IMG/VR virus record: IMGVR_UViG_3300010885_006641
Coordinates: 1-52,426 of that record
Reading direction: 5' to 3' (one strand)
DNA from: a virus
DNA length: 52,426 nt
A program made the translations under genes and the position numbers. A model generated the notes under the pieces. It worked only from the letters and a program-made list of their open reading frames with translations, had not been told where the DNA came from and searched no databases. Positions 1-52,426 of this stretch are shown here, one piece after another. Position 1 is the first letter of the stretch. Each line of letters begins with the position of its first letter.

Positions 1-195
1 ATTAACCACTTCTTGACCGCAACCAACGCATGGTTCTTGACCACTGACGTTCCCAACGGCTTGAAGATGTTTGAGCGTATGCCCTTACAGAACTCCATGG
101 ATGGAGACTTCGATACAGGCAACGTGCGTTATAAGTCCCGTGAGCGTTACTCTTTTGGTTGGTCTGACCCACTAGGTATTTACGGTTCTTATTAA
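1..195 (+). CDS. Probable major capsid protein, C-terminal end (partial)
   Basis: This reading frame is open from the first base and stops at 193-195, so only the last 64 residues are visible. The tail contains RYKSRERYSFGWSDPLGIYG, a pattern I recognise from the C-termini of major capsid proteins in environmental tailed phages; that assignment is from memory and could not be searched. Context agrees: a strong intrinsic terminator follows at once, and the next phage genes are virion proteins. Codons favour GGC, AAC and TTC more than the small genes downstream, as expected for a highly expressed gene. Alternative: another abundant head protein such as a decoration protein. The start lies outside the window. 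Confidence 0.6.
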   Translation: MNHFLTATNAWFLTTDVPNGLKMFERMPLQNSMDGDFDTGNVRYKSRERYSFGWSDPLGIYGSY

Positions 196-219
196 TAAAA
201 TCAAGCACTTAGTATCACT

Positions 220-246
220 AACCCCGCCCACAAAGCGGGGTTTTTA
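220..246 (+). terminator. Rho-independent terminator after the capsid gene
   Basis: ACCCCGC (221-227) pairs with GCGGGGT (235-241) around a 7-nt loop, followed by a run of Ts to 245. It sits 25 nt after the capsid stop codon and separates that gene from the GIY-YIG gene. Confidence 0.85.
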
Positions 247-311
247 TTTACAGCGCATATTACCTGTATCGTAACTCATGGTTTATTTTCGTAAAGCGTT
301 ACGAATTTTAG

Positions 312-340
312 TTGGAATTCTCCGTCCATTAAGGTAAGAT
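312..340 (+). promoter_or_regulatory. Candidate sigma70-type promoter for the GIY-YIG gene
   Basis: TTGGAA (312-317) and TAAGAT (335-340) are separated by 17 nt, a good match to a bacterial -35/-10 pair. It lies downstream of the capsid terminator and about 30 nt before the ATG at 369. TTAAGG/CCTTAA (329-334/344-349) form an inverted repeat over the -10 region and could be an operator or hairpin. An upstream palindrome CGTAA-AGCG-TTACG lies at 291-304. Prediction by eye only. Confidence 0.4.
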
Positions 341-368
341 AATCCTTAATCGTTAATTGGAGAGCAAA

Positions 369-1118
369 ATGTTCTACGTATATATTTACCGCGACCCACG
401 ACCGCTTAAATTAGGGCAGCCTGTGTATGTTGGCAAAGGTACTGGAGATAGAGATATATCTCATTGGTCTAGGGGGTCGCATAACAAACCGTTTCAAGAC
501 TTTATTTCGCATTTAAAACAACGTGGGTTAACTGCAATTTGTGAGCGTGTCTTTGAAACAGAGAGAGAAGAGGAAGCATTTGCTAAGGAAATTGAACTAA
601 TATCCCTGTATGGGCGTAAGGATTTAGGGACGGGGACGCTATTTAATCGAACCGATGGTGGGGAGGGAGCATCGGGTGCGATACGCACAGAAAGGCAGAA
701 AGAATCCATACGGGTAGATTCGCTAGATAAATGGCAACGCGCTGAATATAGATCCAAAGTAATAGCTAGTCAGAAAATAGCCCAAAGTACCCCGGAAGCG
801 CTTGAAATAAAGTCTAAAAATAGTAAGAAGCTTTGGGTAAAGAAAGGGGTAGAGCTAGCCGCTAGTATTAAAGCCTCCCGCAGTACAGCAGAATCTAGAG
901 CTAAGACAAGTGCTCAAGCTAGCGCACAATGGGCAGATCCAGAATATGCAGTTAGACAGACAGCGAATAATAAAGAGATTGCAAATAGGGCAGAAGTTAA
1001 GGCCGCAAAGAAGGCTGCAGCGAAAGCTTTGTGGGCTAACCCCTTATGGAGGGCAAAGATGTTAGAGGTAAGACAGGTAAAGAAATCAAATAAACTTGAA
1101 CATTTAACGAACCTATAG
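369..1118 (+). CDS. GIY-YIG family endonuclease, free-standing (homing-type)
   Basis: The 249-residue protein has a GIY-YIG nuclease fold at its N-terminus: YVYIYRDP at residues 3-10 (GIY-like strand), VYVGKGTGDR at 19-28 (YIG-like strand with the conserved Arg), a Glu-rich helix around residues 60-75, and FNRTDGGEG near 95. The C-terminal half is lysine/alanine-rich with several ARxxxSxxxAxWADPEY-like units, resembling the DNA-binding NUMOD-type repeats of homing endonucleases. I chose ATG 369 because GGAG (359-362) sits 6 nt upstream; an in-frame TTG at 357 would cover that site. The gene is isolated by a terminator upstream and has its own candidate promoter, as expected for a selfish insert beside a conserved capsid gene. 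The target site is unknown. Confidence 0.85.
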   Translation: MFYVYIYRDPRPLKLGQPVYVGKGTGDRDISHWSRGSHNKPFQDFISHLKQRGLTAICERVFETEREEEAFAKEIELISLYGRKDLGTGTLFNRTDGGEGASGAIRTERQKESIRVDSLDKWQRAEYRSKVIASQKIAQSTPEALEIKSKNSKKLWVKKGVELAASIKASRSTAESRAKTSAQASAQWADPEYAVRQTANNKEIANRAEVKAAKKAAAKALWANPLWRAKMLEVRQVKKSNKLEHLTNL

Positions 1119-1230
1119 TATAGAATCAATTTGTAGTACACTTCTTTTATCTAGGGATTCAACCTTACCGCCACTGCCCTAGCAGACGATGCAACGATTG
1201 GTGAGGAACTTTTGCATAAGGATATTTATC

Positions 1231-1932
1231 ATGGCACGTAGTACATTCTCAGGCCCGATTATTGCGGGCGAACAGCGTTTTGGACCCCAACGTAACGTTG
1301 GATACGCACAGATGGTTCAGAACGCGTTTTTAGACTTCTCTAACACTGTTGCTGGCACCACCAACTATGGTGGCGGCTCTGGTACGTTTGTTAGCTCAAA
1401 CAACATTCCTAACAACACTGCGACTATCTGGGTCCCCCAGAACGGTGCTTATAGTCAATCAGGTCCAGTTGTTGCTTCAGCACCCACTGCTGATACTACA
1501 GGTACAAACTATCGTGGCGTGTCTTTCTTATTGCCTTGGGGCTCCAACATCACTGATATTATTATCGATCAAGGTTTAATTCCCACTGATGGCTCTCACC
1601 CAGTTACCTCCATTCAGCCCTATGTATCTAACCAGTTCACTACTTCTGCTGGTATTTACGGTACATTCGCTGCAATTACAGGCGCTGGACGTAGCTACGC
1701 TACCTACACTACTACCCAGTTAGACAACATCAATGGCACCTTGCAAGACGTGCAGAACATCAACATTGGTCAAGGTCCTAAGTTCTTCTCACAAGTTGTT
1801 GTGACTTTAGCTATGACTGCATCTGGTTTGACCTCAGTAAACGCAGGACAAGTTAGCATCACCTTGCGCTACACTCAGGCTGACTACAACATCGGCAATA
1901 TCAATACTTACCCTTACGGTAACTTTGACTAA
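1231..1932 (+). CDS. Virion protein of unknown function (possible head protein)
   Basis: This 233-residue protein starts at ATG 1231, preceded by AAGGA at 1218-1222; an in-frame ATG at 1189 lacks a ribosome binding site. It is rich in Gly, Thr, Ser and Asn with predicted beta-strands (for example IGQGPKFFSQVVVTLAMTAS), has no signal peptide or membrane segment, and is unusually poor in Lys. Such composition is typical of capsid-surface or tail proteins. It lies directly after the capsid gene and ends in a terminator, so it may be abundantly expressed. A head decoration or capsid-stabilising role is inferred from position only. Confidence 0.65.
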   Translation: MARSTFSGPIIAGEQRFGPQRNVGYAQMVQNAFLDFSNTVAGTTNYGGGSGTFVSSNNIPNNTATIWVPQNGAYSQSGPVVASAPTADTTGTNYRGVSFLLPWGSNITDIIIDQGLIPTDGSHPVTSIQPYVSNQFTTSAGIYGTFAAITGAGRSYATYTTTQLDNINGTLQDVQNINIGQGPKFFSQVVVTLAMTASGLTSVNAGQVSITLRYTQADYNIGNINTYPYGNFD

Positions 1933-1939
1933 TAGATCG

Positions 1940-1958
1940 GGGGGCTTCGGCCCCCTTT
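1940..1958 (+). terminator. GC-rich UUCG-loop hairpin, probable terminator
   Basis: GGGGGC (1940-1945), the stable loop TTCG and GCCCCC (1950-1955) are followed by only three Ts. It lies 7 nt after the stop of the preceding gene. The short T tract suggests partial termination or mRNA 3'-end protection. Confidence 0.65.
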
Positions 1959-1974
1959 CGTAAGGGGATTTATT

Positions 1975-2262
1975 ATGACAGTGCAATATGATGTTAAGTC
2001 CGCACACACCAACACTTCTGCATCTTTAGTGAATGGGCGTACACGGTTAAAGCAGGTTGTATTTACAAGCACTGGTTCCGCAGGGACCCTTGCGTTATAC
2101 GATAATGCTTCCGCTGCTAGCGGCACTATTCTTTGGCAGTATGATGTTCCAGCATTAGCAACACCTTATATTGTGACTCTACCCGGGGAAGGTATCCTTG
2201 CAGCTAACGGTATTTATGCCTCGTTAACTAACATAGCGGCATGCACAATCTGTTATGGCTAA
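1975..2262 (+). CDS. Small virion-associated protein, unknown function
   Basis: A 95-residue protein with an AAGGGG ribosome binding site 7 nt before ATG 1975. It is predicted to be almost entirely beta-strand: the pattern of LKQVVFTSTGSAGTLALYDN followed by LWQYDVPAL suggests a small beta-sandwich. Proteins of this kind occur beside capsid genes in podovirus-like phages, possibly as capsid fibres or decoration. Its last 8 nt overlap the next gene, so the two are translationally coupled. I cannot name a function. Confidence 0.7.
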   Translation: MTVQYDVKSAHTNTSASLVNGRTRLKQVVFTSTGSAGTLALYDNASAASGTILWQYDVPALATPYIVTLPGEGILAANGIYASLTNIAACTICYG

Positions 2263-2524
2263 AACTACATCTTTATCCGTAGGGAAGGGCGAAAAGCTTC
2301 CGGTCTCAAAAGGAGCGGGGCTGACTGCAAAGGGGCGTGCTAAATACAATGCAGCAACGGGGAGCAATTTAAAGGCTCCCGCCCCACACCCTAAAACAGA
2401 GAAGGATGCAGGTAGACGTAAGTCTTTTTGCGCACGTATGTCGGGGATGCCCGGACCCATGAAGGACGAGAAGGGTAGACCCACACGTAAGGCAGCTTCA
2501 CTTAAAAGATGGAACTGTAAATAA
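2255..2524 (+). CDS. Small basic conserved phage protein (resembles DUF6321)
   Basis: This 89-residue, strongly basic protein contains KGAGLTAKGRAKYNAATGSN in the first half and RRKSFCARMSGMPGPMKDEK in the second, ending in a Trp-Asn-Cys-Lys tail. The pattern is one I associate with the small DUF6321 family found across tailed phages; function unknown. The Arg/Lys-rich, low-complexity sequence is compatible with nucleic-acid binding or packaging inside the head. It overlaps its upstream gene by 8 nt and its TAA shares one base with the next ATG, showing a tightly coupled operon. Confidence 0.75.
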   Translation: MAKTTSLSVGKGEKLPVSKGAGLTAKGRAKYNAATGSNLKAPAPHPKTEKDAGRRKSFCARMSGMPGPMKDEKGRPTRKAASLKRWNCK

Positions 2525-3120
2525 TGCCTAGTAAATCAGCTAAACAACACCGATTCATGGAAGCAATCGCCCATAACAAGGAGTTTGCTAAGAAGGCAGG
2601 TGTATCTCAGTCAGTAGGTAAGGACTTTTCTGAGGCCGATAAAGGTAAGAAGTTTGCTGCAGGTGGTATAACCCGGGGCGGCAAGGGTATGATCAACCGT
2701 CAAGAAACACGATGGGGTAGCATCATGGGTGCATCTAAAGGTGCTCCAGATGTTAATTTAAACAAATTTGAAGGTAAAAAGGAAGGTGGAATAATTATGA
2801 AAGCGAAAGAATCTATGGGTCCTCGTGACATGAAGGAAGATGTGGAGAAAGGTTCCAACAAGAAGTCTTCTCACGGCGAATCTGCAGTGCAGAAGAAAGG
2901 CCACACCAAGGGTAAAAACTTTGGTGACTCTGGTAAAGAGGTCGGCATTGAAAAGATGAAGTGCGGCGGTGCAGCTAAGGTCAAGAAGATGTCCTCTGGC
3001 GGTATGGCTCGTGGCGAACATCCTGTACAAACTAAAGGCCGTACTAAAGGTACTCAAGTGTCTATGCCCGGTGCAGCTATGATGGGCGGCATGGGTATGA
3101 AACGTGGCGGTAAGTGCTAA
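2524..3120 (+). CDS. Lysine/glycine-rich small virion-associated protein
   Basis: This 198-residue protein starts with MPSKSAKQHRFMEAIAHN, a start seen in many phage proteins of unknown role. The rest is low-complexity and basic, with repeated GG motifs: FAAGGIT (residues 44-50), a Lys-Glu-Gly-Gly-Ile segment, SSGGMARGE and a C-terminal KRGGKC. A segment with QKKGHTKGKNFG is partly repeated as QTKGRTKGTQVS, suggesting internal duplication. Likely disordered. It belongs to a cluster of such proteins among the head and neck genes; a role in DNA condensation or head assembly is inference. Confidence 0.7.
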   Translation: MPSKSAKQHRFMEAIAHNKEFAKKAGVSQSVGKDFSEADKGKKFAAGGITRGGKGMINRQETRWGSIMGASKGAPDVNLNKFEGKKEGGIIMKAKESMGPRDMKEDVEKGSNKKSSHGESAVQKKGHTKGKNFGDSGKEVGIEKMKCGGAAKVKKMSSGGMARGEHPVQTKGRTKGTQVSMPGAAMMGGMGMKRGGKC

Positions 3121-3130
3121 GGAGATAGTA

Positions 3131-3538
3131 ATGGCTGACGAAAGCGGGGTATCAAAGCTGAAAAAAACCCAAGGAAAGTGGGGTAAAAATACTATTGGGA
3201 TGCCTTATGATTACTCTACTGATAACTATGACCTATTAACTGCGGCTCAAACTACTGGACTAGCTAATGGTAAGGGTGTTAATACGCCAGCGTTTGATTA
3301 TGCGCTAAGAAAAAGTGCTGGTCGAGATACTACCCCTGAAATGGATAGAGGGGCAAAACAAGTAGACCAAGAAGCAAGAGAATTAGCTAATCAAAATATC
3401 CGAGAAAGCAGGGCAAGATCATTTAAAAAGGGAGGGGAAATTAAACATCATTCTGAGCATTACAAAGAGCATGCTGCAGGGCATAAACTGCATCATGATC
3501 ATGTAAAAGCGATGTGCATGGGCGGTAAAACAAAATGA
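3131..3538 (+). CDS. Hypothetical basic protein, head/neck cluster
   Basis: The gene starts at ATG 3131, with AAGGAG at 3119-3124 seven nt upstream; an upstream in-frame start at 3104 would overlap the previous gene and lacks a site. The 135-residue product is hydrophilic, helical and basic, with FKKGGEIKHH and a His-rich stretch (HHSEHYKEHAAGHKLHHDH) near the C-terminus, ending CMGGKTK. Eight or more His in about 30 residues could bind metal. The stop codon TGA overlaps the ATG of the next gene as ATGA. I do not recognise a family. Confidence 0.7.
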   Translation: MADESGVSKLKKTQGKWGKNTIGMPYDYSTDNYDLLTAAQTTGLANGKGVNTPAFDYALRKSAGRDTTPEMDRGAKQVDQEARELANQNIRESRARSFKKGGEIKHHSEHYKEHAAGHKLHHDHVKAMCMGGKTK

Positions 3539-3672
3539 GAGCAAGTCGTGGAATGGGGGATATAAACCCATCCAAAATGCCTACGGGGAAGCGAAAGCCC
3601 CGTAGGGATAATACCGACTTTACTAAATATGCTAAAGGTGGCAAGACCACTACTAAAAGGAAATCCAAATGA
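3535..3672 (+). CDS. Very small basic protein (45 aa)
   Basis: The product begins MRASRGMGDINPSKMPTGKR and ends with YAKGGKTTTKRKSK. The gene is linked to both neighbours by ATGA overlaps (start overlaps the TGA at 3536-3538; its TGA at 3670-3672 overlaps the ATG at 3669). The start pattern MR-xSRGMG-xI-x-PSKMP-xGKR resembles small proteins found at the same place in other environmental phages, which supports it as real. About a third of residues are Lys or Arg. Function unknown; it carries the same Lys-Gly-Gly motif as its neighbours. Confidence 0.75.
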   Translation: MRASRGMGDINPSKMPTGKRKPRRDNTDFTKYAKGGKTTTKRKSK

Positions 3673-4115
3673 ACTTATTTGAACTCGTAGAAAAAGAATC
3701 TGAGATGTTGATTAAAGAGCTTAAAGCCCGTTGCGAACAGTTATATAACGCATTTGGGGCTAATTCACATGCGCATATAGACCCCGTTATTGATAGCCTA
3801 GAAGCCCATGTTGCCGCAAAGACCCCCAATACTAACCCTGATGCGGCTGCTCCTACTGTCGCTTCTATGGTAGAGGCTGCCCTTGCTCCTGTGGTTGATA
3901 CTCCTACCCCCCCTGCTCCTGTGGTTGATACTCCTATCGCTCCTGCTCCTGTGGTTGATACTCCTATCGCTCCTGCTCCTGTGGTTGATACTCCTATCGC
4001 TCCTGCTCCTGTGGTAGAATCTACCCCTGTAGTTGAGGCTGCTCCTGCGCTTGTTAATGAGCCTGTCCCTGCTATCACTGCATCTGAAACCGTAGCACCT
4101 GCACAGGCTAGCTAA
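3669..4115 (+). CDS. Coiled-coil protein with Pro/Ala-rich repeat tail
   Basis: The 148-residue protein has a helical N-terminus (residues 1-50, heptad-like with Leu/Ile: ELVEKESEMLIKELKARCEQ) and a Pro/Ala/Val-rich tail built from four copies of a 10-residue unit APAPVVDTPI. The tail is acidic, in contrast to the basic neighbours. The N-terminal helix could oligomerise, with the tail acting as an extended linker, but no family is recognised. The start overlaps the previous stop as ATGA. The repeat is a clean 30-bp DNA repeat, so its length is likely to vary between relatives. Confidence 0.7.
   Translation: MNLFELVEKESEMLIKELKARCEQLYNAFGANSHAHIDPVIDSLEAHVAAKTPNTNPDAAAPTVASMVEAALAPVVDTPTPPAPVVDTPIAPAPVVDTPIAPAPVVDTPIAPAPVVESTPVVEAAPALVNEPVPAITASETVAPAQAS
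3881..4020 (+). repeat. 30-bp in-frame tandem repeat, about 4.7 copies
   Basis: Copies start at 3881, 3911, 3941, 3971 and 4001 (the last partial). Copies 3 and 4 are identical. Each codes ten residues (APAPVVDTPI). No spacers, so not CRISPR. Confidence 0.95.
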
Positions 4116-4117
4116 CT

Positions 4118-5050
4118 ATGGCTACAACCGGAACGACTGCATTTAACCTCAGCATGGATGAACTTGTTGAGGAAGCATTTGAAAGTTGTGGTAAGCAGCT
4201 ACGTTCCGGTTACGATTTCCGCACAGCACGGCGCTCAATTAATTTATTAACGATTGAGTGGGCAAACAAAGGTATTAACCTTTGGACCGTTGAGCAAGAT
4301 CAAATTGTGTTGAACACTCTTCAAGCTATATACCCACTTCCGGTGGACACTATAGATATTCTTGATGCAGTTATTAGACAAAATAATGGACAAACCACAA
4401 ACCAGATCGACATCAACATCAATAGGATCAGCGAAAGTACCTACGCTACCATACCAAATAAAAACACGTATGGGAGACCTATTCAGATGTATGTGGATCG
4501 CCAAACGGGAAATGTTCCTACGGTCGCTCAGACGACGCTAGCTGGGGCTATTGGCCCCACAGATACTACAATCTTGCTTAATTCCACGGCAGGGTTGCGC
4601 ACCACTGGGTTTATTAATATTAACAACGAGACCATCGGCTACCAGAATATTGTGGGGAACCAGATCGTTAACGCATGGCGGGGGCAAGCAGGAACTACTC
4701 CTATATTGCACCCAATCAATACGAATATTTATGTAAATTATCTCCCTGCGGTTAATGTATGGCCCACTCCAAATAGCCCGGGCAATCAGTACACTTTTGT
4801 GTACTATCGTTTACGCCGTATGCAAGATGCAGGTAATGGTGTAAATACTGAAGATATCCCATTCCGCTTAGTGCCCGCACTGGTTGCTGGCCTTGCGTAT
4901 CATTTAAGTATAAAGCTTGAAGGTGTTGACCCTAACCGAATTATTGGGTTGAAGGCTATGTATGATGAGACTTGGCAGCAAGCTGCGGAAGAAGACCGCG
5001 AGAAGGCTACAGCGCGTTTTGTGCCCCGTAACATGTCGTATTATAGGTAG
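4118..5050 (+). CDS. P22 gp4-like head-tail adaptor / packaged DNA stabilisation protein
   Basis: This 310-residue protein begins with a helical region (MDELVEEAFESCG, then RRSINLLTIEWANKGINLWT) characteristic of the gp4-like neck adaptors that seat under the portal and close the head after packaging. The C-terminal part (residues 235-300) returns to helices ending in a basic tail. Residues about 130-210 are an inserted beta-rich segment (TTLAGAIGPTDTTILLNSTA, then a Trp-Arg-Gly-Gln-Ala motif) that the short gp4 of P22 lacks. A second adaptor-like gene lies at 5977. Assignment is from motif recognition; a T7 gp11-like tail tube gatekeeper is the alternative. Confidence 0.7.
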   Translation: MATTGTTAFNLSMDELVEEAFESCGKQLRSGYDFRTARRSINLLTIEWANKGINLWTVEQDQIVLNTLQAIYPLPVDTIDILDAVIRQNNGQTTNQIDININRISESTYATIPNKNTYGRPIQMYVDRQTGNVPTVAQTTLAGAIGPTDTTILLNSTAGLRTTGFININNETIGYQNIVGNQIVNAWRGQAGTTPILHPINTNIYVNYLPAVNVWPTPNSPGNQYTFVYYRLRRMQDAGNGVNTEDIPFRLVPALVAGLAYHLSIKLEGVDPNRIIGLKAMYDETWQQAAEEDREKATARFVPRNMSYYR

Positions 5051-5052
5051 TC

Positions 5053-5487
5053 ATGCCTAATAAGTATTCTTCTGGTAAACATGCTATCGCGGAGTGCGAC
5101 AGATGCGCATTCCGGTACAAGCTATCAGAACTTAGAACTGAGACAGTAAAGACTAAGCCTTATCGTATTAAAGTATGTAAGCAGTGCTGGAACCCAGACC
5201 ACCCGCAGTTGCAGTTGGGTATGTATCCGGTAAATGACCCGCAAGCAGTATTTGAACCTAGGCCTGATACGAGTTATTACATGTCTGGAGCTAGTGGGCT
5301 CCTAACAAACCCATACGATCCTAATGCGAATAATGTAGATAGTTTTGGGTATCCCGAAGGTGGTAGTCGGGTATTTCAGTGGGGGTGGAGCCCCGTAGGT
5401 GGCGCAAGAGGCTTTGACTCAACCCTAACACCTAATGATTTGATCTCTAAAGGTTTAACGGGTAAAGTCACAATATCAACAACTTGA
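5053..5487 (+). CDS. Zinc-ribbon containing virion-cluster protein
   Basis: The 144-residue protein has CDRCAFRYKLSEL at residues 15-27 and CKQCWNPDHPQ at 42-52, a CxxC-x24-CxxC zinc ribbon. The rest is Gly/Pro/Asp-rich with no predicted membrane segment. Proteins with this ribbon recur between the two adaptor genes of related phages; their role is not known to me. The ATG is 3 nt after the previous stop. A structural (zinc-stabilised) role in the neck is plausible, since the neighbours are neck proteins. Confidence 0.7.
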   Translation: MPNKYSSGKHAIAECDRCAFRYKLSELRTETVKTKPYRIKVCKQCWNPDHPQLQLGMYPVNDPQAVFEPRPDTSYYMSGASGLLTNPYDPNANNVDSFGYPEGGSRVFQWGWSPVGGARGFDSTLTPNDLISKGLTGKVTISTT

Positions 5488-5495
5488 GGTGTAAA

Positions 5496-5729
5496 ATGGC
5501 TAAAAAAGACATGGATAAAGCAGAAGATCGCAAGATGATGAAGGAAGATGAAGCTGAAGATAAGAAGCTCATCAAGAAAGCCTTCAAGATGCACGACAAG
5601 CAAGAACATAAAGGCGGTAAAGGTACTAGCTTATCCAAGCTCGCCAAAGGCGGGTTGACTAGTGAGAAAGCAAAGGCTGAAGGTCGTAACTTAGCCCGGG
5701 TGTCTAACCAAGGGGGCAAGAAGAAATGA
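5496..5729 (+). CDS. Small Lys-rich conserved phage protein
   Basis: The 77-residue product (MAKKDMDKAEDRKMMKEDEA...) is highly charged, with an acidic/basic helix in residues 1-35 followed by LSKLAKGGLTSEKAKAEGRN and a basic tail. ATG 5496 is used because GAGG (5486-5489) lies upstream and the in-frame TTG at 5484 overlaps the previous gene's stop. The 'KKAFKMHDKQ' and 'LSKLxKGG' elements recur in many phage neck clusters in my recollection; no function known. It overlaps the next gene by 4 nt (ATGA). Confidence 0.75.
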   Translation: MAKKDMDKAEDRKMMKEDEAEDKKLIKKAFKMHDKQEHKGGKGTSLSKLAKGGLTSEKAKAEGRNLARVSNQGGKKK

Positions 5730-5977
5730 AGAACACTAAACCTGCGAGTGCGTATGCGAAACCTCATACAATGGCTGGTAAGACAGTTAGTGGCACTGAA
5801 GGAATGGAATCAGGAACATACTCCACAGATAAGTCCGCTAGAGAAGCTAGCTTATCTGATCCTATTCCTAGCGGCCCTAGCTACGGTACTTCTAAGGGCA
5901 CTAAAACATCCGGTATAGAAATGCGTGGATATGGTGCAGCTACTAAAGGTAAAACGTCTAGAGGGCCGATGGCGTAA
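5726..5977 (+). CDS. Small basic protein of the neck cluster
   Basis: The 83-residue protein is Ser/Gly/Lys-rich, probably disordered, and ends with TSGIEMRGYGAATKGKTSRG followed by PMA. The 'MRGxGAATKGxxxRGPMA' ending is a recurring phage tail motif in my recollection, always near the adaptor genes. The start overlaps the preceding TGA (ATGA) and its TAA shares one base with the next ATG. Function unknown; the basic, flexible nature suggests a bound rather than enzymatic role. Confidence 0.75.
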   Translation: MKNTKPASAYAKPHTMAGKTVSGTEGMESGTYSTDKSAREASLSDPIPSGPSYGTSKGTKTSGIEMRGYGAATKGKTSRGPMA

Positions 5978-6888
5978 TGAAATACGAACTGCTTTATAAT
6001 ACGATCCAATCCTACGCTGAAAACACCGAATCGTTGTTTGTGGCGAACATTCCTGTATTTGTACAGGAAGCGGAAAACCGTATCTATAATTCAGTTCAGA
6101 TCCCTTCGCTTAGGAAAAACGTAACGGGCGTTGCTACAGGCAATAACCCCTATATTTCATTGCCTAGTGATTATTTAGCTTCGTTTTCTGTAGCAGTAAT
6201 TGACCAGAATGGTAACTACAATTACCTGTTAAATAAGGACGCGAATTATATTCGTGAGGTATACCCGAACCCAACAGCTACCGGGGTGCCTAGAGCCTAT
6301 GCGTTGTTTGGCCCTCAATTTACCAACATTAACAACTTATCTTATATTGTAGGCCCTACACCGGATCAAAATTACAATGTTGAGTTACATTATTTCTATT
6401 ACCCACCCACAATTGTTCAAGGGCAGATCAGTGCGCTCTCGATAACTACCTCCGGTGTGGGGTATATTAATGGGCTTTACCAGAACGTACCGTTTACTGG
6501 TGGGAGTGGGGCGAATGCTAGCGGGGATATTCTTGTAGTTAATGGTAAACCCACTTCAGTTACATTGCAGTTCGGAGGTAATTTTTACCTTGTCGGGGAC
6601 GTATTATCATGTGCGTCCATAGGTAATACAGGTAGTAACTTTACAATGACCGTCACTGCGGTATCTAACGCTGCAGGTGAAAGCTGGCTTGGGGATAACT
6701 ATGACCCTGTGCTTCTTTATGGAGCTATGCGCGAGGCTATTATCTTTATGAAAGGCGAAGCCGATATGGTCAAGTACTACGAAGATAAGTACCAAGAGGC
6801 TATTGGGCAGCTTGCACGTCTTAGCGCGGGTCTTGAGCGCGGTGATACATACCGTGATGGTCAAGCTAAAATTAAGGTTGGGCTATGA
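5977..6888 (+). CDS. Phage adaptor protein (SU10-adaptor-like neck protein)
   Basis: A 303-residue protein with helices at the start (MKYELLYNTIQSYAENTESL, then an Ala-Glu-Asn-Arg helix), a beta core (YISLPSDYLASFSVAV; YNVELHYFYYPP) and C-terminal helices (YGAMREAIIFMKGEADMVKY). This arrangement matches the small adaptors linking portal and tail in podoviruses of the SU10 type. Residues about 150-225 form an inserted domain with GVGYINGLYQNVPFTGGSGA, a module I know as an insertion in many unrelated phage structural proteins. Overlaps the next gene by 4 nt. Confidence 0.7.
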   Translation: MKYELLYNTIQSYAENTESLFVANIPVFVQEAENRIYNSVQIPSLRKNVTGVATGNNPYISLPSDYLASFSVAVIDQNGNYNYLLNKDANYIREVYPNPTATGVPRAYALFGPQFTNINNLSYIVGPTPDQNYNVELHYFYYPPTIVQGQISALSITTSGVGYINGLYQNVPFTGGSGANASGDILVVNGKPTSVTLQFGGNFYLVGDVLSCASIGNTGSNFTMTVTAVSNAAGESWLGDNYDPVLLYGAMREAIIFMKGEADMVKYYEDKYQEAIGQLARLSAGLERGDTYRDGQAKIKVGL

Positions 6889-7313
6889 CGATTAGGCAAG
6901 GACAAACCGCAGCGTTTAAGCAAAACTGTCTATCTGGGCTAGTTAACTTCACTATAGGCACGCCCTATGTATATAAGATCGCGCTATATACGGGTGCAGC
7001 TACTTTAGACAACACAACGGCTACTTATACACCTATTAATGAAGTTTCTGGTACAGGATACACAGCGGGTGGGGCGGTACTAACAGCTATACCCCCCGCC
7101 ATCGATGCTACAGGTAATATTGTGTATGTGTCGTTTAACCCTGTTATATGGAACCCCGCGGCATTTACTTGCAGGGGTGCACTCATCTACAATAGCACCA
7201 CTAATGCTTCAGTCTGCGTGCTAGATTTCGGATCAGATAAGACCTGCTCAACGACCTTCACGGTTACATTCCCAACAAATGATTCGTTGAACGCCATACT
7301 TCGATTGAGCTAA
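6885..7313 (+). CDS. Virion protein, fibre-proximal, unknown function
   Basis: The 142-residue protein is beta-rich with a KIALYTGAATLDNTTATYTP segment and an EVSGTGYTAGG motif, followed by VSFNPVIWNPAAFTCRGALI. This pattern is common in small phage proteins encoded next to tail fibres and may be a fibre collar or capsid-surface module. It overlaps the adaptor gene by 4 nt and precedes the first fibre gene. No catalytic motif is seen. Confidence 0.65.
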   Translation: MTIRQGQTAAFKQNCLSGLVNFTIGTPYVYKIALYTGAATLDNTTATYTPINEVSGTGYTAGGAVLTAIPPAIDATGNIVYVSFNPVIWNPAAFTCRGALIYNSTTNASVCVLDFGSDKTCSTTFTVTFPTNDSLNAILRLS

Positions 7314-7324
7314 AGGAACCTTAT

Positions 7325-8035
7325 ATGGCTTTTGTAATCGCTGATCGAGTCCAAGAAACAACAACCACATCGGGTACTGGGGCTATTGCACTCAACGGAA
7401 CTTCTCCGGGGTACCAGACATTTGTTTCTGGAGTTGGTTCAGGGAATAATACTTACTATTCAGTATATGACCGTACTTCTGGGATATGGGAAGTGGGTTA
7501 TGGTGTTGTTACTGCGGGGTCTCCAAACACTATATCCCGGGTAACTGTAATTGCAAACTCATCTGGGACTACTACTCCTGTTAATTTAGTAGGTAATTCT
7601 GCTACTGTTTTCTGTACATACCCTGCGGAAAAGGCAGTAAATCTTGATGTTAATGGTAACGTCAGCGCTCTGGGTACAGTACAGTCCGCAGTATGGAACG
7701 CTGCACCTATCGGCCCTATATATGGCGGCACTGTGCTTACTACATATAATGCTGGGGATATGGTAGTCGCATCAGCGGCTAATACATTAACTACACTTCC
7801 AATTGGCCCTGCGAACTACGTATTAACTTCTAATGGGGTTACTGCAACATGGACTGTTGCACAAACAGCTTCTGCAAGTGGGGTAAATACACAAGTCCAA
7901 TATAATTCAGGTGGAAGCTTTGCCGCGGCAGCAAACTTTACGTATACTGGCAATGATGTAAATATCCCGTTTGGCCCGTCAAACTCCGCTACGTCTGCCG
8001 CTAAAGTGGCGCTAGCACTTTCGATGATCGCTTAA
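7325..8035 (+). CDS. Short tail fibre with shared anchor domain
   Basis: Residues 1-110 of this 236-residue protein are clearly paralogous to the N-terminus of the 1132-residue fibre at 11483: both have ADRVQET, a Tyr-Tyr-x-(V/I)-Tyr-Asp strand, a WEVG-G motif, TVTAG/VVTAG-(S/T)-PNT and VFCTYPAEKAV. I read this as a virion-anchoring domain. The C-terminal half (YGGTVLTTYNAGDMVVASAA) is typical of tail-fibre shafts but lacks the long repeats and S74 domain of its paralogue. AAAGGAACC precedes the ATG. It may be a stunted second fibre or an adaptor that mounts other fibres. Confidence 0.75.
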   Translation: MAFVIADRVQETTTTSGTGAIALNGTSPGYQTFVSGVGSGNNTYYSVYDRTSGIWEVGYGVVTAGSPNTISRVTVIANSSGTTTPVNLVGNSATVFCTYPAEKAVNLDVNGNVSALGTVQSAVWNAAPIGPIYGGTVLTTYNAGDMVVASAANTLTTLPIGPANYVLTSNGVTATWTVAQTASASGVNTQVQYNSGGSFAAAANFTYTGNDVNIPFGPSNSATSAAKVALALSMIA

Positions 8036-8036
8036 T

Positions 8037-8354
8037 ATGGCAATTAACTACAAAGTAGCTCAAGCATCAGGCGTAACAGCATCTACAGCGGTGTATACCC
8101 CTAGTACGTCAGGAGTTCAAGCGACTATTATTGGGCTGTTAATCGCAAACACAACTAACTCCGCTGCGACAGTCACGGCTACTTTAAGCAACTCAGGTGC
8201 ATCTACTAGCTTAGCCTATAATGTATCAATTGCGAAGGGTACAGCATTAGATATGCTGAATTCCTCCAAGGTTGTGGTGCCTTATGGGTATACTGTTTCC
8301 GTTGCTTCATCCAACGCAGTTGACGTAACAATCTCTGTAGTAGAGGTGAGTTAA
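8037..8354 (+). CDS. Small beta-rich virion protein
   Basis: The 105-residue protein is Thr/Ala/Ser/Val-rich with an alternating beta pattern (ATIIGLLIANTTNSAATVTA), consistent with an Ig-like or fibre-cap fold. It begins 1 nt after the previous stop and shares the A of its terminal TAA with the next ATG (8354), so it is co-translated with the flanking fibre genes. No family is recognised with confidence. Confidence 0.65.
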   Translation: MAINYKVAQASGVTASTAVYTPSTSGVQATIIGLLIANTTNSAATVTATLSNSGASTSLAYNVSIAKGTALDMLNSSKVVVPYGYTVSVASSNAVDVTISVVEVS

Positions 8355-10162
8355 TGGCATATATTGGGCAAATACCAAACGTTAGCACTATACAAGATAG
8401 TAACGGGAATAATGTAACTACTCTTGCTAATACTGGCACGCAAACAGGTCTAGCGACTTCTATAGTTGCTACAGATTTTGAAGTATCTACGGGTAACACA
8501 ACATCCGCACAGCTTAACCCCAACGCGACATTTAACGGGGCGATAGAGAATATTTACTATTACCAGAGTATCTCTATTCTAATATCTAATGATCAAAGTG
8601 GTACATTGATCATCAATCAATATATTGACGCCGCAGGAACACAAAAGACAACCTCATGGGTGTACACCCTCACTGCGGGTCAAGGGTTTAATAGATCGTT
8701 TTCCGGTAACGGTAATTATTTTAATTTATCGTTTACTAATACTGGTACCACTGCTACTACAGCATTAGCGATTCATACTGCATATGGGGTTATTCCGGTT
8801 TCCACTAGCCTTGGAAACACAGCTACAGCAATCAATGAGATTAATGGGGCACCCCTTTCATTAGGCCAGACCGCATCTGCAAACAGTATTCCTGTTGTAT
8901 TAGCTTCGGATCAATCCCCACTTCAGGTCACAGTTTCTAACCCAGTCAATACAGTAACAGTTGCTAACCCCGTTACGTCTGTGGGTATCACTGGCCCTGT
9001 TACGGTTGCTAACCCCGTTACGTCTGTGGGTATCACTGGCCCTGTTACGGTTGCTAACCCAGTCAATACTGTTGCGGTTTCTAATACAAACTTATCGGTT
9101 ACGGATTCCATACTTGCTGCCGCTCAATCTACGGATAACCCGATCAAAGTATCAATTACTGGTGATGAATCAGGTGACTTCGCCGGGGTTAATATTCTTG
9201 AGCAAGTTGTATCGGACGGAACAGGCATTGCGTTTAACACTCGCACATTAAATGCACCAAAGGTTGACGTTAATAACGCACAGATACCTTCTGATGCTCC
9301 CCCTAGTGCAACTCTTTACTTGGGCGTGAACGTCCCTCAGATGATTGATACTACTGGGTATCAGTCGGTTGTATTCCAGCAGTCGGCTGCAGTTGCAATT
9401 ACGGTTACACAATCAAATGACGGTGTGAACTTTACAGCGGTTCTGGGCATCCAGATGACAGCTACTGCTACCGCATATGCTAGTGCTACCGCAGCTACTG
9501 CATCGGCTGTCTACGCGTTCCCTGTTGCTGCACGCTACATGCGTTTCCAAGCGGCTACTGCGACATCACTTATTGTCTACTTACGCCAAACACCATTCGC
9601 AAGCTATGCTTCATTTGGGTTACCTTCAGTAGTTATTTCAAGTGGTACAGTCACCGCCAATACGCAGGGCGGTACAGCGGTAGGTGCTGCCCCAGCTACA
9701 AACCCTAACTTAGTTGCAGGTACAGACTATAACGGTTTAGTTCGCCGTATCCAGACGGATACAAACGGTAACTCGCAGGTGGTGGGTCAGCTACCACAAG
9801 GCTATCAGGTCGGTGCGTATAACGTTACCTATTCAGGGCATACCTCTTCGATCAACCCAATCACTGCTACACTATCAACAGTTAACCCCGTTATGATGGG
9901 TGGGGTTGACCAAGCCAACACTGCGAGAAGAATTCAGACTGATCCATTTGGAGCGCCACTTGTTAAAGGAGTGCCAAGCTCACCTGCCCAACAGTCTATT
10001 GAAGAATTATTGACTCAAATTTTAGGAACTCTTCGCGTGCTGACACACTACACATACGAAGGGCAACTGAGAGATGGCTTCCGTTCTTCCGCTGACGAGC
10101 CTGATAGTATGTTAGCGGATTATCTCAACCCAGCTTCAACTTTTAGCAATATGACCAATTAG
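8354..10162 (+). CDS. Tail fibre/receptor-contact virion protein with tandem repeats
   Basis: The 602-residue protein starts MAYIGQIPN, a start typical of fibre-like proteins in environmental phages. The first 190 residues form beta-rich domains. Residues about 196-245 hold the tandem repeat unit NPVTSVGITGPVTVA, a collagen-free beta repeat. The middle (residues 300-410) resembles a discoidin/jelly-roll-like module (YQSVVFQQSAAVAITVTQSN), and the C-terminus (residues 540-585) is helical (IEELLTQILGTLRVLTHYTY), which could trimerise. No enzymatic motif is seen. The protein is probably part of the baseplate-less podoviral fibre set. Confidence 0.65.
   Translation: MAYIGQIPNVSTIQDSNGNNVTTLANTGTQTGLATSIVATDFEVSTGNTTSAQLNPNATFNGAIENIYYYQSISILISNDQSGTLIINQYIDAAGTQKTTSWVYTLTAGQGFNRSFSGNGNYFNLSFTNTGTTATTALAIHTAYGVIPVSTSLGNTATAINEINGAPLSLGQTASANSIPVVLASDQSPLQVTVSNPVNTVTVANPVTSVGITGPVTVANPVTSVGITGPVTVANPVNTVAVSNTNLSVTDSILAAAQSTDNPIKVSITGDESGDFAGVNILEQVVSDGTGIAFNTRTLNAPKVDVNNAQIPSDAPPSATLYLGVNVPQMIDTTGYQSVVFQQSAAVAITVTQSNDGVNFTAVLGIQMTATATAYASATAATASAVYAFPVAARYMRFQAATATSLIVYLRQTPFASYASFGLPSVVISSGTVTANTQGGTAVGAAPATNPNLVAGTDYNGLVRRIQTDTNGNSQVVGQLPQGYQVGAYNVTYSGHTSSINPITATLSTVNPVMMGGVDQANTARRIQTDPFGAPLVKGVPSSPAQQSIEELLTQILGTLRVLTHYTYEGQLRDGFRSSADEPDSMLADYLNPASTFSNMTN
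8960..9049 (+). repeat. Two identical 45-bp tandem repeats
   Basis: Copies at 8960-9004 and 9005-9049 are identical and in frame (15 residues, 'VANPVTSVGITGPVT'); degenerate partial units flank both sides. Suggests recent duplication. Confidence 0.95.
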
Positions 10163-10170
10163 GAGTTTCT

Positions 10171-10815
10171 ATGATTATCCAATCCCAAGTAGGCTCACTG
10201 CCTTCAGCACGTCAAACCGCTGGTACACCTAACATTCCCGGTGGTACTTTTGGTGAGGCATATGTTTCCGAACTAGCCCCCGTATATTATTCACTCATGA
10301 AAGCAGGTAAGATTTTCTCAATCGCTTCTGCCGCTACCACTACCGCCACTTCATTCACTGGTGGTGCTGCTGGTACTCCAATTTTCGGTATCTACAACCC
10401 CGCAACCTCCGGTACTGACCTCGTGCTGTTGCAAGCACGTGTTGGTATTCGTACCACTGGTACTACCGCTGGTACGCTGGATTTTGCTTTCTGGCAGGTC
10501 AACCAAGGTGGTGTGGCTGTAACGGGTACACAGACTCAGGCTCGTAACATGTATTCACAAGCATCTACGGGTTCTACTTCGTACTGCATGATCAACACTG
10601 CAAACACCGCAGCTTTGGCCTCTACACTTGTTGCTCCTTCTGTATCAGTAGGTAACGTAACCACCACCGCTGGTTTGAACGCTTCAGTGTATGTGGATGA
10701 TATTAAAGGTGCAATTATCGTTGCTCCCGGTACATATCTAGCATTCGGTTCGTCTGCAACTCTTGCTGCAGCTTCTATCGACTATTCATTAATCTGGGCT
10801 GAAATCCCTGCTTAA
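10171..10815 (+). CDS. Virion protein (probable head fibre/decoration or tail)
   Basis: This 214-residue beta-rich protein starts MIIQSQVGSLPSARQTAGTP, contains a stretch of Thr/Ala/Gly (FSIASAATTTATSFTGG) and ends SIDYSLIWAEIPA. GGAG lies 8 nt upstream of the ATG (10160-10170 region). A strong terminator directly follows, and its codon use is close to that of the capsid fragment (many GGT, ACC, AAC), so it is likely expressed at high level. The pattern is that of small virion-surface proteins; I do not assign a specific role. Confidence 0.6.
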   Translation: MIIQSQVGSLPSARQTAGTPNIPGGTFGEAYVSELAPVYYSLMKAGKIFSIASAATTTATSFTGGAAGTPIFGIYNPATSGTDLVLLQARVGIRTTGTTAGTLDFAFWQVNQGGVAVTGTQTQARNMYSQASTGSTSYCMINTANTAALASTLVAPSVSVGNVTTTAGLNASVYVDDIKGAIIVAPGTYLAFGSSATLAAASIDYSLIWAEIPA

Positions 10816-10822
10816 TGTAGAT

Positions 10823-10844
10823 GGGGGGACATTCCCCCCTTTTT
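10823..10844 (+). terminator. Rho-independent terminator
   Basis: GGGGGG (10823-10828), loop ACATT, CCCCCC (10834-10839), then TTTTT (10840-10844). It lies 8 nt after the stop of the preceding gene. Confidence 0.9.
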
Positions 10845-10860
10845 AATTAAAGGAAAAATT

Positions 10861-11469
10861 ATGCAAAACGAACTTTCAAATTTTGGCGACAACGCAGTTG
10901 TCAGCATGCAAGCAAACGCATCGATCCCCGAAGGTATGGGTATTGAGGGCTATTGGAAAGTAGAGTGCCGTGATGTTAGCGGTAATCTAAAGTGGGAAGA
11001 CGAGTTCCCCAATCTGGTTGTTTCTGCTGGTAAGCAGTTGATGTTAGATACTTTATTGCGTGGTACTAGCTACTCGGTTACGGGTCCTTTCTTGGGCTTG
11101 ACCAACAAGACCTTGACCCCGCTTGCTACAGATACTTTAACCACGTTAGTTACTACTAACTCTGCTGAGTTTATTAACTACACCGTAGGTGGTTCTGCTG
11201 TTCGTGGTACCGCAGTGTTTGCAGCATCATCTTCAACAGGTGCATCACCTTCTAACGTAACCTCTTCAACTGCAACTGCAGTTACCTACACCATCACTGG
11301 TGCGGGCGGTACGGTATATGGCTGCTTCTTAGTATTGGGCACGGGCGCAGTAAACACCCAGAACTCTACTACAGGTACTTTATATTCCGAAGGTAACTTC
11401 ACAGTAGCAAAAGCAACTACCGCTGGCGACACAGTTAGCGTAACATACAGCACAACTGCCACTTCCTAA
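10861..11469 (+). CDS. Virion protein with conserved N-terminal motif
   Basis: The 202-residue protein has a helix-poor N-terminus with YWKVECRDVSGNLKWEDEFP (residues 31-50), a motif I recognise from virion proteins of many podovirus-like phages, followed by LVVSAGKQLMLDTLL and a Thr/Ser-rich C-terminal beta region. AAAGGAAAAA precedes ATG 10861. Located between a terminator and the large fibre gene, it may be part of the same tail-fibre module. Function unknown. Confidence 0.65.
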   Translation: MQNELSNFGDNAVVSMQANASIPEGMGIEGYWKVECRDVSGNLKWEDEFPNLVVSAGKQLMLDTLLRGTSYSVTGPFLGLTNKTLTPLATDTLTTLVTTNSAEFINYTVGGSAVRGTAVFAASSSTGASPSNVTSSTATAVTYTITGAGGTVYGCFLVLGTGAVNTQNSTTGTLYSEGNFTVAKATTAGDTVSVTYSTTATS

Positions 11470-11482
11470 TAAGGAGCCTTAA

Positions 11483-14400
11483 ATGGCTTTAGTTGTTGCT
11501 GATCGTGTTCAGGAAACGGGGACCGTATCTACGGGTACGGGCTCCGTTAATCTTGCTGGTGCTGCGTCTGGATATAAGTCTTTTATAACCGCGGTTGGTT
11601 CTACTAATACTACGTACTACTGTATTTATGATCCGTTGGCATTCCAATGGGAAGTAGGTATAGGTACAGTCACGGCGGGTACACCCAATACCTTAAGCCG
11701 TACTACAGTTCTTGCGAACTCATCAAATAACACATCGCTAATTAGTTTCAGCACTACAAACACACTTACTGTGTTTTGTACATACCCGGCTGAAAAAGCT
11801 GTTTATACAGATATAAGCAACAACGTAACACTCCCCGCAGGGCTTACCGTAACTAACGATGCGACTATTCACGGTCTTACTGTTGGAACTGGGGTTGGCA
11901 CAAATAACTCCGTGTTTGGATACCAAGCATTAGCGAGTAGTATCGCTGGCTCTAATTCCACTGCAGTTGGGTACCAATCGCTGTATTCTAATACTACTGG
12001 TTCTAATTCCACAGCAGTTGGATATCAAACATTAAAAAGTAATACTACTGCCTCTAATTCCACCGCAGTGGGGTATGGCGCTGCTACGAATCTAACAGGC
12101 GGTACCAACGATGCTTTTGGATATCAAGCACTTTATGGGGCTTCCGGATCTACTGGTGGATATAATTCTGCATTTGGACAATCAGCGCTATACGCTCTTA
12201 CAACTGGATCTGGAAACGTAGCAATAGGGCAACAATCGCTGTATTCTAATACTACTGGTGTTAACAATGTAGCAGTTGGGTACAACGCACTATTTTATAA
12301 TACTAATACCTCTAATTCCACCGCGGTTGGTTATCAAGCTGCCACTTTTCAAACAAGTAGTAATAATGATGCTTTTGGCGTTAAAGCGCTATATGGCGCT
12401 TATGGTGCATCTACTGGCTCATTTAATTCCGCATTTGGGCAACAAGCATTATATAAAAATACTACTGGTAGCAGTAACATAGCAATTGGGCAACAAACGT
12501 TATATTTTAATACTACTGCCTCTTATTCCACCGCGGTTGGTTATCAAGCTGCCTTTTTTCAAACAGGTGGTAATAATGATGCTTTCGGGTCTAACGCACT
12601 TTCCGGTGCTTCTGGAACATCTACTGGGCAGTATAATGCCGCATTTGGACAGGCAGCGTTATTCTCTCTTACTACTGGTTATACTAACGTAGCATTTGGG
12701 TACGCCGCATTAAAAAGTAATACTTCTGGTGGCAGTAACGTAGCAGTTGGGCCTCAATCGTTATACTTTAATACTAGTGGTAATTTCAACATAGCAATTG
12801 GGCAACAAACGTTATTCTCTCTTACTACTAACAATAACAACACCGCAGTTGGGCATCAAGCTGCCCAGTACCAAACAGGTGGTAACAACGATGCTTTCGG
12901 GTATAACGCACTTCTAGGTACTTCTGGCTCATCTACAGGGACAAATAATGCCGCATTTGGACAGGCAGCGTTATACTCTCTTACTACTGGTAATTATAAT
13001 ATAGCAGTGGGGCAGCAATCGTTATACTTTAACACTATGGGCGTGCAAAACGTAGCAGTGGGGTATCAATCATTATATTCTCAGACTAGTGCTAACCAAG
13101 CGACAGCAGTTGGGTATCAAGCTGCATATTATCAACTATATGGGTACAACGATGCTTTCGGGGCCCAAGCACTATATGGTGCTTCCGGCACATCTACGGG
13201 CACACAAAACTCAGCATTTGGTAGCACCGCGTTAAGAAATAATACTACTGGGTACCAAAATACAGCAATTGGACAGACAGCGTTAATGTCTAATACTACT
13301 GGGAATAACAGCACCGCAGTTGGGTATATGTCGCTGTTTTCTAACACTACTGGCGGTACTAACACAGCAGTTGGGGTTCAAGCTGCCTATAATCAAACAG
13401 GTGGTTTGAATGATGCTTTTGGATATCAAGCACTTTATGGTGCTTCTGGCTCATCTACAGGGACAAATAATGCTGCATTTGGGCAGCAATCTTTAAAAAG
13501 TCTTACAACTGGATCTAACAACGTAGCAGTGGGGTATCAAGCATCACAAGCTATGACTAGTGGTTCTACCAATGTTGCGGTGGGTGGTAGCGCGGCATAT
13601 TCTAGTACTAGTTGTAGCTTCAACGTAGCAATTGGGTATCAAGCGTTATATGCTAATACTACTGGTGGTAGTAACGTAGCGATAGGACTGAACGCACTAT
13701 ATAATAATACTACTGCTTATAACTCTACCGTAGTGGGGTATGGCGCTGCTACGAATCTAACAGGCGGTACCAACGATGCTTTTGGGGGTAACGCACTTTA
13801 TGGCGGTGCCGGAGCTACTGGAACTGGTAACTCCGCATTTGGGCAACAAGCATTAAGGAATAATACTACTGGTAATAACAACGTAGCAGTGGGGCAGCGA
13901 TCATTAATCTCTAATACTACTGGCTCTACCTCCACCGCAGTGGGGTACAATGCTGCCTTTTATCAAACAGGTGGTTTGAATGATGCTTTTGGGTATAACG
14001 CACTTTTCGGTGCTTCCGGAACATCTACTGGGATGTATAATTCAGCATTTGGACAGGCAGCGTTATATTCCAATACTACTGGTAATAACAACGTAGCAGT
14101 GGGGTATCAATCGTTATATCTTAATAATGTCGGTAGTTCCAACATAGCAGTTGGTTACCAATCGTTATATTCTAATACTAGTGGTAATTATAGCGTAGCA
14201 GTTGGCTATCAAGCATTAAATAAAAATACTACTGGTAGCGGTGTAGCAATCGGTTTTGCTGCATTAAGTAATGCTACTACGGGGCAAAATACAGCAGTTG
14301 GTAGTGGCGCGTTATCTTCTACTACTACTGGTACCTATAACACAGCAGTAGGTGCTAACGCGTTAAATATGAATACCGCTGGTAACTATAACACAGCAGT

Positions 14401-14881
14401 TGGTGCTATCAACGCAGGATTTTCTATAACCGGGTCATATAATACGGTTATTGGAGCATATTCAGGAGCAGCAGCGCCTATTAGTGGGTCGGGATCATAT
14501 TGGATAGTATTTTCTGATGGTAATGGTACAGTCGGTGCGTACTACCAAACAACAGGTGCAAACGGGTGGTACCAAAAGAATAACTCAGGTTCTTGGTCAG
14601 TAACTTCCGATATCCGTATTAAGAAAAATGTTGTATCCTTAGAGAACGGATTGTCTGTTATCACTGCCCTACGCCCAGTAGAGTTTGATTACATTAAAGA
14701 TGACCGCCATGATTTTGGTTTTATTGCTCAAGAGTACCAAGAAGTGTTACCTGAGCAAGTCGCTGAAAGCGAAGATGGGATGTTATCCATCAATCAAAAC
14801 TTAGTTCCGTACCTTGTTAAAGCTGTACAAGAACTTGAAGCGGAAGTAAGATTACTCAAACAGCAGTTAAATAAAGGGTAA
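11483..14881 (+). CDS. Long tail fibre with YadA-like repeats and C-terminal S74 chaperone
   Basis: 1132 residues in four parts. Residues 1-115: anchor domain shared with the fibre at 7325. About 141-975: many units of 20-22 residues ending in N-x-A-V-G-Y-x-A-L and YGASG-type loops, similar in style to YadA/trimeric-autotransporter head repeats, which form beta rolls. About 976-1041: fibre tip. Residues 1042-1132: intramolecular chaperone (peptidase S74) starting SDIRIKKNV, with LRPVEFDYI and DFGFIAQEYQEVLPEQV. Ser1042 and Lys1047 have the spacing of the family's Ser/Lys dyad, so self-cleavage before Ser1042 is expected. The chaperone would be released after trimer folding. GGAG at 11472 precedes the start. 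Confidence 0.9.
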   Translation: MALVVADRVQETGTVSTGTGSVNLAGAASGYKSFITAVGSTNTTYYCIYDPLAFQWEVGIGTVTAGTPNTLSRTTVLANSSNNTSLISFSTTNTLTVFCTYPAEKAVYTDISNNVTLPAGLTVTNDATIHGLTVGTGVGTNNSVFGYQALASSIAGSNSTAVGYQSLYSNTTGSNSTAVGYQTLKSNTTASNSTAVGYGAATNLTGGTNDAFGYQALYGASGSTGGYNSAFGQSALYALTTGSGNVAIGQQSLYSNTTGVNNVAVGYNALFYNTNTSNSTAVGYQAATFQTSSNNDAFGVKALYGAYGASTGSFNSAFGQQALYKNTTGSSNIAIGQQTLYFNTTASYSTAVGYQAAFFQTGGNNDAFGSNALSGASGTSTGQYNAAFGQAALFSLTTGYTNVAFGYAALKSNTSGGSNVAVGPQSLYFNTSGNFNIAIGQQTLFSLTTNNNNTAVGHQAAQYQTGGNNDAFGYNALLGTSGSSTGTNNAAFGQAALYSLTTGNYNIAVGQQSLYFNTMGVQNVAVGYQSLYSQTSANQATAVGYQAAYYQLYGYNDAFGAQALYGASGTSTGTQNSAFGSTALRNNTTGYQNTAIGQTALMSNTTGNNSTAVGYMSLFSNTTGGTNTAVGVQAAYNQTGGLNDAFGYQALYGASGSSTGTNNAAFGQQSLKSLTTGSNNVAVGYQASQAMTSGSTNVAVGGSAAYSSTSCSFNVAIGYQALYANTTGGSNVAIGLNALYNNTTAYNSTVVGYGAATNLTGGTNDAFGGNALYGGAGATGTGNSAFGQQALRNNTTGNNNVAVGQRSLISNTTGSTSTAVGYNAAFYQTGGLNDAFGYNALFGASGTSTGMYNSAFGQAALYSNTTGNNNVAVGYQSLYLNNVGSSNIAVGYQSLYSNTSGNYSVAVGYQALNKNTTGSGVAIGFAALSNATTGQNTAVGSGALSSTTTGTYNTAVGANALNMNTAGNYNTAVGAINAGFSITGSYNTVIGAYSGAAAPISGSGSYWIVFSDGNGTVGAYYQTTGANGWYQKNNSGSWSVTSDIRIKKNVVSLENGLSVITALRPVEFDYIKDDRHDFGFIAQEYQEVLPEQVAESEDGMLSINQNLVPYLVKAVQELEAEVRLLKQQLNKG
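12067..12120 (+). repeat. 54-bp exact repeat in fibre gene (copy at 13732-13785)
   Basis: Identical 54-bp blocks at 12067-12120 and 13732-13785 code the unit VGYGAATNLTGGTNDAFG. They are 1665 bp apart in the same frame, so recombination between them would drop 555 residues of shaft without a frameshift. Confidence 0.9.
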
Positions 14882-14918
14882 TCGGGCACCCTACTGTAGT
14901 CCGAACAAGGAGAGTTAC

Positions 14919-15089
14919 ATGAATTTAGAATTAGACATTCAAGAAGTACAAGCAATTGCAGCAACTTTAGGTAAATTGCCTACCGAATCCGGGGCTTGGA
15001 GCCTATACATGAAACTACAGAGCAAGCTTGAACAAGAAACTAAGGCTCCTGCCCAAGAGGTAGCGCCCGCACCTGCTCCTGTAGCATAA
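14919..15089 (+). CDS. Small phage protein (56 aa) after the long fibre
   Basis: The 56-residue product begins MNLELDIQEVQAIAATLGKL and ends in an Ala/Pro/Glu tail (EVAPAPAPVA). AAGGAGAG (14908-14915) gives an excellent ribosome binding site 4-5 nt before ATG 14919. The N-terminal pattern (N-L-x-L-x-IQEVQ-x-I...LGKLPT) recurs in many environmental phages as a stand-alone short protein of about 60 residues; function unknown. A terminator follows immediately, closing this transcript with the long fibre gene. Confidence 0.8.
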   Translation: MNLELDIQEVQAIAATLGKLPTESGAWSLYMKLQSKLEQETKAPAQEVAPAPAPVA

Positions 15090-15100
15090 TAAGTACGTCA

Positions 15101-15124
15101 TGAGGCCTTCGGGCCTCAGCTTTT
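15101..15124 (+). terminator. Rho-independent terminator (UUCG loop)
   Basis: TGAGGCC (15101-15107), loop TTCG, GGCCTCA (15112-15118), then GC and TTTT (15121-15124). It follows the 56-aa gene and lies just before the next fibre gene. Confidence 0.85.
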
Positions 15125-15137
15125 ATAAGGGTGAAGT

Positions 15138-18100
15138 ATGTTCGCTGGGGGGTCATTTGCACAGTCGCCAATTGCCGCCCTTTCAGGGAATGCCTATCAG
15201 GTAACTATCACCGAAGATTTACAGCCCACAGATTCCTCCACTGTTGGGTTAAGTGCTACTCTTACTGAATCTTTATCTTCTGCAGACTCATACGCGGTTA
15301 GCGTAGGGGTTACACAGGTCGAATCGTTTGCGGTTACTGATGCAAACTCCCAACAATCGACCTTCACTTCAAACTTAGTTGAAGCTATCAGTGCGCTGCT
15401 TAGTGTTGATAGTGAACAAGATAACTTCTTTGAAGGTATAGTTGAAGGGTTAAACTCTACTGACTCCAGTGCACAATCAAGCACATTCGGGCAGTCAATT
15501 ACTGAAGATTCGCAGCAAGCTGATTTCAGCACACAGTCTAGTGTCTTTAATCAAGCGCTTACTGAGGATTCTCAACCTGCTGATGTAATTGTTATCGCTG
15601 CGTTGTTCGCGGTGTCTGATACTGAGAATGTTGCTGCTAATGACTCCTACACTACAGTATCGAGTTTCCTAGAGAGTCAAACTGAAAATACAGGGGTTGC
15701 TGAAACCGAATCTATTTCGGCGCAGTTCGCTGCTAGCCAGACTGAAGATACAGGGGTTGCTGAAACCGAAGCTATCGGTGCGCAATTCGCTACTAACCAA
15801 ACTGAAAATACAGGGGTTGCTGAAACTGAGACTGCCACAGCGCAGTTCGCTGCTAGTGATACTGAGGGTATTACTAACGCAGATGCTGCTACTGTATATT
15901 TAGGAGTATTTTATTCCCCCATAGAGTCTATTACTTCTGCCGATTCAAGTGATCAACAGAGTGCGTTCTTAGAAAGTCGGACTGAAGATACTGGGGTTGC
16001 TAACTATGATAGTGAGCAGGACGTATTCTTTGAGGGAATAATCGAAGGTATCAGTGCAATAGCTGATACACCAAGTAATACAAGTGCACTGCTTAACACA
16101 ATAACAGAAACTACTACTGCTACAGATCAGAGCACACAACAAAGTAGTTTCTTAGAGAGCCAGACCGAGAGTGCTTCCGCTGCAGATGCTATAAGCATTA
16201 ATGCGCAATACCCAGTAACGATTACTGAAGATTCACAGGTTACGGATGTAACTACTTCCACCGCTCAGTTTGCAGCGGCTATTGCGGAAGCGGTAAATGT
16301 TCTAGACCTCATTGCTACGGGCAGTATTGTATATGTATTTACCCCAGTTGAAGACCTAGCCCCTGCGGATAGTACCACCACCGTTACACAGTACTCACTA
16401 ACACATACTGAAGCTGCCCTAGTCTCAGAAGTAATAGCGGGGGGATTATCTACCGCATACAGCATAACTGAAGGGTTCAGCACTACTTATCTAGTACCTA
16501 TAGTCGTAGACCCAACTAACGCTGCCTATTCAGTATATTACTACGGTGCACCTGTATTCGCTGGTGGGGAAGATGGGGCGATTATTTATGTACCGGGTGA
16601 GCCTAGTACGATTACAGCACAGTTTGCTGCTAGTGATACTGAAGGTATTGTTAGTGCGGATAGCGAAACTATCGCAGCGCAGTTTGCGGCTACAGTTGCA
16701 GAAGACTCTGGGCTTTTAGACACAAGCGCCCAACAGAGTGCGTTCTTAGAGAGCCAAACGGAATCCACTGCTTTAGCAGACACAGAAATAGCTAATGCTA
16801 ATTTCGCTCTTACAGACACAGAAAATCTTAATAGCGCAGACTCATCACTTATTGGTACTCAGTTTGTACTCACTGATATTGAAGGTATCACAAGTAATGA
16901 TCTAAACACTCAGCAAAGTACATTCCTACAAACACTGGCTGAGGGGGTTACTTCTAGTAACTTTGATAGTGAGCTAGACGCATTCTTTGAGGGTATGGTT
17001 GAGGGTATCGGGGCTTCTGATATAGAGTCCACCCTTACACAGTTCTCTGTAAGTGATACTGAAGGTATCGCAAGTAATGATTTAAGCACCCAGCAAAGTA
17101 CATTCCTAGAAAGCCAGACTGAACCCACGGCAGTTGCCGAAACAGAGACGATACTTGCGCAGTTTACAGTAAGTGATACGGAAGGTATTACTAGTGCTGA
17201 CCTAGAAACTATTAACGCGCAGTTTGCTGCTAGTGATACGGAAGGCCTATCTGTTAGTGAAACAGAGAGTATCACTGCTAACTTCCCGCTTACTGATACT
17301 GAAGGTATAACCAGTGCTGATCTAGAAACTATTAGTGCAGCGTTTGCAGTAAGTGATACTGAAGGTATTACTAGTGCTGATCTAGAAACTATTAACGCGC
17401 AGTTTGCTGTTAGCGATACCGAGGGTATATCCGTTGATGAAGCAGAGAGTATCAGCGCTAACTTCCCGCTTACTGATACTGAAGGTATAACCAGTGCTGA
17501 TCTAGAAACTATTAACGCGCAGTTTACATCCACGGTCGTGGAGTATTCGCAGCTAGCAGACGCAGAAGTTATCGGTGCAGCATTCGCAGTAAGCGATACT
17601 GAAGGTATTACTAGTGATGATCTAAGCACTCAGCAGAGTGCATTCCTAGAGAGCCAAACTGAATCTACTGCACTGACTGAAACAGAAACGATTTCCGCGC
17701 AATTCAGCGCAGCACAGACTGAAAATACTAACCCCACTGACGTTGATCTCATCTCTGCCCAGTTTGCTTCCGCTATTACTGAAGCTGCCTATTCTGATGA
17801 TTCAAGCACTCAACAAAGTGCATTCCTAGAAAGCCGGACGGAATCTACTGCACTGGCTGAAACTGAAACAATCCTCGCGCAGTTTGCTGTTAGCGATACG
17901 GAAGGTATTACTAGTACTGATTCGAGTGCTCAACAGAGTGCGTTCCTAGAAAGCTTAAACGAAGATTCCGCTGTTGCAGATGTAGAAGGTATAAAAGCTC
18001 AGTTTGCTGTTAGTGACACCGAAGATGTTGGGGTTAGTGAAACGGAAAGTATCGCCGCCCAGTTTGCGGCAAGTATTGCTGAAGATTCTCAGCCTACTGA

Positions 18101-18911
18101 TTCAAGCACTCAGCAGTCAGACTTCCTAGAAATTCAGTACGAGTCTGTTGCGATCACTAACTATGATAGTGAGCAAGATATATTCTTCATGGGGGTATCC
18201 GAAGGTATATCTCAAGCAGACTTAAGTACCCAGATTTCCCATTTCTTTAATAGCCAGACTGAAGATATTAACCTTGTAGACTTGGCAACAATTGGGGTGG
18301 GTTTCTTCCTTACTGACGTTGAAGGTATATCCGCTGCCGATGTAATTTCTATTAGTTCTCAGTTTGCAGTAAGTGATATCGAAGGAATTATATCTGGGGA
18401 CTTAAGCGTAACTAACTCACAGTTTACTGCTAACCCCATTGAAGATGTAGGATACGCAGATGTAGCAGCGGCTCAAGCACGGTTTAACATCTCTATCACA
18501 GAAGGTATTTCTGTAGCGGATATTGAAGTACTCTTAGCGCAGTTCGTACAATCTATTATAGAGTCTTCAGCTTCGGCTGATATATCTTCAGTTGCGTATG
18601 TATACGCTATCAGCATAGTAGAGAATTTCACTGCTAAAGAAGTTGGTACTCAGTTCTCACTAATAGCGTTTGATATAACTGAAAGTACTTCAGTATCAAA
18701 TGTAATAGCTACAATATCTGTGCTGGCTACTAGTATTAGCGAAGGACTCACCGCCGGAGATAATGGATGCGTATTTGGTTGGGTTAAAATCAATGATGAT
18801 CAGACCGCAACATGGGGCGCAATTGACCCCTCACAGACTCAAACATGGACAACTGTAGACAACACTAGTGCTGCAAGTTGGAGTATTATTAACAACGATC
18901 AAACCTGCTAG
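15138..18911 (+). CDS. Giant repetitive fibre-like protein (1257 aa)
   Basis: After a short start (MFAGGSFAQSPIAALSG) the protein is built of about 50 tandem units of roughly 20 residues with the pattern S-D-T-E-G-(I/L)-x-x-A-D-x-E-(T/S)-I-x-A-x-F. Units alternate variants such as SDTEGITSADLETINAQF and SQTESTALAETETISAQF, and a 'DSEQDNFFEGIVEGI' insert appears about every 300-400 residues (near residues 91, 290, 611 and 1011). The repeat is strongly acidic and lacks aromatic residues, so a long beta fibre is likely. The last 60 residues differ: W-x-x-I-(N/D)-(D/N)-x-Q-T repeats with an array of Trp (GWVKINDDQTATWGAIDPSQ), a motif common at the ends of fibres. No catalytic site is seen. Confidence 0.7.
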   Translation: MFAGGSFAQSPIAALSGNAYQVTITEDLQPTDSSTVGLSATLTESLSSADSYAVSVGVTQVESFAVTDANSQQSTFTSNLVEAISALLSVDSEQDNFFEGIVEGLNSTDSSAQSSTFGQSITEDSQQADFSTQSSVFNQALTEDSQPADVIVIAALFAVSDTENVAANDSYTTVSSFLESQTENTGVAETESISAQFAASQTEDTGVAETEAIGAQFATNQTENTGVAETETATAQFAASDTEGITNADAATVYLGVFYSPIESITSADSSDQQSAFLESRTEDTGVANYDSEQDVFFEGIIEGISAIADTPSNTSALLNTITETTTATDQSTQQSSFLESQTESASAADAISINAQYPVTITEDSQVTDVTTSTAQFAAAIAEAVNVLDLIATGSIVYVFTPVEDLAPADSTTTVTQYSLTHTEAALVSEVIAGGLSTAYSITEGFSTTYLVPIVVDPTNAAYSVYYYGAPVFAGGEDGAIIYVPGEPSTITAQFAASDTEGIVSADSETIAAQFAATVAEDSGLLDTSAQQSAFLESQTESTALADTEIANANFALTDTENLNSADSSLIGTQFVLTDIEGITSNDLNTQQSTFLQTLAEGVTSSNFDSELDAFFEGMVEGIGASDIESTLTQFSVSDTEGIASNDLSTQQSTFLESQTEPTAVAETETILAQFTVSDTEGITSADLETINAQFAASDTEGLSVSETESITANFPLTDTEGITSADLETISAAFAVSDTEGITSADLETINAQFAVSDTEGISVDEAESISANFPLTDTEGITSADLETINAQFTSTVVEYSQLADAEVIGAAFAVSDTEGITSDDLSTQQSAFLESQTESTALTETETISAQFSAAQTENTNPTDVDLISAQFASAITEAAYSDDSSTQQSAFLESRTESTALAETETILAQFAVSDTEGITSTDSSAQQSAFLESLNEDSAVADVEGIKAQFAVSDTEDVGVSETESIAAQFAASIAEDSQPTDSSTQQSDFLEIQYESVAITNYDSEQDIFFMGVSEGISQADLSTQISHFFNSQTEDINLVDLATIGVGFFLTDVEGISAADVISISSQFAVSDIEGIISGDLSVTNSQFTANPIEDVGYADVAAAQARFNISITEGISVADIEVLLAQFVQSIIESSASADISSVAYVYAISIVENFTAKEVGTQFSLIAFDITESTSVSNVIATISVLATSISEGLTAGDNGCVFGWVKINDDQTATWGAIDPSQTQTWTTVDNTSAASWSIINNDQTC
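17160..17520 (+). repeat. Near-identical 60-bp direct repeats in the repetitive fibre gene
   Basis: Unit length 60 bp (20 codons). A 53-bp block at 17281-17333 is identical to 17461-17513 (offset 180 bp, three units). The surrounding units differ by only a few bases, indicating recent duplication and concerted evolution. Confidence 0.9.
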
Positions 18912-18919
18912 GGGTAATC

Positions 18920-20311
18920 ATGGCAAGTACTTACTCACCGTATTTACAAATTCAGCTAATTGGTACTGGGGATCAATCCAATACTTGGGGCACGACCACT
19001 AATACGAACTTCAATTTATTTGAACAAGCTGTTGCAGGGTCAGTCGCAGTATCTGTTGTTACTCCAAACCAAGCACTTACAGTTCTTAACGGTGCGGTTG
19101 ATCAAGCGCGTATGGCATCACTTATCCTGACTACTACTGTCGGGTCTAATTTTAGTGTGTACGCCCCACCAAGCCCAAAGTTATACACTATATTTAACAA
19201 CAGCAACTATGTTGCAACTATTTATAATGCCACTATAGCGAATGGAACTACAGCAGCAGGAACAGGTATCGCAATCCCAGCAAATAGTACCGCAGCGTTA
19301 TTCTCTGATGGAACAAACTTTTATCTACAGACCAACAATATTAGTTTGTTTACGCAAGGGACACTCCCTCCATCTCAAGGTGGTACGGGTACAACTACGA
19401 GTACAGGTACAGGCGCTAATGTCTTATCTAACTCTCCAGTATTTACTGGGACCCCCACTGCGCCCACTGCGACATTTGGAACAAACACTACTCAGCTTGC
19501 TACTACTGGATTCGTAACTAGTAACTTTTCCCCAATAAACTCCCCGGCATTTACCGGAGCCCCCACTGCTCCCACTGCCCCCTCCGCTACAAATAACACC
19601 CAGATTGCTACTACGGGTTTTGTCTACAGCGTTGTATCAGCGCTCTCCGCAGGGGTTGTATCATTTAATGGTAGAGCCGGAGCAGTTATCCCACAAGCAA
19701 GCGACTACAGTTCTTTTTTCCCTTCATTAACGGGTACAGGAGCTTCAGGTACTTGGGGGATTAATATTTCTGGTAACGCAGCGACTGTATCAAACGGGGT
19801 ATACAACAACGGTGGCACCTACGGAATTAGTATTAGTGGTAACGCAGCGACTGTATCGAACGGGGTATATAACAACAGCGGTACTTACTCTATTAATATC
19901 ACTGGTTCCGCTGGGTCAGTTAGTTCCGTTGGTTGGGGAAATATCACGGGTATACCTAGCCTATGCTATAACAATGGCGGCACATATTCGATCAATATCG
20001 CAGGTAGCGCCGCGGGGTTATATAACAACCCTAATATCACTGTAGGTAGCATCAACTCCGGTACTATTGTTAGTAGCGGAAACATAACTCTTAATGGTGG
20101 TATTGCGCAAATAGGTAGCTCTGCGGGAACATGGTGCCAAATTACTTATGCAGGGGCATTAGTCCAAAACGGCGGGGCCGCAAGCCAAATTCTTACCGCC
20201 GCAAATCTTGCGACTTCATGTAGCGCATCATCTAATGCGTATGGTAATCGTACAGTATCAACTAGTACTCCTTCTGGGGGTTCTAACGGCGATATTTGGT
20301 ATCAGGTGTAA
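18920..20311 (+). CDS. Tail fibre protein
   Basis: The 463-residue protein begins MASTYSPYLQIQLIGTGDQS followed by WGTTTNTNFNLFEQAVAG, an N-terminal virion-attachment region I recognise from phage fibres of environmental podoviruses. It contains two FTG-(T/A)-PTAPT-A fibre repeats (near residues 173 and 210), a GTLPPSQGGTGTTT linker and several GT(W/Y)-x-I-x-I-x-GNAATVSNGVY repeats. The C-terminus (TSTPSGGSNGDIWYQV) matches tail-fibre ends. GGGG precedes the ATG 8 nt downstream of the previous stop. It probably forms part of the host-recognition apparatus with the glycine-rich protein that follows. Confidence 0.8.
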   Translation: MASTYSPYLQIQLIGTGDQSNTWGTTTNTNFNLFEQAVAGSVAVSVVTPNQALTVLNGAVDQARMASLILTTTVGSNFSVYAPPSPKLYTIFNNSNYVATIYNATIANGTTAAGTGIAIPANSTAALFSDGTNFYLQTNNISLFTQGTLPPSQGGTGTTTSTGTGANVLSNSPVFTGTPTAPTATFGTNTTQLATTGFVTSNFSPINSPAFTGAPTAPTAPSATNNTQIATTGFVYSVVSALSAGVVSFNGRAGAVIPQASDYSSFFPSLTGTGASGTWGINISGNAATVSNGVYNNGGTYGISISGNAATVSNGVYNNSGTYSINITGSAGSVSSVGWGNITGIPSLCYNNGGTYSINIAGSAAGLYNNPNITVGSINSGTIVSSGNITLNGGIAQIGSSAGTWCQITYAGALVQNGGAASQILTAANLATSCSASSNAYGNRTVSTSTPSGGSNGDIWYQV

Positions 20312-20313
20312 GC

Positions 20314-21042
20314 ATGGGCACTAATCAAAAGATTTACGTAAATAATAGTGGTACGTTTACACAGGCCAAACAAATCTTTGCTAATCAAAATGGCTCATGG
20401 GTATCGGTTAAAAGAGTCTATGTCAATCAGAGTGGCACGTGGACACAAGTATATCCGACCACAGGAACGACTGTAGCATACACTACGCCGGGTACATATT
20501 CAGTAGTTGTCCCCGCAGGGATATATTCTATAACTGTATCTGTAATTGGTGGCGGTGGCGGTGGCGGTGGCGGTCAATTTAGTTCTGGGGATAGCCATGC
20601 AGGGGCAGGTGGTGGGTCTGGGGGGTATTACTCTAACAGAACATTTGCTGTTGTTCCGGGGCAGACATATACAATTACAGTGGGTTCAGGTGGCGCTCAC
20701 GGGTACAACTATGATAATGGGACACTTCGGTTCACGGCAGGGTCTTCAGGAAGCACCACAGGGGCTAGTGGGGGTAGTTCTTCAATTAGTGGCCCCGGAG
20801 CTAGCTATACTGCAACGGGTGGTGGGGGTGGTGGGGGTAATGGGGGTTCTGGTGGGGCTGGTGGAACGCCTAGCGGATCGGCTGGGCAAAGTAATGGTTC
20901 TGCCAATTATTCTGGTCCGCAACTAGCTGGTGGTAACAATGGAACAGGATATGGATCAGGTGGGATTGGGGGTATGCAATATTATATCGCCTCGGCCGGG
21001 GATGGTGGAAATGGTGCTGTAATAGTCTCATGGACATCATAA
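20314..21042 (+). CDS. Glycine-rich adhesin (receptor-binding-type protein)
   Basis: The 242-residue protein starts at ATG 20314, 2 nt after the previous stop (an in-frame TTG at 20296 lies in the preceding gene). Residues 1-45 contain three related beta hairpins (QKIYVNNSGTFTQ, QIFANQNGSWVS, RVYVNQSGTWTQ). Residues 50-240 are a Gly-rich domain with runs of GGGGGGGGG and GGGGGGGNGGSGGAGG between short beta strands, in the style of glycine-rich phage adhesins such as T4-like gp38. Poly-Gly loops in such proteins carry host-range variation (known for the family). No reverse transcriptase or variable-repeat template is present nearby, so this is not a diversity-generating retroelement target. 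Confidence 0.75.
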   Translation: MGTNQKIYVNNSGTFTQAKQIFANQNGSWVSVKRVYVNQSGTWTQVYPTTGTTVAYTTPGTYSVVVPAGIYSITVSVIGGGGGGGGGQFSSGDSHAGAGGGSGGYYSNRTFAVVPGQTYTITVGSGGAHGYNYDNGTLRFTAGSSGSTTGASGGSSSISGPGASYTATGGGGGGGNGGSGGAGGTPSGSAGQSNGSANYSGPQLAGGNNGTGYGSGGIGGMQYYIASAGDGGNGAVIVSWTS

Positions 21043-21051
21043 AAATGATTC

Positions 21052-21079
21052 TTTCCCACTTTAACACTTCAATTATACT
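21052..21079 (+). promoter_or_regulatory. Weak candidate promoter for the lysis cassette
   Basis: TATACT (21074-21079) is a good -10 hexamer; the best -35, TTTCCC (21052-21057), is poor with a 16-nt spacer. The 54-nt gap is the only place between the adhesin and the lysis genes. GGGCCC (21087-21092 region) could be a small hairpin. Confidence 0.25.
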
Positions 21080-21096
21080 GAAATAAGGGCCCTAAA

Positions 21097-21351
21097 ATGG
21101 ATCAGAATCTAGTCAACGCAGCGTTTACTATGGTTACTTCTCTCGGTGCTTGGATTGTCAAAGCAATCTGGGAAGCGATCAAAGAGCTAAAGCAAGAGAA
21201 TAAAGAAATGAAGGAACAGCTTAACGAGCGTTACGTTCGTAAAGATGATTTCAAGGAAGTAATAGGCGAAATCAAAGACTTGAATCGCAAAGCGTTGGCT
21301 CGCATCTTTGATCGAATCGACCACAAAGCTGACAAGGCAGAGAAGAAATGA
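21097..21351 (+). CDS. Lysis-cassette small amphipathic/coiled-coil protein
   Basis: The 84-residue protein has a hydrophobic/amphipathic N-terminal helix (LVNAAFTMVTSLGAWIVKAI, residues 5-24) followed by a charged coiled coil (KELKQENKEMKEQ, RYVRKDDFKEVIGE) and a Lys-rich tail. AAGGGCCC precedes the ATG at 21097. The next gene overlaps it as ATGA. Small proteins with this design often lie next to holins in phages; it could be a membrane-associated lysis factor or antiholin, which I cannot confirm. Confidence 0.7.
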   Translation: MDQNLVNAAFTMVTSLGAWIVKAIWEAIKELKQENKEMKEQLNERYVRKDDFKEVIGEIKDLNRKALARIFDRIDHKADKAEKK

Positions 21352-21503
21352 ATTGCGAAACCGAGTTAGATTGGATGCTAATTGCGCTAGACATTCTTGG
21401 AGTAGGCGTTTTAATTTTGCTGATAGTAATATGGGAACGCCGAGATGAAGTCAAAGCGCTGAAGGAACAGTTAATCAACGATTGGAGAAAGAAAGATGAG
21501 TGA
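21348..21503 (+). CDS. Small single-transmembrane protein in the lysis cassette
   Basis: The 51-residue product has a single strong transmembrane helix (ALDILGVGVLILLIVIWERR, residues 13-32) and a charged C-terminal tail. ATG 21348 overlaps the preceding TGA (ATGA), and the gene overlaps the holin-like gene by 8 nt (21496-21503). It is positioned for an Rz-like inner-membrane spanin, a holin-partner or an antiholin; the tail is short for a spanin. It is too short for most gene callers but the overlap pattern and TM segment support it. Confidence 0.75.
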   Translation: MNCETELDWMLIALDILGVGVLILLIVIWERRDEVKALKEQLINDWRKKDE

Positions 21504-22008
21504 TTGGTTAGATACATTAGAGAAGCTAGCGCCTACTGTTGCATCAGCCCTTGGTAGCCCTGTAGCAGGTATGGCTGTTGGTGCATTAGAGTCGGCCCTT
21601 GGTATGTCCGCGGATGACGTGAAGAAGACCGTTGAGGCAGGTAAGCTAACAGGCGAACAAGTCGCTGCATTACAGCAAGCTGAAATCGCAATTAAAGCAA
21701 AAGCACAGGAAATGAACCTAGACTTTTCTAAGTTGGCATACGCAGACGCTGCTAGCGCTCGTGACATGCAGAAGACTGTGAAAAGCTGGGTTCCTCCTTT
21801 TCTCGCAATCGCTATCACTCTGGGTTTCTTCGGAATACTGGTAGGACTGATGCTTGACTTAACTAGACAAAACCCTGAGATTGACATCATGCTAGGTTCG
21901 TTAGGCACTGCATGGACAGGTGTGATTGCGTTCTACTTCGGTTCCTCTGCTGGATCACAAGCTAAAGACGCTGCTATTCACGCTAAGCTTAATGAGGCCA
22001 AAGAATGA
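21496..22008 (+). CDS. Holin-like protein (GTA_holin_3TM-like family)
   Basis: The 170-residue protein has LAPTVASALGSPVAGMAVGA near its start, a long soluble helix (LTGEQVAALQQAEIAIKAKA) and a C-terminal membrane part: a helix at about residues 98-123 (WVPPFLAIAITLGFFGILVG, then a Leu-rich end) and one at 132-152 (MLGSLGTAWTGVIAFYFGSS). This matches the putative holin family of gene-transfer agents (PF11351-type). The gene lies directly before the endolysin, with a 4-nt overlap (ATGA), fitting the classic holin-endolysin pair. GGAGAAAG-type ribosome site is at 21484-21490. Confidence 0.8.
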   Translation: MSDWLDTLEKLAPTVASALGSPVAGMAVGALESALGMSADDVKKTVEAGKLTGEQVAALQQAEIAIKAKAQEMNLDFSKLAYADAASARDMQKTVKSWVPPFLAIAITLGFFGILVGLMLDLTRQNPEIDIMLGSLGTAWTGVIAFYFGSSAGSQAKDAAIHAKLNEAKE

Positions 22009-22448
22009 CGCAGTTATCCCCGCACTTCTCTTTAGAAGAACTTAGCCACTCTGATGTAGCAGTGCGTCAGGGTTGGGATAACACCCCCGATGAAGCAACG
22101 GTTGTTAACTTGACCCGCCTAGCTGAGTTCCTAGAGCGGGTTAAAACCTTGCTAGATGGCAAGCCAATCATGATTAATAGCGCGTATCGCTCTAAACAAG
22201 TGAACGATGCAGTGGGTTCTAAAGATACGAGCCAACACCGCTTAGGATGTGCAGCGGATATTCGTGTGCCGGGTATGACCCCAGATCAAGTTACACAGGC
22301 TATAATCGGTTCTGGTTTGCCATTCGACCAAGTGATCCGTGAGTTTAATTCGTGGACTCATGTTAGTGTGCCGAACCGAGAAGGTGAACAGCCGCGTGGA
22401 CAAGCGCTCATTATAGATAAAGCAGGTACGCGAGTTTATTCCGCGTAA
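22005..22448 (+). CDS. Endolysin, M15-family peptidase (peptidoglycan peptide hydrolase)
   Basis: The 147-residue protein has the peptidase M15_3 signature: SAYRSKQVN (residues 59-67), the zinc site HRLGCAAD (His78, Asp85) and SWTHVSV (third ligand His119). The family comprises zinc D-Ala-D-Ala carboxypeptidases and L-Ala-D-Glu endopeptidases used as phage endolysins; the length equals a single catalytic domain with no cell-wall binding module, which is usual for phages of Gram-negative bacteria. The hydrophilic N-terminus has no signal peptide, so release depends on the holin. It overlaps the holin-like gene (ATGA). Confidence 0.9.
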   Translation: MTQLSPHFSLEELSHSDVAVRQGWDNTPDEATVVNLTRLAEFLERVKTLLDGKPIMINSAYRSKQVNDAVGSKDTSQHRLGCAADIRVPGMTPDQVTQAIIGSGLPFDQVIREFNSWTHVSVPNREGEQPRGQALIIDKAGTRVYSA

Positions 22449-22462
22449 CGGAGGGCTACCCC

Positions 22463-24589
22463 GTGCCATTACAGAAGCTCCAGTTTCGCCCGGGACTTAA
22501 CCGAGAAGGTACTGACTATTCTAACGAAGGGGGTTGGTATGACGGCAACAATGTTCGTTTCCGTTCAGGATTCCCTGAAAAGATCGGTGGGTGGACGCAA
22601 ATCTCTAATAAGCAGTTCTTAGGGGTAGCTCGTTCTCTTTGGGTTTGGGCTGATAATGACGGTGGGGTAGGCTCGATCTATTATGGTGTAGGCACGAGTG
22701 TTAAGTACTACATCTTCTCTGGGGGTAGTTACTACGATATCACTCCTATACAAAAGACGACTACGCTAACATCTATACCGTTCACCGCAACTGCGGGTTC
22801 GTGCGTAATTACTGTGCATGACACAGGATATAGCCCCAACGTAGGTGACTACGTTACTTTTTCCAACGCCGTAAGTTTGGGCGGTAATATTACCGCCGCG
22901 GTGCTTAATCAAAGCTACCAAATTACTTCTGCTAACTCAGCCGCGTCTACCTATACGTTTAATGCTACAGCTACGGCTAACGCAAGTGATACAGGCCATG
23001 GTGGTACACCCACAGCAGCATATTGCTATCCTAGTGGGGTTGATGTATACGCGATTAATAACGGATGGGGTGCGGGTCCTTGGAGTAGAAACGGATGGGG
23101 AACCCCTGCAGATATCGGTATCGGGCAGCAATTGCGTTTATGGTCGAATGATAACTATGGTGCGGACCTTCTTATTGCCCCACGGGGGGGACCCATTTTT
23201 TATTGGGCAGATAGCTCTGGAGTTACATCGCCCGCAGTGGGGTTAAATACATTAGCAAACGCAAACACCGTACTGACTGATACATGCACATTTGGTAGTG
23301 GAGCTACAAGCATTACAGTTACAGCAACTAATGCCCCATATATTTTCCCTTATATGTATATCTCCGGTACAAACATACCTACAGGCGCATACGTATCTCC
23401 GTCATACACATTAGGATCTACCACAGTACCTATTATTGGCACGACTACTGGGGTAAGTTCAGGCACCTATAATTTCTCCTACGCGGGTAGTTTTGTTCCA
23501 ACGCAAACATACCAAATTCTTACTTCTGCGATTCAGCGGTTCGTTATCGCATTTGGTGCTAACCCATACCTACCTAGCAATAGCAACACCGAATTTGACC
23601 CGATGCTTGTACGATGGTCAGACCAAGGTAATGCCTACCAATGGGTACCTCAAGCGGTTAATCAGTCAGGTGAATACACACTTACTAATGGGTCTTACAT
23701 CATGGGGGCCCGGTCAACCCGCCAAGAAATTCTAATTTGGACCGATTCTGCACTGTATTCGATGCAGTACATCGGCACGCCCTATGTATGGGGCTTTCAG
23801 ATTCTGATGGACAATATCTCGATCATGTCTCCTAACTCCATGATCACGGTTAACAACGTAACCTATTGGATGGGGCGAGACCGATTCTATACTTACTCGG
23901 GTCGGGTAGAAGTGCTCCCCTGCGCTCTACGGCAATATATCTTTGACGATATTAACCAAGACCAATCGTATCAAGTATTTGCAGGTGCTAATGAAGCGTT
24001 TAACGAAGTATGGTGGTTCTACGTCAGTCAGTCTAGTAATGGTACAAAAGTCACAAACTACGTGATCTATAACTACTTAGACCGTGTTTGGTATTATGGG
24101 TTAATGGGTCGCACTGCGTGGTTCCAAACAGGCCAGCAGCAATACCCCATCGCTGCGGATTATAATAATCGCTTGCTATACCACGAGTTTGGTTGTGATG
24201 ATAACTCAACGCTTATTACTGCACCGATTGATGCTTACGTGCAATCCTCTGATTTTGATATTGGGGATGGGCACAACTTTGGTTTCGTATGGCGTATTTT
24301 ACCGGATGTGAACTTTAACGGGTCTACATCTAGCAATCCTTCGGTTACTATGACCCTTGTGCCTAGACAAAATTCTGGGGCCCCCTATGCACCTGCGCAC
24401 ACAGCGCAAATTGTCAGCGCACAGAATTATATGAATCAGCCCGAATATACGATTCAGCAATTTACAGGGCAGGTATATACTCGTCTCCGTGGGCGACAAA
24501 TGGCGTTCCGAATAGAGTCTACTGGAACCGGAGTAGCATGGCAGTTAGGTAGCCCTAGAATTGATATTCGCCCAGATGGTCGTAGATGA
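22463..24589 (+). CDS. P22 gp10-like stabilisation/tail tube protein
   Basis: The 708-residue protein uses a GTG start (22463) with GGAGG at 22450-22454 eight nt upstream. It opens with LQKLQFRPGLNREGTDYSNE, then NNVRFRSGFPEKIGGWTQIS, the signature I associate with the gp10-like packaged DNA stabilisation/tail proteins of P22-like phages and the T7 gp12-like tail nozzle in related genomes. The rest is beta-propeller-like with many Trp/Tyr (MQYIGTPYVWGFQILMDN). Residues about 100-170 and 270-350 contain inserted Thr-rich beta modules. It is downstream of the lysis genes rather than beside the other neck genes, an unusual place. Confidence 0.75.
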   Translation: MPLQKLQFRPGLNREGTDYSNEGGWYDGNNVRFRSGFPEKIGGWTQISNKQFLGVARSLWVWADNDGGVGSIYYGVGTSVKYYIFSGGSYYDITPIQKTTTLTSIPFTATAGSCVITVHDTGYSPNVGDYVTFSNAVSLGGNITAAVLNQSYQITSANSAASTYTFNATATANASDTGHGGTPTAAYCYPSGVDVYAINNGWGAGPWSRNGWGTPADIGIGQQLRLWSNDNYGADLLIAPRGGPIFYWADSSGVTSPAVGLNTLANANTVLTDTCTFGSGATSITVTATNAPYIFPYMYISGTNIPTGAYVSPSYTLGSTTVPIIGTTTGVSSGTYNFSYAGSFVPTQTYQILTSAIQRFVIAFGANPYLPSNSNTEFDPMLVRWSDQGNAYQWVPQAVNQSGEYTLTNGSYIMGARSTRQEILIWTDSALYSMQYIGTPYVWGFQILMDNISIMSPNSMITVNNVTYWMGRDRFYTYSGRVEVLPCALRQYIFDDINQDQSYQVFAGANEAFNEVWWFYVSQSSNGTKVTNYVIYNYLDRVWYYGLMGRTAWFQTGQQQYPIAADYNNRLLYHEFGCDDNSTLITAPIDAYVQSSDFDIGDGHNFGFVWRILPDVNFNGSTSSNPSVTMTLVPRQNSGAPYAPAHTAQIVSAQNYMNQPEYTIQQFTGQVYTRLRGRQMAFRIESTGTGVAWQLGSPRIDIRPDGRR

Positions 24590-25260
24590 GTACATTAAAC
24601 ACAGTCACAGTAAACCGAAGTACCCCCATTAGGGCATCGTCTGCACCTAACCTACCCGTTGCACCAACTGTGTATCAACAGACTTATTTTGATCAGTTTG
24701 CGAATTCGCTGCGGCTATACTTCGCTCAGGTTGATAACTTTACCCAAGCGATATTAACTAACATTGGCGGTAGTAGTATTTCGTTTCCCTACGCACAAAT
24801 CGAGGGGAATACTACGAATCAATACGCAACTGCGGCGAATACGCCGACACTCGTAACATGGAATAAAAATGACGCTGTTAAAGCGTTTACACTAGCTAAT
24901 AACATTGTAGTTGTGCAACAGTCTGGGTACTATAATTTTTCATACACTCTGCAGTTAGCTAATACAGATACTACAGCACACACTGCTATAGTTTGGGCAC
25001 GGCTTAATAACATAGATATTGCAGGGTCTACAACTCAGTACACAGTGCCCGCTTCAGGTAAGCTATCAATAAATGCAGTTCAACTTGTTTACCTTACCGC
25101 AGGGAGTGGGGTAGGTATTTGGTGGGGTACGGATAAAGCAGCAACATCTGGTGGGGCTACTGGAGTGTTATTACAAAGCCAAGCGGCACAAACTTCGCCT
25201 ATGGCGTACCCTCAAACCCCTGCAGCTTTGGGGGTAATAACGTTTGTTTCAGCGTCTTGA
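24586..25260 (+). CDS. Virion protein with C1q/TNF-like jelly-roll core
   Basis: The 224-residue protein has a Ser/Pro-rich start, a helical segment (YQQTYFDQFANSLRLYFAQ, residues 30-48) and a beta core (NIVVVQQSGYYNFSYTLQLA and AHTAIVWARLNNIDIAGSTT) whose pattern resembles C1q/TNF-like trimeric jelly rolls known from many phage proteins. It overlaps the preceding gene by 4 nt. Such proteins usually act as head or tail fibre tips. The function here is inferred. Confidence 0.65.
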   Translation: MSTLNTVTVNRSTPIRASSAPNLPVAPTVYQQTYFDQFANSLRLYFAQVDNFTQAILTNIGGSSISFPYAQIEGNTTNQYATAANTPTLVTWNKNDAVKAFTLANNIVVVQQSGYYNFSYTLQLANTDTTAHTAIVWARLNNIDIAGSTTQYTVPASGKLSINAVQLVYLTAGSGVGIWWGTDKAATSGGATGVLLQSQAAQTSPMAYPQTPAALGVITFVSAS

Positions 25261-25269
25261 TATGATAAT
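25258..25269 (+). promoter_or_regulatory. Candidate extended -10 promoter for the internal-virion cassette
   Basis: TGATATGATAAT (25258-25269) contains a TGn-TATGAT extended -10 element, just after the stop of the preceding gene and 26 nt before the ATG at 25295 (AGGAG at 25285-25289). No clear -35 is seen. Confidence 0.35.
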
Positions 25270-25294
25270 ATCTAACAAATTTTAGGAGCTTGCT

Positions 25295-26818
25295 ATGTCT
25301 GGTGGCGGTGGAACAGGTACATTATTAGGATTAGGTGCTTCGGTACTCGCGCCTGAACTTGCACCTGAAATATTTGCGGGTGAGGGCGGCACTGCACTGC
25401 TAGCTAAGGCTGCATTGGGTGGAGGTATATCTGCACTAACTGGGGGGAATCCTTTGGTAGGTGCGGGCGGTGCATTAGCTATGAACGCGCTAGGTGGGTC
25501 TAGCGGTATTCAGCAATTACTGCGGAACAATACCCCTTCAATGTTTACTGCAAATGGGGCTCCAACTGCCGCTGCGGAAGTTGCTCAACAACTACCCTCA
25601 GAAACCCCCGCTTTTACAGATATTTTCGGTAACGCTAACATAGGAACTCCTTATGCGGGTCAAGGTGCATTAAGCTCCCGACTACAAGGTGCGATAGGAT
25701 CGAATCCCAATAACCCTTATATGAACACAATGTTCCAAGGGGCTCCTGTAGATGCGTCAAATCTACCCCCTCCTGTGCCAGTTCAAGGGGACGCATATGG
25801 GCAGCAGTACACACAACAATCCCCCTTTCCTACTAACCAAAATTCTAATGGGTTCCTTGATAATGCAGGAAACTGGGTTAGCAATAAAGCTGGGAATGCG
25901 TTAGATTGGATGAGCAATAACCCACTTAAAACTGCGGGTTTGGGTCTTGGTGCGTACACACTTTATAATGTTATGGGTAATCATGGTAATCATTACTTAC
26001 CCGGGTATCAACCCGCTACTGCAGCGTCCTATGGATTAGGCCGGACTTTATCTCCTAACTTCATGCCTGTGCGTCCTATGGCTGAAGGGGGTATTACTTC
26101 TCTTTCCCCTAACCCTAATGTAGTGAGTTCCGGCCCAGCAAATCTTGATTTTATGGGTTCGGATATGTACCCGCAGAGTCAGATAAGTCGGTCTTTCTAC
26201 GCTACACCTACGCAAGCTCCGACAGGTGCACAATCAGCTATGGCTGGGTATGAACCCGCCACAAACCCATTAACCGGAGAGCCTATAGCAAATATGGCTG
26301 AAGGTGGGGTTGCTAAAGGTAGTAATACTGATAAATACCCAACAGATGCGGAAACGGCAGCGGCATTTAACGCAGCGTATCCAACGCCTAATTACTCAAC
26401 AAATACCCCATCAAATCCTTATGTGCAATCTATGCATGACCTAATGGTTAGGTTGAATCTACTACAAGACCAGACCCCCGGAACAATACCCCCAGAAGCT
26501 CAAGCAGCGGCGACAGGACGTACTCGGTTTGCTGCGGGAGGTATGTTAGGTGGGTACTCTGATGGTGGGCACTTACTTAAAGGTCCGGGTGATGGCATGT
26601 CCGACAACATCCCAGCAAGTATTGGGGATAGACAACCTGCTCGACTAGCAGATGGTGAGTTTGTTGTACCTGCAGATGTCGTATCGCATTTAGGAAATGG
26701 CTCTACTGATGCGGGTGCAAAGCAGTTGTACGCAATGCTAGACAAAGTACGTAAGGCACGGACGGGTAACCAGAAGCAAGGTAAACAAATTAACGCTGAG
26801 AAGTTTATTCCCACATGA
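25295..26818 (+). CDS. Internal/ejection-type virion protein
   Basis: The 507-residue protein starts with a Gly/Ala/Leu-rich hydrophobic segment (LLGLGASVLAPELAPEIFAG, then LGGGISALTGGNPLVGAGGA) that looks membrane-active. The middle is Asn/Pro-rich. It contains MAEGGIT (26078), MAEGGVA (26294) and FAAGGML (26528), then the conserved end GPGDGMSDNIPASIGDRQPA, ARLADGEFVVPADVVSHLGN and YAMLDKVRKARTG. I know this C-terminus from virion proteins of many environmental podoviruses. Position before the giant internal protein suggests it is ejected with the DNA; the hydrophobic N-terminus could help membrane passage (inference). Confidence 0.65.
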   Translation: MSGGGGTGTLLGLGASVLAPELAPEIFAGEGGTALLAKAALGGGISALTGGNPLVGAGGALAMNALGGSSGIQQLLRNNTPSMFTANGAPTAAAEVAQQLPSETPAFTDIFGNANIGTPYAGQGALSSRLQGAIGSNPNNPYMNTMFQGAPVDASNLPPPVPVQGDAYGQQYTQQSPFPTNQNSNGFLDNAGNWVSNKAGNALDWMSNNPLKTAGLGLGAYTLYNVMGNHGNHYLPGYQPATAASYGLGRTLSPNFMPVRPMAEGGITSLSPNPNVVSSGPANLDFMGSDMYPQSQISRSFYATPTQAPTGAQSAMAGYEPATNPLTGEPIANMAEGGVAKGSNTDKYPTDAETAAAFNAAYPTPNYSTNTPSNPYVQSMHDLMVRLNLLQDQTPGTIPPEAQAAATGRTRFAAGGMLGGYSDGGHLLKGPGDGMSDNIPASIGDRQPARLADGEFVVPADVVSHLGNGSTDAGAKQLYAMLDKVRKARTGNQKQGKQINAEKFIPT

Positions 26819-27228
26819 AGCTACAAGTTCAATATGTAGAGCCTGAATTTACTGCACAAGCATGGCCTTTAGCTGAAAAGTTTATTGATTCTGCGTTACC
26901 ATATGGCAACGGGGATTACACTCTAGAACAAGTTAAGCTGTTAGTGTGCATGGGGCAGTGGCTACTTCTAGTAGCAGTTGACGATAGCGGTAAGATACAT
27001 GGGGTAGCAACAGTATCATTTATTAGTTACCCAAACTCTAGAGTAGCGTTTATTACTTGTATTGGTGGTAGATTAATCTCTAGCCAAGATACGTATACAC
27101 AAATGAGTATGCTACTTAAAGGCCGGGGTGCTACAAAAATTCAAGGGATGGCACGTCCCTCTATCGCCCGACTATGGAAGCGGTATGGTTTTAATGACGT
27201 TGCTACATTAGTAGAAAGTACAATTTAG
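26815..27228 (+). CDS. GNAT-like acetyltransferase-fold protein
   Basis: The 137-residue protein resembles a truncated GNAT fold: WLLLVAVDDSGKIHGVATVS (beta 2-4), RVAFITCIGGRLISSQD (beta 4/5) and the C-terminal IARLWKRYGFNDVATLVEST matching the usual 'RLYRRxGF' end of GNAT enzymes. The classical acetyl-CoA loop (Q/RxxGxG/A) is not clear, although 'LKGRGATKIQGMARPS' occupies that place, so enzymatic activity is uncertain. It overlaps the preceding gene by 4 nt and lies among virion genes, a location where phages often encode this GNAT-like protein. Confidence 0.65.
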   Translation: MKLQVQYVEPEFTAQAWPLAEKFIDSALPYGNGDYTLEQVKLLVCMGQWLLLVAVDDSGKIHGVATVSFISYPNSRVAFITCIGGRLISSQDTYTQMSMLLKGRGATKIQGMARPSIARLWKRYGFNDVATLVESTI

Positions 27229-27239
27229 GAGCACCTATT

Positions 27240-29117
27240 ATGGGCGGTGGTGGAAGCGGCGGCGGCGGGAATACATCTCAATCGGATCAGTTTACAAACC
27301 TATCTCCGTGGGCACAGCCATATGTTACGTCCATGCTTGGTGCCGCGCAGTCCCAAGTATTTAACACCGATCCATCTGGGCAAATAACAGGTATCCATCC
27401 ATACAGTTCTTTTGGCGCATATAACCCACAAACAGGTGGGCAGTATGGTATGACTCCTAGCGATGCAATGGCAGCGCAATCATCTGTAGCCGGGTTCAGC
27501 CCATTACAGCAACAATCGTTTAATTCTGCAGCAAATTTACGAACCCCCGGGCAGTTTAACACCGCCACTAATGCAGCTACTTTAGGTACTTTAGGTTCAT
27601 TAAATACCGCAGGTCAGGCCGCAGGGTATGGCTCTATGGGGTCAGGTTATGGTGCGCAAGGTGCGGATATTGGGCAAGGATATGGTGCTCAACTCGCAGG
27701 TACAGGACAAACAGGATTAGATATCGGGGCCCAAGGTGCACAGTTAGGTGCACAAGCAGGGCAAGCTGCATTAGGTGCAGGTGCTTTAGGCACTGATTAC
27801 GGTGCACAGGGCGCAGATATTGGGCAAGGATACGGTGCTCAACTCGCAGGTACAGGGCAAGTTGGCATGGGGTTAGGTGCGCAGGGCGCTCGTATAGGAA
27901 GTCAAGCAGGGCAAGCTGCGTTAGGCGCAGGTGCTTTAGGTACTGGATATGGCGCACAAGCTGCTGGGTATGGTCTTGGAGCAGGGTCGAACGTTGCTAA
28001 TGCAGCCCAAAATTACGCGGGGAACATAAACCAAGCGGGCCAAGCTTTTGGTAATCAAGCAACAAATTCTAACGCTGTCCAAGCGTATATGAATCCGTAT
28101 ATTCAAGCATCTTTGCAGCCACAGCTAAACTTGTTAGCGCAACAGACAGGTATTAATAGCGCGGCGCAAGAAGCTGCTGCGACACAAGCAGGTGCATTCG
28201 GCGGTACACGTTCTGCGCTACAGAACGCCCTAACTCAACAAGCAGGAAACTTAGCTGCGCAAAACCTTATTGGGCAGGGGTATAACACCGCGTATAACAA
28301 CGCAATGCAGAACATGCAGAATGCGGCTCAGATGGGTCTCACAGGTGCAACCTCAGCGGGTAACCTCGGCGTTCAAGGTATGGGCACGGGGGCTAATCTC
28401 GGTATTGCTGGCCTCAATGCGGGTATGCAGGGCGCAGGTATGGGGCTACAAGGTGCGCAAGCCTACGGTAACTTAGGTCAAGCAGGGGTAGCTAGCGGAC
28501 TTCAAGGACTCGGCGCGGCTCAAAACGCGCTCCAAAGTGGTGCAGGTTTAGCATTGCAAGGTACTGGGCAGGGTCTACAAGGTGCAGGTCTTGGATTGCA
28601 AGGTGCACAAGCTTATGGAACTTTGGGGCAACAGGGTTTAGCTACAGGGCTTCAAGGGCTTGGCGCAGCACAAAACGCGCTTCAAAGTGGTGCAGGGTTG
28701 GCTCTACAAGGTACAGGTCAAGGTATGCAGGGCGCGGGTCTTGGTCTTCAAGGTGTGGGTGCACAACAAGCCGGATATGGTCAAAGCATTAGTGGCGCAG
28801 GACAGCTTGCAAATATTGGCACCGGACAGCTTGCGGCAAACCAAGGTATTATTAATACGCAGAATGCGTTGGGTGCTCAACAGCAAACAAACCAACAGAA
28901 TATTATTAACCAAGCAATGCAGAACTATCAGACTGCGTTGCAGTATCCTATGACCCAGTTGACGAACTTGAAAAACTTGGCTATGGGTATACCTATGACC
29001 GATACGACTACAACACAATCGCAAGCTACGCCTAGCACTGCATCACAGTTAGCAGGGTTGGGAGTTCAGGGGATTGCAGGACTCGGTGCATATAATGCTT
29101 TGAATAAGGGCCAATAA
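27240..29117 (+). CDS. Repeat-rich internal virion protein
   Basis: The 625-residue protein starts MGGGGSGGGG and has SPWAQPYVTSMLGAAQSQVF near residue 22, a motif seen in internal virion proteins of related phages. Most of the rest is Gly/Ala/Gln-rich with long amphipathic helices. Two different 50-residue tandem duplications lie at residues 137-236 and 403-502. Between them is a helical segment (AYMNPYIQASLQPQLNLLAQ, GGTRSALQNALTQQAGNLAA) typical of the family core. No membrane segment or enzyme motif. AGGAG lies upstream. It is likely packaged in the head for ejection. Confidence 0.65.
   Translation: MGGGGSGGGGNTSQSDQFTNLSPWAQPYVTSMLGAAQSQVFNTDPSGQITGIHPYSSFGAYNPQTGGQYGMTPSDAMAAQSSVAGFSPLQQQSFNSAANLRTPGQFNTATNAATLGTLGSLNTAGQAAGYGSMGSGYGAQGADIGQGYGAQLAGTGQTGLDIGAQGAQLGAQAGQAALGAGALGTDYGAQGADIGQGYGAQLAGTGQVGMGLGAQGARIGSQAGQAALGAGALGTGYGAQAAGYGLGAGSNVANAAQNYAGNINQAGQAFGNQATNSNAVQAYMNPYIQASLQPQLNLLAQQTGINSAAQEAAATQAGAFGGTRSALQNALTQQAGNLAAQNLIGQGYNTAYNNAMQNMQNAAQMGLTGATSAGNLGVQGMGTGANLGIAGLNAGMQGAGMGLQGAQAYGNLGQAGVASGLQGLGAAQNALQSGAGLALQGTGQGLQGAGLGLQGAQAYGTLGQQGLATGLQGLGAAQNALQSGAGLALQGTGQGMQGAGLGLQGVGAQQAGYGQSISGAGQLANIGTGQLAANQGIINTQNALGAQQQTNQQNIINQAMQNYQTALQYPMTQLTNLKNLAMGIPMTDTTTTQSQATPSTASQLAGLGVQGIAGLGAYNALNKGQ
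27648..27947 (+). repeat. 150-bp tandem duplication (50-residue unit)
   Basis: Copy 1 27648-27797 and copy 2 27798-27947 code YGAQGADIGQGYGAQLAGTG and onwards. They are closely similar but not identical, and in frame. Confidence 0.9.
28446..28745 (+). repeat. Second 150-bp tandem duplication in the same gene
   Basis: Copy 1 28446-28595 and copy 2 28596-28745 code LQGAQAYG(N/T)LGQ and onwards, with an identical QNALQSGAGLALQGTGQG core. The unit length is the same as in the other duplication but the sequence is different. Confidence 0.9.
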
Positions 29118-30898
29118 TGAGTATTCAGAATGCTTTAGGCAACACTGCCGCTGCTCTTGCTGCTAGAGCTATCACGCCAGAACAAATTAAGGCGATGCAA
29201 GCTCATATCCTTACTAGCATGAACAACAATACGCTCGAAGCGTATAAGGCTGTGCCGATTCTGCAAGACCTTAACTCACGTTTACAGCAAGTTCAGAATG
29301 CCCCCGCAATGGCCCAAGCTGCACTTAATCAGCCACCTATTAGTGCGCAGGTAATGCAACAAGCTAGAGCCGATTTACGCGGACCGTCCGCACCAATGCA
29401 GATGCCACCTCCGCAGATGCCCCCACAACAACCACAGCCTCAAGCTGCACCTCAACAGCCTCAAGGTATTGATTCGGCTCAAAGTAATCTACCTCAGAGT
29501 TACGCTAATGGCGGGATTATCGCGTTTGATGATGGGGGTGCGGTTAATAATGATTGGATGTACGCACGGGGTCCTTATGGGTATACCGCAGAGCAAATGG
29601 CGGCGCAAGAGCAAGCTAAGAAAGCTGCTCAAAATGCTCAGGTGATGCAAGCGAATAAAACTGCCGGAACTAGCTATGCGTTACCTTACTCCACCGACCC
29701 TAAAACGGGGTTGTTAACTTCTAGTTTATCCCCCACACCTGCCCCCACTCCTGCCCCTGCCCCTGCTGCCCCTGCCCCTGCCCCTGCTGCCCCTGCCCCT
29801 GCTGCCCCTGCTGTAGGTAAAGGGATTGATGCTGCTCCCGGCGCAGCTAAGGCGCCAAAGAAAGTTGCTGATGCGGTAAAGAGCGTAGAGAAGAACGCTG
29901 CTCCCGCTGCTCCCGCCGACCCCACTGCAACCCCCGGTATTGACTCTGCTCCCGCAGTTGCTTCTGCTGCTACCGCTGCTCCAGCATGGGGTGACATGTA
30001 TAAGCAAAGCGAATGGGATGCTAAAAAGGAATCGTTAGAGAATCTGATTAAAGGCCAGTCTGACGAATCAAAACAAAATGCTGAGCTAAATATGTGGCTT
30101 GCGTTGATGAAGGGCGGGGCTAAGATGATGGGGGGTACATCCCCCAATTTTGCTGCTAATATGGGTGCAGGGGCTGAAGAAACTGCTTCTGGTATCGCTG
30201 CCGCACTACAACATCAACAAGCTGAGAAAGCCGCACAGGTACAGCAATTAGTGAACCTCGGACTCAAGGCGCCGGAGATTGATATAGGACTTACCAAAGC
30301 AGACACTGAAAGACGCTTAGGACAAGCATCCGCAGCGCATCTGGGTGCAGAGACTAAGCGTATTACTGAACTCACTGAGCCGGAACGCCAACAAATCCTC
30401 GCTCAAACTGCTAACCTCAGGTCTGAAATTAAAGCTCGTAATGATCTTACACCTTACCAAATCAAGCACTTGATGTCTCAAGTTGACCTTATTGAGAAAG
30501 GCCAGATTCCGTATTATCAGGGATACTCTGAATATCGTAAAGCTGCAGGGGAAGCTTTAGGGAGCAAGGGTGCCCCTACTTATGGCTCAGTAAGTTTTAG
30601 CGATGTCCAGAAATTTAGAAAAGACCTAGATGAGTCTATGCAAGGTGGCCCAAAAGCGATTCTTAATTCTGCTATCGGGCAGAAGATTCCCCCTGCAGAC
30701 GATCCTAAATATGGATTTATACGTAAGGGTCTTGAAGCTAAACCGGGTACCACCTCATATAATAACGCGATGAGCGCGATTCATGATATGAAAGAAAAAT
30801 ACATACAGGACACCTTAACAGGATATGCTGGAGCCCCGTATAGTATGAAAAATAACCGCGTAGGTAGCGGTGCAGGTATAGACGCACTCCCAGACTAA
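29117..30898 (+). CDS. Internal virion protein with Pro/Ala-rich linker
   Basis: The 593-residue protein has a helical N-terminus (NALGNTAAALAARAITPEQI), a Pro/Gln-rich region, YANGGIIAFDDGGAV (residues 129-143), a Pro/Ala linker (APTPAPAPAAPAPAPAAPAP, about residues 204-232) and a helix-rich C-terminal half with WLALMKGGAKMMGGTSPNFA (residues about 325-344) and Gln/Leu coiled coils. The GGAKMMGGxSPNFxANxGxG type of segment is one I recall from internal proteins of environmental podoviruses. The ATG overlaps the previous TAA by one base. It likely forms an internal-core complex with its neighbours. Confidence 0.65.
   Translation: MSIQNALGNTAAALAARAITPEQIKAMQAHILTSMNNNTLEAYKAVPILQDLNSRLQQVQNAPAMAQAALNQPPISAQVMQQARADLRGPSAPMQMPPPQMPPQQPQPQAAPQQPQGIDSAQSNLPQSYANGGIIAFDDGGAVNNDWMYARGPYGYTAEQMAAQEQAKKAAQNAQVMQANKTAGTSYALPYSTDPKTGLLTSSLSPTPAPTPAPAPAAPAPAPAAPAPAAPAVGKGIDAAPGAAKAPKKVADAVKSVEKNAAPAAPADPTATPGIDSAPAVASAATAAPAWGDMYKQSEWDAKKESLENLIKGQSDESKQNAELNMWLALMKGGAKMMGGTSPNFAANMGAGAEETASGIAAALQHQQAEKAAQVQQLVNLGLKAPEIDIGLTKADTERRLGQASAAHLGAETKRITELTEPERQQILAQTANLRSEIKARNDLTPYQIKHLMSQVDLIEKGQIPYYQGYSEYRKAAGEALGSKGAPTYGSVSFSDVQKFRKDLDESMQGGPKAILNSAIGQKIPPADDPKYGFIRKGLEAKPGTTSYNNAMSAIHDMKEKYIQDTLTGYAGAPYSMKNNRVGSGAGIDALPD
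29728..29815 (+). repeat. Low-complexity Pro/Ala-coding CCTGCCCCTGCTGCC array
   Basis: A roughly 88-bp stretch of CCTGCCCCTGCTGCC-type units codes an alternating Pro-Ala linker inside the 593-residue protein. It is prone to slippage. Confidence 0.85.
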
Positions 30899-30910
30899 TA
30901 AAGGCTATAT

Positions 30911-33900
30911 ATGGCATCATTAACACCAGAACAACTTAACGAATTGTTCGGTGGCCCCGAGGCTAAAACTGCGCCTAACTCAAAGGACATGTTTGACGCA
31001 AGGGACTTATCCACATGGAACTTACTAAAAGGTGGTGCCCACCGTAGTATTGAAGGTCTGAAAGGCACCGCGTTGGAATTACTTCCCGCATTAGGTGCGT
31101 CCCTAATAGGCAAAGATAAAACTGCTAAGGAATTTTTAGACAGTTACGCAGAACGTACTAAAGCTGCAGAAGAAGCTAACCCTACCGCATATAAGTCCTA
31201 TAAAGATGTTATGGGGCCGAATGGTAGCGTAATCGATTATGCTGCTGAGCTACTTGGTGAGACAGGCCCAGACATTGCCTCGTTCATGATGGGAACAGGT
31301 ATCGGTAGTATGGCGGGCAAAAAGATCGCTAGTACCGCCGCGAAGAAAGCTATCGAAGGGCACATTGAAGAACAAGTAGCAAAATCCGCAGTGGCTAAGG
31401 GGCTAACTGAAGCAGAAACAACTGCGCTAAAAGACCGCATGACCCAGCGTGCCACAGATGGGTGGTTGATGCAGCATGCTGCAAATCACGGTGCAGAGAT
31501 TGGTTCTAAGGCGGGACTGTTTGGCACTGCGATGGGTATGAGCGTGCCTGATACATTGAATTCGGTTTACCAAGATACAGGTAACATCAGCCCTGTTGCT
31601 GCACTGACAGTAGGTTCGATCAACGGTATCTTGAACACATACCTACCTGCAGAAATCGGTGAGTCACTTGGGGTAGCAGGTAAGAACTTATTATCGCTTA
31701 AGTTACTTGAGAAGTCTGAAGTCGTACCTACAACGTGGAAGCGTGAAGTCGGTAAGCAGATCCTGAAAGATACTGCGATGATGGGGGTAACCTCCGGTGC
31801 GCAAGCTGCACTGAATAAGGTTGCGGATAAGATTGCGGGTAGTGATGATCCAGTATTCTCACAACATAATATTGATGGGATACTCGAAGCCACAATTAAA
31901 GGGGCTACTACGGGTGCGTTGATTGGTGCGCCGCTTGGTATGGCCTCAGCGGGCAGTAAAGTTAGAGAACGTCAGGCAGCGGTAGATGCACAGAAAGCCG
32001 CGGAAACAAAACAAATTCCACCTTCACCACCCGCAGTACCACCTGAAGCCGCCCCTGTAGAACCTGTCACACCGCCCCCTCCACCACCTCCTGTAGCGGA
32101 GTCACAAGTTAAATTACCAGAAGCTACTGCTCCTGAACCTGTATCAGTGCAAGCATCGACCCCTGCGCCTAGTACTATCTTGTCTAGAGAGGAATTAAAA
32201 GGTATTGGGTTAACACCTAACTTCGCTATGCACTCCCGTATACGGGATTTAGACATGGCTAATGCAGATCATGTTTCAAAAGTAGACGCAGAACTTGCGA
32301 ATACAAAAGCTACAAAACGTTGGCCTGAAGAACTTAAGACTAATCTACAAGACTTAATTGCCCAAAAGAAAGCTGCGGTGCAAGGAGCCGAAGATGGACA
32401 CGTACGAGATGTACTTGACAATGCACCAACTGGAGAAAGCGTTCCAGTTTCTAGCAAGCCCGAGCAACACGGAAGTGCCGAAAGAATTGGAACACCTGAA
32501 GCAGGAAGAATGGAGCCATCTGCAGAACCTACTGCTGAGCTTGGAAGAAGAAAAGCAGATGAGTCTCCTGCATTAGAACAACCAAAAGTAGAACCTCCTA
32601 CGCAGCCTACTCTGGAACCCGCCCCATTAAAACAACCTACTATAGAATCTTCTACGCAGCCTGAAAAAGCGCCCACTCCTGAAGTTGCTAAAGAGCCTAT
32701 GGTTGAGCCTACTCCCGCTGAGAAAGCCCCCACTGAAGAAGCCCCTGCTAAGTCTACACGTATGATGACCGAAGAAGAAAAGGTTGATGCGTCTTTAGAT
32801 AGTTGGGAGAAAGCCCAGTACGCAAAACGCGCTGCGCAGTTAAAAGCTGAAGAAGCCCAAGCTGCGATGAATGAGGGTAAGCCTGTAGAAGAAGCACCTG
32901 CTGCACCTAAGACCACTGCTGAAGAAGCAGAACAAGCATGGAACATGAACAAGCCGGAAGGTGCACCAAGCTATAAACGCTTATCTCCCGATCTACAAGA
33001 TGCGTGGCATGAAGCACATGTTGAAGGCAATGCTAGTAAAGACATGGCAGAACAGATTGTTGATGCGCATAAAGCTGAAGGACGTAAAGGGGTATTGAAG
33101 AGCGGTGCGGAACCCGGATCAGGTACAGTCGATAAAGACCAAGCAGCTATGCTGGTTAATAACTTAAGTAAACAGTTCCCTAACTTAAATATTAAAACCG
33201 TACATTCTATCGATGAACTTCCCTCACATATGCAGCGATGGCTCAAAGAGTCAGATGCGGAAGACGCACGGGGCTTCTTAACCAATGACGGTAAGACCGC
33301 ATATATTATTACTGGTAACCACAACTCTTTACAGGGTGTGCGTAATACAGTGTTCCATGAGGCTCTAGGACATTATGGGCTACGTAAGTTATTCCGCAAT
33401 GATCTCGATTCAAAACTAGAAGAGATATACAACAGCAACCGTAATATCAAAGCCCTTGCGGATAAATGGTTGGCAGATAACCCGAATACCTATAAAGGTT
33501 CAGACCGTATTGCACGTGGAGCGGAAGAAGCCCTTGCGGAAGCATCTGAAAATAATACGCCTAAGATGAGTGCGTATGAACAACTTAAGAACATTGTGCG
33601 TAAGTACTTACGCAAGATGGGGCTTGTAAACAAGTACTCTGATAATGATGTCAAAGGTATCCTTCGGGATATGCACGAGAAAGCAAGAAGCGAAGGTGGG
33701 GACGTAGCTGAAACATCTTCCATGGTAACTAAATCTGGTAAAGGTAAAGAGCCGCTAAACAAAGATGTAGATGAGTTCCGGCTTACCGCACCGTCAAATA
33801 TCGCTAAGCTACCCCCGTCAGTACGAGGCATCGCTAGTGCAGTACAAAGCGCATTCTTTAATTTGAAGAGTACTAGACTTGGGTTAATGCTCACTGAAGA

Positions 33901-36604
33901 TGTAGCTGAGCTTGCACGTAAGTACATGCCCTCTGTTGCTGACTATGTTCGGTTGAATCAAGATAAGCACGCGACCATCCGTGCCTTTGAAGAGAACATT
34001 CGTAAGATCGTGCCACAGTTCGAGCAGCTATCTAAAGGTCTGCAAGAATCGGTTAACAAGTTTATCGGTGAGTCTACATTCCAAGGTAAGTGGGGCTATG
34101 ATCCGGGTGGAATCGAAGGGGTTAAAGTTGATCCAGAATTTAAGGCCCGGTTCGACAACATGCCACCTAAAGCGCAAGCGGTTATTCGGGCTGTGTTTGA
34201 TCATGGGGTTAAGTCCCTAGAAGAAAAAAAGTCCGCGGTTAAAGAGCATATTGATTACCTCTACGCAGATGAACTAAAAAACGCTAGTGAGCATGACCGC
34301 GAGAATATTATTAAGCGCAAGAAGGCTGAGCTAGAAAAGTTTAGTAGCTTGCTGAATATTAAGAGCAATGACCCCTATGCACCATTAAAACGTTTTGGTG
34401 AGTTTATTGTTGTAGGTAAATCAAAAGAGTACTACGAAGCTGAGAAAAATCACGATTGGAGTGAAGTGAGCCGTTTGCGTAAAGATGGTAACCACTATGT
34501 TATTGAATTTGCTCAGACTATGGGTGAGGCTCAGGGGATCAAAGACGATCTTGCTAAGCTAGGCAAGTTCATGATCGAGGATCCTTTTAAACGTTCTGAA
34601 GCGCGGGATAAGTTGTATGGCGGTACAGAACTGCATACCGCCTTTGCTAAGTTTAGACGATTCCTTAGTGAGAACCGTGCGGAAGAATCCATAGACGAGA
34701 ACAGGAAGAACATGCTCAACCAGATGGATAGTCTGGTGCAGGACTTGTATCTCACTTCACTTGCGGAATCTAGTGCTCGTAAATCTGAATTCACCCGTCA
34801 GAAGATTGCGGGTTACAACCAAGATATGATGCGTGCGTTCTTCACGCAAGGTATGGCTGACGCACGGTTTATCGCTAACCTCAAGCACAACTCCGGTATT
34901 TTTGAGTCTATTAGCCGTATGCAGGAAGAAGCTAAAGATGGGCATGTAAATGGAGACGGGGTTCGCACACCGGGTAATCGTGCTGAGTCTTACCCATACT
35001 TGAATGAGTTATTAGCACGTGAAGCGCAGACTATGCAGATTCGTACTCCGAGTTTCTTAGATAGTGCTAACCGTATGGTAGGTGATTGGTTCCTAACCTT
35101 CAGCCCATCGTTCTACTTGCAGCAAGCAACGCAGACCTATGCGTTCTCCCTACCTTGGATGGGGGCTAGATTCGGCTACTTTAAATCCAACGGCGAACTC
35201 ATGCGTTCATATGGGGAGATTGCTTCTTTGCTGAAGAAGTCTAAGATTGGGGACACTATCGATCTAGATAACTTACCTAAGAGCATTACTAAAGGTGAGC
35301 GTGCCATGCTTGACCATATGGTTAAGACAGGGCTTCTAGATATCGGGATCGAATCGACTCTGCATAACTTCAGAACCGATAAAGGGGTATCAGCTACCTA
35401 CACCAAAACAACTGATACGTTGCGCGGTGCTATCAACAAGATCGAAGTACTAAACCGTGCGACTACTGCACTGGCTACATATCGCTTATCCCTAGAACGC
35501 AACAAGGGTAACGAGGCACTTGCAACTAAAGATGCCTACGATGGTGTACGTACTACGCATGGTTCCTATGACGGCTTCAATACACCCCGGCTATTTAATA
35601 GCGGCCCAGTGGCACGGAGTGTTACACAATTCCGTAGGTTCCAGATCATTCAGTTAACCATGTTGGCAAAGCAACTACATAATGCGTTTAAGGGCGAGAC
35701 CCCTGAGATGCGTGCGATAGGTCGTAAAGAAGCTATGTTCTTGATAGGGCACTGTATGGCACTCGGTGGTGCTAAAGGGTTACCGTTCTGGGCGCTTGCT
35801 TCTACTGCCTATAGCATAATCAATAGTGTGTTTGGTGATGACGATACTAAGCTTATGGACCTCGAAGCATTCATGCGTGACAAGCTTAAAGATACTGGTC
35901 TTGAGTTAATGCTAACCAAAGGTATGCCCGCAGCGCTAGGCTATGATGCGTCATCTAAGCTAGGTATGGGTAACGTAACATCTATCTCCCCCTTTGCTGA
36001 AACAGACCTAACATCTAAGTCTGGATATGAGAAAGCTGCAATCGCTCTTGCGGGTCCATTCGCGGGCGGTATGCTACCTAATATGGCTGATGGTGTTGGG
36101 ATGTTAGCTCAAGGAGATTACTACAAAGGTCTTGAGAAGTTCATGCCTTCCGGTGCAGCTAACGCAATGAAAGCTTATCGATTTAGCACGGATGGTATCA
36201 CGAACAAGAATGGTGATATGGTGATGTCTCCTGAAGATATATCTTTCACTGAGACCATGATGCAAGCAGTGGGGTTACCCCCGACTAAGTTCAGTGAACG
36301 TACCTATCGTGCGGGTGAGATGTATAAGGCTGAGCAGTACTTTACCAATACGGAAAAAAACATCATTCACAACTTTGTGCGGGCTGCAAAAGAAAACGAT
36401 ATGGATAGTATGTCTAATGCACGCCAAGAGTTTCTGCAGTTGCAGAACGTACGCGCAGCAAATGGACTTCCAAGGCAAAACATGAGTGTACTGCACAAGG
36501 GTGTTGAAGCTCAGAAGAAACGTGAGCATAGCGTGGTCGGTGGGGTTGAAACTAATAAACAAAACGCTAGGTTTGCACGGGGGCTAACAGAAAGATCGGA
36601 ATAA
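30911..36604 (+). CDS. Giant internal virion polyvalent protein with zincin motif
   Basis: 1897 residues, the largest gene here. Residues 100-200 hold an Ala/Gly-rich amphipathic segment (DIASFMMGTGIGSMAGKKIA); 360-440 are Pro-rich; 500-680 are Glu/Pro/Ala-rich low complexity. A metallopeptidase-like element follows: VFHEALGHYGLR, with His816, Glu817 and His821 (HExxxH), and AEEALAEASE at about 871-880 as a possible third ligand. After this come long helices; residues about 1550-1640 (GPVARSVTQFRRFQIIQLTM and LIGHCMALGGAKGLPFWALA) contain hydrophobic segments resembling the LPD-type large polyvalent domains of phage-injected proteins. By analogy with T7 gp16 it is probably ejected with the DNA. 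Peptidase activity is unproven. Confidence 0.75.
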   Translation: MASLTPEQLNELFGGPEAKTAPNSKDMFDARDLSTWNLLKGGAHRSIEGLKGTALELLPALGASLIGKDKTAKEFLDSYAERTKAAEEANPTAYKSYKDVMGPNGSVIDYAAELLGETGPDIASFMMGTGIGSMAGKKIASTAAKKAIEGHIEEQVAKSAVAKGLTEAETTALKDRMTQRATDGWLMQHAANHGAEIGSKAGLFGTAMGMSVPDTLNSVYQDTGNISPVAALTVGSINGILNTYLPAEIGESLGVAGKNLLSLKLLEKSEVVPTTWKREVGKQILKDTAMMGVTSGAQAALNKVADKIAGSDDPVFSQHNIDGILEATIKGATTGALIGAPLGMASAGSKVRERQAAVDAQKAAETKQIPPSPPAVPPEAAPVEPVTPPPPPPPVAESQVKLPEATAPEPVSVQASTPAPSTILSREELKGIGLTPNFAMHSRIRDLDMANADHVSKVDAELANTKATKRWPEELKTNLQDLIAQKKAAVQGAEDGHVRDVLDNAPTGESVPVSSKPEQHGSAERIGTPEAGRMEPSAEPTAELGRRKADESPALEQPKVEPPTQPTLEPAPLKQPTIESSTQPEKAPTPEVAKEPMVEPTPAEKAPTEEAPAKSTRMMTEEEKVDASLDSWEKAQYAKRAAQLKAEEAQAAMNEGKPVEEAPAAPKTTAEEAEQAWNMNKPEGAPSYKRLSPDLQDAWHEAHVEGNASKDMAEQIVDAHKAEGRKGVLKSGAEPGSGTVDKDQAAMLVNNLSKQFPNLNIKTVHSIDELPSHMQRWLKESDAEDARGFLTNDGKTAYIITGNHNSLQGVRNTVFHEALGHYGLRKLFRNDLDSKLEEIYNSNRNIKALADKWLADNPNTYKGSDRIARGAEEALAEASENNTPKMSAYEQLKNIVRKYLRKMGLVNKYSDNDVKGILRDMHEKARSEGGDVAETSSMVTKSGKGKEPLNKDVDEFRLTAPSNIAKLPPSVRGIASAVQSAFFNLKSTRLGLMLTEDVAELARKYMPSVADYVRLNQDKHATIRAFEENIRKIVPQFEQLSKGLQESVNKFIGESTFQGKWGYDPGGIEGVKVDPEFKARFDNMPPKAQAVIRAVFDHGVKSLEEKKSAVKEHIDYLYADELKNASEHDRENIIKRKKAELEKFSSLLNIKSNDPYAPLKRFGEFIVVGKSKEYYEAEKNHDWSEVSRLRKDGNHYVIEFAQTMGEAQGIKDDLAKLGKFMIEDPFKRSEARDKLYGGTELHTAFAKFRRFLSENRAEESIDENRKNMLNQMDSLVQDLYLTSLAESSARKSEFTRQKIAGYNQDMMRAFFTQGMADARFIANLKHNSGIFESISRMQEEAKDGHVNGDGVRTPGNRAESYPYLNELLAREAQTMQIRTPSFLDSANRMVGDWFLTFSPSFYLQQATQTYAFSLPWMGARFGYFKSNGELMRSYGEIASLLKKSKIGDTIDLDNLPKSITKGERAMLDHMVKTGLLDIGIESTLHNFRTDKGVSATYTKTTDTLRGAINKIEVLNRATTALATYRLSLERNKGNEALATKDAYDGVRTTHGSYDGFNTPRLFNSGPVARSVTQFRRFQIIQLTMLAKQLHNAFKGETPEMRAIGRKEAMFLIGHCMALGGAKGLPFWALASTAYSIINSVFGDDDTKLMDLEAFMRDKLKDTGLELMLTKGMPAALGYDASSKLGMGNVTSISPFAETDLTSKSGYEKAAIALAGPFAGGMLPNMADGVGMLAQGDYYKGLEKFMPSGAANAMKAYRFSTDGITNKNGDMVMSPEDISFTETMMQAVGLPPTKFSERTYRAGEMYKAEQYFTNTEKNIIHNFVRAAKENDMDSMSNARQEFLQLQNVRAANGLPRQNMSVLHKGVEAQKKREHSVVGGVETNKQNARFARGLTERSE

Positions 36605-36635
36605 AAAAAATGCCCCCCAAGGGAGAGTGGGGGGC
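36603..36635 (-). terminator. Leftward rho-independent terminator ending the replication operon
   Basis: On the - strand GCCCCCC (36635-36629) and GGGGGGC (36618-36612) form a 7-bp stem, followed by T8 (complement of A run 36603-36610). It ends the leftward operon 58 nt after its last stop codon, just past the converging giant gene's TAA. On the + strand there is no T tract, so it should not terminate rightward transcripts. Confidence 0.85.
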
Positions 36636-36692
36636 GAAGAGGAGGAGACACCATGCAACAAAAGGAGAATGGATTGTCGCGCCGCCATTATA

Positions 36693-36947
36693 CTACAAAG
36701 TTCTCCAGAAGCGCATACCTAATTTACCATTCTCGATTCGGTCATACCCTTTCAATGTTATGTTAAGGGTTTTAGCTACAATTCCTACTTGAGTTTCTAG
36801 CACAGGTAAGTTTACTGCGGGGATAAAAACTGACATGCCAACTTCCATAGCATGCCAGTCTATATTTATAACAACCCCATCAGGACATACCTGATCGGTT
36901 CTAAGCCGCCGAAGCTGAAAGTACCGGGATCGATTTTTCGATGTCAT
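36693..36947 (-). CDS. Small phage protein, end of the replication operon
   Basis: The C-terminal part (MSVFIPAVNLPVLETQVGIV, then ENGKLGMRFWRTL) looks like a conserved small phage protein and has no stops. The start is uncertain: ATG 36947 gives 84 residues and overlaps the primase-helicase gene by 47 nt; ATG 36836 has a GGAAG Shine-Dalgarno 5 nt upstream and gives 47 residues; ATG 36848 lies between. I prefer the long form because the segment before ATG 36836 (VVINIDWHAMEVG) fits a beta strand followed by the conserved Trp and Gly. No function known. It precedes the leftward terminator. Confidence 0.6.
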   Translation of the reverse strand: MTSKNRSRYFQLRRLRTDQVCPDGVVINIDWHAMEVGMSVFIPAVNLPVLETQVGIVAKTLNITLKGYDRIENGKLGMRFWRTL

Positions 36948-39750
36948 CGTTAAACGCTGCTGCATCAATTACTAATACACTAGTCGCTGCTAATGTCACC
37001 CGCGTACCTTTACCCATACGCTTCTTCTCAATCCTACCCCTAGCACGTCCACTCTTTAGGGCATCGATAAGACCTTCATAGTTGATCTGTCGTTTAACGC
37101 ACCAAGCTTTAAGTGGGGCGAGATAAAAGAAATACCTAGCTATATCGTATTCGAGCCTAGCAATTAATTGGAACTGCGGGGATTGATCCGGCACAACGAT
37201 ATGGTCAAGCATATCCTTCTCTGACCGTGCGTCTTCGGTGCTTCTAATACGTAGTATGTTTCTCCAGTTCTCAGTGATGTAGTCAGTGATAACACCCTCA
37301 GCATCCATGTCTAAACCTTCATAGTTAGCCTTAATTCTTTTCATTGCAGCGGCTATCCACTTCACTACGTTCTGAATATCAAAATTAATCAGCCCGGCTT
37401 TCTTAGCAATAATTAACCCCATGATTGCATCAGTTACGATTACAGAATGAAATCGGTCCGCAGGTCCAAAACCACATAGTTCATCAAGCCTTTTCTGGGT
37501 GCTTTTGTAAAGCTCCTTGATGTTCTCTACATCATTCATAATGTACTGTAGGTATGGAGTCGCAGCTAAACCGTAGTTGTTTAATATCTTATTGCTTAGT
37601 GAGTCAGTCACTTGTTTATCTAGCCCGGCTACAGCGGTTGCGCGAAACTCTAATACCCGCATCGCCTCACCTTTAGGTAGGGCTTTATAGGCACTCATCT
37701 TCTCGATCATCGAAGAGTTACCATTAGTGAGTGCTAGTGTGTTCCACGGATTACCTCTATGCCGTTCTAAGTTAGATGAACCCGACATACGGTTACGCTG
37801 CTGTCCTGATGTAAAGGTATAGGCAAGCTCACTGCAAGTCTTAGCATCTGCGTTAGTTAGCTCATCAATACACAACGCTACGTTGTTGAGGATTTCAGCA
37901 CGGTTGAACTTAGAGTTCTTCGTGTCGTCATCTTTAGTAATAAGCTTAGACGGATCGCCCCACATGCTCATCCCGGCTTGGTATGCAGTGGTTTTACCAA
38001 TACCGGAATCTGGGCTATATACATGCAGAATCGCACCAAAGATAGGGGTGAACTTAGTAAAGATAGATCCAAAGCACGCACCAATCATAAACTGGTGTAG
38101 CTGCATATCGGGCCGATTATAAAACTCCATCACACTCTTCCAAGTATCTAGGTCACCCTTAGGATCGAAAGCGGGGATCAGTTGTGCTGTCGCTGCTGAT
38201 GGGGGGTTGTAATCTATACGGTCTTTACTTATCTCTCGATCCCCTAATACGAAAGCCTCAAACTTATCGTCCACCCATCCAAATTGTCGCCGTGCTGTGT
38301 CGGCTCTTCCTGTCTGTTGCATAGTAGTCACCCATGTCATCATGTAATACATCAAGTCATCAAACTTAGCCAATGCCACACCACGCTTAGATAATTCTTT
38401 ACGTAGTTCATCTTTAGAGGAAACTGAAGTTAGCGGTATAGTAAACTCCCGCACACCATCTTTCGGTAAATGCAGTCGTACCACTATTGCCTCCCCCACC
38501 TCGGCATCGAGCAAGCGCCGTGTCACATACATATCGTATGGATATATCATTGTTTCTTTTACATCTTCCGGATCATCATCTTTAGATACCTGAAATGACC
38601 GCTTAAAAATACCGCGTACCTTACCCCGAAAATACGGATCAGGATACTTAGGAATAACATATATCTGCGTGTTATTTTTATCGATCTCGGGCGTGTCCTG
38701 AATAATGTTATCTTCATCTGTTGCCTCTAGTACTTCACGCCCTAGAACGATAGGGGATTTAACTAAACCCTTGTTAGGGCAACCATCGCACCCGCCCGGG
38801 TTGTACTCGCTAAACCTATCGCACAAATATGGGCCGCCCTTAATACCGTGCACTTTACGGTCAGTAGCTTCCACAGAATAGTTTGGGTGTTTACTTGATA
38901 TACGCTCTATCGCAGTTTCAGCATCCACGCAAAACTTAGCGATAGATAATCCCGCCCGCCACATTGGTTCAGATAAGTTATGTTGGTTCTCTAAGATATG
39001 TCTAATTTGCTGACACCCCTGCCCCTTTAATGTCTTAAGAAGAATAGTTTTAAATCTATTGCTGTAATTACCTAAGATATTTTTAGTAACTTCATCCGGT
39101 TCGCCACGAGGGATATACGACTTACGAAGAACGATAGGCTCCCCGAGAATCTCTTTTAAATCCTCATAGGTATGTGCAGGTGCAAGGTCATCCTTAAATA
39201 CTTTAACAGGACGTGCGGTGTCGAGCTTATAGTTCAGTGTACCCGGCACACGTAAAATACGTACTGCGTCTGCAGTAACCACAGGGTCAGCATCTAAGTC
39301 ATGCTCATCGCATAACTGCTTTAACTTAGTAGCAAGCGGCAACCATTGCTCTGCTGTTATAGGTTCAGCTAGCGCCCAGTAGACATGCACGCCGCCACCA
39401 GAATTAACTACGGTAGGACGAGGCATCCCTGTATTTCTACAGAATGTTTTTAGTGCGTTAAATGCTACAGATTGAGTTTCATATGGTTTCCCTTCGCCAC
39501 AATCTAGATCGAGAAAGAGAGATCGTAGTTGTTTGACGTTTGCTGTCTTGCGTGATTTTCCATCCTCGAATGTTGCCAGTGCGTAGTACGCATCGTATTC
39601 CTCTTCCGCTAGATTCCGTGCCACAGATGCAGCATCTTCTAGTCTTTGAAAGAATTTTTGTATTGGCCTATCCGATCCCTTTTTTAATCCGACTATGCAG
39701 TAATATCCATCGTTACCTAGGACATGCTGCAAGAAATCTAAGTTATCCAT
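36901..39750 (-). CDS. AEP-type primase fused to SF3-like helicase (DNA replication)
   Basis: 949 residues. The N-terminus is an archaeo-eukaryotic primase-like domain: LFLDLDCGEG (acidic residues Asp81, Asp83), VVNSGGGVHVYWALAEP (residues 114-130, the sGxxH motif) and ADAVRILRVPGTLNYK (about 160-175). A small zinc motif follows (GGCDGCPNKG region). The C-terminal half is a helicase: Walker A SPDSGIGKTTA (Lys586), then CIDELTNADAKT (Walker B-like). Phages use such primase-helicases to prime and unwind their DNA, here together with the family A polymerase. The start ATG 39750 has only a weak ribosome site and lies 53 nt after the ssDNA-binding gene. Confidence 0.8.
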   Translation of the reverse strand: MDNLDFLQHVLGNDGYYCIVGLKKGSDRPIQKFFQRLEDAASVARNLAEEEYDAYYALATFEDGKSRKTANVKQLRSLFLDLDCGEGKPYETQSVAFNALKTFCRNTGMPRPTVVNSGGGVHVYWALAEPITAEQWLPLATKLKQLCDEHDLDADPVVTADAVRILRVPGTLNYKLDTARPVKVFKDDLAPAHTYEDLKEILGEPIVLRKSYIPRGEPDEVTKNILGNYSNRFKTILLKTLKGQGCQQIRHILENQHNLSEPMWRAGLSIAKFCVDAETAIERISSKHPNYSVEATDRKVHGIKGGPYLCDRFSEYNPGGCDGCPNKGLVKSPIVLGREVLEATDEDNIIQDTPEIDKNNTQIYVIPKYPDPYFRGKVRGIFKRSFQVSKDDDPEDVKETMIYPYDMYVTRRLLDAEVGEAIVVRLHLPKDGVREFTIPLTSVSSKDELRKELSKRGVALAKFDDLMYYMMTWVTTMQQTGRADTARRQFGWVDDKFEAFVLGDREISKDRIDYNPPSAATAQLIPAFDPKGDLDTWKSVMEFYNRPDMQLHQFMIGACFGSIFTKFTPIFGAILHVYSPDSGIGKTTAYQAGMSMWGDPSKLITKDDDTKNSKFNRAEILNNVALCIDELTNADAKTCSELAYTFTSGQQRNRMSGSSNLERHRGNPWNTLALTNGNSSMIEKMSAYKALPKGEAMRVLEFRATAVAGLDKQVTDSLSNKILNNYGLAATPYLQYIMNDVENIKELYKSTQKRLDELCGFGPADRFHSVIVTDAIMGLIIAKKAGLINFDIQNVVKWIAAAMKRIKANYEGLDMDAEGVITDYITENWRNILRIRSTEDARSEKDMLDHIVVPDQSPQFQLIARLEYDIARYFFYLAPLKAWCVKRQINYEGLIDALKSGRARGRIEKKRMGKGTRVTLAATSVLVIDAAAFNDDIEKSIPVLSASAA

Positions 39751-39767
39751 CAGCCACCCAAGCTAAG

Positions 39768-39790
39768 GGGGGTAACCCAATGCTACCCCC
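39768..39790 (-). promoter_or_regulatory. Hairpin between the ssDNA-binding gene and the primase gene
   Basis: GGGGGTA (39768-39774) and TACCCCC (39784-39790) can pair around a 9-nt loop. No T tract follows on the - strand, so it could stabilise or process mRNA, or attenuate expression of the downstream primase-helicase, rather than act as a full terminator. Confidence 0.5.
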
Positions 39791-39803
39791 GTACCCTAAT
39801 TAC

Positions 39804-40697
39804 TCAATCGTCCCATTCACCAACTAAGTCTTCTAACTTAGATTCGTTTACAGGGGGGGCTTTCTTAGTGGGTGCTTTCTTTGGTTCTTCAACTTCTTCC
39901 GCTTCTACAGCTTGCATGGGTGCTGCTAGTTTCGGTGCGGTCGATTTAGGTGCAGGGGCAAACGCTTCCTTGTCAGCCTCGCTATCCTTTTGCGCCACAG
40001 TCATCGTGATTGCGTTGATAGTCTCAGGTGCATGCATCAAACGCTGAACAACTTCATACTCAGACTCAGTAATAGAACGTACTGCTTTAAATACCAACTT
40101 AGGTGTTGGGCTAGCAGTATCGAAACGCATCTCAGTAACTACACCAAAGATCGGTGCTTGATTACTTGCTAACCAACGTGCATAAGCTTGCAAAGGCATC
40201 TTGTTCTTGTCTTCATTACCAAAGATCGATGTCGAAGGAAGGGTTAACTGATACACCTGCTCTTGCTCAACTTCACCTTCAATCAACACAGCAATACGCT
40301 GAGAGAATCGGCACGCGCGGCTTTCACCCTGACCGCTACCCTTAATATTCTGGGGGCAATGTAAGCAGTTGTTAGACTGAGGGGCACTTGCTGTTTCTGA
40401 TGGAGTCTTACCATCTGCTGACCAACATACTGGTGCTGCGTTCTCACCTTCTACATAAGTACCACTGTAGTAAGTACGTCCAATATTCGGTGCGGCGTTG
40501 ATGATAATTACATTCATCGCACGATCTTCAGATACGCGATATTCTTCGCCACCTACGATCTCACGGAATACACCACCCTTGATACTAATACGGCGGTTAC
40601 CACTAGGGCTCCCTGCCAATGCTGAAGTAATACTATCGGTTGCGCCTTTAAGAAATGAGGGCAAACCACCTTTAAACAAAGCTAAATCGGTACTCAT
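39804..40697 (-). CDS. Probable ssDNA-binding protein
   Basis: The 297-residue protein contains an OB-like beta-rich core (AMNVIIINAAPNIGRTYYSG and VYQLTLPSTSIFG), a Cys/His group NNCLHCPQNIKGSGQGESRA followed by CRF that may bind zinc, and an Ala/Pro/Lys linker to an acidic C-terminus ending LEDLVGEWDD. A flexible linker with an acidic, aromatic tip is the hallmark of phage SSBs (T7 gp2.5-like), used to contact the polymerase and helicase. It lies between an excisionase-like gene and the primase-helicase. AGGAG upstream of the ATG. A general DNA-binding replication factor is the alternative. Confidence 0.65.
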   Translation of the reverse strand: MSTDLALFKGGLPSFLKGATDSITSALAGSPSGNRRISIKGGVFREIVGGEEYRVSEDRAMNVIIINAAPNIGRTYYSGTYVEGENAAPVCWSADGKTPSETASAPQSNNCLHCPQNIKGSGQGESRACRFSQRIAVLIEGEVEQEQVYQLTLPSTSIFGNEDKNKMPLQAYARWLASNQAPIFGVVTEMRFDTASPTPKLVFKAVRSITESEYEVVQRLMHAPETINAITMTVAQKDSEADKEAFAPAPKSTAPKLAAPMQAVEAEEVEEPKKAPTKKAPPVNESKLEDLVGEWDD

Positions 40698-40706
40698 ACA
40701 TTCTCC

Positions 40707-40955
40707 TTAAACATCATCGTTGGGGTTAAAATCAAACTCTACTTGCGCAGTATTAACATCATATATTTGCGCTATTGGTACATCTCCGTTCATCTTACGT
40801 ATAGCTTCTTCCGTTTCGCTCAGCTTAAAGCGGTATACACCACCTACCTTGAGCGCAGGAATATCACCATTCCGAATCCACGAACGCACAGTCGAGATAG
40901 ATACTGCAAAATATCTTGCTACCTCTTCAAGCGGTACGAAAGCTTCTTCAGCCAT
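40707..40955 (-). CDS. Excisionase/MerR-like helix-turn-helix protein
   Basis: The 82-residue protein has a winged-helix of the excisionase (HTH_17) type at residues 6-50: FVPLEEVARYFAVSISTVRS then WIRNGDIPALKVGGVYRFKL. The acidic tail (VEFDFNPNDDV) is typical of small DNA-binding adaptors. With no integrase in the window, a regulatory role (transcription of the replication genes) is as likely as excision. It overlaps the preceding gene by 8 nt. Confidence 0.8.
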   Translation of the reverse strand: MAEEAFVPLEEVARYFAVSISTVRSWIRNGDIPALKVGGVYRFKLSETEEAIRKMNGDVPIAQIYDVNTAQVEFDFNPNDDV

Positions 40956-41370
40956 TTTTGCTCCTTCTAACAGTTACAGAATACTCACTGTTAGCATTAA
41001 GCCCGGGGGGTAGTACATCAGGGTTGTTTTCAAGAAAGGTCTTCATGTTGCCTTGGTGTAGGCGCTTCTCTAACAACTCTGGGGCTTGATGCTCAAGAAT
41101 AAACTTGCCCATAGAATCCCAATCGGTAGTCGTATAAGTTGTGCGAGTAGTACGAATGAGCGTACCGAACTCGGTGCTAATACTCGTAGCGTTGATGGAT
41201 TTCATATGTTCAAGAATCGCGGACTTCACTGCTTTCATAGACTCATCGATCTTAGCGATCTGCGCTTCTAGGTCTGCGGAAAGTTCGGCTTTCTTATCGC
41301 GCATCTTGATATATACGCGGGTGAGTTTTTCGAGGGGAACATTACCCTCATCGGACGTGCTGTCTGACAT
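40948..41370 (-). CDS. Conserved phage replication-operon protein
   Basis: ATG 41370 is preceded by GGAGAATGGT (good Shine-Dalgarno); a farther ATG at 41382 lacks one. The 140-residue product has a coiled-coil start (LEKLTRVYIKMRDKKAELSA), then FGTLIRTTRTTYTTTDWDSM and APELLEKRLHQGNMKTFLEN followed by a Pro-Gly-rich end. I recognise this arrangement from several podovirus-like phages, always near nucleases and the polymerase. No biochemical function is known to me; a role in DNA-end protection or recombination is a guess. Confidence 0.75.
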   Translation of the reverse strand: MSDSTSDEGNVPLEKLTRVYIKMRDKKAELSADLEAQIAKIDESMKAVKSAILEHMKSINATSISTEFGTLIRTTRTTYTTTDWDSMGKFILEHQAPELLEKRLHQGNMKTFLENNPDVLPPGLNANSEYSVTVRRSKNG

Positions 41371-41448
41371 ACCATTCTCCATTAAGTTATGTAGCTGAGC
41401 CTTATGGCTTTCTAACTACGAGTTGCAAATCTACTATCAAAGTCTATC

Positions 41449-42987
41449 TTAGTCAAGCAAATCTTTGTAAAGATCGACTAATTTTTCGTGGTGGTCTATC
41501 TTTGTATCTAACATTTTATATAGGTGTTTCTCTGCATTTGACCCCTGTAAACGTACTACAGTGACCGGATGTTTCTGCCCTGCTCGGTGCGCCCGTGCGT
41601 TTGCTTGGGCATAAATTTCTAAGCTAGGGGTCGGCCCCCACCAAATGATTGTATCCGCAGCCGTTAAGGTTACCCCATGTGCGGCAGCTTGTGGTTGAAT
41701 AATTAGCACCCGAGGATCAGGTGCAGTCTGAAAGTTCCTAAAGATTTCGGCACGGCGACCCGCAGATACTTCCCCGCTTATAATCTCAGTGCTGAACCCA
41801 TCCTCCTGCAACTTTGAGGACAGTAATTGTATCGTGTGTTTGAACGGTACGAAGATAATAATTTTTTGTTTAGTCTCATCAATGACTTCTCGCATCACTT
41901 TATATCTAGCGCTGATATCGAATTCCAGAGTTTCCCCCGAATCTGAATACACTGCGCCACAAGATATTTGTAGTAGCTTGCTTAACCCTACTGCTGCATT
42001 CACTGCTGTGACTTGCTCACCCGCTGCTTGAACTACTAACTGTTTCCGTAGTGCCTCATAGTACTTCTTCTGCTGCGGGGTAAGCTCTACCACCCGTGTC
42101 ACATACGTCATGTCAGGCAAGTCTAAGCACTCTTCCTTGGTATATCGAATCGCGGGTTGCAATGCCTCGAATACAATCTTGTCTGCGTTAGAACGCACCG
42201 ACCACTTAAACTGGGTTATCTTGTACATCACCATGTCTTTGAATGACCCTGCATACTTGGGCACACCCGACGGGTTAACAAGTTTAGCTAAACCATACGC
42301 ATCTACTGGGGACTGCGCCGCAGGTGTACCCGTCATCATCCATAGCCATGTCTCAGGCTTCAAGATCTTATTGAGTGTCTTCCATCGAGTAGTCGCTACA
42401 TTCTTATATGCGTTAGCCTCATCGATAATAACTAGGTCAAACCCACCCTCAGCAATAGTATCTTTGACGATCTCTACGCCGTCATAGTTAATGATGACGA
42501 ACTCAGCATCGGAGTTAATAATCTGTAGTCGCTTCTCACGTGACCCATATGCGATGTCTACTTTGCGGTGCATTGCTAGCTTGAATAAATCGGCACGCCA
42601 TGCGCTGTCCATAATAGACAAAGGGCAGATCACCAGTGCACGTTTGATTCGGCCTATACTCATCAAGTAATCTGTTGCCCATATGACCGATCCGGTTTTG
42701 CCAGTACCCTGCTCATTTAAGCAGAATGCCCTACGGTGCAGGGTTAAAAACGCCGCTGTCTCCCGTTGATGGTCAAACGGTTTATACGCACCGGGCCACT
42801 TGTAGTCTTTAAGTATGGGAGAAGGCACATCCTTGATCTTGAGATTTTTAAGTACCTGAGCTTCGTCTAGGCCCCAGTGCACAACAACCTCATTCTCGTT
42901 AACTTGTTTACTCTTTGGTATAACTGTCGTAACTTTTCCGGGGTTACGTAGCTTAAGTAGTAGTGCTTTATTCGCTACGATTTCCAT
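41449..42987 (-). CDS. SNF2-family DEAD-like helicase/ATPase
   Basis: The 512-residue protein has all main SF2/SNF2 motifs: NEQGTGKTGS (Walker A, residues 91-100), LVIIDEANAYK (DEAx, 185-195), MMTGTP (217-222), the C-terminal lobe (KIIIFVPFKHTIQLL) and motif VI QANARAHRAGQ near residue 465. SNF2 proteins translocate along duplex DNA; phages carry them near replication and recombination genes. The length is that of a two-domain core without accessory domains. A 20-nt overlap joins it to the upstream 65-aa gene. No obvious nuclease fusion. Confidence 0.9.
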   Translation of the reverse strand: MEIVANKALLLKLRNPGKVTTVIPKSKQVNENEVVVHWGLDEAQVLKNLKIKDVPSPILKDYKWPGAYKPFDHQRETAAFLTLHRRAFCLNEQGTGKTGSVIWATDYLMSIGRIKRALVICPLSIMDSAWRADLFKLAMHRKVDIAYGSREKRLQIINSDAEFVIINYDGVEIVKDTIAEGGFDLVIIDEANAYKNVATTRWKTLNKILKPETWLWMMTGTPAAQSPVDAYGLAKLVNPSGVPKYAGSFKDMVMYKITQFKWSVRSNADKIVFEALQPAIRYTKEECLDLPDMTYVTRVVELTPQQKKYYEALRKQLVVQAAGEQVTAVNAAVGLSKLLQISCGAVYSDSGETLEFDISARYKVMREVIDETKQKIIIFVPFKHTIQLLSSKLQEDGFSTEIISGEVSAGRRAEIFRNFQTAPDPRVLIIQPQAAAHGVTLTAADTIIWWGPTPSLEIYAQANARAHRAGQKHPVTVVRLQGSNAEKHLYKMLDTKIDHHEKLVDLYKDLLD

Positions 42988-43165
42988 TAGTATCCTCTAA
43001 TTGCCACAATAGTAATGTGCGGTTAGTTTGTAGTTCTTTTATCTCTGTTTTGTATCTAGCGCATAGATCACGTAGGCGTTTAATCTCTAGCTGATGCCTA
43101 CGGTATTCCTTAATTAAGTCCCGTCTGCACATCGTTTCTTCTGCTGTAAGTGTTCTTAGTCTCAT
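42968..43165 (-). CDS. Small coiled-coil protein
   Basis: The 65-residue product is a charged helical protein (EETMCRRDLIKEYRRHQLEI, then LRDLCARYKTEIKELQTNRT) with many Leu/Arg/Glu heptads. GGAG (spacing 5) precedes ATG 43165. Its 3' end overlaps the helicase start by 20 nt, so it is co-translated and could be a helicase accessory factor, which is inference from position. Confidence 0.65.
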   Translation of the reverse strand: MRLRTLTAEETMCRRDLIKEYRRHQLEIKRLRDLCARYKTEIKELQTNRTLLLWQLEDTNGNRSE

Positions 43166-43196
43166 CTAATCTCCATTCTCCAAACAAGCAGTAATA

Positions 43197-43221
43197 GAGC
43201 AAAAGCGGTGTCCGCTTGCTC
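43197..43221. promoter_or_regulatory. Bulged hairpin in intergenic gap
   Basis: GAGCAA-(AA)-AGCGG-type left arm and CCGCTTGCTC right arm pair around TGT with a 2-nt bulge. The gap 43166-43247 holds no gene I can support. No T tract, so it is not a clear terminator; it may be an RNA-processing or operator site. Confidence 0.45.
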
Positions 43222-43247
43222 CTACCTACTGCAACTACAACTACTAC

Positions 43248-43496
43248 TTATTTCTTTTTTGTTTTGCCGTTACGTGAACGGTTGACGCTCGGTGAAACTA
43301 GGCGTAGACCATCACTGTTCTTACCGCCTTTACTCAACATCTTTACATGATCGATATCTTTACCAGTCCGATCAATTCCTTTCTTGTCATACTCTCTACG
43401 TGCACGTTGGCGCTCCATGCGCTTCTCGTGTTCGCCACGTTCCAACTGCTGTTGGTACTCTTTCTTGTGTGGTCTTGGCTTGTTAACGTAAGGCAT
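43248..43496 (-). CDS. HNH endonuclease-like protein
   Basis: The 82-residue product starts at ATG 43496 (GGAAGAAG upstream; TAATG overlap with the preceding nuclease gene). It is very basic, with GKDIDHVKMLSKGGKNSDGL then RLVSPSVNRSRN: the DH at the core, the following Asn and the SVNRSRN end form an HNH (His-Me finger) motif. In many podovirus-like phages a similar HNH protein lies beside replication genes and may help DNA processing or packaging. It is shorter than typical homing HNH enzymes. A selfish role is possible but no DNA-recognition module is seen. Confidence 0.7.
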   Translation of the reverse strand: MPYVNKPRPHKKEYQQQLERGEHEKRMERQRARREYDKKGIDRTGKDIDHVKMLSKGGKNSDGLRLVSPSVNRSRNGKTKKK

Positions 43497-44164
43497 TAGC
43501 TTCTTCCGTTGTGAGGACAGTCCAATACTAAACAATGCGCCCGGCAAAGTCCACTAGGGCGCGGATTCCACACATCGTTCTTATACGCTGCGTTCATGCG
43601 GTTGTATTCCTTCAACCACTTAGTCCAGAACTTATCTTGATTCTCAGCCATGTATGAACTCTTAATAAAGTTCTTACTGATCACAAACAATAGCCCTGCC
43701 TTCACCTTCTTAACCTGTGGGAAGTGCTTAAACACCGCCATCGCCATCAACTCTAACTGATCTGTATCAGCATACTTAGCAGATTTGCCCGTCTTGTAGT
43801 CTACGCACCGTGCCTCATCGCCGTTGATAATCAGTAAGTCAGCAATACCCCGCCACCATCTATCTGGTGCGTTAAAGTCGCAAGGCTCTAGGTTCTCAGT
43901 CAGTGCCATCTCATGCTCACATAACTTCTCACCCGGGAACCTCGCTAGATTATCGAGGGTATCCTTGATAAACGAAAACTGTGGGGGTAGTGGTGTACCG
44001 TCTCTAATGTAATATTCTGCTGCTGAGTGGAACAACTTACCGTACCGTGTTGCCTCCGTCTCAGGTTCTGACACATCTTTTAATACCCGTAAGTGATAGT
44101 ACTTCTTAGGGCACTGGTCAAACATCTTAATAGATGAATAAGACCATGTTGGGTTAGCAGTCAC
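43496..44164 (-). CDS. PD-(D/E)XK nuclease with Fe-S-type cysteines (Cas4/RecB-like)
   Basis: I choose GTG 44164 (GGAG 9 nt upstream) rather than GTG 44191, giving 222 residues. WSYSSIKMFDQCPKKYYHLR at the start and GIADLLIINGDEARCVDYKT then GKSAKY contain the nuclease core: Asp in GIAD and Asp/Lys in VDYKT. A single Cys in FDQCPKK plus CRAHC and a further Cys (LVLDCPHNG) at the C-terminus match the four Cys of an Fe-S cluster in Cas4/AddB-type nucleases. The role is probably 5'-exonuclease/recombination. It overlaps the polymerase by 11 nt and its TAA overlaps the HNH ATG. Confidence 0.85.
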   Translation of the reverse strand: MTANPTWSYSSIKMFDQCPKKYYHLRVLKDVSEPETEATRYGKLFHSAAEYYIRDGTPLPPQFSFIKDTLDNLARFPGEKLCEHEMALTENLEPCDFNAPDRWWRGIADLLIINGDEARCVDYKTGKSAKYADTDQLELMAMAVFKHFPQVKKVKAGLLFVISKNFIKSSYMAENQDKFWTKWLKEYNRMNAAYKNDVWNPRPSGLCRAHCLVLDCPHNGRS

Positions 44165-45986
44165 CGTATGATTCTCCGTATCCACTCTCACAATTAACGG
44201 GCAAGCCTGTCGCCCACTCAGGAGTCCATCGCATACATTCTTCTACATATGCTTGGGCTTCCTTAATATCTTCTTTCTTCACTATACACGCAATCGCATC
44301 ATGCACTGTTAAGACTACACTATATTTCTTAGCGATCTTTAACATTTGTTCCCCGATGATACATCGAGCGATAGCTTGACATACATTCTCAATAACTTTA
44401 CCCCCATATATCTTGTTCATACCTGCACGGGTCTTATATACATATTGGGTCTTATTACCCTCTGTAGCCTCGGTAGTCAATCCGTCATACCGCATTAATA
44501 ACCCGCTAGGTAGCTGTATCGCATTCTCTTTAGGTATTATACGTAGTACACCTTTTTTACCTAAAGGTGCGCTCATCTTTCTAGTCAGTGCATTTAACAC
44601 AACCTGTGCTTCCTTCCACAACCCTACAATATAGGGGTAAGTCTCACGGTACACATCGATAATATGTTCGGCTTCTTCTGCGCTAATCTCTGCACCAAAC
44701 GTCTTAAGCTGTGCGCGGAACTTAATCGCGCCCATGCCGTACCCTGCGCCTAGAATCGTTGTCTTACCTACAAACCGTTCCTCTTTAGTAATCTGATCTA
44801 TGGGCTTATTGTAGATAGCACTCGCCATGATCTTATAAACATCTTCACCCTTAGCGAATGCCTCGACTAAATCATCCTGCCCTGCAAACCATGCCAACAC
44901 ACGCGCTTCAATTTGGCTAGAATCGGCATCGATAATGTAGTGTCCATCCGGGGCTACGATAGCTTTCTTTAACCTATTACCATTAGCCCCACGCGAAGGT
45001 AAGTTCTGCAAGTTTAAGCTGTCACTCCCACCCCAACGCCCAGTGTGTGCCGCGTAGTATTTCAAGGGAACAGGCATCAATCCTCGTCTAGCAATGTTGA
45101 TGAACCGTTCAGTCCTTGTTTCTTCAAGCGTAGACTTTGTACCTAACCGCGCTGAAACTAACGCTTGCACCCGCACATCTGGGTGTTCGGCTAGAGTTTT
45201 AAACTCTTCATCGTTCTTAGCTAAAGCGTATGTCTCTTTACCTGTGGCGGAGCTGATCTTAATTGGGGGTTCAACACCTAAACTTCTTAACAGGTCAGCA
45301 AACTTCGGGTTGCTGGCTAAGTCCTCTTTAGATACACCTGCGCTATTTAACAATGCTTGCTTCTTATCCCGCACTTCTTCTAGGTGCATATCAAGCAGGG
45401 GTAGGTTTAAATCTAGTTTCGGCTCAACGAACATACGCAGGGTCAAGTCAATTAACTTCATTTCCTGTTTAGGAAAACCCTTCGCTATCATTGCGTTAAA
45501 CAAACTATAGGTTAGCTCTACATCATTGATACAATAATCACCGTATCGACTCAGTTCTTCATCAGTAAAATCCACCCGGCGCTTGCCTGACGCTGCCAAT
45601 ACTTCTGTGCCTTTCTGCCCTAACTTATACCGCTCAGCTAATGCGGAAAGACTGCCACCCACCTCAACCCCGTGCAGTGCACGCCCCATGCACAATGTGT
45701 CTGCATAGACTCGTGGCTTAATCCCTACTACTTGCGACATGATGAACCCATCGAACATAGTGTTATGTGCGATCATCATAGAATCGTGCCAAGGATAGTA
45801 TTCTAAAAACTCCCTAATCTGTGTGAGCGTACCGCTAGCCCATTCGGTTTCACCGTCATTAAGTTTGACTGCCACACCAATAATTTCGAACTGCCTATCC
45901 CTGACATATTCTTCTGTTGTCATCTTAGATAGACTGAAAGTACTCTTGTCATAGTACGTTTCAAAATCTATTGTTAGTAAGTTCAT
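44154..45986 (-). CDS. DNA polymerase, family A (with 3'-5' exonuclease domain)
   Basis: 610 residues. Exonuclease motifs are intact: DFE (Asp7, Glu9), AHNTMFD (Asp79) and YCIND (Tyr151, Asp155). Polymerase motif A is DSSQIEAR (Asp355, Glu360), motif B is RFVGKTTILGAGYG (Arg404, Lys408, Leu412, Tyr416) and motif C is VHD (His562, Asp563). Aligned to E. coli Pol I, Leu412 replaces Phe762. It is a replicative phage polymerase of compact T7-like size, lacking the 5'-3' exonuclease of bacterial Pol I. It overlaps its neighbours (ATGA to the LuxR-type gene; 11 nt to the nuclease). Confidence 0.95.
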   Translation of the reverse strand: MNLLTIDFETYYDKSTFSLSKMTTEEYVRDRQFEIIGVAVKLNDGETEWASGTLTQIREFLEYYPWHDSMMIAHNTMFDGFIMSQVVGIKPRVYADTLCMGRALHGVEVGGSLSALAERYKLGQKGTEVLAASGKRRVDFTDEELSRYGDYCINDVELTYSLFNAMIAKGFPKQEMKLIDLTLRMFVEPKLDLNLPLLDMHLEEVRDKKQALLNSAGVSKEDLASNPKFADLLRSLGVEPPIKISSATGKETYALAKNDEEFKTLAEHPDVRVQALVSARLGTKSTLEETRTERFINIARRGLMPVPLKYYAAHTGRWGGSDSLNLQNLPSRGANGNRLKKAIVAPDGHYIIDADSSQIEARVLAWFAGQDDLVEAFAKGEDVYKIMASAIYNKPIDQITKEERFVGKTTILGAGYGMGAIKFRAQLKTFGAEISAEEAEHIIDVYRETYPYIVGLWKEAQVVLNALTRKMSAPLGKKGVLRIIPKENAIQLPSGLLMRYDGLTTEATEGNKTQYVYKTRAGMNKIYGGKVIENVCQAIARCIIGEQMLKIAKKYSVVLTVHDAIACIVKKEDIKEAQAYVEECMRWTPEWATGLPVNCESGYGESYGDC

Positions 45987-46321
45987 TTCGTTTCCTGTTG
46001 TTCTGTTTTAACGTACATGGCTTCCCAAGTTTTATCTGGTTGCTTTGTAATAAATACAACCCCCAATATCTTGTCGCCCTTTCTTTTAACCCACCCAAAA
46101 GGTTTTGACTCAAGATCAGTGGGCAATTCAACCTTTTTGTTTTGAGATGAAAACGCTACCAACTGCTGCCTATTCTGCACGTGATATGCTTTAAACAGTT
46201 TAGATACGTGGGTTTTAACTGTTGATTCTGTCATGCCCAAACGTGCACCAATTTGTTTATTGCTTAACCCTCGCTGAATCCATAACAAAACATCTTCTTG
46301 GCGCTTTGTTAGCTTAATCAA
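45983..46321 (-). CDS. LuxR-type (GerE) helix-turn-helix regulator
   Basis: 112 residues starting with TTG (46321) preceded by GGAGAAGG; the first downstream ATG is too far in. Residues 4-58 form a LuxR/GerE HTH: LTKRQEDVLLWIQRGLSNKQ, then IGARLGMTESTVKTHVSKLF and the NRQQLVAF end. There is no receiver or autoinducer domain; the remaining 50 residues (KPFGWVKRKGDKILGVVFIT) form a small beta-rich tail. LuxR-type regulators are uncommon in lytic phage replication operons. It lies immediately upstream of the polymerase (ATGA overlap), so it is co-transcribed and could regulate phage or host genes. The target is unknown. Confidence 0.85.
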   Translation of the reverse strand: MIKLTKRQEDVLLWIQRGLSNKQIGARLGMTESTVKTHVSKLFKAYHVQNRQQLVAFSSQNKKVELPTDLESKPFGWVKRKGDKILGVVFITKQPDKTWEAMYVKTEQQETK

Positions 46322-46536
46322 TTAGCCTTCTCTCCCGTGTTTCCTATCGACTTAATGCACATGCGCAATGCTTCTTTTATTAGCGGGTCAGCACAAACTG
46401 CATGCATTTCTTCGCATACCTTAATTGCTTCTTCCCGTTCAAACCTTTGAGCATCCATCCAACACTTCCTCATGTGGGTCTTACCAAAGTACAAAGACCT
46501 AGGGTCAAACTGTTTAAACCACTCATCAAATATCAT
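46318..46536 (-). CDS. Hypothetical helical protein
   Basis: The 72-residue protein begins MIFDEWFKQFDPRSLYFG and has a helical C-terminus with three Cys (KVCEEMHAVCADPLIKEALR then MCIKS). The 5' end overlaps the preceding zinc-ribbon gene by 11 nt and the TGA overlaps the TTG start of the LuxR-type gene. I do not recognise a family. Confidence 0.7.
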   Translation of the reverse strand: MIFDEWFKQFDPRSLYFGKTHMRKCWMDAQRFEREEAIKVCEEMHAVCADPLIKEALRMCIKSIGNTGEKAN

Positions 46537-46684
46537 TGTTAACCTCTGAGGAATGCTTGATCTCCTGCAATTCTTCTACCTCGTGCAGTGCTTGATGGTG
46601 CTGTTCGCACTCGCAGCCGATAATGAATCCGTGATAGTTAAATCCTAATGTGCCACCGCAGTGTTTACAGATGTTGTCTTTCAT
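46526..46684 (-). CDS. Small zinc-ribbon protein (52 aa)
   Basis: The product begins MKDNICKHCGGTLGFNYHGF and continues with GCECEQHHQALHEVEE: a CxxC-x17-CxC metal site with neighbouring His. ATG 46684 has AAGGAG 8 nt upstream and overlaps the TGA of the 75-aa gene (ATGA); the gene overlaps the next one by 11 nt. It is one of several tiny metal-binding proteins in this operon, possibly nucleic-acid binding or host-directed. Function unknown. Confidence 0.8.
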   Translation of the reverse strand: MKDNICKHCGGTLGFNYHGFIIGCECEQHHQALHEVEELQEIKHSSEVNNDI

Positions 46685-46908
46685 GTGTTTAACTCCTTAA
46701 GCCGTGATGTTATATCCTTAACAAAATCTACTACGTCTTCAATGTGGATGTTGCCGTCTTTCTCTGACCAGAAACTGTGCAGTGCATCGATCTCATCATC
46801 TGGCATATCTACCCATTCTTTCGGCAGTGGTGAACCGGATACTCGATAACATTCTTCACGCCACAATTCCATTCGTTTCCTATTGTGCTCACACTTGGGG
46901 CAGATCAC
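46681..46908 (-). CDS. Small Cys-containing phage protein
   Basis: GTG 46908 is chosen: AAAGGAGGAAGG is an exceptionally strong Shine-Dalgarno 7 nt upstream, and the GTG overlaps the previous TGA (GTGA). An ATG at 46932 gives 8 more residues but lies inside the upstream gene. The 75-residue product begins MICPKCEHNRKRMELWREEC (Cys pair followed by a basic helix) and ends in an acidic helix (EDVVDFVKDITSRLKELNT). Looks like a half zinc finger with a coiled coil; function unknown. Confidence 0.75.
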   Translation of the reverse strand: MICPKCEHNRKRMELWREECYRVSGSPLPKEWVDMPDDEIDALHSFWSEKDGNIHIEDVVDFVKDITSRLKELNT

Positions 46909-47096
46909 GAACCTTCCTCCTTTATTACGCATTTATATGCTATACGGTACGGAAACCCTACGCCTTGTCTAAGTGATTCAGTAGCCATTCTGCTACTCGC
47001 AGCCACGCACGAAGATTCACTTCGGTGTTCTTGTACTAGCATCCATTCATATGTGTTGTGCTGTGTCAATCCAAAAACCATTAACAAGTAAATCAT
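46905..47096 (-). CDS. Small secreted-type or membrane-anchored protein
   Basis: The 63-residue protein has a short hydrophobic start (MIYLLMVFGLTQ) that could be a signal-like or membrane-inserting segment, followed by YEWMLVQEHRSESSCVAASS and a Tyr/Cys-rich end (YRIAYKCVIKEEGS). The start overlaps the DUF3310 stop (ATGA) and its TGA overlaps the GTG of the next gene. Two Cys (VAASS region and YKCV) could form a disulfide if exported. Function unknown. Confidence 0.7.
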   Translation of the reverse strand: MIYLLMVFGLTQHNTYEWMLVQEHRSESSCVAASSRMATESLRQGVGFPYRIAYKCVIKEEGS

Positions 47097-47431
47097 TTGT
47101 TCCTCACCTCGTCTAACTTCATCTGATAATGTCGGGCTTTATCTACATCTTCCTGTGCTGCACCTTTACGCCCTGCCCGTAAAACATATTTAAGGTAGTT
47201 ACCCTTCAAGAACCCGATAAACTCTTCGTGCGTTAGCAAGTTCTCCATCGCTTCCCACGGTTGAATCAACATGTCTTTATAGTGTGAACCACCCACCTGC
47301 ATATCATCCGCTTTTTGTATCTCATCCGCTTTCACTGTCTTACCCTTTTGATTAAGTTCACGCTCTGCATCCCGCCCCGCCCAGAACCCAACTGCGTAGG
47401 CTTTCGCACATGTAGGGTCGTTTGGATTCAT
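47093..47431 (-). CDS. DUF3310 family protein
   Basis: The 112-residue protein has the DUF3310 core in its second half: VGGSHYKDMLIQPWEAMENL, then FIGFLKGNYLKYVLRAGRKG and DVDKARHYQMKL. The 'GGSHY' and 'YxxRAGxKG...DxxKAxHYxxxL' motifs identify the family, found in many phages (it has been annotated as nucleotide-kinase-like, a link I do not consider proven). The first 40 residues are variable. ATG 47431 follows a 7-nt gap from the preceding stop. Confidence 0.9.
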   Translation of the reverse strand: MNPNDPTCAKAYAVGFWAGRDAERELNQKGKTVKADEIQKADDMQVGGSHYKDMLIQPWEAMENLLTHEEFIGFLKGNYLKYVLRAGRKGAAQEDVDKARHYQMKLDEVRNK

Positions 47432-47438
47432 TTCTTAA

Positions 47439-47927
47439 TCACCCCAATGCTTTAGAAAGTTTACCTTCAAGGTACTCAACCACTGCTTCCGAGTTCAGAT
47501 ACATGATCTTGGCTTGGTCTAGTTCATTTTGCGCACGGTACAACAATGCTCGTGCACTTACTAACTCGTTACATACTTGTGCATACTTCTCGCTAAGTTC
47601 TTTATGGTGGCGTTGCCATACGCGTACATCGTCTGCGGGTTTAGCTTTCACTTTTTTTGTTTTCACTGCATCAATATTTTTAAGTAGTCCAACGTGGGGG
47701 TTTGGGGCGTGCCCTTTAATATCTTGGTACGTGATATTCGACGTGTCGATTTTAGAATCTCCGTCAGTGACCACTAACAAGTTCCACCCCTTCTTTTTAG
47801 CTTGTGAGCGCAATACGTAAATGCGCTTCTTGTCGATACCTAACTGCTCAGCCATAGCTTCGGGGGTCATGTCAGGCTGTGCTTTCATTAGCTCTGCTAC
47901 TCGGGATAATTGTGATTGCTTCTTCAT
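47439..47927 (-). CDS. Helix-turn-helix/coiled-coil protein
   Basis: The 162-residue protein starts with a plausible HTH: MTPEAMAEQLGIDKKRIYVL (residues 20-39) followed by a basic wing (SQAKKKGWNLLVV). The C-terminal half is a coiled coil (LSEKYAQVCNELVSARALLY and NELDQAKIMYLNSEAVVEYL). A small DNA-binding regulator or clamp-like factor is plausible. The ATG overlaps the TGA of the VRR-NUC gene (ATGA). I cannot identify a specific family. Confidence 0.65.
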   Translation of the reverse strand: MKKQSQLSRVAELMKAQPDMTPEAMAEQLGIDKKRIYVLRSQAKKKGWNLLVVTDGDSKIDTSNITYQDIKGHAPNPHVGLLKNIDAVKTKKVKAKPADDVRVWQRHHKELSEKYAQVCNELVSARALLYRAQNELDQAKIMYLNSEAVVEYLEGKLSKALG

Positions 47928-48217
47928 GATGCCTGTTCCTTTAGTTTATTATAGAGTGTTTCTACATCTTCTTCGCGGACTACCATTGCTATACCACCTG
48001 CATCAAACAACTTATTTAAGTTCTGCTCCTGCAATAGTGTTAGCTTACCGCGTCCTGCCTTTGTTTCTATACCGATGAATCTTCCGTTGTAACATACTAG
48101 AAAGTCAGGTGCGCCTTGTGTTCCATACCCACCTGTGACGGGCATAACATAGTACGCACCCAACTCATCTAACACTGCACGGACGGCCTTCTTAACCTTA
48201 CTCTCTGGGGTCGCCAT
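47924..48217 (-). CDS. VRR-NUC domain nuclease
   Basis: ATG 48217 (AAGGAAGAAG upstream) gives 97 residues. The VRR-NUC/PD-(D/E)XK core is clear: VTGGYGTQGAPDFLVCYNGR, then FIGIETKAGRGKLTLLQEQN, with the Asp in APDF and Glu-x-Lys in ETK as catalytic residues. Stand-alone VRR-NUC proteins in phages are structure-specific nucleases that can cut Holliday junctions or flaps (known for the family), so it may resolve replication intermediates. It overlaps the upstream gene by 20 nt and the next by 4 nt. Confidence 0.9.
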   Translation of the reverse strand: MATPESKVKKAVRAVLDELGAYYVMPVTGGYGTQGAPDFLVCYNGRFIGIETKAGRGKLTLLQEQNLNKLFDAGGIAMVVREEDVETLYNKLKEQAS

Positions 48218-48452
48218 CTTCTTCCTTAAATATCCAAAACTTGTCATCAGTTAACCGCCTACCAATGGGTTTAATGTCATCAGTCGGCGGGGTTGTAATT
48301 GCTAATACGGCAAGTTTTTCTTGCGCCCATATAGGCATTTCTTCAACTGAATTGTATTTTATTTTAAGCTGTGGGCTAAATCTGTCCACCTCATCAAAAC
48401 AAAATGTATCTACAGATCCACTAGGAGTTATCGATACGCTATATGTAAGCAT
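48198..48452 (-). CDS. Hypothetical phage protein
   Basis: ATG 48452 is preferred over 48485, which lies inside the lipoprotein gene; TAGG is a weak upstream site. The 84-residue product is beta-then-helix (MLTYSVSITPSGSVDTFCFD, then YNSVEEMPIWAQEKLAVLAI) and ends acidic. The EEMPxWxQEKLAxL motif recurs in small phage proteins of unknown role in my recollection. It lies between the lipoprotein gene and the VRR-NUC gene. Confidence 0.6.
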   Translation of the reverse strand: MLTYSVSITPSGSVDTFCFDEVDRFSPQLKIKYNSVEEMPIWAQEKLAVLAITTPPTDDIKPIGRRLTDDKFWIFKEEDGDPRE

Positions 48453-48456
48453 AGTT

Positions 48457-48732
48457 TTACCTATACTTCGGTGCGCACGATACATCCACTACGATGTCCG
48501 TAGCAAACCCGTTGAGCTTACGTTTACCTATCAACATAACAGCACGGGTGTTGTTTGCTTCACACTCGTTAATTGCCATGATGACTTCGTTGCGGCTCAT
48601 GGGTTGCACCTCCTTATCCAGTACCAATGTTTGATTTGAATAATGCTCTTCATGTTTCATTGAGACTGGTTCGTACTTGCTAGTACTGCATGCTGCTAAC
48701 ATCATAAGTAATACTAGTGATAACTTCTTCAT
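48457..48732 (-). CDS. Phage lipoprotein (predicted outer-membrane-anchored)
   Basis: The 91-residue protein has a lipoprotein signal peptide: basic start (MKKL), hydrophobic core (SLVLLMMLAA) and a lipobox LAAC (Cys15, cleavage before it). The mature part is hydrophilic with two more Cys (INECEANN and DVSCAPKY) that could form a disulfide. Early-region phage lipoproteins often block receptors or entry of superinfecting phages (known for several, such as T5 Llp). This role is inferred here; a host-envelope modifying function is also possible. The next gene starts 4 nt downstream. Confidence 0.8.
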   Translation of the reverse strand: MKKLSLVLLMMLAACSTSKYEPVSMKHEEHYSNQTLVLDKEVQPMSRNEVIMAINECEANNTRAVMLIGKRKLNGFATDIVVDVSCAPKYR

Positions 48733-48741
48733 ATATATCTC

Positions 48742-49167
48742 CTATAAGTTTAAAGATTCCTGTTTTGCCACACCCCAATCGAACGTGTCTTTACCATCCC
48801 GCTTGCGTATTACTTGTACCCCTACCTCATCGCGTCTCGTGTTATACATACCCGCACCGAATAACTCATGGCACATAGTACTAACAGTTCTAGCAAAGTA
48901 TCTAACTTGGTACTTCCCCGCAGGGATATGTATTTGGCGTCCGGGTTCTAAGCTCCGAAGATACGGCTCAACAATCGGGTGTAACTCATGCGATGAATAG
49001 GGACTTGGGTCGCTTTGCTTTCCCTTTTTGGTTAGCTTGGTAGGGGTAGGCGCAAGTTGCAATTCCCCGACTATTCTACCGTCTTCAAGCTGTATTGCGT
49101 ACTTAAGGTTTAACGTATCTAAGTTGCGTTTAACTACTTTCAATAGTGTTTCACGTAATTGACTCAC
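48742..49167 (-). CDS. Hypothetical protein, replication operon
   Basis: The 141-residue protein starts at GTG 49167 (AAAGGAG upstream; GTGA overlap with the previous stop). It has a helical start (LRETLLKVVKRNLDTLNLKY), a central Ser/Pro-rich basic stretch and a C-terminal beta part (RQIHIPAGKYQVRYFARTVS). The basic middle and beta end fit a nucleic-acid-binding protein, but no family is recognised. Confidence 0.65.
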   Translation of the reverse strand: MSQLRETLLKVVKRNLDTLNLKYAIQLEDGRIVGELQLAPTPTKLTKKGKQSDPSPYSSHELHPIVEPYLRSLEPGRQIHIPAGKYQVRYFARTVSTMCHELFGAGMYNTRRDEVGVQVIRKRDGKDTFDWGVAKQESLNL

Positions 49168-49343
49168 TTGTGCTTCTCCTTTTTACTGGTTAATTGAGCA
49201 ATATGCTCATAACACCCTGCGGTGTCTCTCTCCAACTCCACTATTTCTTCTCTTAGCTGTAAGATCTTATTATGTTGATCTACTAAGCCTGTCAAACAAG
49301 TTACTGCTAAAAGTACAACTGCTACTAGGAGTGCGTCTTTCAT
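49164..49343 (-). CDS. Small membrane protein with coiled-coil tail
   Basis: ATG 49343 overlaps the preceding TAA (TAATG) and has GGGAGAG upstream. The 59-residue product has one transmembrane helix (ALLVAVVLLAVTCLTGLV, residues 4-21) and a charged coiled coil (LQLREEIVELERDTAGCYEH). The size and topology resemble small early phage membrane proteins (i-spanin-like in layout, but far from the lysis genes). Function unknown; a host-takeover role is a guess. Confidence 0.75.
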   Translation of the reverse strand: MKDALLVAVVLLAVTCLTGLVDQHNKILQLREEIVELERDTAGCYEHIAQLTSKKEKHK

Positions 49344-50323
49344 TATGCTCTCCCATCCGACTCTATCCAATACGTAGAAGCGTCCACACGATAACCTACC
49401 TTAGCAACATAGTGCTGGTTAGTTAAAATAGAAAGGACAGATAGTCGTTCGTAAATACTCGATGGCAGTTCTTCTACCTTGCAGGTGGTCGAAGATTGTT
49501 TAGCCATGCGGTAATTACCACGTACATCATAAGTGTTGAGTACGTCTGCATATGTGTCCTCACCTACTTTGCGAAGCCTTACGAAGATACCTGTTACTTT
49601 ACGTGTGGATTCTTCTACAGATTCGCGGTTAAGTTCTTCAATAGTCTCTGCTACTTCCTTAAACTTAACTGTCGTAAACTCTACACCTATTTTTTTCAAA
49701 TGTAAAATTTCTTCTAGTAAAACCTTTTGATCTATCTTTTCTATTGACTCTTCAACCTTTCTATGTATACGTGAAGCTGAATCACTAACTCCTTGATACA
49801 GATTCCTGTACGTGAGTCCCGCTAACTCTTCGATGGTATACGGTGTAAGATATTTACGTGCATTACGTATTGCCTTAGTAAGATCCTTAGATGCTGCAGT
49901 GTAGTACTGCTCACGCCACTCTCTATACTTGTCGTTGGCAATCTTGCGGCTATACACGCAATACACCATGTTAGTCCCACACCCTAGCTTATTATCTTTA
50001 TAGCTGATATGTCCTAGTGCAAAGGGGCAGTTCTCTAAGTATACGTGTAGTTCTTTCGCGACATGTACTACGCGGTGTGCTGTTATGATGCCATCCTCGT
50101 CTGTTTTATGGTTGGTTTCCCGCATACTTGTGGTATAGCGAAACTTTACTTCCGGCATAGCTTCACGAATACCCATAGCTAAGTCACGTAACTCTTTGAG
50201 CACGGGGCAATCATCAACCCAGTATTCCCACTCATTCTCCCGTGCATCGCGAGCATACTCTTGAATTACAGCCCTCTGTTCAGCGTCAAGCATTGCTGCT
50301 ATTTCTACATAATCTGCGCTCAT
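49343..50323 (-). CDS. Conserved hypothetical protein of the early operon
   Basis: This 326-residue protein begins MSADYVEIAAMLDAEQRAVI, has a Trp/Glu-rich segment (NEWEYWVDDCPVLKELRDLA), a central region with FALGHISYKDNKLGCGTNMV and a long C-terminal helical part (RKVEESIEKIDQKVLLEEIL). I do not recognise a domain. It contains many Tyr and Arg, no membrane segment and no obvious catalytic triad. The ATG overlaps the preceding stop (ATGA). It lies between the VWA gene and the small membrane protein. Confidence 0.7.
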   Translation of the reverse strand: MSADYVEIAAMLDAEQRAVIQEYARDARENEWEYWVDDCPVLKELRDLAMGIREAMPEVKFRYTTSMRETNHKTDEDGIITAHRVVHVAKELHVYLENCPFALGHISYKDNKLGCGTNMVYCVYSRKIANDKYREWREQYYTAASKDLTKAIRNARKYLTPYTIEELAGLTYRNLYQGVSDSASRIHRKVEESIEKIDQKVLLEEILHLKKIGVEFTTVKFKEVAETIEELNRESVEESTRKVTGIFVRLRKVGEDTYADVLNTYDVRGNYRMAKQSSTTCKVEELPSSIYERLSVLSILTNQHYVAKVGYRVDASTYWIESDGRA

Positions 50324-50499
50324 ATCTTTATCTCCTTTTGTTTAATGTTTACGGTATAGCCTAGTTCTTTAATAACCTTTAACGCGTCATACGTTAACGT
50401 CTTAGTGCCGCATAAATAAGCAAACCTAGCTGCCTTCTCACATGCGGGATAAAACATAGGATTTCCATATACTTCCTTCAATAAAACTTCGATTTCCAT
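50320..50499 (-). CDS. Small hypothetical protein (59 aa)
   Basis: The product begins MEIEVLLKEVYGNPMFYPAC and is helical with a Tyr/Cys centre and basic C-terminus (KELGYTVNIKQKEIKI). AGGAG (spacing 8) precedes ATG 50499, and its TGA overlaps the next ATG (ATGA), so it is coupled to the 326-residue gene. No domain recognised. Confidence 0.75.
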   Translation of the reverse strand: MEIEVLLKEVYGNPMFYPACEKAARFAYLCGTKTLTYDALKVIKELGYTVNIKQKEIKI

Positions 50500-50516
50500 T
50501 TGTGTATCTCCTAGAA

Positions 50517-50534
50517 TCCAAACAGGTGTTTGGA
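50517..50534 (-). terminator. Short hairpin after the VWA gene, possible attenuator
   Basis: TCCAAAC (50517-50523), loop AGGT, GTTTGGA (50528-50534). On the - strand it lies 1-2 nt after the VWA stop codon and is followed by TTCT. A weak terminator or mRNA processing site. Confidence 0.5.
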
Positions 50535-50535
50535 A

Positions 50536-51699
50536 TTAAATGTAAATAGCTGTACCTACGGTGGGATGCGCGGTCTTGTTACCCTTGATGCACCACAATA
50601 CAGGGCAAGGCCATACACCCCATGAGCTACCTAAATAGCCATCGGTCAATACCACAATACATTCGGGCTTAATACCGTGCTCGTTCATATACATCGGGAC
50701 ACATCTAACATCTGTGCCGCCACCACCTTCAGGTTTAGTACTACGTGCTAAGTTGTTAATAGCATCTTCTACATATACCTCGGCCCGGCATACTAACGTA
50801 TCCCAATACAGCACACGAACTTTACGTGGGTTAATTTGTTCGCAGATACCTGTTACTTCGCTCAAGAATGATCCGATAAACGCATCACTGATAGAGCCTG
50901 ACGTATCAATCGCAATCACGATCTCGTCTACCGTCTCACTGATACTGCTAGGCATTAACATATCCATACCTACATATCTACGATTCGGTTTACGCCACGT
51001 ACTAAAGTCTTTACCCGCACATGTAGTTGTTACGAAGTCACGAAGTAACTCGCGCCAATCACGTTGGGTCTGTGCTAACTCTGTGATGTCACGCAGTCCA
51101 CCCGAACCTACCTTACCCGCTAAGACCATGCCTTGACGTACCGCCTCGTCGATCTCACGTGCTAACTCTTCTACTTCATCGGTAGATAACTCTGCTGCAC
51201 CTTCCCAATCGTGATCGTCCATGCCACCACCACCTGCACCGTTCTGTGGGTCTCCGGTTAACAAGTTGAATACCTGCTGCGCGTCCATACCTTTATACTG
51301 CTCATCGATCAGTCCGCACTTAGGCATAGAGATAAACCCAGACTCACATGCTTTAGTATCAACAAGTTTAAGGTTGATCACATAGTCACATGCTTTGTTA
51401 GCGCGGTCATGATCTTCCTCGTGCAGGTGCTTCCACGTGCTTAAGTGTCTATACATCTTGTGGTAATTCTCGTGCAAGATTAAGAAGCGGAACTCTGCAT
51501 CGCTCAGGCTATCCACGAACTCGCGACCGTATATCTCATCACGCCCTTTAGTACACGCAGTGGGGCAGTCTTCTACTATCTCTTTCTTGCCGATCATCAA
51601 TACACCCGACAATGCTACAAACTCATCATGCCCGATGATGTCGGTCATTGCTTTATGTAACCGCTGGGCCGCGGTAAGTTGTTTACCAATACTTAACAT
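50536..51699 (-). CDS. VWA-domain protein with N-terminal metallopeptidase motif (MoxR partner)
   Basis: 387 residues. An N-terminal zincin-like domain contains HENYHKMYRH (HExxH, His76-His80) and HEEDHDRANKACDYVINLKL (about 93-112), the DUF2201-type layout. A Gly-rich linker (about 153-160) leads to a VWA-like domain at about 258-385 with a complete metal-ion-dependent adhesion site: DTSGS (Asp265, Ser267, Ser269), Thr329 in GGGGTD and Asp353 in LTDGY. Such proteins work with MoxR-type AAA+ ATPases as chaperone or maturation systems; the upstream gene is such an ATPase. AAGGAG (spacing 6) before ATG 51699. Protease activity is unproven. Confidence 0.9.
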   Translation of the reverse strand: MLSIGKQLTAAQRLHKAMTDIIGHDEFVALSGVLMIGKKEIVEDCPTACTKGRDEIYGREFVDSLSDAEFRFLILHENYHKMYRHLSTWKHLHEEDHDRANKACDYVINLKLVDTKACESGFISMPKCGLIDEQYKGMDAQQVFNLLTGDPQNGAGGGGMDDHDWEGAAELSTDEVEELAREIDEAVRQGMVLAGKVGSGGLRDITELAQTQRDWRELLRDFVTTTCAGKDFSTWRKPNRRYVGMDMLMPSSISETVDEIVIAIDTSGSISDAFIGSFLSEVTGICEQINPRKVRVLYWDTLVCRAEVYVEDAINNLARSTKPEGGGGTDVRCVPMYMNEHGIKPECIVVLTDGYLGSSWGVWPCPVLWCIKGNKTAHPTVGTAIYI

Positions 51700-51745
51700 G
51701 TTATCTCCTTGGGTTCCTAGTACTGTGTTTTAATTAACTGTGGTA

Positions 51746-52426
51746 TTACTTCTTGTCCGCGCTGAACATATAGTTGTTAGCCATGCACCATTCGGTAAAC
51801 TTCTTACTGGTCATGACGATTGACTGCTTGCTGTACTTGGGGTTACGTACCTGCATAGCAAACAAACCCTGTGCTTCTTTATCGAGTCGGTTTAGGTATG
51901 TCATCCATGGATCAGCAAACTCACGGCTCATTGTTGCCAGTGCACGGTAGACCACCATCACCACACCCGATGCTGTTTCGGGAACCTTAGCTGTCTCAGG
52001 GCTACTCTTAATATCTTCTTGGCGTGGTAAGTCATCGACCAAGCGAACATATGCGCCTAAGTCACTACCCGCACGGTCACCGATTGTTCCGATCAAAGCA
52101 GAGCGTAGTGCACCATCACTGATCTTATCTTTAGCCCACAACCAATGCGAGGCTAGCTCTAACGATCTCGGTGTAACAAACGCAGGGCGTTGTGCCTGTG
52201 GATGATAGATGTATGGATTACCACCTGTCTCATCGTCTGGATGATCGACTTCCTCGAATGACTGGAATAACTGATCACCATTCTCTTTAACCCACAAGAT
52301 CATTGCAGGATGAATCCCTGCGTTCAGTGCAAACCCCTCAATCCAATCGGTTGCGCTCGGCTTCTTCATACGTACTACTGTGATACGGTTGCGATGGTGT
52401 GGCAGTAACAGATCGCCTACACCCTC
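51746..52426 (-). CDS. MoxR-like AAA+ ATPase, C-terminal part (truncated by window end)
   Basis: The frame is open from the window edge (GDLLLPHHRNRITVVRMKKP precedes the in-frame Met at 52369), so this is the C-terminal 226 residues of a longer protein. The visible part (WIEGFALNAGIHPAMILWVK, then a beta/helix segment with RPAFVTPRSLELASHW and a helical lid) fits the C-terminal lid domain of MoxR-type AAA+ ATPases that are paired with VWA proteins in phages. The Walker A and B motifs would lie outside the window. The 46-nt gap to the VWA gene holds AAGGAG. Calling ATG 52369 as the start would be wrong if the ATPase continues, which I think is likely. Confidence 0.7.
   Translation of the reverse strand, partial: EGVGDLLLPHHRNRITVVRMKKPSATDWIEGFALNAGIHPAMILWVKENGDQLFQSFEEVDHPDDETGGNPYIYHPQAQRPAFVTPRSLELASHWLWAKDKISDGALRSALIGTIGDRAGSDLGAYVRLVDDLPRQEDIKSSPETAKVPETASGVVMVVYRALATMSREFADPWMTYLNRLDKEAQGLFAMQVRNPKYSKQSIVMTSKKFTEWCMANNYMFSADKK

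Follow-up and report, generated by a model that had tools for sequence, protein, structure and literature searches.

A probable MoxR-class ATPase and HExxH-VWA gene pair in a viral contig and a DUF3150-like gene linked to it in phages and conjugative plasmids

In phage N4, gp24 (AAA) and gp25 (vWFA) belong to the core genes of the N4-like phages, or Schitoviridae, and have been listed without a function (PMC4193335, PMC7650795, PMC2784036); both are middle transcripts (PMC4193335). The two genes lie next to each other in the middle-gene region and encode an AAA+ ATPase and a DUF2201-type VWA protein in which HExxH and MIDAS are kept. In group 2.2 jumbo phages, a MoxR protein paired with a metallopeptidase-vWA protein was reported by Iyer et al. 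(2021), who proposed that the pair acts in virion assembly and cited the MoxR-vWA system of a two-tailed archaeal virus (PMC7824862). As described in that passage of the paper, the domain architecture is the one analysed here, with an N-terminal metallopeptidase; the passage does not mention a third gene. The ATPase/VWA pair is thus already known and no new discovery, but the literature that we searched yielded no function for it, and the passages of papers that name DUF2201 apparently do not address its function.

Better understood relatives act in metabolism. To our knowledge, the VWA proteins NorD and CbbO have unrelated N-terminal domains and no HExxH zincin. NorQ/NorD and CbbQ/CbbO likewise combine a MoxR-class ATPase fold with a VWA partner that has a MIDAS, but their clients are known metabolic ones, unlike the pair here. 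In NorQD, a single VWA protein sits on a MoxR hexamer, its MIDAS binds carboxylates on the client surface, ATP hydrolysis drives remodelling and the N-terminal domain confers specificity (PMC9976466). MoxR-vWA ternary conflict systems are three-part as well, sometimes with peptidase domains (Kaur et al. 2020, PMC7159879). Their third component is VMAP or another protein, not a DUF3150-like one, and they occur mostly in multicellular bacteria.

Here, we analysed a viral contig of 52,426 nucleotides (IMGVR_UViG_3300010885_006641; "the window" below), which carries such a pair at its right end. The virus belongs to a lineage other than N4, and the fragment has no gene of the size of the N4 vRNAP. 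The pair is ≈ 25% identical to that of N4, which lacks the third gene described below. The phage is also much smaller than the group 2.2 jumbo phages.

The VWA protein and its ATPase partner

The VWA gene (50536–51699, minus strand) encodes an N4 gp25-like protein of 387 aa that belongs to PHROG 1314. Its start is the ATG at 51699, with a ribosome-binding site, AAGGAG, five bases 5' of it (51705–51710, minus strand). According to Pfam, DUF2201_N, a putative metallopeptidase (zincin-like) domain, spans residues 11–247 (E = 3.1e-20) and the DUF2201 VWA-like domain residues 260–383 (E = 1.3e-15). PF13203 and PF09967 follow each other in this order with 73.3 and 58.1 bits, against gathering scores of 23.2 and 26.4.

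PHROG 1314 and many RefSeq records label this protein an HNH endonuclease. That reading has annotation alone in its favour, whereas DUF2201_N and DUF2201 cover the protein and a Pfam search up to E = 1 returned no HNH match in it; we give it practically no credence. The same mislabel of the DUF2201 metallopeptidase-VWA family was seen in NC_055784, NC_023581 and NC_048704 as well as in PHROG 1314. In Shigella phage pSb-1 (L155), the annotation divides the metallopeptidase domain and the VWA domain between two genes, gp66 and gp67 (2902–3363 and 3419–4033).

The first-pass annotation had assigned an HExxH motif and a full MIDAS to this protein. Both were located exactly, on the minus strand: the HExxH codons (H76-E77-x-x-H80) at 51460–51474, D265-x-S267-x-S269 of the MIDAS at 50893–50907, T329 at 50713–50715 and D353 (in TDG) at 50641–50643. 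We aligned 74 sequences, including the query, to which the other members were 39–81% identical. Of the 387 columns, 32 were invariant, and these included H76, E77, H80, D265, S267, S269 and D353, that is, seven of the eight residues named beforehand (hypergeometric P ≈ 1e-7). The eighth, T329, was T in 73 sequences and S in one. An origin of the motifs by chance is ruled out by this invariance. H85, D105 and N109 were likewise invariant. D105 and N109 are part of an A-x-D-x-x-x-N motif (D105xxxN109 codons at 51373–51387, minus strand). Gluzincins have an ExxxD motif, and by analogy D105xxxN109, on the following helix, probably provides the third metal ligand, along with a candidate partner residue.

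A second alignment contained 16 other sequences, namely 12 annotated phages (including N4 gp25 and the jumbo phages GAP32 and PA5oct) and four viral contigs. The HExxH and MIDAS residues were retained in 15 of the 16, the exception being the rV5 record, which reads HGVGH. Position 85 was H in most sequences and D in RHEph24 and JA-1. The rV5 gene (L059, NC_011041; 5086–6411) also has a frameshift in the VWA domain; in BP9 (L154; 586–2046) the motif is HEVGH and the gene is intact.

The structure model of the VWA protein had a pLDDT of 75.5 and a pTM of 0.52. Structural comparison of the model revealed a clear VWA fold at residues 254–387 (Z = 12.5). HExxH lies on a helix formed by residues 67–82 and D105/N109 on another, formed by residues 97–113, and a stretch of low confidence links the N-terminal and VWA domains. 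VWA folds filled the list of structural matches, with no solved zincin among the matches listed. The first-pass annotation had suggested that a lack of spatial clustering of the HExxH and MIDAS residues would count against the pair. That yardstick is unsound, because the two sites sit in separate domains.

Upstream of the VWA gene and in the same direction lies the second gene, whose stop is separated from the VWA start by 46 bases. The reading frame (51746–52426, minus strand) is still open at the contig end, so its 5' end is cut off and 226 C-terminal residues remain. This N4 gp24-like fragment matches PHROG 1297 ("ATPase") with E = 3.7e-24, which bears out its earlier designation as the C-terminus of a probable AAA+ ATPase. 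It begins just before the likely arginine finger. Only two of the catalytic positions are therefore visible in the window: the equivalents of R159 of the relative L002, a putative arginine finger (52385–52387, minus strand), and of L002 R232, a putative sensor 2 arginine in TPRS (52166–52168, minus strand).

The Walker motifs, which fall outside the window, are present in full-length relatives. These are 350–374 aa long. The L002 protein, which aligns collinearly with the window fragment, has GHMGTGKS as Walker A and ILMIDE as Walker B; the fragment is ≈ 80% identical to other full-length relatives. Among 51 ATPases, the P-loop residues G33, G36, G38 and K39, the pair D104/E105, sensor-1 N142 and sensor-2 R232/S233 were invariant, and R159, the likely arginine finger, was R in 49.

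To which class the ATPase belongs was addressed by profile and structure comparison. Midasin was the top PDB profile match (E = 5.4e-13). For the AlphaFold2 model (pLDDT 88.8, pTM 0.82), the top structural matches were cso-CbbQ (Z = 13.8) and NorQ in its complex with the VWA domain of NorD (Z = 13.6); ClpB and dynein scored within ≈ 1–1.5 Z units of these. Strands 69–73 and 83–87 lie between core strands 54–59 and 99–104, as expected for a helix-2 insert, a correspondence read from strand order and not from superposition. Of the profile matches anticipated by the first-pass annotation, PF13203 and PF09967 were clear, whereas AAA_5 was marginal: L002 barely exceeded the cut-off (22.3 versus 22) and L007 and L041 remained below it. 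Together these comparisons support, without proving, that the ATPase belongs to the MoxR class, near midasin, CbbQ and NorQ. The VWA partners of these three ATPases bind a client.

Pairing and genome neighbourhood

The ATPase gene accompanied the VWA gene in 126 of 139 VWA loci, some of which are re-fetches of the same contig. Eleven of the 13 remaining loci are cut within 735 bases upstream of the VWA gene. The other two are PVPSE1, where the opposite strand has an annotated MoxR ATPase at the border of the fetched region, and L050, a contig-end fragment from a Planctomycetaceae bin. Strict adjacency is not universal: KB57 and rV5, both vequintaviruses, have the two genes on opposite strands, ≈ 3.6–4 kb apart, and in phage G they are separated by ≈ 4.4 kb. 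Protein families, invariant motifs, fold comparison and this nearly universal adjacency all support the original observation of a MoxR-class ATPase with a VWA-zincin partner. The observation is confirmed. The interpretation attached to it is partly supported, namely in its identification of the pair; remodelling of host machinery, counter-defence and assembly of a phage complex were offered as alternative functions and are weighed below. The whole genome of KPP25, a sister lineage with a DNA polymerase 37% identical to that of this virus, contains neither gene, and the machine is therefore dispensable in KPP25.

In the window, the pair shares its strand with genes for a family A DNA polymerase, an exonuclease, a SNF2 helicase and a primase/helicase, and the structural proteins are encoded on the opposite, plus strand. 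The pair had been placed at the head of the early operon. Longer relatives (61–65 kb) put it near the head and not at it, since a gene of ≈ 295 aa and several small ORFs precede the ATPase gene. Beyond these small ORFs lie divergent genes of ≈ 515–563 and 803–833 aa, which by their size may encode terminase and portal, respectively. Downstream of the pair, genes of ≈ 304 and ≈ 326 aa matched no family in PHROG and Pfam searches, and we treat them as ordinary synteny. Apart from the ≈ 295 aa gene, conserved neighbours of the phage pair were not found in the plasmid or distant-phage loci.

Other features were noted in passing. A stretch of ≈ 210 bases of the window (50324–50535), flanked by the VWA gene and the 326 aa gene, holds no called gene; relatives have a gene of ≈ 300 aa at this place, which is apparently missing here. 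The C-terminal third of a protein of 1897 aa (30911–36604) has matches to giant phage proteins, among them DarB-like antirestriction proteins, and a homing-endonuclease-like gene (PHROG 314) lies near the contig start (357–1118). At another locus (L180, G009:C1:20940-23600), a DNA polymerase contains an intein-like in-frame insertion of ≈ 275 aa within a single frame of 931 aa; Pfam recognised no intein domain in the insertion.

A DUF3150-like gene accompanies the pair in relatives

The ≈ 295 aa gene turned out to be a regular companion of the pair. By profile search, a homologue was present at 88 of ≈ 110 distinct loci holding both the ATPase and the VWA gene (counts are approximate, since a few loci overlap). 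It lay upstream of the ATPase gene in 72 cases, downstream of the VWA gene in 12 and between the two in four. Of the 22 pair loci that lack a homologue, seven are short contigs that extend little or not at all beyond the ATPase gene on its upstream side. In the window itself the gene is not visible because the contig ends at 52,426, and its expected position falls outside. The loci with the gene in between include cyanophage Pag-Yong1 and Burkholderia and Cupriavidus plasmids (E = 4e-48 to 6e-42 in the first pass of the search).

Linkage has exceptions. The third gene was not found in N4, GAP32, phage G, RHph_TM3_14A or Synechocystis pSYSA, though the pair is present in all of them, and Tunturi_3, which has the DUF3150-like gene and no DUF2201 VWA gene, is a counter-example to strict linkage. 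An upstream gene of 343 aa in L041 was not recovered by a profile built without it and was left out of the counts.

Two lines of sequence comparison relate the third protein to DUF3150. The best members scored 24.8–25.3 bits against PF11348 (DUF3150), whose gathering score is 24.9, and profile-profile comparison with true DUF3150 proteins gave a probability of 94.5% (E = 7.5e-8; control, 0.2%). In phage MinM2 the gene is annotated as DUF3150. We therefore call the third protein of the relatives DUF3150-like. The literature that we searched contained no paper naming DUF3150; within these sources, neither the third component nor its plasmid parallel seems to have been described before.

The plasmid parallel is as follows. 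The third gene occurs in 42 plasmid records, mostly from Burkholderiaceae genera that also hold the VWA gene; plasmid copies came up in the first pass of the search at E = 3e-44 and 6e-42. In the plasmid records compared by the coordinates of shared records, it adjoins the VWA gene. Both HExxH and MIDAS are conserved in the VWA proteins of the plasmids. On the conjugative plasmid pBMC401 the genes lie beside type IV secretion genes.

These findings bear on the proposal that the pair is a virion assembly machine, which would remodel and proteolytically mature structural proteins. Besides the suggestion made for the group 2.2 jumbo phages in the passage by Iyer et al. (PMC7824862), this proposal can draw on the PA5oct ATPase, which is flagged ESI-MS/MS, a label that PA5oct also gives to structural proteins, and on a proteome paper on a Staphylococcus jumbo phage in which a MoxR-like ATPase is discussed (PMC10638138). 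However, conjugative plasmids, which have no virions, carry the same three genes, N4 gp24 and gp25 are transcribed with the middle genes (PMC4193335), and here the VWA gene is encoded on the strand of the replication genes and not on that of the structural genes. This location, and the occurrence of near relatives of the pair together with the third gene on conjugative plasmids, weaken the case for assembly of a virion complex. Our data do not support the virion role put forward in that passage for the present pair, and we regard it as unlikely. Plasmid occurrence disfavours virion assembly as the common role; a role specific to phages could still differ. The three-gene pattern argues instead for an intracellular remodelling or processing machine of mobile elements and not for one confined to virions.

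To learn which genes accompany true DUF3150 proteins, we read seven loci from Pseudomonadota genomes. An HExxH gene adjoined DUF3150 in five of them (L173–L176 and L179, of which L173 and L174 are alike by gene sizes). All four of the HExxH neighbours that were scanned proved to be VWA proteins with DxSxS, and they matched CobT or CobT_C, the latter below cut-off in one. An AAA_5/CbbQ_C-type or Walker-A gene of 321–367 aa lay upstream in four of the seven loci, and Pfam confirmed AAA_5/CbbQ_C in all three such genes scanned. The same three component classes are thus assembled, including a VWA protein with an N-terminal HExxH. That protein is CobT-like and not DUF2201, and profile comparison of the HExxH domains was weak (27%). 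Two divergent HExxH-VWA families, CobT-like and DUF2201, thus occur with the same kinds of partner. In L173, a RadC-like JAB gene (9272–9769) lies next to the CobT-like VWA/DUF3150/AAA_5 cluster, which suggests an integrative element.

The CobT-like neighbours and AAA_5/CbbQ_C ATPases of true DUF3150, together with the structural proximity of our ATPase to NorQ and CbbQ, could be taken to mean that the pair inserts a metal or cofactor, like CobST, NorQD or CoxDE, and so activates a phage or host metalloenzyme. Yet neither a large subunit of cobalt chelatase nor any other obvious metalloenzyme client was seen beside the pair, and insertion needs no HExxH protease-like domain. We find this quite improbable.

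Alternatively, the zincin domain might cut a host or defence protein brought to it by the MIDAS and the DUF3150-like adaptor, in the service of host takeover or counter-defence. The invariant HExxH, the distribution over mobile elements (phages and plasmids, with a RadC neighbour in one chromosomal DUF3150 locus) and the lack of the pair in KPP25 are all compatible with such a protease. On the other hand, the near-universal retention of the pair in the Schitoviridae core (PMC7650795) is unlike that of most counter-defence genes. Moreover, no PADLOC model matched the VWA protein, which speaks against membership in a defence system, and the ATPase matches were marginal (best, 5e-4) and confined to the P-loop region. 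We consider a dedicated takeover or counter-defence protease doubtful.

A proposed three-component machine

On balance, we think it somewhat more likely than not that the pair is an AAA+ remodelling machine that would act within infected cells, during the early or middle phase of infection, on a client common to phages and plasmids, with the DUF3150-like protein as a third subunit in relatives. The ATPase would form a ring of the MoxR/CbbQ/NorQ type, and, if NorQD is a guide, a single VWA protein would dock on it. The MIDAS may then grip a carboxylate or a short peptide of the client, and the zincin-like N-terminal domain would hold the client or, more likely, cut it as the ring works. Cutting is the simplest extra step, because this domain keeps an intact HExxH. 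The DUF3150-like protein, as the putative third subunit in the relatives of this virus, could be an adaptor or the client itself. The same three genes stand side by side on conjugative plasmids, so the client is probably common to phages and plasmids, perhaps a complex for replication or transcription or a defence factor of the host, rather than a part of the virion.

A broader formulation, which we advance tentatively and hold at a little short of even, is that a MoxR-class ATPase, an HExxH-VWA protein and a DUF3150-like protein constitute a three-component machine that occurs in tailed phages, on conjugative plasmids and at chromosomal loci, the last of which are probably integrative elements. 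The VWA protein would be drawn from either of two divergent families, DUF2201 or CobT-like, and the task would be one common to incoming mobile DNA.

Several hundred sequenced phages carry the VWA gene, the pair is among the core genes of Schitoviridae, and a widespread "HNH endonuclease" label can now be corrected. We consider the linked DUF3150-like gene the most valuable finding. Its association with the pair and the joint presence of the three genes on conjugative plasmids reduce the range of functions to be considered and disfavour a role in the virion only. As a candidate adaptor or client, the DUF3150-like protein turns an old unexplained pair into a three-part system that can be tested, both in phage N4 and in plasmid conjugation.
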